In this document: positions 1 to 42,962 of the stretch, piece by piece
Numbering within the stretch: the first letter of the stretch is position 1
Layout of the letters: each line of letters opens with the position of its first letter
Assembly (NCBI GenBank): GCA_002713215.1
Contig: PAVO01000050.1
Coordinates: 1-42,962 of the forward strand
From: Crocinitomicaceae bacterium
Lineage (GTDB): Bacteria; Bacteroidota; Bacteroidia; Flavobacteriales_G; Salibacteraceae
Direction of reading: 5' to 3'
Length of the DNA stretch: 42,962 bases
Notes under the pieces: model-generated
The model's database searches: none
Seen by the model: only the letters and a program-made list of their open reading frames with translations
Told to the model about the DNA's origin: nothing
Made by a program: the position numbers and the translations under genes

Positions 1-194
1 CTACATTGAATGTAAGCAAAGAATTAAATCTGGAAATAATTACTGCAGATGGAAAGGTTGTATATCAAAAAGATGATCTTAACATGGGTAATAACCAGCT
101 TGATGTAACAAGCACTGTTTCAACCGGTATGTATTTCATTCGGGTTAAAACAGACCAGGAGATCATTTATACAGGTAAAATTTCCATTAAGTAA
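1..194 (+). CDS. T9SS type A sorting domain, C-terminal end of a secreted protein (5' partial)
   Basis: The reading frame enters from the left edge, with codons in phase from base 3, and ends with TAA at 192-194. The visible 60 or so residues end in the pattern typical of type A C-terminal sorting domains: a strand, a D-G-K turn, then G-M-Y-F-I-R-V and a terminal K-I-S-I-K. In known T9SS systems this domain guides export across the outer membrane and is then cleaved. The catalytic or binding part of the protein lies outside the window, so its function cannot be told. The next gene starts 22 bases downstream and is also a T9SS cargo, so the two are probably cotranscribed. The TTG at 6 is an internal codon, not a start. 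Confidence 0.8.
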   Translation, partial: TLNVSKELNLEIITADGKVVYQKDDLNMGNNQLDVTSTVSTGMYFIRVKTDQEIIYTGKISIK

Positions 195-216
195 GAACGA
201 ATAAACATTTAGAGAT

Positions 217-3200
217 ATGAAAAAAGTATATATATCGATTTTAGTAGTTTCAATGGTAGCCTTGTTAGGGGCACAAGAAGCTCTTGCTCAATACTGTACG
301 CCAAGTACTACCAGTAGTACATGGAGAGAAAATCAGGTTGCCAGAACTACCGGTGCATTGCAGAATTTCAACAATGTAACTGGAAATGCAAGGGGTTACT
401 TTGATTACAGTAAGACCATTGGAGCTACGGTAAAAGCCGGAACTCAAATTAAAATTACCGTAAACTATTATTATGGTATGGGGATTTGGGTTGACTGGAA
501 CAACGATGGAACGTTCACTAATTCAGGAGCTGAAAAGATATTCGTCAGAACAAATGGTGCATATGCATGGGGAGAAAGAACCTATAACATCAATGTGCCT
601 GCGAATGCAGTTACTGGTAAAAAACTGAGAATGCGAATTATGTCAGGATACTGGTGGCGTATGAATCCGTGTGGATATTCCAGTAGTTATCAAACTGACG
701 TGGAAGATTACTACATTTTCGTTACCTATGACAACAATGCTGGTGTAACCAAAATGACTAATCCTCAAGCTGAATGTAACGGATCTGCAGGTACTGCGGT
801 TGACATCCTGTTTCAAAACACAGGGGCCAAATCACTAGACACCTTGTATTTCGGTGGTAAAATCATTGATAAAGCCAGTGGATCTACAACAGCTATTCCT
901 ACCAAAATGTGGTCTGGTAGCTTGCAATCGGGGCAAACAGTTAAAAATCCTTTTAACGTGTATAATCACACCTTTAATTTAAAAGCGGGCGATTCTATTT
1001 GTGTTTGGTCGTTCAATCCTAATAATGTACCTGATTCGGCTGCATCTGATGATACGCTTTGTTTTGAAGTGCTTAAAGGTATGAAAGGTCTATTCACCGT
1101 GGGTGACACTACCGGTGGAGCTCATGATTTCAGAACCTTAAAAGATGCGGTTGATTCCATTAATCTCGCTGGAGCTATTTGTGATTCGGTTATTATTGAA
1201 TTGCACGATACCAGTTGGAGTACTTATAAAGATCAGTATTATTTAAGAAGCATTATTGGTACAAGTCCTACTTCGCCAATAATCTTTAGACCTGAGTCGC
1301 ACAACATGTATCAAACCAGGGTGTGGTTCGATTCGCTCACAGAAGATTACAATCATGTTTTCTTGTTGGACGATATAAGTGATGTATACTTTGAGGGAAT
1401 TAACTTCTCTGCCGCTTCAGGAAGAAGTACTGGATATGAAACAAACATTCAAGTTAAAAATTCAGATCGAATTAACTTTATCAAATGTTCTTTCACCAAT
1501 ACGCAATCAGCCAGAAATGATAAAGACTATGACCTTATATCTGCTTCCGATGGTGATGGACTGACCATTACAGAATGTAACTTTACCAATGGGTCTAGTT
1601 CCATTAGCGTTGAGAATTCAAATAACATTCACATTTCTAAGGGTACTTTCCGTGAAATGTATAACAGTGGGGTGAACATTGCCAGTTCTGACAATGTGGT
1701 GGTAATGAGAAGTTCTTTTACTTCCGCTTCCTTCTATACCAATGGAATTGCCATATCCTTAAGCGAAGTGAACAACTCCGTTGAACTTTCTTACAATACG
1801 GTTAACGTTGCCAAAAATCAATGGCCACGATATGGTGTTGCTATGGATAATTGTAATGCTTTGAATAGCTCCAGTGAGGTATACAACAACATGATTAATG
1901 TTGGACAGCCTTGGAGTAGTATTCTTTTCCAGGGAATTCGTTTAAACAATGTTGTAGGTACTTCGGTAGCATTTAATACTTCTGCTGTTAGCGGTAACAA
2001 CGCTTCCAATACTGCCTTGTATTCTAACGGAGGTACTCGAAACACTGCATTTAACAATGTATTGGCTGCTATGATTAGCGGATTTAGTATTCATACCCCT
2101 GTGGCTGCTTCTATTGTAAGTGGTGATCACAACAATGTGTATTCTGCAGGTGGTACTGTGGGTCGTCTGGGTTCTTCAACCAGCAACACCCTTAGTGCTT
2201 GGCAATCCGCTACTGGATTAGATGTTAATTCAGTTTCGGTTAATCCTTTCTTCTATAAACTCAAAGCAAATGACCTGCATGTTTGTAACGACAAAATGTT
2301 CCAGGCTGCTAAAAGCATTGCTTCCATTACCGATGACTGGGATGGTGATAAAAGAGATCCTAACAAACCTTGTATTGGTGCAGATGAATTTGCTCCGGTT
2401 AGCCAATTCTCTTTGGGTAACGCTTATGGACTTTGTGATGGGGATACTACCTACTTAGTGGCTGGTAAAGGGCTTACTGGTGAAATCGCTATTTGGAAAG
2501 ATGGAAGCGGGTCTGTTATTGATACATCTCAAACACTTACCGTTACCTCTCCTGGTAAATACGATGTTACCTTACTTAACGCTTGTGGGGTAAATGCAGA
2601 TTCAATTGAAATCATTGCTCCTGCTAAAGTTGCTTTGGCTAATGACACTAACATTTGTCCTGGTAAAACAGTTAATGTAGATGCTACCATTGTTAACGGT
2701 CAAAATTACATGTGGTCTGATGGTCGTACTTCTGCTACAATTACAGTGTCTAACCCAGGTACTTACTTTGTTACTTCTACCGATAAATGGACTTGTGTTT
2801 CTTCGGATTCAATTGTGGTAACTTATTCCAATACCGCTGACCTTTCTTCAGGGGATACCATTGTTTGTCAAGGTGCTCCTTTTGGTTTGTTTGGTGGTAC
2901 TTCTATTGCTGAGCCTAACGTATCTTACAAGTGGTTTGGATTTAAAGATGCTGACTTAGAAACAGGTGATAACGTATTTGTGGATTATGACTTCCTGTTA
3001 AGTCAGGATACCACTGTTACGGTAGAATTAACTCATAGAGGCTGTGTTACCAGAGATTCTATTAAAGTGAGTAAAAAACCTGCTCCTAAAATTGATGGGC
3101 TGACATTCTTTACCAATGGATTAGGTCTTTACATTACAGGAAACACCTCTACGGGTGCTAATCACGGTTGGGATTTTGGTGATACCAATACTTCTACCTG

Positions 3201-3585
3201 GTCTGCTCCTCGTCACTTGTATACTACTAATGGTACTTACACCGTTAAGTATACCAATTCAAATATCTGTGGAGCTGTTGATACCACTTTTGAAGTATCT
3301 ATCTTCGGAGTAGGTCTGGATGAGAATAACAGGAACAGAAACCTGTCTATTTATCCTAACCCTAACAACGGTAACTTCAATATTCAATTGAATGACATTA
3401 ATGCTGAAAATGCTTCTATTAAAATAATGGATGCAAGAGGTAGAGAAGTACTTTACAAAGAACTGGGACAAATTGCTGGTTCTACTAATGAAACTATCTC
3501 ATTAAGTCAGGCTGGTGCAGGGGTTTACCTGATTCACTTAAACCTGGATGGTGTGATTCAGTTAGCGAAAATCACTATTGAGTAA
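217..3585 (+). CDS. Large T9SS cargo: GEVED, beta-helix, Ig/PKD-like and sorting domains
   Basis: This is a 1122-residue secreted, probably cell-surface protein. Residues 1-24 form a signal peptide ending A-L-A before Q25. Residues about 60-170 form a GEVED-type domain, with W-V-D-W-N-N-D-G around 91-98 and the closing T-D-V-E-D-Y near 160. A CARDB-like stretch follows to about 290. Residues about 300-725 are rich in N, S and short V/I strands and look like a right-handed parallel beta-helix, ending in a G-A-D-E-F motif often found after such helices. Several Ig-like units with C-x-G-D/P patterns follow, then a PKD-like G-W-D-F-G-D motif near 982. A type A sorting domain (Y-P-N-P-N-N-G-N-F) starts near 1041. 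Adhesive or glycan-binding roles are common for such mosaics, but no catalytic residues are identifiable. A strong hairpin terminator follows. Confidence 0.85.
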   Translation: MKKVYISILVVSMVALLGAQEALAQYCTPSTTSSTWRENQVARTTGALQNFNNVTGNARGYFDYSKTIGATVKAGTQIKITVNYYYGMGIWVDWNNDGTFTNSGAEKIFVRTNGAYAWGERTYNINVPANAVTGKKLRMRIMSGYWWRMNPCGYSSSYQTDVEDYYIFVTYDNNAGVTKMTNPQAECNGSAGTAVDILFQNTGAKSLDTLYFGGKIIDKASGSTTAIPTKMWSGSLQSGQTVKNPFNVYNHTFNLKAGDSICVWSFNPNNVPDSAASDDTLCFEVLKGMKGLFTVGDTTGGAHDFRTLKDAVDSINLAGAICDSVIIELHDTSWSTYKDQYYLRSIIGTSPTSPIIFRPESHNMYQTRVWFDSLTEDYNHVFLLDDISDVYFEGINFSAASGRSTGYETNIQVKNSDRINFIKCSFTNTQSARNDKDYDLISASDGDGLTITECNFTNGSSSISVENSNNIHISKGTFREMYNSGVNIASSDNVVVMRSSFTSASFYTNGIAISLSEVNNSVELSYNTVNVAKNQWPRYGVAMDNCNALNSSSEVYNNMINVGQPWSSILFQGIRLNNVVGTSVAFNTSAVSGNNASNTALYSNGGTRNTAFNNVLAAMISGFSIHTPVAASIVSGDHNNVYSAGGTVGRLGSSTSNTLSAWQSATGLDVNSVSVNPFFYKLKANDLHVCNDKMFQAAKSIASITDDWDGDKRDPNKPCIGADEFAPVSQFSLGNAYGLCDGDTTYLVAGKGLTGEIAIWKDGSGSVIDTSQTLTVTSPGKYDVTLLNACGVNADSIEIIAPAKVALANDTNICPGKTVNVDATIVNGQNYMWSDGRTSATITVSNPGTYFVTSTDKWTCVSSDSIVVTYSNTADLSSGDTIVCQGAPFGLFGGTSIAEPNVSYKWFGFKDADLETGDNVFVDYDFLLSQDTTVTVELTHRGCVTRDSIKVSKKPAPKIDGLTFFTNGLGLYITGNTSTGANHGWDFGDTNTSTWSAPRHLYTTNGTYTVKYTNSNICGAVDTTFEVSIFGVGLDENNRNRNLSIYPNPNNGNFNIQLNDINAENASIKIMDARGREVLYKELGQIAGSTNETISLSQAGAGVYLIHLNLDGVIQLAKITIE

Positions 3586-3609
3586 TAAAATCACTATATA
3601 TTCTTATCG

Positions 3610-3637
3610 AAAAAAGGGGCTGTTCAGCCCCTTTTTT
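3610..3637. terminator. Bidirectional Rho-independent terminator
   Basis: A GGGGCTG/CAGCCCC stem is flanked by A6 on the left and T6 on the right, so it works as a terminator on either strand. It lies between the convergent T9SS cargo gene (stop at 3585) and alaS (stop at 3700). Confidence 0.9.
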
Positions 3638-3699
3638 ATTTATATATATATTCACTACTAGGTTAGGAATAATAACTACAAAATAATGCCTTAAAACAC

Positions 3700-6321
3700 C
3701 TACTGAAGAACCTCAGTTAGCATAGACTTAGCTTTGTCCAGAGCACCCGCAATCCCATCAGGATTCTTACCGCCAGCAGTTGCAAAGAAGTCTTGACCAC
3801 CTCCCCCACCTTTGATAAGCGGAGAAATCTCTTTAATAATATTTCTTGCATCCAAACCAGAAGTTGCCCTGGCATTTTCAGAGAGCATTACTGTTAACCC
3901 TGCCTTTGAAGACTCCCTCGTTCCGATCACCAGAAACAAGTCTTCAACTTCTTTAGTAAGTTGAAAGGCAATGTCCTTGATTTGCTTAGCCGGCAGGATT
4001 ACCTCCTGAATAATAACATTTAGATCGGCTATCTTCTCCACCGAATTGAGCAGGTCACCTTTTACATTACCCACTTCTTGCAATTCATACTTTTCAATTC
4101 TGCTTTTGTACGAAGAAACCTCTTGTTTAATCGTCTCAATAGACTTTATAAGATCTTTGGGATTATTGAACTCCGACCTGACTCTGTCTAATAGGCTTAC
4201 CTGATTATCATACCAGTCAAATACAGCCTTATTGGTTATGGCTTCAATTCTTCTGATGCCAGAAGCCACTGAAGATTCCGATAATATTTTAAAACGACCA
4301 ATATTTCCGGAATTCTGAACATGGGTTCCCCCACACAATTCCTTTGAATCACCAAATTGAATCATTCGAACTACATCACCATATTTTTCTCCAAATAAAG
4401 ACATAGCGCCTAAACCCTTTGCCTCTTCTATCGATATCTCACGAAACTCCTCCAATACAAATTGATTCTGAATCATGGAATTTACCTCGTCCTCAACATC
4501 TTGCAATTCTTCAGTGCTCATCTTTTGAAAATGAGAAAAGTCGAACCTCAATTTTGAATGATTAACTTCCGATCCCTTCTGCTCAACGTGATTTCCCAAA
4601 CATTTTCTAAGTGCAAAATGAAGAAGATGTGTTGCACTGTGATTAGCCTCGGTCAATTTTCGCTTTTCGAGATTTACCACGGCCTTCCAATTACCCTCCA
4701 GGGCATTGGGCAGTGAAGTCACCTTGTGAACGATTAGCTCATTTTCTTTTTGAGTATCTATCACACCAATTTTGGCATCTCCGTTAAGCAATACGCCGGT
4801 ATCGCCAACCTGGCCTCCACCCTCCGGATAAAACGGTGTTTGGTCAAGAACAAATTGATAGAACTCTTTTCCCTTTTCTGTAAGTCTTCTATAACGGGTA
4901 ATTTTTACGTCTACCTCCATCGAATCATATCCAACAAAACCGAGTTCATCATTTTCTTCCACGATAACCCAATCATCAGCAGATACTACGTTCTTAGACT
5001 TAGATCTTGATTTTTGTTTTTGAAGCTCAGAGTTAAACTCGTTGATATCTATATCCACGTTTTTTTCGGAGGCAATAAGTTGTGTAAGATCCAAAGGAAA
5101 CCCATAAGTATCATATAATTCGAAAGCGTCTTTCCCTGAAATTTTAGAGCTGCCAACAACCAACTTTTCAAGTCGGATTAGTCCCTTAGACAAGGTATTT
5201 AGGAAGCTTTCTTCCTCTTCCCTTATTACCTTTTCAATCAGTCCTTTCTGAGCCTTTATTTCCGGGTAAAATTCACCCATTTGCTCCACCAGTACTGCTA
5301 CAAGCTGAAAAATAAATGGCGTCTTTAAATCAAGGAAGCTGTATCCATATCGAACTCCCCTTCTTAAAATTCTACGGATAACATAACCGGCACCCGTGTT
5401 CGATGGCAATTGACCATCTGCAATTGAAAAAGCAACCGCCCTTACGTGATCAGAAATTACCCTGAACGCAATGTCAACTTTTCCGTCCTTCCCTTCATAG
5501 GTTTTTCCGGATAGAACCTCAAGTTTTTCCAGAAGGCCCTTAAAAACATCAGCTTGATAGTTCGATTGTTTACCCTGAAGCACCATGGCCAATCGCTCTA
5601 AGCCAAGGCCTGTATCTACATGCTTATCGGGAAGACTTTCCAGTTCTTTGTTAGCTTTTCGGTTGAACTCAATAAAAACCAAATTCCAGATTTCAATTAC
5701 CTGGGGGTGATCCATGTTAACCAGGCTTTTACCATCAACCTGTTCTCTATCACTATCCGGTCTAATGTCAATGTGAATTTCTGAACACGGCCCACATGGA
5801 CCCGTCTCTCCCATTTCCCAGAAATTATCCTTCTTACCACATCTAAGTATTCGATCAGCACTAATATGGTTTTTCCAATGACTTTCTGCTTCTTCATCAA
5901 CCAGGGTTCCATCCCCTTCATGCCCTTCAAAAACTGTAATATACAACCTCGATTTATCGATTTGATATACATCAGTAAGGAGCTCCCATGCCCAGTCAAT
6001 TGCTTCTTTTTTGAAGTAATCTCCAAATGACCAGTTTCCAAGCATTTCAAACATGGTATGATGATAGGTATCGACCCCGACTTCCTCCAGGTCGTTATGT
6101 TTACCTGAAACCCGTAAACATTTCTGGCTATCCGCAACTCGTGGAGAAACGGGAGAATTATTTCCAAGAAAGACATCCTTAAACTGGTTCATACCTGCAT
6201 TGGTAAACATTAATGTAGGGTCATTTTTAAGAACCATAGGAGCTGATGCAACTATTTTGTGTCCCTTCTTTTTGAAAAAATTCAAGTATTCTCTACGAAT
6301 CGTGTTTACATCCCACCTCAT
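3700..6321 (-). CDS. alaS: Alanine--tRNA ligase
   Basis: Cytoplasmic class II synthetase that charges tRNA-Ala and clears mischarged Ser or Gly. At 873 residues it has the normal bacterial length. The N-terminal catalytic core carries the conserved T-N-A-G-M-N-Q-F-K-D stretch and the class II G-x-G-L-E-R motif (V-D-T-G-L-G-L-E-R-L). The editing domain has both zinc-site motifs, H-S-A-T-H near residue 557 and C-G-G-T-H near 662. A DHHA1-type C-terminal domain with the glycine-rich G-G-G-G-G-Q motif follows. The ATG at 6321 is chosen because it begins the family-typical N-terminus (W-D-V-N-T-I-R-R-E-Y-L). The upstream region shared with the divergent M23 gene contains a terminator-like hairpin and overlapping promoter elements, described separately. 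Confidence 0.98.
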   Translation of the reverse strand: MRWDVNTIRREYLNFFKKKGHKIVASAPMVLKNDPTLMFTNAGMNQFKDVFLGNNSPVSPRVADSQKCLRVSGKHNDLEEVGVDTYHHTMFEMLGNWSFGDYFKKEAIDWAWELLTDVYQIDKSRLYITVFEGHEGDGTLVDEEAESHWKNHISADRILRCGKKDNFWEMGETGPCGPCSEIHIDIRPDSDREQVDGKSLVNMDHPQVIEIWNLVFIEFNRKANKELESLPDKHVDTGLGLERLAMVLQGKQSNYQADVFKGLLEKLEVLSGKTYEGKDGKVDIAFRVISDHVRAVAFSIADGQLPSNTGAGYVIRRILRRGVRYGYSFLDLKTPFIFQLVAVLVEQMGEFYPEIKAQKGLIEKVIREEEESFLNTLSKGLIRLEKLVVGSSKISGKDAFELYDTYGFPLDLTQLIASEKNVDIDINEFNSELQKQKSRSKSKNVVSADDWVIVEENDELGFVGYDSMEVDVKITRYRRLTEKGKEFYQFVLDQTPFYPEGGGQVGDTGVLLNGDAKIGVIDTQKENELIVHKVTSLPNALEGNWKAVVNLEKRKLTEANHSATHLLHFALRKCLGNHVEQKGSEVNHSKLRFDFSHFQKMSTEELQDVEDEVNSMIQNQFVLEEFREISIEEAKGLGAMSLFGEKYGDVVRMIQFGDSKELCGGTHVQNSGNIGRFKILSESSVASGIRRIEAITNKAVFDWYDNQVSLLDRVRSEFNNPKDLIKSIETIKQEVSSYKSRIEKYELQEVGNVKGDLLNSVEKIADLNVIIQEVILPAKQIKDIAFQLTKEVEDLFLVIGTRESSKAGLTVMLSENARATSGLDARNIIKEISPLIKGGGGGQDFFATAGGKNPDGIAGALDKAKSMLTEVLQ

Positions 6322-6378
6322 ACCGTTAGCTCTTAATATTCAATCAATTATACTCTTAATCTGTTAAAAAGACACAAT

Positions 6379-6400
6379 AAAAAAGTGGCAAACTGCCACT
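6379..6400 (-). terminator. Terminator-like hairpin upstream of alaS (possible attenuator or insulator)
   Basis: On the minus strand, AGTGGCA, a three-base loop and TGCCACT form a perfect 7-bp stem followed at once by T6 and ATT. This is a leftward intrinsic-terminator shape, 57 bases before the alaS start. It could stop antisense transcription entering alaS, cap the alaS mRNA 5' end, or attenuate alaS. The sequence alone does not decide. Confidence 0.55.
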
Positions 6401-6403
6401 GGA

Positions 6404-6433
6404 TTGCAAAGTTATGCGAATTGTCTAATTTTG
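6404..6433 (+). promoter_or_regulatory. Bacteroidota-type promoter for the M23 gene
   Basis: TTG at 6404-6406, a 19-base spacer and TAATTTTG at 6426-6433 match the Bacteroidota TTG-N19-TAnnTTTG consensus exactly. The predicted transcript start near 6439 gives a leader of roughly 28 bases to the ATG at 6467. This also argues against an upstream TTG start at 6404, which is the -33 element itself. Confidence 0.7.
6407..6414 (-). promoter_or_regulatory. Candidate -7 element of the alaS promoter
   Basis: The minus strand reads TAACTTTG, a perfect TAnnTTTG match, directly beside the -33 TTG of the opposing M23 promoter. It would start transcription about at the base of the 6379-6400 hairpin. No clear TTG lies at the expected upstream spacing, so this is a half-supported promoter. 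Confidence 0.35.
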
Positions 6434-6466
6434 CCGCCGTCTTTAGCTAGGAAATCTAATTTCGTT

Positions 6467-7438
6467 ATGGCAGGAAAGAAATATAAATACAATCTCAAAA
6501 CATTATCGTACGAACAGGTTGAGCTTTCGGCACGTGACCGTTTGCTGAAGCTGGTTACGTATGCGTTTACCGGAGTTGTATTTGCTTCAATTTTTATTAC
6601 GCTTACTTATTTTTTCATTGATAGTCCTAAGGAAAAACAGCTAAAAAGAGAGAACCAGCAGCTATTGCTTCAATATGAGATATTGAATGGTAAAATGGAT
6701 CAAATAACCGAGGTTATAAGTGATTTGGAATACCGCGATGATAACATTTATCGGGTTGTGTTTGAAGCAGAACCCATCAGCGAAAACATTAGAAAAGCCG
6801 GATTTGGAGGGGTAAACCGCTATAAGTACCTCGAAGGTTATACAAATTCGGAATTGGTAATTAACACGACCGCCCGATTGGAGCAATTAACCAAGCAACT
6901 CTACATCCAGTCTAAATCATTTGACGAGGTGATTAAGCTGGCTAAGAAGAAAGAGGAAATGCTAGCTTCTATACCGTCCATTATGCCTATTTCTAATAAT
7001 GATCTAAAGCGGGTTGGCAGCGGATATGGAATGAGAATGCATCCTGTTCTGAAAATCCCAAAATTTCATGATGGAATGGACTTTACGGCTCCAACAGGGA
7101 CTGAAATATATGTAACGGGGCTGGGAACCGTTAAAAAGGTTTCCAAGAAAAGGTATGGATATGGTTATCATATAATTGTGGACCATGGTTTTGGTTACGA
7201 AACCCTTTATGCTCACATGAGTGAAATAAAAGTTAGGGTTGGACAGAAATTACAGCGGGGCGATGTAATTGGTTTGGTTGGTAATACGGGTACTTCAACC
7301 GCCCCTCATCTGCACTATGAAGTAAGAAAAAATGGAGCTCACATCAATCCGGTCAATTACTATTACCAGGATTTATCTCCTAAGCAATTCGAAGAAATCA
7401 TTGAATTGTCAGATCAGCCCTTACAGAGTTTCGACTAA
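6467..7438 (+). CDS. M23 family metallopeptidase (LytM-type peptidoglycan endopeptidase)
   Basis: A 323-residue membrane-anchored periplasmic protein. One transmembrane helix lies at about residues 25-50, a short coiled coil follows to about 90, and a lysostaphin-like M23 domain occupies about 180-300. The zinc motif H-D-G-M-D is at 201-205 and H-L-H at 281-283, so the active site looks complete. M23 enzymes cut peptide cross-links or activate amidases during growth and division. The ATG at 6467 is preferred over an in-frame TTG at 6404 because that codon coincides with a consensus promoter -33 element and the residues between do not resemble the family. The neighbouring order alaS, M23, MerR is common in Bacteroidota. 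The merR gene follows after 84 bases. Confidence 0.93.
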   Translation: MAGKKYKYNLKTLSYEQVELSARDRLLKLVTYAFTGVVFASIFITLTYFFIDSPKEKQLKRENQQLLLQYEILNGKMDQITEVISDLEYRDDNIYRVVFEAEPISENIRKAGFGGVNRYKYLEGYTNSELVINTTARLEQLTKQLYIQSKSFDEVIKLAKKKEEMLASIPSIMPISNNDLKRVGSGYGMRMHPVLKIPKFHDGMDFTAPTGTEIYVTGLGTVKKVSKKRYGYGYHIIVDHGFGYETLYAHMSEIKVRVGQKLQRGDVIGLVGNTGTSTAPHLHYEVRKNGAHINPVNYYYQDLSPKQFEEIIELSDQPLQSFD

Positions 7439-7498
7439 ACAGGGAATTTACGGCATTAATTTTATTGAAGTGGTTCACAGTGCTACTCAGAAAATCGT

Positions 7499-7520
7499 TT
7501 ACTTTTACTCTCGAAAGTAA
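7499..7520. promoter_or_regulatory. Perfect inverted repeat just upstream of merR start (candidate operator)
   Basis: TTACTTT (7499-7505), an 8-base spacer and AAAGTAA (7514-7520) form a perfect inverted repeat ending 2 bases before the merR ATG. The left arm overlaps a near-consensus -7 box, TACTTTTA. MerR-family regulators bind inverted repeats inside promoters, so autoregulation is a reasonable inference. Confidence 0.4.
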
Positions 7521-7522
7521 TC

Positions 7523-7858
7523 ATGCCCCTTAGAAAAAAAGAAATTACCAGACTATTCTACTCAATTGGTGAAGTAGCTGAAATGTTTGAAGTTAATACT
7601 TCGCTCATTCGTTTTTGGGAAAAAGAATTTGAAATCATTCAACCCAAAAAAAACAAGAAAGGCAATCGACTATTTACACCAAAGGATGTTGATCACTTTC
7701 AAATTATTTTCAGGCTGGTAAAACATCAGGGATATACCCTGGAAGGAGCTAAAAAAGCACTAAAAGAACAAAAGACTGAACTTGCTAACCAAAATAATTT
7801 ACTCAACAAGCTAAAGTCCATTAAGGGCGAATTGAAACAAATTCAGAACGAACTCTAG
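7523..7858 (+). CDS. MerR family transcriptional regulator
   Basis: A 111-residue DNA-binding protein. The winged helix-turn-helix lies at about residues 10-80, with the typical Y-S-I-G-E-V-A-E-M-F opening, R-F-W-E-K-E-F in the recognition region, and the wing N-R-L-F-T-P-K-D-V. The C-terminal 25-30 residues are a charged helix suited to dimerisation. There is no cysteine-bearing metal-binding or large ligand-binding domain, so it belongs to the short MerR group found next to M23 genes in Bacteroidota. Its ligand and targets cannot be read from the sequence. It converges with hldD, whose stop lies 20 bases away. Confidence 0.92.
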   Translation: MPLRKKEITRLFYSIGEVAEMFEVNTSLIRFWEKEFEIIQPKKNKKGNRLFTPKDVDHFQIIFRLVKHQGYTLEGAKKALKEQKTELANQNNLLNKLKSIKGELKQIQNEL

Positions 7859-7864
7859 TACTCT

Positions 7865-7892
7865 CAGTAAGTCTTATTCAGTAAGTCTTATT
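7865..7892. repeat. 14-bp perfect tandem duplication across the hldD stop codon
   Basis: CAGTAAGTCTTATT occurs twice with no gap, at 7865-7878 and 7879-7892. The copy inside hldD encodes the last residues (N-K-T-Y) and its stop. The second copy lies wholly downstream, so the protein is unchanged. It looks like a slippage duplication. Confidence 0.9.
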
Positions 7893-8846
7893 GGGGATCA
7901 AATAATTCTTAACATAATCTTCTACCCCATCTTCAAGAGTGGTAAAAGGTTGGTTATAGCCAATTGAAATTAGCTTATTCATATTGGCCTCTGTATAATA
8001 TTGATACTTATCGCGAATATCCTCCGGGGTAGGAATAAAACTGATGTTCTCTTCCCTATCCATTGCATTAAATGTAGCCCGTGTTAAATCTAAGAAGGTC
8101 CTTGCCTTTCCTGATCCCAGGTTATACAATCCGTTATTCTTCCTATGGTTCATCAAAAAGAAAAGAACATTAACCACATCCTTAACATAGACAAAATCTC
8201 GGATTTGCTCTCCATCCTTATATTCCAGATTATGTGATGCGAACAATTTCATGCCATTGGTTTTATTAATCTGGTTGAAGGCATGAAAGATAACTGAAGC
8301 CATTCGACCTTTATGAAATTCATTAGGCCCGTATACATTAAAGAACTTAAGCCCGGCCCAGAAATAGGGTTGTTTCTCCTGATTCAATGCCCATTTATCA
8401 AATTCATTTTTAGAATCTCCATATGGGTTAAGTGGTTTAAGGTCATAGATTACTTGGTGATCATCATTAAAACCCAGTTCACCCATACCATAGGTAGCAG
8501 CAGACGATGCATATACAAATGGAATTGCCTTCGAAGCACAGATATCCCAAATCTCCTTGGTGTAGTTTAAATTAAGTTCATTAAAAATTTCGACATCGAA
8601 CTCCGTGGTATCTGTACGTGCACCAATGTGAAATACAAATTCCGTCATTCTCTCATTTTCAGAAAGCCACTCGGCAAAATCCTTTCGGTCAATTAACTCC
8701 AAATATTGCTTGTCTGAATAATTTCGTTCACGATCCTTACGCGAGAAATCATCAACGAGAATTAAGTCTTTAAACCCCTCCCTATTAAGCTTGGTAATTA
8801 AACAACTTCCTATAAAACCAGCAGCACCTGTAACAACAATCATCAA
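7878..8846 (-). CDS. hldD: ADP-L-glycero-D-manno-heptose 6-epimerase
   Basis: An NAD(P)-dependent epimerase of the extended short-chain dehydrogenase family that makes ADP-L-glycero-D-manno-heptose for the lipopolysaccharide inner core. At 322 residues the length fits RfaD/HldD. The Rossmann motif T-G-A-A-G-F-I-G-S is at residues 6-14. Catalytic residues are suggested by A-S-S-A-A-T-Y-G and the Y-G-D-S-K pair. The motif F-F-N-V-Y-G-P-N-E with H-K-G-R-M-A-S is characteristic of HldD rather than of general UDP-sugar epimerases. The start is one of two adjacent ATG codons. No other heptose genes (hldE, gmhA, gmhB) are in the window. A candidate promoter lies about 18 bases upstream. Confidence 0.92.
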   Translation of the reverse strand: MMIVVTGAAGFIGSCLITKLNREGFKDLILVDDFSRKDRERNYSDKQYLELIDRKDFAEWLSENERMTEFVFHIGARTDTTEFDVEIFNELNLNYTKEIWDICASKAIPFVYASSAATYGMGELGFNDDHQVIYDLKPLNPYGDSKNEFDKWALNQEKQPYFWAGLKFFNVYGPNEFHKGRMASVIFHAFNQINKTNGMKLFASHNLEYKDGEQIRDFVYVKDVVNVLFFLMNHRKNNGLYNLGSGKARTFLDLTRATFNAMDREENISFIPTPEDIRDKYQYYTEANMNKLISIGYNQPFTTLEDGVEDYVKNYLIPNKTY

Positions 8847-8863
8847 TCGAAATTATTAGGTCG

Positions 8864-8871
8864 CAAAAGTA
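8864..8871 (-). promoter_or_regulatory. Candidate -7 element for hldD
   Basis: The minus strand reads TACTTTTG, a perfect TAnnTTTG match, ending 18 bases before the hldD ATG. No TTG sits at the usual 19-base spacing, so only the -7 half is supported. Confidence 0.45.
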
Positions 8872-8924
8872 TCAAAATCGGAGCTCGCCATTGGCAAAAT
8901 CAAGCCTCCAGACAACAATAAAAT

Positions 8925-8932
8925 TATATTTG
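8925..8932 (+). promoter_or_regulatory. Candidate -7 element for fabD
   Basis: TATATTTG matches TAnnTTTG perfectly, 25 bases before the fabD ATG. The -33 region is not a clear TTG. It faces away from the hldD element in the same divergent gap. Confidence 0.45.
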
Positions 8933-8957
8933 CAGCCTATTTAAAAAGCGACTATTT

Positions 8958-9839
8958 ATGAAGGCATATGTATTTCCGGGTCAGGGAGCTCAGTTTGTGG
9001 GAATGGGGCAAGAATTATACGACCAGGGAGGTTTAGGTAAGGAATTATTTGAATCCGCGAATGAAATTCTTGGATTCAAGATTACGGAAATCATGTTTGG
9101 TGGAACAGACGAAGAATTGAAACAAACCAAAGTCACTCAGCCTGCCATATTCCTTCATTCTACCATACTTGCGAAATTACTTGGAGACAGCTTCCAACCG
9201 GATATGGTTGCAGGTCATTCATTGGGTGAGCTTTCGGCTCTTGTCGCTAACAATACTCTAAATTTTGAGGACGGACTTAAGCTGGTTTCTCAACGGGCAC
9301 TTGCCATGCAGAAAGCATGCGAAGCAGAACCTTCTACCATGGCAGCTATTATTGGGTTAGAAGATGCTGTTGTAGAAAATATTTGTGAAAACATCACAGG
9401 AACTGTTGTTGCTGCAAATTATAATTGCCCAGGACAGCTAGTAATTTCCGGATCTATTCCTGCCATTGACGAAGCCTGTGAGAAGTTAACAGAGGCCGGT
9501 GCTAAAAGGGCGCTTAAACTTCCGGTTGGCGGAGCATTTCACTCCCCACTTATGGAGCCTGCAAGAATGGAATTGGAAACAGCAATTGCCAACACATCTT
9601 TTTCGAATCCTTCCTGCCCGGTATACCAAAATGTATCGGCAAAAGCCGTAACAGATGCGGAAGAGATTAAAAACAATTTGATTGCTCAATTAACTGCGCC
9701 CGTTAAATGGACACAAACCATGCAACAAATACTTACGGATGGAGCATCTGAATTAATTGAAGTTGGTCCTGGAAAGGTATTACAAGGCTTAATTAAAAAA
9801 GTTGATCGGAAATTCCCAACTTCCAGCGCCGGTATTTAA
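8958..9839 (+). CDS. fabD: Malonyl-CoA:ACP S-malonyltransferase
   Basis: A cytoplasmic enzyme that moves malonate from CoA to acyl carrier protein, feeding fatty acid elongation. Its 293 residues match the family. The N-terminal F-P-G-Q-G-A-Q-F-V-G-M-G motif is present. The nucleophile is Ser88 in G-H-S-L-G-E, and the catalytic His is H195 in G-G-A-F-H-S-P-L-M. It is separated from the other fab genes; a FabZ domain occurs elsewhere in the window, fused to LpxC. The stop codon shares the four bases TTAA with the stop of the convergent exported protein. Confidence 0.97.
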   Translation: MKAYVFPGQGAQFVGMGQELYDQGGLGKELFESANEILGFKITEIMFGGTDEELKQTKVTQPAIFLHSTILAKLLGDSFQPDMVAGHSLGELSALVANNTLNFEDGLKLVSQRALAMQKACEAEPSTMAAIIGLEDAVVENICENITGTVVAANYNCPGQLVISGSIPAIDEACEKLTEAGAKRALKLPVGGAFHSPLMEPARMELETAIANTSFSNPSCPVYQNVSAKAVTDAEEIKNNLIAQLTAPVKWTQTMQQILTDGASELIEVGPGKVLQGLIKKVDRKFPTSSAGI

Positions 9840-10846
9840 TTTCCGATTGTTGGTCCCTGAGGAGCAGGCTCAAATAAGGGCCTTAGTTTTTCCATTCTCA
9901 TAACATTCAACCCAGGATCGGAGTGCAATTCCTTTTCCATAATAATTCCCATGAATTCGGCCACTTTTAAATGACGCAATCGGGGTTCAACCTCATCCAA
10001 AGTGATTTTGACCTCATTTCCATCGTTAATGATTGTATTAGCATCAATGTCCAGTTTTGATACTTCCGGAGCCTTAGATTTTACCTGTGATTCGCAAATA
10101 GTCATGCAAGCCATTTTATAATAGCTCGATCTGGCATTTTCCGTGTCTTTCGCTTCAATCGCATTGTTTAGAACAAGTTCCAACTCATTGCACTTTTGCG
10201 TGTTATATTCCATAAGAGCCTCCACCAATTCCTCATTTGCCCTTTCTTTACAGCTAACGGCCTGAGCTGGAACACTAATAAGGTTAATTAGCATATCTTC
10301 AGGAAAGGGAGGGTCTCCAAGTTCACGGGCATTTTGCAAGGCTACATCACAATTGGTTTCGTAGCTAATCATAAGGCTATCGTAAGCCTGCCTAACGAAA
10401 GAGTTGATTTCATTTTTATGCTTTTTAATTAAGGGAGTCAGTGCCTTTTGTACTGCATCATTTTTCTCTTTACCTTCACCCTTAAGTTTAATTGTTTTTT
10501 CACCAAAAGACTTATTAGTCATATAATCGTACAGGACCAATTTCAAGTTTAGTTCCACTTCGGCAGTAGGCTCTTCATCCATTCCAATCGAATTCTGATC
10601 GCTGGAACAATGAGCTACTAAAACATGAGGATAGGTTTGGAACTCACTAATGGTTGCTTTTTCTTTGAGAATAACTTCAAGCGAATTTCCTATAAACTCA
10701 TAGGCAGACTCATCCAGGTCCGTCATATTAAAGACCACAGGAAGTATAACAATCGGGTTTTCTTCCTTCTGTTTTTCCTGCGCTGCTAATCCATTTACGA
10801 AGGAAACTAAAAATACCACGGCTAATGTTCGAAGTAAGTGCTTCAT
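9836..10846 (-). CDS. Exported protein of unknown function
   Basis: I do not recognise this 336-residue protein with confidence. Residues 1-22 form a signal peptide ending L-A-A. The mature part begins with an alternating hydrophobic stretch (P-I-V-I-L-P-V-V-F) and a D-E-S-A-Y-E-F-I-G helix, the sort of alpha/beta fold seen in periplasmic CsgG- or TolB-N-like domains. The middle is helical and charged and holds five cysteines between about 170 and 255 (N-C-D, S-C-K, K-C-N, A-C-M-T-I-C), which may form disulfides. There is no lipobox, TM helix or sorting domain, so a periplasmic location is likely. It converges with fabD, sharing TTAA, and diverges from comM. Members of a Bacteroidota DUF family might be found by a profile search. 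Confidence 0.75.
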   Translation of the reverse strand: MKHLLRTLAVVFLVSFVNGLAAQEKQKEENPIVILPVVFNMTDLDESAYEFIGNSLEVILKEKATISEFQTYPHVLVAHCSSDQNSIGMDEEPTAEVELNLKLVLYDYMTNKSFGEKTIKLKGEGKEKNDAVQKALTPLIKKHKNEINSFVRQAYDSLMISYETNCDVALQNARELGDPPFPEDMLINLISVPAQAVSCKERANEELVEALMEYNTQKCNELELVLNNAIEAKDTENARSSYYKMACMTICESQVKSKAPEVSKLDIDANTIINDGNEVKITLDEVEPRLRHLKVAEFMGIIMEKELHSDPGLNVMRMEKLRPLFEPAPQGPTIGN

Positions 10847-10865
10847 AGATATTTAATTTGAGTGT

Positions 10866-10873
10866 CAAAGCTA
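10866..10873 (-). promoter_or_regulatory. Candidate -7 element for the exported protein gene
   Basis: TAGCTTTG on the minus strand fits TAnnTTTG and lies 19 bases before the ATG at 10846. No -33 TTG is obvious. Confidence 0.4.
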
Positions 10874-10963
10874 ATTTAATCCTTTGATTTTTCCTTTTTG
10901 ACAGGTAGCATTATTCTTTATAATTCATAATAAGTTAATTTAGTAGCCACCAAATCAATAATC

Positions 10964-12502
10964 ATGTTAGTAAAAACCTTCGGAAGTGCCGTTTATGGAA
11001 TAAGCGCACAAACCATAACCATTGAAGTTAATGTAAGTATTGGAATCAAGTATTTTTTGGTCGGATTACCAGATAATGCGGTCAAAGAGAGTCAACAACG
11101 AATAACCTCTGCGCTTTCAGAATGTGGTTATAAAATGCCAGGTAAAAAAATTGTAATCAACATGGCTCCAGCGGACATCCGCAAGGAAGGAAGTTATTAC
11201 GACCTTCCTCTTGCCATTGGAATATTAGCCGCATCCAATCAAATTGAAGCCAACGAATTGGAGAATTACATCATTATGGGAGAGCTTTCCCTAGATGGAA
11301 GTCTACAGCCCATGAAAGGAGTTTTACCAATTGCCATTCAAGCTCGAAACGAGGGGTTTAAGGGAATTATTCTACCCAAACAAAATGCGATGGAGGCTGC
11401 AATCGTAAATAACCTGGAGGTATTAGGAGTAGAACAAATTAGTGAGGTAATCGATTTTTTCGACAAGGGTATAAAACCCCTGGTTACCGAAATAAATACC
11501 CGGGATCAGTTCACCAAGAATCTCAACAACTTTGATATAGATGTTGAAGACATAAAAGGACAAGAAACGGCAAAACGCGCCATGGAAATTGCCGCAGCCG
11601 GAGGCCATAATATTTTACTAATTGGTCCACCAGGGGTTGGTAAGACCATGTTGGCCAAACGGCTTCCAACCATTCTTCCTCCGTTGACTTTAACGGAGGC
11701 CCTGGAAACCACAAAAATCCATTCGGTTTCAGGAAAACTAGGTAACAACACTTCGCTGCTTACCACCCGCCCTTTTCGAAGTCCGCACCACACCATAAGT
11801 AATGTTGCGTTGGTCGGAGGTGGAAGCAATCCACAACCCGGTGAAATTTCACTGGCACATAACGGGGTCCTCTTTCTGGACGAGTTACCCGAATTTCAGC
11901 GCCAGGTACTGGAGGTACTTCGCCAACCCCTGGAAGACAGAACAGTGTCCATTTCCAGGGCTAAAGTTTCGGTAGATTTTCCCGCTTCATTTATGTTGGT
12001 TGCGTCCATGAATCCATCTCCCAGTGGTAATTTTTATGATCCGGGCGATGCCAATTCAGATGCTGAACATGTGGTAAAAAAATACCTGAGTAAAATTTCA
12101 GGACCACTTCTGGATCGAGTTGACCTTCATGTAGAAGTAAACCCGGTTCCTTTCGAGGATTTGGCAACTAAGCAATCAGGAGAATCATCGGCGCAGATTC
12201 GTGAACGGGTTATAAAGGCAAGAGACTTTCAAAATGAACGTTTCATTGATTTTGACGCTATTCATTGCAACGCTCAATTACCACCAAAACTAATTAAGAA
12301 ATACTGCGAAGTGGACGAGAACGGAAACCGACTTATAAAACAAGCCATGGATAAATTAGGATTTAGTGCCAGGAGCTATGCACGAATCCTTAAGGTAGCC
12401 AGAACCATCGCCGATTTGGAACTCAGCGAATCCATCAGGGTCAATCACATTGCCGAGGCCATTCAATACCGAACACTGGATCGAGAAGGTTGGGGAATGT
12501 AA
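10964..12502 (+). CDS. comM: YifB/ComM family Mg-chelatase-like AAA+ ATPase
   Basis: A 512-residue cytoplasmic hexameric helicase family member. ComM in naturally competent bacteria drives branch migration during integration of transformed DNA, but the family is widespread in bacteria not known to be competent. Domains in order: an N-terminal ChlI/Lon-protease-like domain (about 1-165) with the S-A-L and M-A-P-A-D-I-R-K-E-G motif; an AAA+ Mg-chelatase domain (about 190-395) with Walker A G-P-P-G-V-G-K-T near 221 and Walker B L-F-L-D-E-L-P-E-F near 305; and a C-terminal helical domain with the sensor-like S-A-R-S-Y-A-R-I-L-K-V-A-R-T-I-A-D motif. It is monocistronic as far as can be seen. The short gap to the convergent DUF983 gene holds only a weak palindrome. 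Confidence 0.95.
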   Translation: MLVKTFGSAVYGISAQTITIEVNVSIGIKYFLVGLPDNAVKESQQRITSALSECGYKMPGKKIVINMAPADIRKEGSYYDLPLAIGILAASNQIEANELENYIIMGELSLDGSLQPMKGVLPIAIQARNEGFKGIILPKQNAMEAAIVNNLEVLGVEQISEVIDFFDKGIKPLVTEINTRDQFTKNLNNFDIDVEDIKGQETAKRAMEIAAAGGHNILLIGPPGVGKTMLAKRLPTILPPLTLTEALETTKIHSVSGKLGNNTSLLTTRPFRSPHHTISNVALVGGGSNPQPGEISLAHNGVLFLDELPEFQRQVLEVLRQPLEDRTVSISRAKVSVDFPASFMLVASMNPSPSGNFYDPGDANSDAEHVVKKYLSKISGPLLDRVDLHVEVNPVPFEDLATKQSGESSAQIRERVIKARDFQNERFIDFDAIHCNAQLPPKLIKKYCEVDENGNRLIKQAMDKLGFSARSYARILKVARTIADLELSESIRVNHIAEAIQYRTLDREGWGM

Positions 12503-12529
12503 TTGATTAAATCAATCGAAGAAGTTCAA

Positions 12530-12940
12530 CTATGCTTTTGGTGTACCAGTCAACTTACCGGCTTCCTTATCATAAGAAACAAAAAAGTTAATCCAAATGG
12601 ATCGTGAAACCCTAAAGAAAATGGGTGTAAGAACGAGCATTCCACCAACAGCCAGAATTAAATAAAGAATTAGAGAAAAGTCTGGGTAGAGCACCATAAG
12701 GGCAACAAATACCGAAACCATGTAGGCAATTCCTACCGCGTAGGAAACATACATGGCACCGTAATAAAATGCCGGTTCCAGTTCAAATTTTTGCCCACAA
12801 TTGGAACAACTTTTAGGCATTTCAAAGAATCCCTTTATTTTATAGGGGTTCCTGTTTTTAAACAGATCCGATTCATGGCATCTGGGGCATTTCATAAACA
12901 AGATGCTATACAGTTTTGTTCCCTTAGGTATAATTTCCAT
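12530..12940 (-). CDS. DUF983 family small membrane protein with zinc ribbon
   Basis: 136 residues. The N-terminal cytoplasmic part has two cysteine pairs, C-P-R-C near 18 and C-S-N-C near 45, forming a probable zinc ribbon. Two hydrophobic helices follow at about 60-85 and 90-115, with the motif F-E-L-E-P-A-F-Y-Y-G-A-M-Y-V-S-Y-A conserved in DUF983. The C-terminal tail is charged. The biochemical role of the family is not established; members occur widely in Bacteroidota and alphaproteobacteria. It lies 66 bases downstream of aroB on the same strand and may be the last gene of the porX-aroB operon. No good promoter is seen in that gap beyond a degenerate TAATCTTG. Confidence 0.85.
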   Translation of the reverse strand: MEIIPKGTKLYSILFMKCPRCHESDLFKNRNPYKIKGFFEMPKSCSNCGQKFELEPAFYYGAMYVSYAVGIAYMVSVFVALMVLYPDFSLILYLILAVGGMLVLTPIFFRVSRSIWINFFVSYDKEAGKLTGTPKA

Positions 12941-13006
12941 ACGAAATAGCTAGGCCGTTAAAAAAGCAAGATTATAAAATGATTGGTCAGCAAAGTGTAA
13001 TGTTAA

Positions 13007-14083
13007 TCACAGTTCTGTACTCATTGAAAAATACCATTCCAAAGCCATGGTTACCTCTTCTTCGGTAAGGACATGATTAATGCTACAGCTTCCAATAGCA
13101 TTCAACAAGGTAAAGTTTAGTCCTTCTTCAGAATTCTTCTTATCGGCATGCATTAACTTTAAAATGGTTGGAATATCTTCAGTTCCACAATTAAACTGAC
13201 CAAAATGACCATTTACCAGATTCCTGATTTCGTCAAGGTCCATTTTTGATAATCCAGTGTGAGTCTGAGACAGCATACTCTCTATTGCAATACCATAGGC
13301 AATAGCCTCACCATGCAACAATGGGTCGCCTTTTAAATGCGACAAACTTTCAATAGCATGTCCAATGGTATGCCCAAAATTCAATTTTTTACGTTCGCCT
13401 TTTTCCAAAAAATCTCTCCCTACAATATCGTTCTTCACTCGAATCGATTCAGCAATTCCAGTTTCTTCCGGAAGTACTTCAAAGTTTTGAACTTTAATGT
13501 TCTTCCATAGCTTAGGGTTAGCAATTAATCCATGTTTGATCGATTCCACGTAACCCGATTTAAGCTCTCGTTTGGGAAGTGTTTCCAGGAACTGAATGCC
13601 ACAGAATACAGCTTCGGGAAAACAAAATGAACCCAGTTGGTTTTTATAGTCACCTACATTGATCCCGGTTTTTCCACCAGCACTTGCGTCAACCATAGCC
13701 AGCAGCGATGTTGGAACGTTGATGTATGGAATTCCACGCTTAAAACTTGATGCCAAAAAACCTCCCAGGTCTGTAATCATACCCCCTCCTATGTTAATCA
13801 ACAAGGACTTTCGGGAAGCGTTTAACTCAAGTAATGTCTCTGCCAGGTTGTAATAAATCTCTACCGTTTTACTTGATTCTCCAGAAGGAACACTCAATAT
13901 ATCAGCTTCCAACAAAGCATTGTTGCTGGTCCAGTTCAACAAGGGAAGGCAATATTCTTCGGTATTAGAATCTGCCAATACAAATATTCGATAATCACTA
14001 TAATGATTATCAATGAAGGTGGACAATTCATCCAAAATGCTTTCGGCAGTTACAATGGGGTAAGATGCTTCAATCTTAATCAC
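13007..14083 (-). CDS. aroB: 3-dehydroquinate synthase
   Basis: The second step of the shikimate pathway: cyclises DAHP to 3-dehydroquinate using NAD and a divalent metal. 358 residues, normal for the family. Visible motifs are the NAD-site G-G-G-M-I-T-D-L-G-G-F with S-F-K-R-G-I-P-Y-I-N-V-P-T-S-L-L-A, then D-A-S-A-G-G-K-T-G-I-N. Metal-ligand regions are Y-V-E-S-I-K-H-G and N-F-G-H-T-I-G-H-A-I-E, followed by H-G-E-A. The start overlaps the end of the upstream DUF4258-like gene by 8 bases, which indicates translational coupling within the operon. No other shikimate genes are in the window. Confidence 0.96.
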   Translation of the reverse strand: MIKIEASYPIVTAESILDELSTFIDNHYSDYRIFVLADSNTEEYCLPLLNWTSNNALLEADILSVPSGESSKTVEIYYNLAETLLELNASRKSLLINIGGGMITDLGGFLASSFKRGIPYINVPTSLLAMVDASAGGKTGINVGDYKNQLGSFCFPEAVFCGIQFLETLPKRELKSGYVESIKHGLIANPKLWKNIKVQNFEVLPEETGIAESIRVKNDIVGRDFLEKGERKKLNFGHTIGHAIESLSHLKGDPLLHGEAIAYGIAIESMLSQTHTGLSKMDLDEIRNLVNGHFGQFNCGTEDIPTILKLMHADKKNSEEGLNFTLLNAIGSCSINHVLTEEEVTMALEWYFSMSTEL

Positions 14084-14474
14084 AAGCGCTATGACTTAAG
14101 GTAGAAATTCCAATTTGAGTAATCCAAGCACTGTCTCTCCTCAATGCAATTTCAGTAACTATGGTTCTTGACTCATCGACTTCTGAACTGATAAAATACC
14201 TTTTGACCGTTTTATCAGTACTGCTTTTTTCAAAGTCAATATCTCCTGACTCCAACAGTTGTTCAAATTCAGAATCGAACACTCCTGATTTTTCAAGGAT
14301 ACACTTGTATCCAGAGCTTGATTGGTCAAGTGAAAACTTTATTTTCTTGAGTACTCTTCCCTCCGGCAACCAGCTTCCATAGAATTCGCGGTCCGTGCCC
14401 TTAAACATGGTGACATAAACCAATACACATCCAAGCAAAAAGCCGATGCCAAAAATTAGAAATCGTCGCGCCAT
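14076..14474 (-). CDS. DUF4258-like single-pass membrane-anchored protein
   Basis: 132 residues. Residues 5-24 form an uncleaved N-terminal hydrophobic anchor (F-L-I-F-G-I-G-F-L-L-G-C). The rest is predicted to be outside the cytoplasm. The G-S-W-L-P-E-G-R-V-L-K-K-I segment and a later G-D-I-D-F-E-K-S-S-T motif resemble the DUF4258 proteins that in Bacteroidota often sit beside ald and tsaE; this is recognised by pattern and context only. The ATG overlaps the ald stop by one base (TAATG), and the gene's end overlaps aroB by 8 bases, so its translation is tied to both neighbours. Its function is unknown. Confidence 0.7.
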   Translation of the reverse strand: MARRFLIFGIGFLLGCVLVYVTMFKGTDREFYGSWLPEGRVLKKIKFSLDQSSSGYKCILEKSGVFDSEFEQLLESGDIDFEKSSTDKTVKRYFISSEVDESRTIVTEIALRRDSAWITQIGISTLSHSACD

Positions 14475-15694
14475 TAAAACATTCCCAGTAGAAGGTTTAA
14501 ATCCTTGTAAGGCATATCAAAAGCAGTACCTAATGCAGGGCTGGTCAGGGTTCCCTTGTACAAATACACTCCATTTCTCACCCCCTTAAAGTTCCTAAGC
14601 ACATTACCTAAACTTCCCTGCTCTCCAAACTTCACCAATATGGGCGAAAAAATATTGCTCAGTGCCTTCGAAGCTGTTCTGGAAACACGGCTCGGGATAT
14701 TGGGAACACCATAATGAATCACTTCGTATTTAACGTTAATAGGATGCTCGTGCGTGGTTACCTCCGATGTATCGAAGCATCCGCCCTGATCAATGGATAC
14801 ATCAACGATTACCGCCCCATACTTCATGTTGTTGACCATTTCCTCGGTAACCAGGCATGGAGATCTTCCGCTGTCTGAACGAACTGCACCAATGGCAACA
14901 TCACAGTTACTCAATGCCTCCGCAAGTGTTTCCGGGTGCATGGTACAGGTATTTATTCGTTGGCCAATATCATTTTGCAGGCGACGAAGTTTGTACATCG
15001 ACTTGTCAAAAACCTTAACACTTGCTCCAAGGCCCAATGCCGCCCGGGTAGCGTATTCCCCAACCGTGCCGGCTCCTATTATAACCACTTCAGTTGGAGG
15101 TACTCCTATGATACCACCAAACATGGCTTTTCTACTTTCCTTTCCCTGGCTCATTAATTCCGCCGCAATAAGGATGGAAGTATTTCCAGCAATTTCGCCC
15201 ATGGCCCTTACAATGGGATAAACACCATCGTCATCCTGAATAAAATCCCAGGCAATAGCCGTAATTTTCTTATCCACTAATTTCTTAAGGGAGTTTTTTG
15301 GTTGTGTTGAAAGCTGCAAGGCAGAAATTAAGGTTTGCCCCTGCTGCATCATTTCAATTTCCTTGAAAGATGGAGGTGCAATTTTTAAAATTATGTTGGC
15401 CTTATAAACTTTGGTTACATCCTCCTGAATTTGAGCTCCCGCCTGAATGTATTCATTGTCATCGAAATTTGAGCCCTCTCCTGCCCCCTTTTCAATAATT
15501 ACACGATGCCCGCGAGAAATTAGTAAGGCTACACCATCGGGAGTAAGCGCTACCCTTCTTTCCTGAAACGAAAGCTCCTTTGGAACCCCAAAAAAAATGA
15601 TCTCTTCTTTTTCCTTTACCGCCTGCATTTGTTCTTTTGGCGAAAAGGCTGCGGATTCGGAAAGTTTCTTGAGTTCTTCTGAGGACAAGTTCAT
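14474..15694 (-). CDS. ald: Alanine dehydrogenase
   Basis: NAD-dependent interconversion of L-alanine with pyruvate and ammonia. At 406 residues it is longer than the classical 370-residue enzyme because of an N-terminal extension of about 30 residues seen in Bacteroidota members. Key features are the substrate-binding region F-G-V-P-K-E-L-S-F-Q-E-R-R-V-A-L-T-P near 36-53, the dinucleotide site G-A-G-T-V-G-E-Y-A near 207-215, and the V-D-V-S-I-D-Q-G-G-C-F-D-T-S motif. Related transhydrogenase alpha subunits share this fold, but no beta-subunit gene is nearby. It sits between tsaE (32 bases upstream) and the DUF4258-like gene (one-base overlap). Confidence 0.92.
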   Translation of the reverse strand: MNLSSEELKKLSESAAFSPKEQMQAVKEKEEIIFFGVPKELSFQERRVALTPDGVALLISRGHRVIIEKGAGEGSNFDDNEYIQAGAQIQEDVTKVYKANIILKIAPPSFKEIEMMQQGQTLISALQLSTQPKNSLKKLVDKKITAIAWDFIQDDDGVYPIVRAMGEIAGNTSILIAAELMSQGKESRKAMFGGIIGVPPTEVVIIGAGTVGEYATRAALGLGASVKVFDKSMYKLRRLQNDIGQRINTCTMHPETLAEALSNCDVAIGAVRSDSGRSPCLVTEEMVNNMKYGAVIVDVSIDQGGCFDTSEVTTHEHPINVKYEVIHYGVPNIPSRVSRTASKALSNIFSPILVKFGEQGSLGNVLRNFKGVRNGVYLYKGTLTSPALGTAFDMPYKDLNLLLGMF

Positions 15695-15726
15695 ATTTCA
15701 AAAGTATAAAACCTGCCTTGAACTTT

Positions 15727-16158
15727 CTAGTCTATTATTACTTTAGATTCGATGTGCCTTTTGCCTTCCGATTCCTTAATCTGAATCAACACAAATTCTT
15801 CAGGCAATAGGTTATCCACCTTATCGGGCCACTCAATAAAACAATAATTGCCAGAGTCCAGGTATTCTTCAAACCCAATATCAAAGGCTTCCTGCTCCGA
15901 ATCGATCCGATAAAAGTCGAAATGAAAAATTGAATCCGATTGCCTGCCTTCGTATTGATTTACCAGGGCAAATGTTGGACTACTCACCTCCTCACCTACT
16001 CCAAGAGACCTGCAAAGTGCTTTGATGAAGGTTGTTTTACCTGCCCCCATTTTACCAACAAAGGCAAATACCCTATAATTCCGATTAACCTCTAACAGTT
16101 CACCGGCAGTTGAATCAAGATCGCCAAGACTTGTACTTGTCCAATGCTTCGAATTCAT
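15727..16158 (-). CDS. tsaE: tRNA threonylcarbamoyladenosine biosynthesis ATPase TsaE
   Basis: A small cytoplasmic P-loop ATPase that works with TsaB and TsaD to form t6A37 on tRNAs that read ANN codons. 143 residues, the usual size. Walker A is G-K-M-G-A-G-K-T-T near 35-43, followed by the family motifs S-S-P-T-F-A-L-V-N-Q-Y and H-F-D-F-Y-R-I-D, and a W-P-D-K motif near the end. The ATG follows directly after the porX stop with no spacer, so it is cotranscribed and probably translationally coupled with porX. TsaB and TsaD are not in the window. Confidence 0.95.
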   Translation of the reverse strand: MNSKHWTSTSLGDLDSTAGELLEVNRNYRVFAFVGKMGAGKTTFIKALCRSLGVGEEVSSPTFALVNQYEGRQSDSIFHFDFYRIDSEQEAFDIGFEEYLDSGNYCFIEWPDKVDNLLPEEFVLIQIKESEGKRHIESKVIID

Positions 16159-17703
16159 TTATTTGGGATCTAATAGTACCAACGGACATAGTACCTCCTC
16201 CATGGATATGCCACCATGCTGAAACGTGTTTTTATAATATTTAGCGAAGTGATTGTAGTTGTTTGGATAAACAAAAAAGTCATCACCACGGGCAAAAATA
16301 TACTTTGTACTTACGTTCTGTCTCGGCAAATGCGCTTGCTCGGTATTGCTAACTTCAAACACTTCTTTCGAAGAATAATCAAGGTTCTTCCCTTGCTTAT
16401 ACCTCAGGTTGGTATTGGTGTTTTTATCTCCAATTACCTTAACTGCATTTTTTACACGAATACTTCCGTGGTCCGTGGTCAGCATTACCTTAATCCCTTT
16501 TTCAGATAAGATCTTCATTATTTCCAGCAAGGGAGAATGCTCAAACCAGGAACTGGTAACTGATCGATAAGCTGCTTCATTATCGGCGAGTTCTTTAATC
16601 ATATCCAGTTCTGTCTTAGCGTGAGTTAAGGTATCCACAAAATTGTAGCTTATAACCAACAACTCGTTATGAAGGTATTCTCCTATCTTATCCGCTAATC
16701 TTTTACCTTCTTCCAGGTTATTGACCTTGACAAATTCATTTTTACAACGTTTTCCGTTTAACGCCAGCATGCCATCCACCAAATCCGATTCGCTTGTAAA
16801 GTCATCATCGCTTCCCCATTGCTTTCCAAAACGCTGTTCAATTTCTGTGGGTAGTAATCCTGAAAAAAGAGCATTTCGTGAAAAAGAAGTTGCGGTGGGG
16901 ACAATGGAGTAGTATACATTTTCCTCTTCTACCCGATAATACTCGCTTAATGACGGGCGAATTGCACGCCACTGGTCGAAACGAATATTATCGATACAAA
17001 TTACCACCACCGGTTCGGTACTCCCTTCCTCGATTAAAGGCAAAACTTTTTTAGGAAAAACATTGTGCGACAATAGAGGCGCATAATCGGCTCCCCCAAT
17101 CCAGTCAAAGTAATTTTCTTCGTAGAACCTGCAAAATGCCGAATTGGCATCTCCTTTTTGCATGGCCAATATTTCCCCCATGCTATCGTCGTCGGAAACG
17201 TCTAGTTCATTTTCCCAATGAATCAATTTTTTGTAGACATCAATCCAATCGTCTTCCTCCAGATCTTCATTGATTCTCATTGACAAATTTCGAAATTCCC
17301 TTTGGTAATCGGTTGTTGTCTTTTCACTCACCAATCGTTTTACATCCAGGTTCTTCTTTATTGAAAGTAAGATTTGATTGGGGTTAACCGGTTTAATCAA
17401 ATAGTCGGAAATTTTAGAGCCAATGGCATCCTCCATGATATACTCTTCTTCACTTTTGGTTATCATAACCACAGGTAGAGAAGGGAATTTTTCTTTAACT
17501 GTAGACAGTGTTTCCAACCCACTTAACCCTGGCATCTGCTCATCCAAAAAGACAATATCGATAGGTTGATAGTCTAAATATTCAAGGGCTTCGTCACCGC
17601 TATTGGTTGTAAAAACTTTGTATCCTTTCTCCTCCAGAAACAAAATGTGGGGCTTCAGTAGATCTATCTCATCATCAGCCCATAAAATGTTTATTTCGCT
17701 CAT
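16159..17703 (-). CDS. porX: PorX: T9SS response regulator with PglZ-type phosphatase domain
   Basis: A regulator that, with the PorY sensor and the SigP sigma factor, controls type IX secretion genes in Porphyromonas and related bacteria. 514 residues. The N-terminal receiver domain (1-125) has the acidic pair D10/D11, phospho-acceptor D54 (F-L-D-E-Q-M-P-G), T82 and K104, so it looks fully functional. A helical linker leads to a C-terminal alkaline-phosphatase/PglZ domain (about 205-510) with I-D-N-I-R-F-D, the V-P-T-A-T-S-F-S nucleophile region at T270/T272, and L-T-T-D-H-G metal ligands. The gene heads a leftward operon with tsaE, ald, a DUF4258-like gene and aroB. T9SS cargo genes lie at both edges of the window. 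No clear consensus promoter is seen upstream. Confidence 0.95.
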   Translation of the reverse strand: MSEINILWADDEIDLLKPHILFLEEKGYKVFTTNSGDEALEYLDYQPIDIVFLDEQMPGLSGLETLSTVKEKFPSLPVVMITKSEEEYIMEDAIGSKISDYLIKPVNPNQILLSIKKNLDVKRLVSEKTTTDYQREFRNLSMRINEDLEEDDWIDVYKKLIHWENELDVSDDDSMGEILAMQKGDANSAFCRFYEENYFDWIGGADYAPLLSHNVFPKKVLPLIEEGSTEPVVVICIDNIRFDQWRAIRPSLSEYYRVEEENVYYSIVPTATSFSRNALFSGLLPTEIEQRFGKQWGSDDDFTSESDLVDGMLALNGKRCKNEFVKVNNLEEGKRLADKIGEYLHNELLVISYNFVDTLTHAKTELDMIKELADNEAAYRSVTSSWFEHSPLLEIMKILSEKGIKVMLTTDHGSIRVKNAVKVIGDKNTNTNLRYKQGKNLDYSSKEVFEVSNTEQAHLPRQNVSTKYIFARGDDFFVYPNNYNHFAKYYKNTFQHGGISMEEVLCPLVLLDPK

Positions 17704-17784
17704 TCGCTCTATTAAATGTTTTTACTAAATCGGATTAGATTATTTGATTTTCATTTAAATCCACATTTTCTAATCGATCGGGTA

Positions 17785-17792
17785 TATTTTTG
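17785..17792 (+). promoter_or_regulatory. Candidate -7 element for the HD-domain gene
   Basis: TATTTTTG fits TAnnTTTG and would start transcription near 17798, only about 7 bases before the TTG at 17805 and 13 before the GTG at 17811. This favours a very short leader and a non-ATG start. No matching -33 TTG is seen. Confidence 0.4.
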
Positions 17793-17810
17793 GCAATTAA
17801 TTAATTGTAC

Positions 17811-19058
17811 GTGATTCCTTCGCCATACAACAGCAAAAGAAAAATCCTTAACGATCCCATTTACGGGTTTATTACTATTCCCAACGAAATTATTTTCGAT
17901 TTAATCGAACACCCTTATTTTCAGCGCTTAAGACGAATTTCTCAATTGGGGCTGACAAATTTAGTCTATAGTGGTGCAAATCACACTCGATTTCAACATG
18001 CAATTGGCGCCATGCATTTAATGGGCAAAACCATTGAAACCATTCGACAAAAAGGTCACGATATAAGCGACGACGAGGCATTAGGAGCTTCAATTGCCAT
18101 ACTGCTACACGATATTGGTCACGGACCTTTTTCCCATACTTTAGAACACACCATTGTTCCGGAAATCAGCCATGAGGAGCTTTCATTAATTTTTATGAAC
18201 CGGCTTAACTCTGAGTTTGACGGGAAATTAAGTACGGCAATCCAAATCTTTAAAAACGAACATCCCAAAAAGTACCTGAATCAATTGGTGAGTAGTCAAT
18301 TGGACATTGACCGACTGGATTATTTAAAACGGGATAGCTTTTTCACTGGAGTAACGGAGGGAATAGTTGGTTCTGACCGCATCATTAAAATGATGAACAT
18401 CCACAACGACAACCTGGTCATCGAAGCTAAAGGCATTTATTCCATTGAGAAGTTTTTGGTGGCAAGAAGGTTAATGTACTGGCAGGGCTACCTCCATAAA
18501 ACAGTTCTGTCCGCTGAGAACATGCTTGCAAACATTTTACTTCGAGCACGGGAATTGGCCCTTCAGGGTATGGAACTAAGTTGTTCTCAACCGCTTCGTC
18601 GCTTTCTTTACGGCCTGTATCAGGAAAGTGATTTTGAGGCCAATAAGGATGTACTTGACACCTTCTCACAACTCGACGATTACGATGTTTTGGGTGCCAT
18701 AAAACAGTGGATGGATCATGAAGATTTTGTTTTGTCGAATCTCTCTACACGATTAATAGAAAGGAATCTCCTGAAAATTGAATTGCAAAACGAGCCTTTT
18801 GACCAAAACGAAATTAACCTTTGGATAGAACAAGTGATTCAGGACCATGGAATCGGCAAAAAAGAAGCTGAATACTTTGTGTTTTCAAAAAGCATAGACA
18901 ACCGAGCGTATACCAATGATAATCTCGCCATAAATCTATTGTACAAAGACGGCAGCATAAATGACATTGAATCGGCGGCTGACCTACTTAATATTTCGGC
19001 TCTGGCAGAGCCTGTAACCAAGTTTTTCTTTTGTCACCCACAGGGCAACAACAATTAG
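17811..19058 (+). CDS. HD superfamily phosphohydrolase (dNTPase-like)
   Basis: A cytoplasmic metal-dependent phosphohydrolase of the SAMHD1/dGTPase-like group. The H-x-H-D-D signature is visible: H-T-R-F-Q-H in the first motif, then L-L-H-D-I-G-H-G-P-F-S-H about 40 residues later, and L-D-I-D-R-L-D-Y-L-K-R-D further on. The length of about 415 residues fits the family. There is no ATG near the conserved start (L-N-D-P-I-Y-G-F). I chose GTG 17811; TTG 17805 is possible. Both lie just after a promoter -7 box. In many Bacteroidota this gene precedes lpxD, as here, but no role in lipid A is established. Substrate is unknown, with nucleotides likely. Confidence 0.88.
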   Translation: MIPSPYNSKRKILNDPIYGFITIPNEIIFDLIEHPYFQRLRRISQLGLTNLVYSGANHTRFQHAIGAMHLMGKTIETIRQKGHDISDDEALGASIAILLHDIGHGPFSHTLEHTIVPEISHEELSLIFMNRLNSEFDGKLSTAIQIFKNEHPKKYLNQLVSSQLDIDRLDYLKRDSFFTGVTEGIVGSDRIIKMMNIHNDNLVIEAKGIYSIEKFLVARRLMYWQGYLHKTVLSAENMLANILLRARELALQGMELSCSQPLRRFLYGLYQESDFEANKDVLDTFSQLDDYDVLGAIKQWMDHEDFVLSNLSTRLIERNLLKIELQNEPFDQNEINLWIEQVIQDHGIGKKEAEYFVFSKSIDNRAYTNDNLAINLLYKDGSINDIESAADLLNISALAEPVTKFFFCHPQGNNN

Positions 19059-19061
19059 ATT

Positions 19062-19122
19062 TACTTTTGTTGAAAAGTTTGAAATGCCCTAAAAATGGGG
19101 CTTTTCAGATTATTTATTTTTG
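19062..19122 (+). promoter_or_regulatory. lpxD upstream region: two -7 boxes flanking a weak hairpin
   Basis: TACTTTTG (19062-19069) and TATTTTTG (19115-19122) both fit TAnnTTTG. Between them, GCCC (19086-19089) and GGGC (19098-19101) form a short stem followed by TTTT, a weak terminator for the HD gene. The downstream box is the better candidate for the lpxD operon, giving a leader of about 63 bases. Neither box has a good -33 TTG. Confidence 0.35.
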
Positions 19123-19190
19123 AGCAAATTGAAGTTTCAATAAATACACAAGTAAGTCATTGATTTACAACATTTAGCATAAATATTTGA

Positions 19191-20225
19191 ATGGAATTTA
19201 ACGCCCAACAAATAGCGGGTTTACTTGGCGGTATTGTTGAAGGAAACCCGGAGGAAAAAGTTACCAAATTGGCCAAAATTGAAGAGGGCGAATCTCAGAG
19301 CATTACTTTCCTTTCAAATTTAGCCTATCAGGATTACCTCTACACAACCGATGCTTCTATCGCGATTATTGACAAATCATATGAGCTTACAAAGCCAGTA
19401 AAGCCATCTCTTACACTTATTCGAGTTGATGATGCCCGTATGAGTTTTGGAAAATTATTGGAAGCGTATCAACAATACCGAAACAGCAAAGTTGGGATTG
19501 ATAAATCGGCCCAAATAGCAGAGTCAACTACATTGGGCGAGAATATTTACATAGGCCCTAATGTTACCATTGGAGACGGCTGTTCCATCGGTGATAACGT
19601 TAGAATTAGTGCTAATGTGAGTATTGGTGACAATGTTTCTATAGGTGAGGGGACTTCGATATTATCCAATGCCTGCGTTCAAAACGATTGTGTTATTGGT
19701 AAACATTGTTCCATATACAGTGGAGCAATCATTGGTGGAGATGGTTTTGGATTTGTTCCAAGCAGTATGAACGATTACAAAAAAGTGGTTCATATCGGCA
19801 ATGTGATTATTGAGGATCACGTAGAGATTGGCTCCAACACAACCATTGACAGAGGAACACTGGGAAGCACAAAAATCCGCAAAGGTGTTAAACTTGATAA
19901 CCTGATACAAATTGGTCACAATGTAGAGATTGGAGAAAATACGGTTATGGCTGCTCAATGTGGAGTCGCCGGATCAGCCAAAATCGGTAAGAACTGCATG
20001 ATTGGCGGGCAGGTTGGAATTGTAGGGCATTTGACTATAGCGGATGAAGTTAAGATCGCCGCCCAGTCTGGCATAGGGAGCAGCATAGAAGAAAAAGGGT
20101 CCTTGTGGCAAGGTTCTCCTGCAATAAAAGTCAGAGATTTTCAACGATCGTATGTACTGTTTAGGTCGTTCCCAAAAATTAAAAACAAACTAGATGCTAT
20201 TGAGCGTCAACTTCAAAGAGATTAA
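19191..20225 (+). CDS. lpxD: UDP-3-O-(3-hydroxyacyl)glucosamine N-acyltransferase
   Basis: The third step of lipid A synthesis: adds the N-linked hydroxyacyl chain from ACP. 344 residues. The N-terminal uridine-binding domain covers about 1-100. Hexapeptide repeats ([LIV]-G-x-x-x-x) forming a left-handed beta-helix cover about 105-305, and a C-terminal helical tail ends the protein. The catalytic His is H243 in I-G-H-N-V-E-I-G. A second conserved His, H280 (I-V-G-H-L-T-I), lies 37 residues later, the same spacing as H239/H276 of the E. coli enzyme. It is the first gene of the lpx cluster; lpxC/fabZ begins 6 bases after its stop. Confidence 0.96.
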   Translation: MEFNAQQIAGLLGGIVEGNPEEKVTKLAKIEEGESQSITFLSNLAYQDYLYTTDASIAIIDKSYELTKPVKPSLTLIRVDDARMSFGKLLEAYQQYRNSKVGIDKSAQIAESTTLGENIYIGPNVTIGDGCSIGDNVRISANVSIGDNVSIGEGTSILSNACVQNDCVIGKHCSIYSGAIIGGDGFGFVPSSMNDYKKVVHIGNVIIEDHVEIGSNTTIDRGTLGSTKIRKGVKLDNLIQIGHNVEIGENTVMAAQCGVAGSAKIGKNCMIGGQVGIVGHLTIADEVKIAAQSGIGSSIEEKGSLWQGSPAIKVRDFQRSYVLFRSFPKIKNKLDAIERQLQRD

Positions 20226-20231
20226 ATAGGC

Positions 20232-21632
20232 ATGAGCGATAAACAAAAAACGCTAAAGCAAGAAGTTAGTTTCACCGGTATTGGATTGCACACCGGTAAG
20301 CATGTTAATTTAACACTCAAGCCAGCTCCGGTAGACAATTGGTTTGTGTTTAGAAGAGTTGACATGGAAGGTAGCCCTGAAATTAAAGCCGATGTTGACA
20401 ACGTATTTAGCACTCAACGAGGAACATCGCTTCGTGAAAACGGTGCCGAGGTGCATACCACCGAGCACCTATTAGCCGCAATGCTTGGACTGGGCATTGA
20501 CAATGCTTGTATCGAATTGGATGGCCCTGAAATACCAATCCTCGACGGTAGTTCTCGCTATTTTGTCGATGCTATTAAAAAAGCAGGAACTCAGGAGCAG
20601 GAGAAAGATAAAAACTACTTTACACTACCTCATAATGTAGCATATGAAGATGAGGAGAAAGAAATAGAAATGCTTGCAGTTCCCACCGATGGAGGGGAAT
20701 TTAGAGTGACCGTAATGGTAGATTATAACTCACCGTTACTTGGTACGCAGCATGCCCACATGTACCACATTGGTGAATTTGAAGAAGAAATTTCCAACTG
20801 CAGAACCTTTGTTTTTCTTAGGGAGTTGATTCAACTTGTAAATGCAGGGCTTATTAAGGGAGGCGATGTTGACAATGCCATTGTTATGGTTGATACCGAG
20901 CTTGAAGAGGAAGAAAAAGATAAGTTGGCTTCAGCTTTCAATCGCGAAAAATCGGAATTGGCCTCAGTTGGAATTGGCATATTGAATAATGTTGACCTTC
21001 GATTCGAAAACGAGCCTGCACGACACAAACTACTTGATATTATTGGTGATCTTGCATTAGTTGGAAGACCCATTCGTGGACATATTTTAGCTGCCCGTCC
21101 TGGGCATTACGGAAACACCAAATTCGGAAAGATCATTAAGAACTTAATGAAGTCCGAAGATAAGGCGGCTCCAAAATACGATCCGAATATTGCACCAGTT
21201 GCAGACATCAATGACATAACCAAACTACTTCCACATCGCTACCCGTTTTTATTGGTAGACAAAATCATCCACCTGGATGAACAAAAAGTTATCGGAATTA
21301 AAAATGTTACTCGAAATGAGCCATTCTTCGATGGCCATTTTCCAACGGAACCAGTAATGCCCGGAGTACTCCTGATTGAGGCGATGGCTCAAACTGGCGG
21401 GATTCTTGTGTTGAATAGCGTTGATGATCCCGAGAATTATTCCACTTACTTTTTGAAAATTAATAATGTTAAGTTTAAGAAGAAGGTGATTCCGGGTGAT
21501 ACATTAATAATGGATTGTAGATTAATTGCTCCAATTCGAAGAGGCATTTGCCAAATGGAAGCTAAAGCTTATGTTGGAGACACGGTAGTCTGCGAAGGCG
21601 ATTTAGTTGCCCAAGTTGTAAAAGAAAAATAA
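20232..21632 (+). CDS. lpxC/fabZ: Bifunctional LpxC deacetylase / FabZ dehydratase
   Basis: A fusion of two enzymes, as known in Bacteroidota and some other phyla. Residues 1 to about 305 are LpxC, the zinc deacetylase and committed step of lipid A synthesis: T-T-E-H-L with E78/H79, R-H-K-L-L-D with H265, K266 and D269, and general-acid-region H292 (R-P-G-H). Residues about 325-466 are FabZ, the 3-hydroxyacyl-ACP dehydratase: L-L-P-H-R-Y-P-F-L-L-V-D, then catalytic H369 (G-H-F-P) and E383 (L-I-E-A-M-A-Q). The two activities compete for, or lie next to, the same hydroxyacyl-ACP pool, so fusion may balance lipid A against fatty acid synthesis. lpxA starts 4 bases after the stop. Confidence 0.97.
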   Translation: MSDKQKTLKQEVSFTGIGLHTGKHVNLTLKPAPVDNWFVFRRVDMEGSPEIKADVDNVFSTQRGTSLRENGAEVHTTEHLLAAMLGLGIDNACIELDGPEIPILDGSSRYFVDAIKKAGTQEQEKDKNYFTLPHNVAYEDEEKEIEMLAVPTDGGEFRVTVMVDYNSPLLGTQHAHMYHIGEFEEEISNCRTFVFLRELIQLVNAGLIKGGDVDNAIVMVDTELEEEEKDKLASAFNREKSELASVGIGILNNVDLRFENEPARHKLLDIIGDLALVGRPIRGHILAARPGHYGNTKFGKIIKNLMKSEDKAAPKYDPNIAPVADINDITKLLPHRYPFLLVDKIIHLDEQKVIGIKNVTRNEPFFDGHFPTEPVMPGVLLIEAMAQTGGILVLNSVDDPENYSTYFLKINNVKFKKKVIPGDTLIMDCRLIAPIRRGICQMEAKAYVGDTVVCEGDLVAQVVKEK

Positions 21633-21636
21633 ACCT

Positions 21637-22413
21637 ATGATCCACGAATTAGCGTCCGTTCATCCTAATGCCAAAATTGGTAAGAATGTTACCATTGGTC
21701 CATTTACCTATATTGAAGAGGATGTCCAAATAGGTGATGACGCATGGATTGGTCCACATGTTACCATTTTTGATGGTGCCAGAATTGGAAATGGTTGTCA
21801 AATATTTCCTACGGCTGTTATTTCTGCGGTATCTCAGGATTTAAAATACCGAGGAGAATATACTACGGTTGAAATTGGAGATAATACGGTAATTCGCGAA
21901 GGAGTTACCATTCATAGAGGCACAGCAGATCAAATGAAGACCTCAATTGGTAAGAATTGCCTCATTATGATTTACGTACACATTGCTCACGATTGCATTA
22001 TCGGTGACAATGTTATTATCGCTGGTTATTCTGGACTTTCCGGTCACATAAGAATAGACGATTGGGCCATCCTTGAAGGAAAAGTGGCTGCTCAGCAATT
22101 CGTGCATATAGGCGCCCATACTTTTGTGGGTGGAACTTCAAAAATCAGGAAAGATATTCCACCATATATCAAAGTTGCTAAAGACCCCCTTTCATACATT
22201 GGAGTTAATTCCGTTGGTCTTAAACGAAGGGGCTATACTGAAGATAAGATTAGAACGATAGAAAAAATCTACAAGATTCTGTTCATTCAGAACAAGAACA
22301 TTTCTAATGGAATTGAAATCGTAAAGAAGGAAATTCCGGAATGTCAAGAGCGAAAAATCATTTTGGATTTTATCGCAGATTCACCCAATGGAATGATAAA
22401 GGGATTTGGGTAA
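21637..22413 (+). CDS. lpxA: Acyl-ACP:UDP-N-acetylglucosamine O-acyltransferase
   Basis: The first step of lipid A synthesis. 258 residues, normal length. Residues about 1-185 are hexapeptide repeats forming a left-handed beta-helix. The catalytic His is H118, in V-H-I-A-H-D-C. The C-terminal helical domain begins with N-S-V-G-L-K-R-R-G-Y-T-E-D-K-I, a strong LpxA signature. It is the third gene of the tightly spaced lpxD-lpxC/fabZ-lpxA run. The ABC ATPase follows after 42 bases. Confidence 0.97.
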   Translation: MIHELASVHPNAKIGKNVTIGPFTYIEEDVQIGDDAWIGPHVTIFDGARIGNGCQIFPTAVISAVSQDLKYRGEYTTVEIGDNTVIREGVTIHRGTADQMKTSIGKNCLIMIYVHIAHDCIIGDNVIIAGYSGLSGHIRIDDWAILEGKVAAQQFVHIGAHTFVGGTSKIRKDIPPYIKVAKDPLSYIGVNSVGLKRRGYTEDKIRTIEKIYKILFIQNKNISNGIEIVKKEIPECQERKIILDFIADSPNGMIKGFG

Positions 22414-22455
22414 ACTCCAATCAGATACCTTTCCATTATCGAATTAGATAGAAAA

Positions 22456-23091
22456 ATGGTTGAAGTAAACTTGAAGGAAATTGGTCGAAGGTTTGCGACA
22501 CACTGGATTTTTCGAAACATCAATCACACGCTAAAAGCAAATCAACACACGGTAATTCTCGGTAATAACGGATCAGGAAAATCAACGCTATTAAAAATTA
22601 TTAGCGGGATATTAACACCAAGCGAAGGTGACGTTGGATATATCGTAAATGGAAGTAGCATCCATGTAGATTCCATATACAAGGAGCTAAGCATGTGCAC
22701 CCCTTATCTGTCCATCCCGGAAGAGTTTACCTTAAATGAATTGTTGCGATTCCACCAACAGCTAAAGCCCTTAAAAGAAACATACTCGGGTGAACGATTT
22801 GCCGATTTCTTACAAATTGAATACGAAGAAGACAAGGCCATCCATTTGTTCTCATCAGGGATGAAACAGCGGGTTAAACTTGCCCTGGCATTATTAAGCA
22901 CCACTCCCATCGTATTACTCGATGAACCTTTGAACAACCTGGACGAATCCGGAAAGAACTGGTATCAGCAATTGGTAAATAGTACTATGAACGATCGACT
23001 AATTGTAGTCTGTTCCAATAACCAAAAAGACGAATTCGCTTTCTGCGAAAACTCTATCCAAATTCAGGATTTTAAGCCCAACGGCAGGTAA
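22456..23091 (+). CDS. ABC transporter ATP-binding protein, no permease alongside
   Basis: 211 residues, a single nucleotide-binding domain. Walker A is G-N-N-G-S-G-K-S at 36-43. The signature is a degenerate S-S-G-M-K-Q-R at 133-139. Walker B with catalytic Glu is I-V-L-L-D-E-P at 152-158, and the D-loop N-L-D is at 161-163. The usual switch His after the D-loop appears replaced: the strand L-I-V-V-C is followed by S-N-N-Q, so N188 or N189 takes that place. It resembles CcmA-like or ABC-2-type exporter ATPases. No membrane partner lies in the window, so the substrate is unknown. It lies between lpxA and efp on the same strand and may be transcribed with the lpx genes. Confidence 0.85.
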   Translation: MVEVNLKEIGRRFATHWIFRNINHTLKANQHTVILGNNGSGKSTLLKIISGILTPSEGDVGYIVNGSSIHVDSIYKELSMCTPYLSIPEEFTLNELLRFHQQLKPLKETYSGERFADFLQIEYEEDKAIHLFSSGMKQRVKLALALLSTTPIVLLDEPLNNLDESGKNWYQQLVNSTMNDRLIVVCSNNQKDEFAFCENSIQIQDFKPNGR

Positions 23092-23122
23092 GTAGATCAC
23101 CTCATTATTTTTTAGTAATTCT

Positions 23123-23155
23123 TTGCTTTATAATTGGGTAGAGAGCCTACATTTG
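23123..23155 (+). promoter_or_regulatory. Probable promoter for efp
   Basis: TACATTTG at 23148-23155 fits TAnnTTTG exactly. A TTG lies at 23123-23125 with a 22-base spacer, longer than the usual 19. The predicted transcript start near 23161 precedes the efp ATG at 23188 and lies downstream of an in-frame ATG at 23134, so that earlier start is unlikely. Confidence 0.5.
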
Positions 23156-23187
23156 TTGTCTTAGTATTCAAAAACACAGCAGAAAAT

Positions 23188-23754
23188 ATGGCTTCTACTT
23201 CAGACATTAAAAATGGACTTTGTATAAACTTCAACCACGATTTGTATTCGGTTGTTGAATTCCTTCACGTAAAACCCGGTAAAGGACCAGCGTTTGTCAG
23301 GACAAAAATTAAAAGCCTTACTTCTGGTAAAGTATTGGATCATACTTTCCCTTCTGGCCACAAGATAGATGTAGTAAGAATCGAGAACAGAACCTACCAG
23401 TATTTATATAGTGAAGGAGACATGTATCACTTTATGAATACCAGTACCTACGAACAAATATTTTTGGATAAGGGATTAATAAATGCCCCTCAGTTTATCA
23501 AAGAGGGCGACATGGTAAACATTATGTTTCACGCCGATAAGGAAGAAGCATTAAGTGCCGAAGCTCCAAATTTTGTTGAATTGGAAGTAACTTATACAGA
23601 ACCCGGTGTAAAAGGTGATACAGCTACAAATTCAACCAAACCGGCAACGCTTGAAACCGGTGCGGAAATAAAAGTCCCATTGTTCATTAACACGGGTGAC
23701 TTCATAAAAGTGGACACCAAGAAAGGTGCCTATTCGGAGCGGGTCAAGAAATAA
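23188..23754 (+). CDS. efp: Translation elongation factor P
   Basis: Relieves ribosome stalling at polyproline stretches. The 188-residue length is exactly that of typical EF-P when the ATG at 23188 is used; an upstream in-frame ATG at 23134 would add 18 unrelated residues and overlap the promoter. Three beta-barrel domains are expected. The tip of domain I carries K32 in K-P-G-K-G-P-A-F, the position modified in E. coli-type EF-P. The C-terminal G-D-F-I-K-V-D-T-K-K-G-A-Y-S-E-R-V is highly conserved. No lysyl-modifying gene (epmA, epmB) lies nearby. It is followed after 3 bases by the second lpxD-like gene. Confidence 0.97.
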   Translation: MASTSDIKNGLCINFNHDLYSVVEFLHVKPGKGPAFVRTKIKSLTSGKVLDHTFPSGHKIDVVRIENRTYQYLYSEGDMYHFMNTSTYEQIFLDKGLINAPQFIKEGDMVNIMFHADKEEALSAEAPNFVELEVTYTEPGVKGDTATNSTKPATLETGAEIKVPLFINTGDFIKVDTKKGAYSERVKK

Positions 23755-23757
23755 ATA

Positions 23758-24678
23758 ATGAAATTTAGCCCTCCCCAAACATTAGCAAGCATAGCTGACA
23801 TTATTGGAGCTAAGCCAATTGGCCCTGATGATTTTCCGATTCTTGGATTAAATGAGATTCACGTGGTTGAATCCGGGGATATTGTTTTTGTAGATCACCC
23901 AAAATATTACGACAAGGCCCTTAACTCCAATGCGACCATAATTCTAATTAATAAGAATGTCCCTTGCCCCGATGGTAAGGCGCTTTTGGTTAGCGAGGAT
24001 CCCTTTAACGACACCCTTAAGTTGATAGATCACTTTAGTCCTTTTCAATCTTCGAAAGAGGACATTTCGGAATCTGCTAAAATTGGAAAGAACACCATCA
24101 TACAGCCTGGGGCATTCATTGGAAACAATGTTACGATTGGAGACAATTGCCTGATTCATTCCAATGTTTCTATATATGACAACGCTGTAATTGGAAATAA
24201 TGTGGTTATTCACGCCAATACCGTTTTGGGAGGCGATGCTTTTTATTATCAAAAAAGGGAAGGAAACTTTAAGCAGTTCACCTCATGCGGGAGGGTTGTA
24301 ATTCATGATCATGTTCACATTGGTGCAAATTGCACCATAGATAGGGGAGTAACAGGTGACACGACCATAGGTGAAGGAACCAAGTTGGATAACCTGATTC
24401 ATGTAGGTCATGATACAGTGATTGGAAAAAATTGTCTTTTTGCCAGTCAGGTTGGAATTGCAGGATGTGTTATTATCAAAGACAATGTAACCTTATGGGG
24501 TCAGGTAGGTGTTGCCAGCGACCTAACCATAAATGACGATGTTGTTGTATTTGCTCAATCCGGTGTTGGTAAAGACCTGAAAGAAGGTAAGTCCTATTTT
24601 GGATCCCCATGTGAAGAAAGCAGGAGCAAGTACCGGGAGATGTATACCTTAAAAAAGATGGCCCAAAATCAAAAGTAA
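23758..24678 (+). CDS. LpxD-like acyltransferase paralogue (LpxD2)
   Basis: 306 residues with the LpxD architecture: an N-terminal uridine-binding-like domain (about 1-100) and hexapeptide repeats (about 105-280), but with a shorter C-terminal tail. The catalytic His is kept as H218 in V-G-H-D-T-V-I-G. At exactly +37, where LpxD of this window has H280 and E. coli has H276, it has D255 (V-A-S-D-L-T-I). Substrate residues may therefore differ, and it may acylate another UDP-sugar or act at reduced rate. Automatic annotation would call it lpxD. A paralogue beside efp is common in Bacteroidota, but I know of no assigned function. Its stop overlaps the start of the phosphatase gene by one base (TAATG). 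Confidence 0.85.
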
Positions 24679-25901
24679 TGTCGGCATCTTCACGAACGAA
24701 AAGCAAGAATCAAGATCGTTTTAAGGTTCGTAGAATCCTGGAAATTACTACAGCCATTAATGAAAATAAAAAGGCTTCCGACCTTTTTAAAATTTTTCGT
24801 GATATTTTACTCATTGACCTGGAGATTGAGCAAGTAGTTTTTCTGGCGTTAAAGGATACTGAGTGGGGTTGTGTAATTAACGAAGGGCTTGGGGATTGGA
24901 AGTGTAATTTTGACGTTGACGAAGAGCTTCTCAAGTTCAAAGACATAACTTCCCTGGGGATGTCAGAAACCCATAAGCTAAACATATTTGACTTATTGGT
25001 GCCAGTTTATCACAAAAAGAAGGCCCTTGGATTCTTATTGCTAAAAGATTTGGAAGATGAATCAATGGCAGTAAGCAACTTAATTAAAAACCTCAACTAC
25101 ATTCAAAGCCTTGCCAACATTATTATGGTTGCCATTGAAAACAAAAGAATGGCAAATGCTCAATTGGAACAGGAGGGTATAAAAAGGGAACTATTGTTAG
25201 CAGAACGAATCCAAAAGGCATTGCTACCGGCAAATCTTCCTAACAATGAGAACATTAAGGCAACAGCATATCATCGTTCCTATGGACATGTAGGTGGAGA
25301 TTACTACGATTTGCTTGAAACAGAACCCGGTGTATATTATATCTGTATGGCAGATATAAGTGGCAAAGGTGTCTCGGCAGCCCTGTTAATGTCCAATTTT
25401 CAGGCTGCATTTAAGGCCACTGTTCGACAAAATTTGACGCTTCAGGAAATCGTAAAACAACTGAATCAGATTGTTACCGAAAGCAGTCAAGGGGATAAAT
25501 TTATTACCGCATTTCTGGGAAAATACGATTCGGATACGCATGAACTTGAATATGTAAATTGCGCTCATCCGCCTGCTATCTTGTTCAACAATAAGATGAC
25601 AAGGAATCTGAACTCAATCATTCCCGGTTTGGGTATGGTGGACAACATTCCCTATTTTGAACCCGAGACGTATACACTTGGGCCCAATACTTTCTTAACC
25701 TGTTATACTGATGGTGTAGTAGAAATTGAGAATGTTGACGGAGAACAATTCGGGAACCAGAGATTAGTAACCAGTATTGATAACTTTAAGGGAAAACCGC
25801 TGGAAGAATTTATCGACCACATTACGGGTGACATTGAGTTGTTTATTGGTGAGCAAGAAGCTAATGACGATATTGCAGCCCTCAACATTGAGTTTATCTA
25901 G
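24678..25901 (+). CDS. GAF-like/SpoIIE (PP2C) serine phosphatase
   Basis: 407 residues. The N-terminal 150 residues look like a degenerate GAF sensor domain. A coiled linker (about 155-182) follows, ending in the R-I-Q-K-A-L-L-P motif typical of RsbU-type proteins. The PP2C/SpoIIE domain covers about 185-407, with metal motifs G-G-D-Y-Y-D at 206-211, M-A-D-I-S-G-K-G near 224-231 and the terminal N-D-D-I-A-A-L. These phosphatases usually dephosphorylate anti-sigma-factor antagonists in partner-switching pathways, but no STAS or anti-sigma gene is in the window. The start codon overlaps the LpxD2 stop, so translation is coupled to an envelope gene. It converges with the S9 peptidase gene after 12 bases. 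Confidence 0.9.
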   Translation: MSASSRTKSKNQDRFKVRRILEITTAINENKKASDLFKIFRDILLIDLEIEQVVFLALKDTEWGCVINEGLGDWKCNFDVDEELLKFKDITSLGMSETHKLNIFDLLVPVYHKKKALGFLLLKDLEDESMAVSNLIKNLNYIQSLANIIMVAIENKRMANAQLEQEGIKRELLLAERIQKALLPANLPNNENIKATAYHRSYGHVGGDYYDLLETEPGVYYICMADISGKGVSAALLMSNFQAAFKATVRQNLTLQEIVKQLNQIVTESSQGDKFITAFLGKYDSDTHELEYVNCAHPPAILFNNKMTRNLNSIIPGLGMVDNIPYFEPETYTLGPNTFLTCYTDGVVEIENVDGEQFGNQRLVTSIDNFKGKPLEEFIDHITGDIELFIGEQEANDDIAALNIEFI

Positions 25902-25913
25902 CAAGGGAGTTGC

Positions 25914-27971
25914 TTATTTGACCTTGCCTGCCAAATCAAGAATAAAACTGTATTCCAAAGCGACTTCCTTCAACCCCTCAAATCGACCACTGGCACCGCT
26001 GTGCCCATAATCCATCTGAGTCTTTATCAGAAGCACGTTGTCATCGGTTTTAAGCTCCCGAAGTTTAGCCACCCATTTTGCCGGTTCCCAATACTGAACC
26101 TGAGAATCGTGTAGGCCTGTGGTTACCAGTATATTGGGATAGTCCTTTGCCTCTACATTGTCATATGGAGAGTAAGACTTGATGTAATCATAATACTCTT
26201 TATCCTTAGGATTACCCCATTCATCAAACTCACCGGTAGTAAGTGGAATGCTTTCATCCAACATGGTTGTAACCACATCAACAAATGGCACCTGCGCCAC
26301 AACCCCATTCCACATGTTAGGCTCCATATTAGCGATTGCACCCATGAGTAGCCCCCCTGCGCTTCCCCCCATGGCATAAAGATGATTCGCATTTGAATAG
26401 TTATTTTTAATCAACCACTTCCCGCAATCGATAAAATCGTGGAAGGTGTTTTTCTTCTTCAACATTTTTCCATCTTCATACCAGGATCTGCCTAAGGTTT
26501 CCGAACCTCTGATATGTGCTATAGCAAAAACAAATCCCCGATCCAACAAACTCAATCGAACAGAAGAAAAATAGGGGTCAATGTTATGGCCGTAACTTCC
26601 ATAACCGTAAAGTAATAAAGGAGCTGAGCCGTCTATTTTGATTTCCTTATGATAAACAATTGACACTGGAACCTCAACCCCATCCCTTACCTTAATGTTT
26701 AATCGCTCCGATAGATAATCCTTCTTGTGGAATGTTCCCAACACCTCCTGTTGCTTCAACAATTTAAACTCACGGGATTCCATGTCGTAATCATAAACTG
26801 AGCTTGGAGTTGTAAGCGATGTATAGGACAGTCGCAAAAGCTTAGAGTCAAACTCCAAATTGGTACTGGCATAAGCCGTATAGGCTTTTTCTCCAAAATT
26901 GATGTAGTGTTCCTCGTCTGTCTTTTGATTAATTACCCGGACGGAAGTAAGTCCCTCTATCCTTTCTTCGAGCACCAGGAAATCGTTAAACAATTCAATA
27001 TCCTCTAATAAAACATCTTCTCTGTGAGCAATTATTTCCTTCCAGTTTTCTTTTTCAGGGTAATCAACATCAGCTACCATTAATCGGAAGTTTTTTGCCT
27101 TCCAGTTGGTATGGATGTAGAATTTGTTGCCAATATGCCCTACTCCATATTCATGCTTATTTTCCCTGGGGTGAATGCATTTAAATTCATCATCCGGAGT
27201 ATTTGCATCAATGAATCGATACTCACTGGACAAAGTACTTGAAGAACCAATAAAAATGAATCGCTTGGATTTGCTTTTGTAAACGAAACAATTAAAGGTT
27301 TCATCGTCCTCCTGAAAAACCAGAGAAGCACTGGAAACATTATTACCAAAAGAATACTTCCAAATTTGGAAACTTCGAAGCGTTTCATCCTTTACCGTAT
27401 AGAAAAGTGTCTTGTTATCGTTAGCCCAGGCGCTGCTTCCTGTTGTATTCTCAATTGTAAATGGATAATTTTCACCGGTTTCCAGGTTTTTAAAATGAAT
27501 GGTATAAATCCTCCTACTTAAGGTATCCACTCCGTAAGCCAATATCTTTTTATTGGGGCTAAGGGACATACCTGTGACATTGAAATACTCATAACCTCTG
27601 GCCAATTCATTGACGTTTAAAAGAATCTCTTCCGGAGCTTCAAGGCTGCCTTCCTTTCTGCAATAAATCGGATACTCCTGCCCTTCTTCATAGCGTGCGT
27701 AGAAATACCAACCATCAGACAAATAGGGCACGCTCATGTCGGTCTCTTTAACCCTCCCTTTCATTTCCTCAAATAATGAGTTTTGAAAGTCTTTTAAGGG
27801 TTCCAATACATTTGAAACGTACTCGTTTTCTTCGTTTAAATAATCAATTACATCCTGGTTTTCCCGGTCATTAAGCCAATAGTAGTCATCAAACCTGATA
27901 TCATTATGAATGCTTAGTTCCTTTCTTATTTTTTTCGCAATTGGCGATGGGTGGATGCTTTTTAAGTGCAT
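25914..27971 (-). CDS. ptrB: S9 family prolyl oligopeptidase (oligopeptidase B type)
   Basis: 685 residues, matching oligopeptidase B. An N-terminal beta-propeller (about 70-400) restricts access to an alpha/beta-hydrolase domain (about 420-685). The nucleophile Ser is in G-G-S-A-G-G near 536. The Asp lies in the L-H-D-S-Q-V region near 622, and the catalytic His in Y-G-H-S-G near 657. The motif S-Y-G-H-N-I-D-P-Y-F is typical of the group. No signal peptide is seen, so it is probably cytoplasmic, cleaving short peptides after basic residues. Choice between oligopeptidase B and prolyl oligopeptidase rests on overall resemblance. It lies 39 bases downstream of the MscS gene. Confidence 0.9.
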   Translation of the reverse strand: MHLKSIHPSPIAKKIRKELSIHNDIRFDDYYWLNDRENQDVIDYLNEENEYVSNVLEPLKDFQNSLFEEMKGRVKETDMSVPYLSDGWYFYARYEEGQEYPIYCRKEGSLEAPEEILLNVNELARGYEYFNVTGMSLSPNKKILAYGVDTLSRRIYTIHFKNLETGENYPFTIENTTGSSAWANDNKTLFYTVKDETLRSFQIWKYSFGNNVSSASLVFQEDDETFNCFVYKSKSKRFIFIGSSSTLSSEYRFIDANTPDDEFKCIHPRENKHEYGVGHIGNKFYIHTNWKAKNFRLMVADVDYPEKENWKEIIAHREDVLLEDIELFNDFLVLEERIEGLTSVRVINQKTDEEHYINFGEKAYTAYASTNLEFDSKLLRLSYTSLTTPSSVYDYDMESREFKLLKQQEVLGTFHKKDYLSERLNIKVRDGVEVPVSIVYHKEIKIDGSAPLLLYGYGSYGHNIDPYFSSVRLSLLDRGFVFAIAHIRGSETLGRSWYEDGKMLKKKNTFHDFIDCGKWLIKNNYSNANHLYAMGGSAGGLLMGAIANMEPNMWNGVVAQVPFVDVVTTMLDESIPLTTGEFDEWGNPKDKEYYDYIKSYSPYDNVEAKDYPNILVTTGLHDSQVQYWEPAKWVAKLRELKTDDNVLLIKTQMDYGHSGASGRFEGLKEVALEYSFILDLAGKVK

Positions 27972-28010
27972 TAATATTATCTGTTAACGTGGTTCGGCTC
28001 TGTTCCGATC

Positions 28011-28883
28011 CTATTTTTTGTTCTTTAAATCGTTTTTGTAAACAATGGTTCTGTAGGGAAAAGGAATTTCAATTCCTTCGGCATCAAACCTTTTTTTAAC
28101 CGATTCCAGCAAGTCGAAATGTGCATACATGGCCTTGATCGGACCCTCAACCCAGAAATAAGCCCGCAAGCCTATTGAAAAATCACCATGGGAAATCATT
28201 CTAACTACCAATGGATGATCACCATTTTTAATTTGTTCTTCGTTTCTGTTGTCAATAAAATCAGGGTGTTTAATTGCCTCTTCCTGGATAATGCTCTTTG
28301 CCAGATCATAATTGGAATCGTATGATATTCCAAATTCAATGAAGCGACAAATTTTCTCGTCTTTAATATTACTGTTGATTATGGTTTCGTTGCCGATTAC
28401 AGCATTGGGCATAATTATTCTTCTGTTTTCAAAACTTTTAATAATGGTATGACGAAGTGTGATGTCCTCGACAATTCCAAAGTGATCAGTTCCTATTTTA
28501 ATTACATCACCTACCCTAAACGGTTTAAAAATTACCAGGAATATTCCGTTTATTACATTGCTCATTGCCTGCTGGCTCGCAAAAGCTAAAATTGCAGCTG
28601 CTATACCTGCACCTGCGAATAAGGTTGCTCCTAACGATCGAAGCGATGGGATGGCATAAAATGCAAATGCCAGAGCAGAGCCCATAATTATAGCCGTAGT
28701 TCCATTTTTTAGGAAGTTGTAACGGGTTGGATCAACTTTTAAATGGTCGGTACTCTTGTCTAAAAATTTGGTGAGGTACCTTCTTATTACATAGGAAACT
28801 AATGAAGCTAAAAGCATAACCAAAACCACCGCAATGAGGTGATTTCGATTAATAAAATCCATTATTTCCTTTTCAATCGACAT
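28011..28883 (-). CDS. MscS-type mechanosensitive channel
   Basis: 290 residues, comparable with E. coli MscS. Three hydrophobic segments lie at about 14-34, 52-78 and 82-110; the last is the small-residue-rich pore helix (A-G-A-G-I-A-A-A-I-L-A-F-A-S-Q-Q-A). The MscS signature I-F-L-V-I-F-K-P-F-R-V-G-D-V-I-K-I-G follows, leading into the beta domain. The cytoplasmic C-terminal domain ends in the usual I-E-I-P-F-P-Y-R-T. It releases solutes upon membrane tension after osmotic downshock. It is 18 bases downstream of hemB and may share its transcript. Confidence 0.94.
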   Translation of the reverse strand: MSIEKEIMDFINRNHLIAVVLVMLLASLVSYVIRRYLTKFLDKSTDHLKVDPTRYNFLKNGTTAIIMGSALAFAFYAIPSLRSLGATLFAGAGIAAAILAFASQQAMSNVINGIFLVIFKPFRVGDVIKIGTDHFGIVEDITLRHTIIKSFENRRIIMPNAVIGNETIINSNIKDEKICRFIEFGISYDSNYDLAKSIIQEEAIKHPDFIDNRNEEQIKNGDHPLVVRMISHGDFSIGLRAYFWVEGPIKAMYAHFDLLESVKKRFDAEGIEIPFPYRTIVYKNDLKNKK

Positions 28884-28901
28884 TGTTTTTGGCTAATATG
28901 G

Positions 28902-29888
28902 CTACTGTAGTTTACCATCCTTAAGCATTTGAGCATACTCTTTTGCAAAATAGGTTATGATAACATCAGCTCCTGCTCGTTTAATCGAGAGCAACATTTC
29001 GGGCATCGCTTTTTCAAATTCCAACCAACCATTTTGACAAGCCGCGGTAAGCATGCTGCATTCACCACTGACATTATAAGCTGCAATTGGAATATCATAA
29101 TTTTCCTTCAGAACATGGATTATATCCAGGTAAGGCAAGGCGGGTTTTACCATCATGTAATCGGCACCCTCACTGAAATCCAATTCCGCTTCTAACAGAG
29201 CCTCCCGTTTATTAGCCGGATCCATCTGATAGGTTTTTTTATCACCCTTTTTGGGAGCTGAATCCAGTGCATCACGAAATGGTCCGTAAAATGCGGATGC
29301 GTATTTCGCCGTGTAACTCATTATACCTACATGTTCAAATCCATTGGTATCCAACACACTTCTAATGTACTCCACTCGTCCATCCATCATATCGCTTGGC
29401 CCAATAATATCAGCTCCTGCTTTTGCCTGAGCCAAAGCCATATCACCCAAAATGGGAAGCGTTTCATCATTTAGTATTTCATCACCTTCAACAAGTCCAT
29501 CGTGTCCATCAGACGAGTATGGATCCATAGCAACGTCGGTTATCAAATTCACCGTATCACCAAACTCGGATTTAAATACTTCAAATGCTTTTAGATAAAA
29601 GTTGTTGGCTGAAGAACCATAAGTAGCCCTTTTATCCTTTAGACTCTCATCAACCGCCGGGAATAGAATGAAGGACCTAATTCCCAATTCAATACAAGAT
29701 CGCATTTCCTCCACCGCAACATCAATTGACATTCGGAAATTCCCCGGCATAGATTTTACTTCATCTTTTACCTTAGTTCCATCCGCTAAAAAAAAGGGTT
29801 GAACCAAATTGCTTGTGCTTAATTGAGTCTCTTTCAAAAAGCCACGGGTTATCGCCGTTCTTCTATTTCTCCTTGGTCTTCTTTGCAT
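28902..29888 (-). CDS. hemB: Porphobilinogen synthase (delta-aminolevulinate dehydratase)
   Basis: Condenses two 5-aminolevulinate molecules in heme synthesis. 328 residues from the ATG at 29888. Schiff-base lysines are K195 (Y-T-A-K-Y-A-S-A-F-Y-G-P-F) and K248 (M-V-K-P-A-L-P-Y-L-D). The metal-site segment reads D-V-A-M-D-P-Y-S-S-D-G-H-D-G, with Asp instead of the three Cys of zinc enzymes, so it is a Cys-less, magnesium-type HemB. I reject the longer ATG at 29906 because it overlaps the promoter -7 box; the chosen start gives the family N-terminus (R-R-P-R-R-N-R-R). No other heme genes are nearby. Confidence 0.96.
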   Translation of the reverse strand: MQRRPRRNRRTAITRGFLKETQLSTSNLVQPFFLADGTKVKDEVKSMPGNFRMSIDVAVEEMRSCIELGIRSFILFPAVDESLKDKRATYGSSANNFYLKAFEVFKSEFGDTVNLITDVAMDPYSSDGHDGLVEGDEILNDETLPILGDMALAQAKAGADIIGPSDMMDGRVEYIRSVLDTNGFEHVGIMSYTAKYASAFYGPFRDALDSAPKKGDKKTYQMDPANKREALLEAELDFSEGADYMMVKPALPYLDIIHVLKENYDIPIAAYNVSGECSMLTAACQNGWLEFEKAMPEMLLSIKRAGADVIITYFAKEYAQMLKDGKLQ

Positions 29889-29903
29889 TGAAAATATTTT
29901 ATG

Positions 29904-29932
29904 CAAATGTATATATCACTGCGTCTAAACAA
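29904..29932 (-). promoter_or_regulatory. Promoter for hemB
   Basis: On the minus strand TTG (29932-29930), an 18-base spacer and TACATTTG (29911-29904) give a near-perfect Bacteroidota promoter. The expected transcript start near 29898 leaves about 10 bases before the ATG at 29888 and excludes the ATG at 29906. Confidence 0.65.
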
Positions 29933-29979
29933 TAGAGTTCAGGCTATCTTCGCTGGATAGTAATACAACGCTACAGGCT

Positions 29980-30570
29980 ATGAAAAACATTAAGTCCATT
30001 GTGGTCTTTTGCGCCTCTTCCAAAGGAACGGATGCCACATATCAGGAATCGGCTTATAACCTGGGATCCAGGTTAGCTGAATTAAATATTGAGCTAATTT
30101 ACGGTGGAGGAAAAGTTGGCTTAATGGGTGCGGTAGCAGACGGCGCACTTAAAAAAAATGGAAAGGTAACCGGCATTATTCCCAATTTTATGACCCCTCA
30201 CGAAATTGCACATCACGGAGTTTCAGAACTAATTGTGGTGGATTCCATGCATGAAAGGAAACTTCTGATGCATGAAAAATCGGATGCGGTTATTACCCTT
30301 CCCGGTGGTTTTGGAACTTTTGAAGAATTGTTTGAAATTCTCACATGGGTTCAGTTGGGGCTGTATCAGAAACCAGTTGCCATCATTAATCAGAATGGAT
30401 ACTACGATAATTTAAAATCTCAAATCAACCACATGATGGATCAGGGATTACTAAATAAATACCATGGCTCCATGTTGTATTTTGCTAATTCTATCACCGA
30501 TGCATTCCAGTATTTCGAAAACTTCGAACCCGTGCCTGGAATCTTTAAATTAAAAAAGGACCAAACCTAA
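29980..30570 (+). CDS. LOG family protein (cytokinin riboside monophosphate phosphoribohydrolase-like)
   Basis: 196 residues with a Rossmann-like fold. It has the N-terminal V-F-C-A-S-S-K-G motif, the Y-G-G-G-K-V-G-L-M-G loop and the family-defining P-G-G-F-G-T-F-E-E-L near 108-117. R and E residues in S-M-H-E-R-K also match. Such enzymes cleave the N-glycosidic bond of nucleoside monophosphates; in bacteria the physiological substrate is often unclear, and older annotations call them lysine decarboxylases wrongly. It is divergent from hemB. The promoter region has only a weak TATCTTCG. The gene stands alone, 51 bases before lgt, which has its own -7 box. Confidence 0.93.
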   Translation: MKNIKSIVVFCASSKGTDATYQESAYNLGSRLAELNIELIYGGGKVGLMGAVADGALKKNGKVTGIIPNFMTPHEIAHHGVSELIVVDSMHERKLLMHEKSDAVITLPGGFGTFEELFEILTWVQLGLYQKPVAIINQNGYYDNLKSQINHMMDQGLLNKYHGSMLYFANSITDAFQYFENFEPVPGIFKLKKDQT

Positions 30571-30599
30571 TTTGAGCGCCTATCAAGTCAGTAAAAAAT

Positions 30600-30607
30600 T
30601 ACTTTTG
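30600..30607 (+). promoter_or_regulatory. Candidate -7 element for the lgt operon
   Basis: TACTTTTG is a perfect TAnnTTTG match, 15 bases before the lgt ATG. No TTG at 18-20 bases upstream; a TTTG at 30571-30574 is further away than expected. Confidence 0.4.
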
Positions 30608-30621
30608 CCCAAAGTCAATTA

Positions 30622-31443
30622 ATGCCTAATCTCCTACATATTGTCTGGGATATTGACCCGGAAATTATTTCGTCACCTATATCGCTAAGGTATTACGGAC
30701 TGCTATTCGCAACCGCATTTATATCTGGTTATTACGTTCTTCAGAAAATCTTTGAAAATGACAAAGTAAAAGCTGAATGGCTCGACAGCATTCTTATGTA
30801 CGTGATTATCGGTACAGTTGCAGGAGCAAGGCTTGGCCATTGTTTTCTTTACGACTGGGAGTATTTCCAACACCATTTGCTTGAGATCTTTCTACCCGTT
30901 CGATTTGAACCGGAATTTGAATTTATTGGATACCGAGGATTGGCGAGTCATGGTGCTGCGGTAGGAATTATTGCGTCAGCCTGGTTATGGTCCAAGCGAA
31001 TAAGTAAAAAACCGGTGCTTTGGATTCTGGATCGAATTGTTATTACGGTTGCCCTGGGGGGCTTTTTTATTCGAATGGGAAATCTCATGAACTCGGAAAT
31101 TATTGGTCTACCTAGTGATTTACCCTGGGCTTTTGTCTTCAAACAATTGGACGAAATCCCAAGACACCCAACGCAACTGTATGAGGCATTTTCTTATTTG
31201 ACCATATTCATTATTCTTTTCTTCCTCCATTTTAAGAAAAAACTTTACCTGGAAACCGGTAAAATTTTCGGTACCTTCCTCATCCTGCTTTTTGGCATTC
31301 GACTTATACTGGAGCAGCTTAAGGAAAATCAAAGTGCATTTGAAGACGCTATGTTAATCAATATGGGTCAATTACTTAGTATTCCCTTTATATTAGCGGG
31401 AATATTTTTGATTTTGAGAAAAGTAGAAAAACAACAGGAATGA
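30622..31443 (+). CDS. lgt: Prolipoprotein diacylglyceryl transferase
   Basis: An inner-membrane enzyme that attaches diacylglycerol from phosphatidylglycerol to the lipobox Cys of prelipoproteins. 273 residues, about seven transmembrane segments. Signature elements are R-Y-Y-G-L near 25, G-A-R-L-G-H-C-F-L-Y near 68-77, the conserved S-H-G-A-A-V-G-I near 109-116, the R-M-G-N-L-M-N-S-E region near 150, and H-P-T-Q-L-Y-E near 180. Its stop overlaps the start of the M48 gene by four bases (ATGA), and that gene in turn overlaps the outer-membrane protein gene, making a coupled three-gene envelope operon. Confidence 0.97.
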   Translation: MPNLLHIVWDIDPEIISSPISLRYYGLLFATAFISGYYVLQKIFENDKVKAEWLDSILMYVIIGTVAGARLGHCFLYDWEYFQHHLLEIFLPVRFEPEFEFIGYRGLASHGAAVGIIASAWLWSKRISKKPVLWILDRIVITVALGGFFIRMGNLMNSEIIGLPSDLPWAFVFKQLDEIPRHPTQLYEAFSYLTIFIILFFLHFKKKLYLETGKIFGTFLILLFGIRLILEQLKENQSAFEDAMLINMGQLLSIPFILAGIFLILRKVEKQQE

Positions 31444-33902
31444 AAAATCAATTGCTTATAATTCTGGTTGTGGCATTTACCAATGCCATTGGGTTTGCAC
31501 AGCTAACCAAAAGAGACTACACTCCACTTTCTTGTACAGGTGAAATTCCCAACGCTTTTCTTGAAACCGCTGAAGAGAAATACAAAAGACAGGCCGGAAC
31601 CATTTCAAGCCAGGACGACAAACGAACCCAGGAAAATATTGATGCATTTTATCAATCGAGTAATTACATGCTTGATCGGGTGTTGCTGGGAGGCGACGTC
31701 TTGTTTGGAGATACCCTAACCCGATACGTCAATAAGATTGCCGATGCACTGCTGAAAAACGATCCACACCTGAGAAGTCAAATCCAGTTTTACGCGTTCA
31801 AGTCTCCCTATGTAAACGCATTCTCCACCGATCAGGGGTATATATTCGTTAACATTGGACTAATTGCGCAAGTAGCCAATGAGGTGGAGTTGGCGTATGT
31901 AATTGCCCATGAAATAATTCACTTTAGAGAAAAGCACAACACCAAGGGATATGTAGAAAGTGATTTAATAAGACGGGGAAAGGGGGAATACAAAGAAGAA
32001 AATAACCATGATCGCATAAACTCTTATTACCAGTACAGCAAGAACCTGGAAACCGAAGCCGATAAGGAAGGTTTAAAAATGCTCGCAAAATCTCCGTACA
32101 ACGCGTTAAAAGCCAAAGGGCTTTTTGATGTATTGTTATACTCCTATCTACCATTTGACGAAGAGGAATTTGACGCTTCCTTTTTAGCAAATAACGCTTT
32201 CGAATTTCCGGAAACCTTGTTAATGGATTCAACCAAGGACATCAAGGCGCGAGATGAAATAGATGACAAACACAGTACTCACCCGAATATTAAAAACCGA
32301 AGAAAATCGACTTACAAATACTTCAAGCGCCTTAAAGGATCGACCGATGATAAAAAAACCTACCTGCACAGCAAAGAAGAATTCAGATATGTAAGGGATG
32401 TAGCAAGGTTTGAAGTTATTCGGCAAAATATTATTGACCATCGATATGACCGAGCCATCTACAACATCTATTTGATGAATGAAAAATACCCAGACAACCT
32501 TTATCTAAATAAATGCCTGATTACATCGCTGGAAGGTTCACTCCTGTATAAAGAAGAAGGAATATCGAACGAGGTAATGTCTCGCTATAAAAAGGTTGAA
32601 GGAAGCTCACAAGCAGTCTCTTTTTGGTTAAAGAAAATCAAGAAAAAAGACCTTGCGGTGGTATTGGCAGGAAAAAACTACGAAACCCTTCGAATGGACC
32701 CCGATAATCCTCAGCTACAAAAGTCGTTGCATAGAAACCTGTCTCGGGTGATTCACAAATACAACATGTACGAAGATGATTTTGAAGTCAACGATTCACT
32801 TCTCGGAGCCTTTGAGCCAGAGATGGAGGAGCCGGAAGTTGAGGATAGTTCGTCGACCAAAGTCAAAGAAGAAAAGAAAGAAACCATTGACGATATTTTT
32901 GGGAGTAGCGATGATGATTTCGCTTATGTAGAAGAAGATGAACCGGTAGAATCTGAGAAAAAAGAAACAAGAACGGAAGACGATGAAATTGACGACTTTT
33001 TTGCAGATGATTATACTGAAAAAAGAAGGAAAAAAAGTACTCCAGTCAATAACGCAGATACTACAGACGCAGAAAAAAGCAAGTACGATAAAATAAAGGA
33101 GCGTAAAAAAGAAGAGGAAGTGATTGAAGAGGTGAAAAAAGACTTCCGAAAGATGGTTTTTTACGATATGCTCACCGAAGACATATTCATTAAAGCCTTT
33201 GAAAAAGCCTCTGAAGACAAAACAGAAGAACTAACTCCTACCGAAGAACTTAAAAGAAAAAGGATAAAAGAAAAGGAAGACAAGCTGATAGCAAGAAAAG
33301 GTCATGCGTTGGGCATTAATAAAATTACGATTCTTGATCCTGTTTACTATGTAATTGATGATCGATACAATGAAACCGAGGTACTCTATATAAAATCCGA
33401 AACCCAAAAAGGGAAATTGGAGGAATACATTAAAAGTGCTTCAGGAAAAACAGGTCTTTCAGTGGATGTTCTAAATCCAAAAAACCTCACTGAATTAGAT
33501 ATTGAGTCTTTCAATGCTATGATTAAACTGAAAGAATGGGTCAATGAATCTACCAATCATGAAGTCGAAGATGTCCCCACCCTGCTTTCACTGGAACTTG
33601 ATGGAATAAGTGAAGCACTCGGAACAAAGTATGTTGCTACACAAGAAGTGTACAACATTAAATTGAGTAAGAATGAAGCTCAGTATATTTTAAGTATGGC
33701 CTACCTGGTTACAATTCCCTGGGCCATTGGAAAACTTGCGACACCAGAAGCGGCAACTTATTTCAAATTCAGGCTGGTTGACATTGAAAAGCAGGAAATT
33801 GTAATGGAGACTGAATACTTCTATAAAGGAAAGGATAATGGTGGAACGCTTAAGGGCTGTTTATATAATTCATTTATTCAGGTAAGGAGGGACAAACAAT
33901 GA
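31440..33902 (+). CDS. Large exported M48 family metalloprotease
   Basis: 820 residues. A signal peptide covers 1-20 (G-F-A before Q21). The M48 domain lies at about 70-290. The zinc motif H-E-I-I-H is at 157-161, with third ligand E206 in E-T-E-A-D. A helical, possibly TPR-like region follows to about 450. A very acidic and lysine-rich, probably disordered linker covers about 460-620, with long D/E and K runs. A C-terminal domain of about 180 residues (650-820) has no recognisable motif. The family includes BepA, which checks outer-membrane protein assembly; a similar periplasmic quality-control role is inferred from the barrel protein encoded next with an ATGA overlap. Confidence 0.88.
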   Translation: MKNQLLIILVVAFTNAIGFAQLTKRDYTPLSCTGEIPNAFLETAEEKYKRQAGTISSQDDKRTQENIDAFYQSSNYMLDRVLLGGDVLFGDTLTRYVNKIADALLKNDPHLRSQIQFYAFKSPYVNAFSTDQGYIFVNIGLIAQVANEVELAYVIAHEIIHFREKHNTKGYVESDLIRRGKGEYKEENNHDRINSYYQYSKNLETEADKEGLKMLAKSPYNALKAKGLFDVLLYSYLPFDEEEFDASFLANNAFEFPETLLMDSTKDIKARDEIDDKHSTHPNIKNRRKSTYKYFKRLKGSTDDKKTYLHSKEEFRYVRDVARFEVIRQNIIDHRYDRAIYNIYLMNEKYPDNLYLNKCLITSLEGSLLYKEEGISNEVMSRYKKVEGSSQAVSFWLKKIKKKDLAVVLAGKNYETLRMDPDNPQLQKSLHRNLSRVIHKYNMYEDDFEVNDSLLGAFEPEMEEPEVEDSSSTKVKEEKKETIDDIFGSSDDDFAYVEEDEPVESEKKETRTEDDEIDDFFADDYTEKRRKKSTPVNNADTTDAEKSKYDKIKERKKEEEVIEEVKKDFRKMVFYDMLTEDIFIKAFEKASEDKTEELTPTEELKRKRIKEKEDKLIARKGHALGINKITILDPVYYVIDDRYNETEVLYIKSETQKGKLEEYIKSASGKTGLSVDVLNPKNLTELDIESFNAMIKLKEWVNESTNHEVEDVPTLLSLELDGISEALGTKYVATQEVYNIKLSKNEAQYILSMAYLVTIPWAIGKLATPEAATYFKFRLVDIEKQEIVMETEYFYKGKDNGGTLKGCLYNSFIQVRRDKQ

Positions 33903-34720
33903 GAATATTAGTGACATTGTTTCTTGCCCTTCTCATTAACTACGGTAGTTTCTCACAATCCATTTATGGATATATGGGAAAACGATTTTATGTGAAAGGG
34001 GCCTTTACTGCCAGCCCATCTATTTTTAGTCGTAACCTCGAAGGAAATATGGCCGCTCTAAAATTTAATGTGATTGGAACCATAAGTGCCGATGTAGTAA
34101 TGAATAAGAAACAAGTAATGGCAATCAACTATAAGCGGTATTCAAGCGTCGCTTCGGTTCATAGTGAAGGATTGGGACTAATTGCGAGACAAGGGTTTGT
34201 TTTCGATGGTGGAAGTTCTTCTGACTCTTGGGAGATTGGTGATTTTAGATTTACAACCAATGAAATTGGGTGGAATTATCAGTTTTTTGGAAAGAACCTC
34301 GATGCCCCACTTGGCACCTTCATTAGCGTAGGGTTTGGTTTTGCCATGTCTAAATTCGACGCTCCTTTTCAAACATTAAATCAATCAACAACAAGTGGAA
34401 CTTTAACCAATGCACAGGTACTTCAATTTGACAATAGTACGGTGATCACATCACCAATCATTAGATTTGGCCTTGGCAAACAAACCGTTTTTTGGGACCG
34501 GTTTCTTTTCGATGTTGGAATGGATATAGGACTTAATTTAGCATTTATAGGTACGCAATTTGCAAGCTTAAACCCTTTCGGTTCCGGGTCAACAAGCACC
34601 GGAGGTTCAGTTCTCACGCAAGAAGAATTTGAACGGGTTAGTAAAAAGGCCGTTCAGAACAGGGTCTTTATGATGAACCTGGTCAATTTCAGAATGGGAT
34701 TAGCGTTTTTGCTATTCTAG
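33899..34720 (+). CDS. Probable outer-membrane beta-barrel protein
   Basis: 273 residues. The signal peptide covers 1-19 (S-F-S before Q20). The mature protein alternates hydrophobic and polar residues in strands separated by glycine, serine and asparagine turns, for example F-I-S-V-G-F-G-F-A-M and I-R-F-G-L-G. It ends with a hydrophobic, aromatic strand (F-R-M-G-L-A-F-L-L-F), typical of the terminal beta-signal recognised by the BAM complex. I recognise no specific family. The ATG overlaps the M48 protease stop (ATGA), so it is translationally coupled. No convincing terminator was found in the 100 bases after it. Confidence 0.75.
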   Translation: MRILVTLFLALLINYGSFSQSIYGYMGKRFYVKGAFTASPSIFSRNLEGNMAALKFNVIGTISADVVMNKKQVMAINYKRYSSVASVHSEGLGLIARQGFVFDGGSSSDSWEIGDFRFTTNEIGWNYQFFGKNLDAPLGTFISVGFGFAMSKFDAPFQTLNQSTTSGTLTNAQVLQFDNSTVITSPIIRFGLGKQTVFWDRFLFDVGMDIGLNLAFIGTQFASLNPFGSGSTSTGGSVLTQEEFERVSKKAVQNRVFMMNLVNFRMGLAFLLF

Positions 34721-34756
34721 CCGTACACCCTTTCCACCTTAATAGTTTCAACCTTT

Positions 34757-34785
34757 TTGTTTGGTGAATCCTTTGCCTAATTTTA
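34757..34785 (+). promoter_or_regulatory. Weak promoter candidate for the DUF1801 gene
   Basis: TTG at 34757-34759, an 18-base spacer and TAATTTTA at 34778-34785, one mismatch from TAnnTTTG. The gene starts at 34821. Confidence 0.35.
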
Positions 34786-34820
34786 GAGCTTCGAATTATT
34801 ACTATAAAGAAGCTTGAAGA

Positions 34821-35246
34821 ATGGGCAAATACGAACTAAAAACAAAAGTTAATGATGCCAGCGTAACTGACTATATCAATCAAATTGAAAACGAACAAAA
34901 ACGAACCGATGCATTTGAACTCATAGACATAATGAATTCAATAACCGGTAAAGAACCGAAAATGTGGGGCGGAAGTATCATTGGTTTTGATTCTTATCAT
35001 TACAAATACAAAAGCGGGCAGGAAGGTGATATGCTGGCTGTTGGGTTCTCACCCCGAAAGGCAAAGCACTCCATATACATTTTGCAGGGGTTTAGCAATC
35101 AGGAAGAGCTTATGAATAAACTAGGCAAGCATAAAACCGGAAAATCGTGCTTGTATATCAATAAATTAGATGACGTTAGTAGAGAAGTCTTAAAAGAGCT
35201 TATTTCAGAATCGTACAACTATGTCATCAACAAGAAATGGCCTTAA
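34821..35246 (+). CDS. DUF1801 domain protein
   Basis: 141 residues, soluble, without signal peptide. The pattern D-Y-I-N-Q-I-E-N-E-Q-K-R-x-D, then M-W-G-G-S-I-I-G-F-D-S-Y-H-Y-K-Y, and the later F-S-P-R-K-A-K-H-S-I-Y fit the DUF1801/YdhG-like fold, which is related to the YjbR/iron-chaperone-like group. The C-terminal C-L-Y-I-N-K-L-D-D-V is also typical. No molecular function is established. It stands alone, 65 bases ahead of the PIG-L gene. Confidence 0.85.
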   Translation: MGKYELKTKVNDASVTDYINQIENEQKRTDAFELIDIMNSITGKEPKMWGGSIIGFDSYHYKYKSGQEGDMLAVGFSPRKAKHSIYILQGFSNQEELMNKLGKHKTGKSCLYINKLDDVSREVLKELISESYNYVINKKWP

Positions 35247-35311
35247 TAAGGTTCAATTCCAATACAATCGATTCCAAAATTGGACGTTACTATAACTTTT
35301 AAAATTCCCAA

Positions 35312-37819
35312 ATGATTAAAATTTTATTCACCAATTTAATTTGCATTTTATCAATTTCACTTCTAGCCAGCCCTAAAGGCGGTGATAAGCCCGGCCCGGC
35401 ATCTTCGGCTCACATTTTAGAAGAAATTGAAAAGCTCAATGTACTGGGATCGGTTCTCTACATTGCTGCCCACCCAGACGATGAAAACACAAGATTGATC
35501 TCCTGGCTGGCGAATGACAAAAAAGTAAGAACCGGGTATCTCTCACTTACCCGTGGTGGTGGTGGACAAAACCTGATTGGAAGTGAAAAAGGAGAACTCA
35601 TTGGGGCTCTTCGGACACAGGAATTATTAGAGGCTCGAAAAATAGATGGTGGTACGCAATTCTTCTCAAGAGCAGTGGATTTTGGTTATTCGAAGACTAC
35701 CGATGAAACGTTGGAAAAATGGAATGAGGATGAAGTACTTTGGGACATGGTATGGGTAATTCGAAAATTCAAGCCCGAAATTATTATTACACGATTCCCG
35801 GCAAATAAGTATGCAGGACATGGACATCATTCAGCATCTGCCGTGCTTACCAATAAAGCAGTTGAAATGGCAGCAAGCCCAAAGGTTTTTCCAGAGCAAT
35901 TAAAACACGTAACTGCCTGGCGTACCAAAAGGCTCTACTACAATACATCTTCCTGGTGGCGAAAGGATTTGGATAAAAAGTACTTAACCGATGACAACCT
36001 TATTCGTGTTGATGTTGGAACCTACAATGCAACCCTTGGAAAATGGAACAACCAAATTGCGATGGAAAGTCGATCACAACATAAAAGCCAGGGATTTGGC
36101 GCTTCAGTTAATCGGGGAGAACAATTCGAATACCTCGAGTATGTTAGTGGTGATAAAGCCAAACAAGACCTTTTCGACGGAATTGATTTATCGTGGAAAA
36201 GGCTGGCAAAAACAGAGCAAATTCAATATCAGCTGGACCAGATACTGGACAAGTTTGATGCCCGAAATCCTTCTGCCAGCGTTGCCGACCTGGTAGAATT
36301 ATACCGACTTATGGATAACTATCAGTACGTATCCTATTGGATGGAACGAAAGAAGGAAGACTTGAAAAATTTAATATTCGATGCATCAGGACTTTGGATG
36401 GAAGCTGTTTCAGAACAAGAGTATACCACCCCTGGAGGCTCCATACAGGTTAATACCTCAATTATCAATGCTGGAAATATTCCGGACATAGAAATCGATT
36501 CGGTAAGCTTTCCCGGAAAGGATACTGCAATTTTTGGCCTGCTGGAACAAAACAAATGGCAAAAAGTATCGGTAGGAATCACCATTCCCGAAAATGCCTC
36601 CATAACTCAACCCTATTGGTTGGTTGAAGATTACAATACAATGTTTCAAGTTGAAGATATACTTCTCAGAGGACTTCCCTTTAACCCTCCTCCCTACTCG
36701 GTAACCTACCATGTAAATATTGAAGGTTTGTCTTTTAAATACTCAACTCCTATTCAATACAAATGGAGGGACCGTGTAAGCGGTGAAAACATAAAAGCAC
36801 TTTCTATTCGACCAGAGCTCACTATTAACATTGACAACTCGGTTTACGTCTGCCCTTATGGCAACGAACAGGAAATATTTGTTACTGTCGTCAACCAAAA
36901 GGAAAACATGACCGGGGAACTTAAACTAAACCTTCCCAAAGGATGGGGTTTATCGCCGGCAAGTCATGTTGTTACCCTAAATACCAAAGGAAGTGCTTCT
37001 GTCTATACTTTCAAACTAAAACCTACTTCCAGTGCCCAATCAGGAGAATTTACTGCTGAAATAAAAAGTGGAAATAAAACGTACAACCGCTCAATTGAAA
37101 CCATTGAATACCCTCATATTCACACCCAAACGTTGTTCCCAAAAACAAGGGGAAAAGTGGTAACGGGTGATATTAAACTGCTTAGCAAGAAAATAGGGTA
37201 TATCTCCGGAACGGGAGATGAGGTCCCTGAAGCCATTGAGCAAATGGGAGGTCAGGTAGAATTCTTACTACCCGAAAACCTGCCATCTGTAGATCTGAAA
37301 CAGTATGATGTAATTGTTGCAGGAATTAGGGCATACAATACGCAAAAAGAACTTGCTAAATACCATCAATTTATGCTTGATTATGTAGACTCCGGTGGGC
37401 TCTATGTAATTCAATACAACACCTATCATGGTATGCTGGTAAAGGATATCGGCCCCTATCCAATTGAGTTTCCCAAAACCAGGAAAAACAATCGAATTAC
37501 CAATGAGTTTGCAACTACAAAATTCATCGAGGAAGATCACTTAATATTAAACAGCCCAAATAAGATTGAACTCTCCGATTTTGACAATTGGGTACAGGAA
37601 CGTGGCTTATATTTTCCTGAAAAATGGGATAAAAATTACGATGCTTTGCTTCGGTGGAGCGACCCGAACGAACAACCGCTTGACGGAGGAATAATTGTTT
37701 GTGACAAGGGCAAAGGACAATTTGTTTATACAGGAATATCCTTTTTCAGGCAATTGCCTGCCGGAGTTCCCGGAGCTTATAAATTGCTCGCCAATATTCT
37801 TTCTTATGGAAGAGAATAA
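35312..37819 (+). CDS. Exported PIG-L (LmbE-like) deacetylase with C-terminal amidotransferase-like domain
   Basis: 835 residues. A signal peptide covers about 1-20. The PIG-L domain (about 45-290) has the zinc motif A-H-P-D-D-E at 53-58 and H-G-H-H at 170-173, so it is likely an active N-acetylglucosamine-type deacetylase, acting outside the cytoplasm. A middle region (about 360-620) is made of beta strands and resembles NPCBM/Ig-like modules. The last 200 residues (from about 628: I-G-Y-I-S-G-T-G-D-E-V) resemble a ThuA/class I glutamine amidotransferase-like Rossmann domain without an evident catalytic Cys. The 3' end overlaps a short membrane peptide gene by 14 bases, which overlaps a symporter gene. 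A sugar-derivative substrate taken up by that symporter is an inference. Confidence 0.88.
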   Translation: MIKILFTNLICILSISLLASPKGGDKPGPASSAHILEEIEKLNVLGSVLYIAAHPDDENTRLISWLANDKKVRTGYLSLTRGGGGQNLIGSEKGELIGALRTQELLEARKIDGGTQFFSRAVDFGYSKTTDETLEKWNEDEVLWDMVWVIRKFKPEIIITRFPANKYAGHGHHSASAVLTNKAVEMAASPKVFPEQLKHVTAWRTKRLYYNTSSWWRKDLDKKYLTDDNLIRVDVGTYNATLGKWNNQIAMESRSQHKSQGFGASVNRGEQFEYLEYVSGDKAKQDLFDGIDLSWKRLAKTEQIQYQLDQILDKFDARNPSASVADLVELYRLMDNYQYVSYWMERKKEDLKNLIFDASGLWMEAVSEQEYTTPGGSIQVNTSIINAGNIPDIEIDSVSFPGKDTAIFGLLEQNKWQKVSVGITIPENASITQPYWLVEDYNTMFQVEDILLRGLPFNPPPYSVTYHVNIEGLSFKYSTPIQYKWRDRVSGENIKALSIRPELTINIDNSVYVCPYGNEQEIFVTVVNQKENMTGELKLNLPKGWGLSPASHVVTLNTKGSASVYTFKLKPTSSAQSGEFTAEIKSGNKTYNRSIETIEYPHIHTQTLFPKTRGKVVTGDIKLLSKKIGYISGTGDEVPEAIEQMGGQVEFLLPENLPSVDLKQYDVIVAGIRAYNTQKELAKYHQFMLDYVDSGGLYVIQYNTYHGMLVKDIGPYPIEFPKTRKNNRITNEFATTKFIEEDHLILNSPNKIELSDFDNWVQERGLYFPEKWDKNYDALLRWSDPNEQPLDGGIIVCDKGKGQFVYTGISFFRQLPAGVPGAYKLLANILSYGRE

Positions 37820-37925
37820 GAGCCAACCACTAGAAGATGAAAACAAGCTGCAATATGCCGCAGTCCTGATCGTTTTTTTGATTCTCGTTGCACTGTTTTA
37901 CGCTTTGACATCTTATTTTAAATGA
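37806..37925 (+). CDS. 39-residue single-pass membrane peptide
   Basis: A small ORF nested between two genes: the ATG at 37806 lies inside the last codons of the PIG-L gene (14-base overlap) and the stop overlaps the symporter start by four bases (ATGA). The peptide has an acidic polar N-terminus (M-E-E-N-K-S-Q-P), a strong hydrophobic helix at about 17-37 (A-A-V-L-I-V-F-L-I-L-V-A-L-F-Y-A-L) and one positive residue at the C-terminus, suggesting N-in or N-out insertion with a short tail. A longer in-frame ORF begins at 37695 but antisense-like residues upstream are unconvincing. Size and place suggest a small subunit or regulator of the transporter. I know no named family for it. Confidence 0.7.
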   Translation: MEENKSQPLEDENKLQYAAVLIVFLILVALFYALTSYFK

Positions 37926-39610
37926 GCAGTGTAGATTGGTTTGTTCTTTTAAGTTCTCTGGCTTTTATAGTGGGCTACGGTACATGGAAAACCAGACGTA
38001 ACCGGGATCTAAACAGCTACCTCAAAGGAGGTAATGGAATGGGATGGCTTACCATCGGGTTGTCTGTAATGGCGACGCAGGCAAGTGCCATCACTTTTAT
38101 TTCAACTCCCGGATTGGCCTATGAAAGTGGGATGGCTTTCGTTCAAAACTATTTTGGCCTACCCCTGGCACTTATAATTGTCTGTACCGTCTTTCTTCCC
38201 ATCTATTATAAGCTAAAGGTTTACACGGCTTATGAATACCTCGAGGGGCGATTCGACCTAAAAGTGAGGCTACTCACTGCCGGAATATTTTTACTTCAAC
38301 GGGGATTAGCCGCCGGAATAACCATTTATGCACCGGCCATCATTTTAAGCACCATGCTCGGATGGAACCTAAGTTTTACCATTCTTATGGTTGGAATACT
38401 GGTAATTATATATACCGTATCCGGTGGGACCAAGGCAGTTAGTTTAACTCAGAAATGGCAAATGTCCATGATTTTGATTGGGATGGGAATCGCCTTTTTT
38501 ATTCTTCTCAATCGAATGCCCGACGGAATAGGGTTATTTGAAAGCTTGCAAATTGCAGGAGCAAGTGGAAGAATGAATATTGTGGACTTTTCGTTTGACC
38601 TTGATAAGCGATACACCTTTTGGACCGGAATTACCGGGGGACTTTTCCTGGCACTCTCCTACTTTGGTACCGATCAAAGCCAGGTTCAACGATACCTGTC
38701 CGGGAAATCACTTAAAGAAAGTAGAATGGGATTAATATTTAATGCCATCTTAAAAATTCCCATGCAGTTTATGATCCTGCTAACCGGTGTTCTGGTGTTT
38801 GTATTCTATCAGTTTGAAGAGCATCCGGTACTTTTTAATCGGGTTGCTGTACAGGAAGTTCAGCAGAGTGAATTTGCAAATGAATTCAAAAAAATAGAAG
38901 ACCAGCACCAACAGTTTCATGCCGAAAAAAGGAAACTTGTTCAGGAGTATGTTCAGAATCCAAATAAATCACAGGGAGCTCTTTTGGAACTGGATGAAAA
39001 AGGGAAGAAGATTAGGGATGAAGCTCGAGCTGTAGTACTAAAAGCGAATCCCGATCTAAGTTCCAGGGATAGTGATTACGTATTCTTGACCTTTATCTTG
39101 AACTACTTACCCAAGGGTATTATTGGATTGCTCATAGCCGTGATCATTTCTGCAGCCATGTCAAGTACAGCAGGAGAAATCAACGCCCTGGCCAGTACCA
39201 CCATGATCGACTATTACCAACGATTAAGGAAAAACGATTTAAGTGATAAACAGAAAGTAAGTACGTCCAAGTGGCTTACCCTGGCATGGGGAATTTTAGC
39301 TATCACATTTGCCTTGTTTGCTCAATTGGTGGAAAATCTAATAGAAGCGGTCAACATTTTAGGTTCCGTATTTTATGGGACCATCCTGGGTATTTTTCTA
39401 GTTGCGTTCTTTTTTAAAAAGGTAAATTCTAGGTCGGTGTTCTTAGGAGCTTTAGCCGCCCAATCAGCCGTATTTGCCATGTTTTTTAGCAACCAAATTG
39501 AGATAAGCTATCTCCTGTACAACGTAATTGGATGTGTACTTGTAATTATTCTGTCCATGCTTATTCAGCTTGGACTAACGGGCACAGGGATTTTAAAAAG
39601 CCCTAAATAG
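37922..39610 (+). CDS. Sodium:solute symporter (SSS family)
   Basis: 562 residues with about 13 hydrophobic helices. Family motifs are the N-terminal G-W-L-T-I-G-L-S-V-M-A-T-Q-A-S-A-I-T-F-I-S region, the Y-T-V-S-G-G-T-K-A-V segment, and F-G-T-D-Q-S-Q-V-Q-R-Y-L, a strong signature. The A-A-M-S-S-T-A-G-E-I-N-A-L-A-S motif carries the sodium-site Ser residues. An insertion of about 75 hydrophilic, helical residues (about 305-380, charged and Gln-rich) interrupts the helices, longer than in classical members. Substrate cannot be read; coupling to the PIG-L deacetylase and the small membrane peptide hints at a sugar or sugar-acid derivative. Confidence 0.93.
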   Translation: MSSVDWFVLLSSLAFIVGYGTWKTRRNRDLNSYLKGGNGMGWLTIGLSVMATQASAITFISTPGLAYESGMAFVQNYFGLPLALIIVCTVFLPIYYKLKVYTAYEYLEGRFDLKVRLLTAGIFLLQRGLAAGITIYAPAIILSTMLGWNLSFTILMVGILVIIYTVSGGTKAVSLTQKWQMSMILIGMGIAFFILLNRMPDGIGLFESLQIAGASGRMNIVDFSFDLDKRYTFWTGITGGLFLALSYFGTDQSQVQRYLSGKSLKESRMGLIFNAILKIPMQFMILLTGVLVFVFYQFEEHPVLFNRVAVQEVQQSEFANEFKKIEDQHQQFHAEKRKLVQEYVQNPNKSQGALLELDEKGKKIRDEARAVVLKANPDLSSRDSDYVFLTFILNYLPKGIIGLLIAVIISAAMSSTAGEINALASTTMIDYYQRLRKNDLSDKQKVSTSKWLTLAWGILAITFALFAQLVENLIEAVNILGSVFYGTILGIFLVAFFFKKVNSRSVFLGALAAQSAVFAMFFSNQIEISYLLYNVIGCVLVIILSMLIQLGLTGTGILKSPK

Positions 39611-39613
39611 GGT

Positions 39614-39645
39614 TTGGTCTTGTGAACTGAAGGCTCATAACTTTG
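39614..39645 (+). promoter_or_regulatory. Probable promoter for topB
   Basis: TAACTTTG at 39638-39645 fits TAnnTTTG exactly; TTG at 39614-39616 has a 21-base spacer. The leader to the ATG at 39715 would be about 64 bases. A short CCCTA/TAGGG hairpin across the symporter stop lies just upstream. Confidence 0.5.
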
Positions 39646-39714
39646 TAAAATCCGAATCGGAAAATGTTGCGCCTTCCTTGTTAATTTACAAGATTTGAAT
39701 TCTCTCCCAGGTAT

Positions 39715-41784
39715 ATGAAACTCTGTATTGCAGAAAAACCAAGTGTCGCCAAAGACATTGCCCAAATTCTGGGAGCCACCCAAAGAAATGATGGTTTTTG
39801 GGAGGGCAATGGATATTGGGTTTCGTGGACTTTCGGGCATTTGTGTACCTTAAAAGAACCTGCGGACTATTCGCCCGAATGGAAACAATGGAACCTGGAT
39901 GTAATTCCAATGATCCCCGAAAGTTTTGGAATTAAGTTGATCGAAAACGGAGGAGTAAGAAAACAATTTGACACCATTGCGAGTCTTGTCGACCAATGCG
40001 AAGAGATTATCAATTGCGGGGATGCTGGCCAGGAAGGAGAACTCATTCAGCGATGGGTATTGTCTAAGGCTAAAAACAAAAAGCCCATAAAACGCTTGTG
40101 GATTTCTTCTCTAACCGAAGAGGCCATTAAGGAGGGGTTTGAGAACTTGAAAGATGGCAAAGATTACGACAATCTGTATGCAGCAGGAACTGCCCGCGCG
40201 GTTGGCGATTGGTTGCTAGGTATGAATGCATCGCGGCTTTACACCTTAAAGTTTGGTGCCCGAAAGCAGGTGTTTTCCGTAGGACGGGTACAAACACCCA
40301 CACTGGCGTTAATCGTAAACCGACAGAAAGCCATTGACAGTTTTAAACCTGAAACCTACTACGAAATAAAAACGACTTACCGGGAGGTAGAGTTTTCCGG
40401 AACCAAGGGAAAAATTAAAACCAAAGATGCAGGTGAGTTCAGTTTGGAATCCATCAAGGATTCAGATTTTGAAGTAGTCAGCTACACCCAAAAAGAAGGA
40501 AAGGAAACAGCTCCCTCCCTCTTTGACCTAACTTCGTTGCAAGTAGAGGGAAACAAGAAGTTTGGGTTCTCCGCCGAGGAGACCCTAAACCATGTACAGA
40601 ATTTGTACGAAAGCAAATTGGTAACCTACCCACGTGTGGATACCACCTATTTACCTAACGATCAGTATCCAAAAATTGCGGGAATTCTTCAAAAGCTGAA
40701 TGCCTACTCGAAGTACACTGAAAAAATCCTGGGTAAGAAAATCCGAAAAACTTCTAAGGTTTTTAACGATAAAAAAGTAACCGATCACCACGCCATTATT
40801 CCTACTGGAGAAGATCCGTCTAAAGTGGGGTTGAGTCTTCCACAGAAAAAAATCTATGACCTGATTACCAGAAGGTTTATTGCCGTTTTTTATCCAGATT
40901 GTAAGGTGAGCAACACCACCGTTTTAGGCAAAGTAGAGCAGGTCGATTTTAGAGCCAGCGGAAAACAAATTCTGGAACCCGGTTGGAGAGAACTTTATGC
41001 CTCGCAGAAAACCGATTCCAGTACCTCCGCTAAAGCTACAGGCAACACGAGGAAAAAAGAAGACGAGCAAGTAATGCCCGTTTTCGAAAAAGGAGAAAAA
41101 GGTCCACACAAGCCTGAGTTGCTGGAAAAACAAACGAAAGCTCCAAGCTATTTTACCGAAGCTACTCTTCTGAGGGCAATGGAAACAGCTGGTAAACAAG
41201 TGGACGATGACGAGCTTCGGGAACTGATGAAGGAAAATGGAATTGGTCGACCTTCTACCCGGGCCAATATCATTGAAAAGCTCTTTTCGAGAAAATACTT
41301 GGTTCGTCAAAAAAAGCGCATTCTGGCCACTTCCATTGGAAAAGAATTGATCGACCATATCGAAAATGATTTATTGAAATCCGCTGAACTCACTGGTGTT
41401 TGGGAAAAGAAGATACGCGACATTGAATTTGGAAATTACGATGTAAAACAGTTCAAAGAAGAATTGAACGAAATGGTTCGCGAACTGACCACTCAAGTTA
41501 AAAGTCAGGGATACAAACAACGAAAAACTACCTGCCCGAAATGCCAGGTCGGTCATCTCATTAGGGGTAAACAAGCCTGGGGATGTTCCGATTGGAAAAA
41601 CGGGTGCAAGTTCATTCTGCCTTACGAGTTTAAAGGCATAACAATCAACGACAACGAGATGAAAGAATTGCTGGAGAATGGAATCACCAAATACGGTTAT
41701 ATTTCGAACAAACGGAAACCTAAGGATTTGAAACGCATCACCCTTAGTGAAAAATTTAAACTGGCATTTGAGTCAAAAAAGTAG
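39715..41784 (+). CDS. topB: DNA topoisomerase III (type IA)
   Basis: Relaxes negative supercoils and decatenates DNA by single-strand passage. 689 residues. The TOPRIM domain (about 1-140) has E7 in A-E-K-P-S-V-A-K and D103-x-x-x-E107 in D-A-G-Q-E-G-E; the usual D-x-D/R form is altered to D-A-G-Q, which I believe is usual for Bacteroidota TopB. The catalytic Tyr is Y305, in V-T-Y-P-R-V-D. A zinc-ribbon-like C-terminus near 610-635 (C-P-K-C, then W-G-C-S and C-K-F) follows. The YheT-like gene starts at the next base after its stop. Confidence 0.95.
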   Translation: MKLCIAEKPSVAKDIAQILGATQRNDGFWEGNGYWVSWTFGHLCTLKEPADYSPEWKQWNLDVIPMIPESFGIKLIENGGVRKQFDTIASLVDQCEEIINCGDAGQEGELIQRWVLSKAKNKKPIKRLWISSLTEEAIKEGFENLKDGKDYDNLYAAGTARAVGDWLLGMNASRLYTLKFGARKQVFSVGRVQTPTLALIVNRQKAIDSFKPETYYEIKTTYREVEFSGTKGKIKTKDAGEFSLESIKDSDFEVVSYTQKEGKETAPSLFDLTSLQVEGNKKFGFSAEETLNHVQNLYESKLVTYPRVDTTYLPNDQYPKIAGILQKLNAYSKYTEKILGKKIRKTSKVFNDKKVTDHHAIIPTGEDPSKVGLSLPQKKIYDLITRRFIAVFYPDCKVSNTTVLGKVEQVDFRASGKQILEPGWRELYASQKTDSSTSAKATGNTRKKEDEQVMPVFEKGEKGPHKPELLEKQTKAPSYFTEATLLRAMETAGKQVDDDELRELMKENGIGRPSTRANIIEKLFSRKYLVRQKKRILATSIGKELIDHIENDLLKSAELTGVWEKKIRDIEFGNYDVKQFKEELNEMVRELTTQVKSQGYKQRKTTCPKCQVGHLIRGKQAWGCSDWKNGCKFILPYEFKGITINDNEMKELLENGITKYGYISNKRKPKDLKRITLSEKFKLAFESKK

Positions 41785-42753
41785 ATGCCACTTTTAAAAG
41801 ATACTTATGCTCCCCCACTCTTATTGCGGAACCCGCATTTGATGACCATTGTTCCTAACAAATTAAGAACAATAAAAGGAATCAGCTACGAACGAGAAAG
41901 ACTGCAAGCACCTGATTCGGATTTTATTGATTTAGATTTTTCCATAGTTAAGTCCACCACCCTCGTATTAATCCTACATGGATTGGAAGGTAATTCGGAC
42001 AGAGCCTACGCCAAGGCTGTGGTAAGAGAAGCAAACGAGAAAAATTGGGATGCCTGCGTCTTTAACCAGCGAGGTTGTTCCGGTGAGCCTAATCGGGTTT
42101 TTAGCTCCTACCACTCCGGCAAAACCGATGACTTTGAATTTGTTCTGAAGTGGATATTAAAAAACTACAACTATTCCGAAGTTCATTTGGTAGGTTTTAG
42201 CCTGGGAGGGAATATTACCCTTAAATACCTGGGAGAAAATGGAAGTAACGTTCCTCAAAAGATTAAATCTGCGGTGGCGATATCGGTTCCCATTCACCTG
42301 GAGTCTTCCGCCATTCAATTGGCCAAAAGATCGAATTGGGTTTATATGCGTCGATTTCTAAAATCGTTGAAAGCCAAAACACAGGAAAAAATCAACCGAT
42401 TTCCCGCTTCCAATATTACCGTTGAAGAATTGATGAAATGTAAAAACTTCATTGACTATGACAACTTGTACACGGCTCCCGCACATGGCTTTAAAGATGC
42501 AAAAGACTATTGGAATCAATGCAGCTCAAAACAATTCCTGCATCAACTGAAGGTGCCAACCCTGCTCATTAATGCCCTTGACGACCCTTTTCTCGGAGAA
42601 GAGTGCTATCCGTATGAGGAAGCTCAATTAAACCCGCAATTAAACCTAATTACACCCAAATACGGAGGTCATGTTGGATTTGTTAGCTCTTTTCCCCTCT
42701 CAAACACACAATGGGTAGAGAAACAGGCACTACAGTTCATAGATCAACAATAG
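41785..42753 (+). CDS. YheT family alpha/beta hydrolase
   Basis: 322 residues, cytoplasmic. Family marks are the start R-N-P-H-L-M-T-I near 14-21, the oxyanion loop I-L-H-G-L-E-G-N-S near 64-72, the R-G-C-S-G-E motif, and the nucleophile elbow G-F-S-L-G-G-N near 138-144. The acid is probably in D-D-P-F near 265 and the His in G-G-H-V-G-F near 294. Substrates of the YheT/ABHD1-3 group in bacteria are uncertain; esterase activity is likely. It abuts topB with zero intergenic bases and is therefore cotranscribed with it. A hairpin terminator follows. Confidence 0.92.
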   Translation: MPLLKDTYAPPLLLRNPHLMTIVPNKLRTIKGISYERERLQAPDSDFIDLDFSIVKSTTLVLILHGLEGNSDRAYAKAVVREANEKNWDACVFNQRGCSGEPNRVFSSYHSGKTDDFEFVLKWILKNYNYSEVHLVGFSLGGNITLKYLGENGSNVPQKIKSAVAISVPIHLESSAIQLAKRSNWVYMRRFLKSLKAKTQEKINRFPASNITVEELMKCKNFIDYDNLYTAPAHGFKDAKDYWNQCSSKQFLHQLKVPTLLINALDDPFLGEECYPYEEAQLNPQLNLITPKYGGHVGFVSSFPLSNTQWVEKQALQFIDQQ

Positions 42754-42795
42754 ACTCAATTGACATTTTAGCTAGCCTTAATTTTTGGCCATAAA

Positions 42796-42838
42796 AAAAG
42801 CCCCTTCATGCAGTGACTAGTTGCATGACGAGGCTTTT
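42796..42838. terminator. Bidirectional intrinsic terminator
   Basis: AAAAGCC at the left and GGCTTTT at the right enclose a second stem TCATGCA/TGCATGA with a nine-base loop; a three-base internal mismatch separates the two. A-rich on the left and T-rich on the right. It serves the YheT-like gene and the convergent T9SS gene on the minus strand. Confidence 0.75.
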
Positions 42839-42863
42839 AATTGTTTAAATATGAAGAGTACTC

Positions 42864-42962
42864 CTATCTCATAATTTCAAGACGGTGTATAACACTTCCG
42901 TTAGAAGTTGACAGGTGAATGAAATACAAACCGCTTTCCATTACGTTTAATTGTATTTCGCC
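42864..42962 (-). CDS. T9SS type A sorting domain, C-terminal end of a secreted protein (5' partial)
   Basis: A minus-strand open frame of 32 codons enters from the right edge and stops with TAG at 42864-42866. It reads V-M-E-S-G-L-Y-F-I-H-L-S then V-I-H-R-L-E-I-M-R, the classic last two strands of a T9SS sorting domain (compare G-M-Y-F-I-R-V and G-V-Y-L-I-H-L at the other two cargo genes here). The main body of the protein lies outside the window, so its function is unknown. It is too short for ordinary gene callers. Confidence 0.75.
   Translation of the reverse strand, partial: GEIQLNVMESGLYFIHLSTSNGSVIHRLEIMR

Follow-up and report, generated by a model that had tools for sequence, protein, structure and literature searches.

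A short reading frame between two larger genes

A very short open reading frame lies between two larger genes in the locus described here, and the question that it raises is whether it encodes a protein and, if so, with which neighbor that protein works. In the window, the whole stretch of 42,962 nucleotides from a Crocinitomicaceae bacterium that was analysed, this frame runs on the forward strand from an ATG at 37806 to a TGA stop ending at 37925 and encodes 39 residues (MEENKSQPLEDENKLQYAAVLIVFLILVALFYALTSYFK). The upstream gene, encoding an 835-aa PIG-L family deacetylase (35312..37819, + strand; Pfam PF02585, E 1.2e-14), overlaps it with its 3' end by 14 bases, and four bases (ATGA) are common to its stop and to the start of the downstream gene, which encodes a 562-aa SSS (SLC5-type) sodium:solute symporter (37922..39610, + strand; PF00474, E 8.8e-44). 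The N-terminus of the peptide is polar and is followed by a single strong hydrophobic segment at about residues 18-36 (37857..37913, + strand), a predicted transmembrane helix with an N-in/C-out orientation. Re-reading of the DNA thus reproduced the frame at 37806-37925, its length, both overlaps, the polar N-terminus and the one strong helix of the original prediction.

The symporter scores 240 bits against TIGR00813 (cut-off 184) and stays under the cut-off of each named SSS model that it touches, and it has no match among annotated plasmids at E 1e-60. Thirteen hydrophobic helices can be read from its sequence. Between TM8 and TM9, residues 299-386 (38816-39079) form a long charged stretch, presumably periplasmic, which lies outside the aligned stretches of the symporter profile with SiaT and NIS.

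Conservation of the peptide family

The 39-residue ORF is a real and widely conserved gene. Symporter orthologues were fetched without using the peptide and their upstream regions were then inspected, in three sets that overlap partly because some genomes are common to them. For the first set, 100 relatives were searched, 58 of them had a symporter match, and 59 loci were read including the window, with a few fragments and one 33% paralogue left unread; 52 of the 59 loci encode the peptide directly before the symporter and seven lack it there, two of the latter being in genomes that carry it elsewhere. The second set was drawn from genome contigs, in which 177 relatives of the symporter were found; the peptide lies beside the symporter in all of the 80 best-matching loci (80/80). 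It is Flavobacterium-heavy, includes Fulvivirga, Pontibacter and Reichenbachiella, and also holds records labelled Opitutales, Opitutaceae, Verrucomicrobia and Deltaproteobacteria. The third set (L253-L483), in which the regions were picked from longer lists and L309-L313 came from a targeted search, contains the peptide in 217 of 231 loci. One locus of this set is cut off upstream and 13 lack the peptide, among them two in genomes with the peptide elsewhere and one distant paralogue (29% identity).

Searches that began from the peptide gave a similar association. Its profile matches 151 of 395 genomes of the phylum at E<=0.1, some of the weak matches being due to chance, and an SSS gene lies directly downstream in 86 of the 90 peptide-first loci that were read (the 30 best and 60 chosen). 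The remaining four comprise a truncated symporter after the peptide, two genomes in which the symporter is encoded at another site, and one chance match.

The pattern of substitution points the same way. For 68 independent pairs compared over codons 13-36, the peptide frame has a dN/dS of 0.107, as against 1.02 when this DNA is translated in frame +1 and 1.97 in frame +2; a low value in the peptide frame, against values of at least 1 in the others, indicates that selection acts on the protein. Loss of the helix in relatives, which the original prediction had named as the outcome that would count against it, is not the pattern in the three sets (52/59, 80/80 and 217/231). A chance origin, which the original prediction thought unlikely given the overlap on both sides, is remote, since the peptide recurs in this position across the phylum.

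The family consensus is PPxFxxW-x3-Y-xxVL-xxL-xxxI-xxF-Y-xx-[TS]-xx-[FY]. In window numbering, the conserved positions are 13 (W), 17 (Y), 20 (V), 24 (L), 28 (I), 31 (F), 35 (T) and 38 (F/Y), which recur every three to four residues and so mark one face of a helix. Tyrosine is found at position 17 in 418 of 420 aligned rows. The window copy is divergent, with N13, F24 and V28 at conserved positions; its codon 37842-37844 encodes N13, where 408 of the 420 rows have tryptophan, making it an unusual member of the family. Lysine plus arginine averages 2.33 residues N-terminal to the helix versus 0.50 C-terminal to it (unweighted, 420 rows), and because of this bias the peptide is predicted to lie N-in/C-out.

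Covariation of the peptide with the symporter

The peptide and the symporter covary at particular residues, and PIG-L has no comparable signal. Couplings were calculated by mean-field DCA with average product correction from 420 distinct paired loci (Neff 257 at 80% identity). The top inter-protein pair joins peptide residue 34 to symporter residue 218 (z 19.2) and is outscored by only two intra-symporter pairs (separation 6 or more); it is followed by 35-220 (z 11.5), 34-220 (z 10.1) and 34-290 (z 9.4). Scores for these four pairs (3.10, 1.84, 1.62 and 1.50, respectively) exceed the maximum of 1.45 reached by 12 shuffles in which pairings were permuted inside sequence clusters, and 38-206 (z 8.4, score 1.33) is within the shuffle noise. 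Within residues 34-38, the periplasmic end of the predicted helix (37905..37919, + strand), positions 34 and 35 therefore stand beyond the shuffles and position 38 does not. A further pair, 21-316, has a z of 7.9 with the 420 pairs and 10.2 with the 277 loci that also include PIG-L, and falls outside the docking model given below. These 277 shared loci provide the control that carries the most weight: the maximum z between the peptide and the C-terminal part of PIG-L is 6.7, compared to 16.3 between the peptide and the symporter, again at 34-218.

The top pair follows a residue rule that recurs in several clusters: F34 pairs with L, T or A at 218, and I or V, mostly also L, at 34 pairs with M218. 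An aromatic residue at 34 occurs together with M218 in 3 of 420 rows. On a symporter tree made without these columns, positions 34 and 218 changed on the same branch 14 times versus 1.4 expected, a count that ignores branch length and uses a two-state coding chosen after the table was seen; under a naive coding, 34-218 comes third among 14,272 pairs, and p values are similar for other pairs as well. The ranking also differs between two disjoint subsets of the alignment. For the largest cluster (195 rows), 35-220 is first, 34-218 is 12th and 34-290 is about 15,900th of 18,084 pairs, and for the other clusters (225 rows), 34-218 is first, 34-290 second and 35-220 64th.

Proposed docking site

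SSS proteins have 13, 14 or 15 helices, and those with 13 have their N-terminus outside, according to a review of the family (PMC7918813). The 13-TM layout places symporter residues 206-220 (38537..38581, + strand), which contain the strongest covarying positions 218 and 220, in the periplasmic TM6-TM7 loop. In the alignment they match an NIS segment that carries glycosylation in the rat protein. TM8 (residues about 268-298, SGLT TM7; 38723..38815, + strand) holds residue 290 close to its periplasmic end. The C-terminal end of the peptide thus covaries with positions predicted to be periplasmic, in agreement with the topology suggested by charge.

Weaker pairs run along TM3 (residues about 72-98, SGLT TM2; 38135..38215, + strand): 35-72, 31-74, 27-78 and 21-85 are each within the shuffle range, and their near-constant sum is the mark of antiparallel helices. 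Overall, TM3 has 13 pairs with z>4 versus 5.6 expected. In a diagonal test with a null of 24 shuffles, TM3 in the antiparallel direction reaches 9.74 (null maximum 7.91) and TM8 in the parallel direction reaches 7.44 (null maximum 5.83), and these are the two helix contacts that we propose. Excesses are also seen for TM6 antiparallel (9.59 vs 7.83), which is the wrong direction for the inferred topology, for TM3 parallel (8.71 vs 7.43) and, to a smaller degree, for TM1 parallel and TM5 in both directions. Since these diagonal signals do not fit one geometry, we put forward as a hypothesis that the peptide docks near TM3, TM8 and the TM6-7 loop. Couplings within the symporter (71-220, 72-219, 78-221 and 218-290) are consistent with these positions forming one patch. 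TM13 was also considered as a contact helix, as the pairs 28-530 and 26-533 looked antiparallel, and was dropped when its diagonal fell below the null.

A probable subunit of the symporter

Conservation of the peptide together with its co-evolution with the adjacent symporter makes it a probable small subunit of the transporter. Specifically, we hold with good confidence that this single-helix protein of 39 residues serves as an auxiliary subunit of the SSS symporter whose translation directly follows its own. We favor this reading because the frame is conserved and associated with the symporter, survives apart from it, is found in loci where PIG-L was not detected nearby and covaries with symporter residues. 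From the same observations we infer physical binding, its exact site and a function in stability or activity. The original prediction, which suggested that the peptide may serve the symporter as a small regulator or as an accessory subunit, draws support from the conservation of the frame, from the gene association and from covariation with the symporter and not with PIG-L.

According to this model, the translational overlap would lead to the peptide and the symporter being made together. Judged by charge, the peptide would insert so that the basic N-terminus stays cytoplasmic and the C-terminus faces the periplasm. Its conserved face (13, 17, 20, 24, 28, 31, 35, 38) would pack against TM3 and TM8 of the 13-TM symporter, bringing residues 34-35 to the periplasmic TM6-TM7 loop near 218-220. 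Its function would most likely be structural, stabilizing the symporter or aiding its folding, by analogy with what has been proposed for MAP17 and SGLT2, and it may also tune symporter activity.

MAP17 (PDZK1IP1) is described in two reports as an auxiliary subunit of SGLT2 that has a structural role at the bundle domain, interacts with SGLT2 TM13 and is needed for robust SGLT2 surface expression (PMC10803289, PMC10203128). Both MAP17 and the peptide are single transmembrane helices tied to an SLC5/SSS transporter, in our case by gene association and hydropathy, and covariation would likewise put the peptide against helices of the bundle (SGLT TM2 and TM7). However, the contact helix of MAP17, TM13, is the 14th helix and is absent from the 13-TM window symporter. 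MAP17 is also an auxiliary subunit of human SGLT1; it has 114 aa and an orientation opposite to that of the peptide, and SGLT TM13 belongs to the less mobile module together with the bundle (SGLT TM1, 2, 6 and 7). A MAP17 chain was not listed up to E 10 when the peptide profile was compared with PDB chains, which is a weak test for a helix this short. We regard the peptide as a probable analogue of MAP17, not a homologue.

A bolder version of the subunit reading, which we consider unlikely, is that the peptide supplies the SGLT-like 14th helix (TM13) as a separate chain and that, lacking it, the symporters of this branch would be incomplete. The peptide would then share with TM13 both its in-to-out direction and the face of the bundle on which it lies.

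The subunit reading in general is limited by lineages in which the symporter and PIG-L are present and the peptide is missing (for example, G048, G050, G092 and G094); no convincing copy of the peptide was found elsewhere in these four genomes. No compensating extra helix was seen in the 19 peptide-less symporters examined, one of which is incomplete. Lineages that lack the peptide thus keep the symporter with no helix gained, which suggests that the subunit is dispensable or has been replaced there.

Alternative explanations

It is also possible, although we think it doubtful, that the peptide is a dynamic regulator that inhibits the symporter or directs or blocks its proteolysis, in the manner of MgtR and MgtU acting on MgtB. 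The covariation evidence is the same for this explanation as for a subunit, and small-helix regulators of transporters are well known: AcrZ (with AcrB), MgtR, MgtU and MgtS are listed in a published overview as membrane proteins of less than about 50 aa that bind transporters (PMC10710835). The peptide resembles them as a small membrane protein tied to a transporter, with binding in its case predicted, but their partners belong to families other than SSS, and to our knowledge none of these four is encoded as an overlapping frame directly before its target gene. Co-translation, in many loci from an overlapping or abutting frame, would suit a fixed stoichiometry better than independent regulation.

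A much less probable explanation is that the frame acts in cis, its translation merely coupling ribosomes from PIG-L to the symporter start and the peptide itself being inert. Overlap on both sides in the window would fit such a role, as would the ATGA overlap with the SSS start in 36/52, 20/80 and 135/217 peptide-bearing loci of the three sets, a 3-base gap being commoner than the 4-base overlap in the Flavobacterium-heavy second set. However, selection acts at the amino-acid level, the conserved helix face is patterned and the peptide covaries with symporter residues. In addition, four genomes have kept the peptide gene apart from the symporter gene. Two of them (G019 and G023) are drafts from one genus, with symporters at L057 and L032 that have no peptide beside them and with neither symporter nor PIG-L in the 6.5 and 8 kb around the peptide; in the other two the peptide and the symporter are on one contig, about 15 kb apart in G148 and about 108 kb apart in G367. 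That the peptide persists where the symporter gene is not adjacent speaks against a role in cis alone.

Equally improbable is that this genuine membrane protein partners PIG-L or another complex, with the symporter a mere operon neighbor. The peptide overlaps PIG-L in the window and comes after PIG-L in many loci. However, its covariation with PIG-L is at background while that with the symporter is above it for the same 277 loci, and family f69 provides 14 loci in which the peptide precedes an SSS gene of 37-43% identity and PIG-L was not detected in the approximately 3 kb fetched upstream. Finally, a chance open frame or annotation artefact, for which the frequency of short ORFs speaks (68 of at least 25 aa in 4.5 kb), can practically be dismissed as it is contradicted by conservation and dN/dS.

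Relation to described families

No credible Pfam or NCBIfam model was found for the peptide among 46 members scanned, single members touching unrelated models at E 0.001-0.005. Likewise, PHROGs gave no credible match, and PDB sequences gave weak matches only (best E 0.39). A two-helix small subunit, TIGR03647, pairs with the TIGR03648 large subunit in VC_2705-type sodium/solute symporters, and like the peptide it is a short bacterial membrane protein paired with an SSS-family transporter; its model, however, spans 77 positions compared to 39 residues in the peptide. Neither TIGR03647 nor DUF4212 matched any of the 46 peptides at E 0.01 (NCBIfam, Pfam), the window genome has no TIGR03647 match, and the window symporter scores 47.3 bits against TIGR03648, below the cut-off of 320.75. 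TIGR03647 is over its cut-off in 7 of 21 genomes searched, and the match in G011 lies 3 Mb from the symporter that accompanies the peptide.

No description of a small partner of such symporters was found among the open-licence PMC papers listed, and the words 'subunit' and 'accessory' do not appear in the main text of a 2021 review of prokaryotic SSS symporters (PMC7918813). As far as we know, SSS symporters of prokaryotes are generally regarded as single-chain proteins, TIGR03647-type partners aside, and we know of no transporter-bound single-helix subunit in this branch. If the peptide is indeed a conserved extra helix, members of the branch that are overexpressed without it may miss a part, and the pair would offer a bacterial, genetically simple counterpart of SGLT2-MAP17, in which 34-218 could be swapped as a test of the interface. 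More generally, the case shows that a genuine protein under selection, and one without a Pfam or NCBIfam model, can be encoded by a short overlapping frame within an operon.

Other arrangements of the locus

Natural fusions of the peptide with the symporter were not found among the loci examined (matches at E 0.01, frames >300 aa). At L077 (G123) the peptide is intact and the symporter similarity ends, by eye, after about 26 residues; the G123 genome has no symporter relative at E 1e-20. At L233 and L234, in two genomes of one genus, the relocated peptide gene directly follows one that encodes a presumably SPOR-like protein of about 350 residues. L044 has a further hydrophobic ORF in the gap between PIG-L and SSS, besides the peptide, and at L435 and L436 the peptide is replaced between PIG-L and SSS by another small ORF, in which two hydrophobic stretches are rich in glycine.
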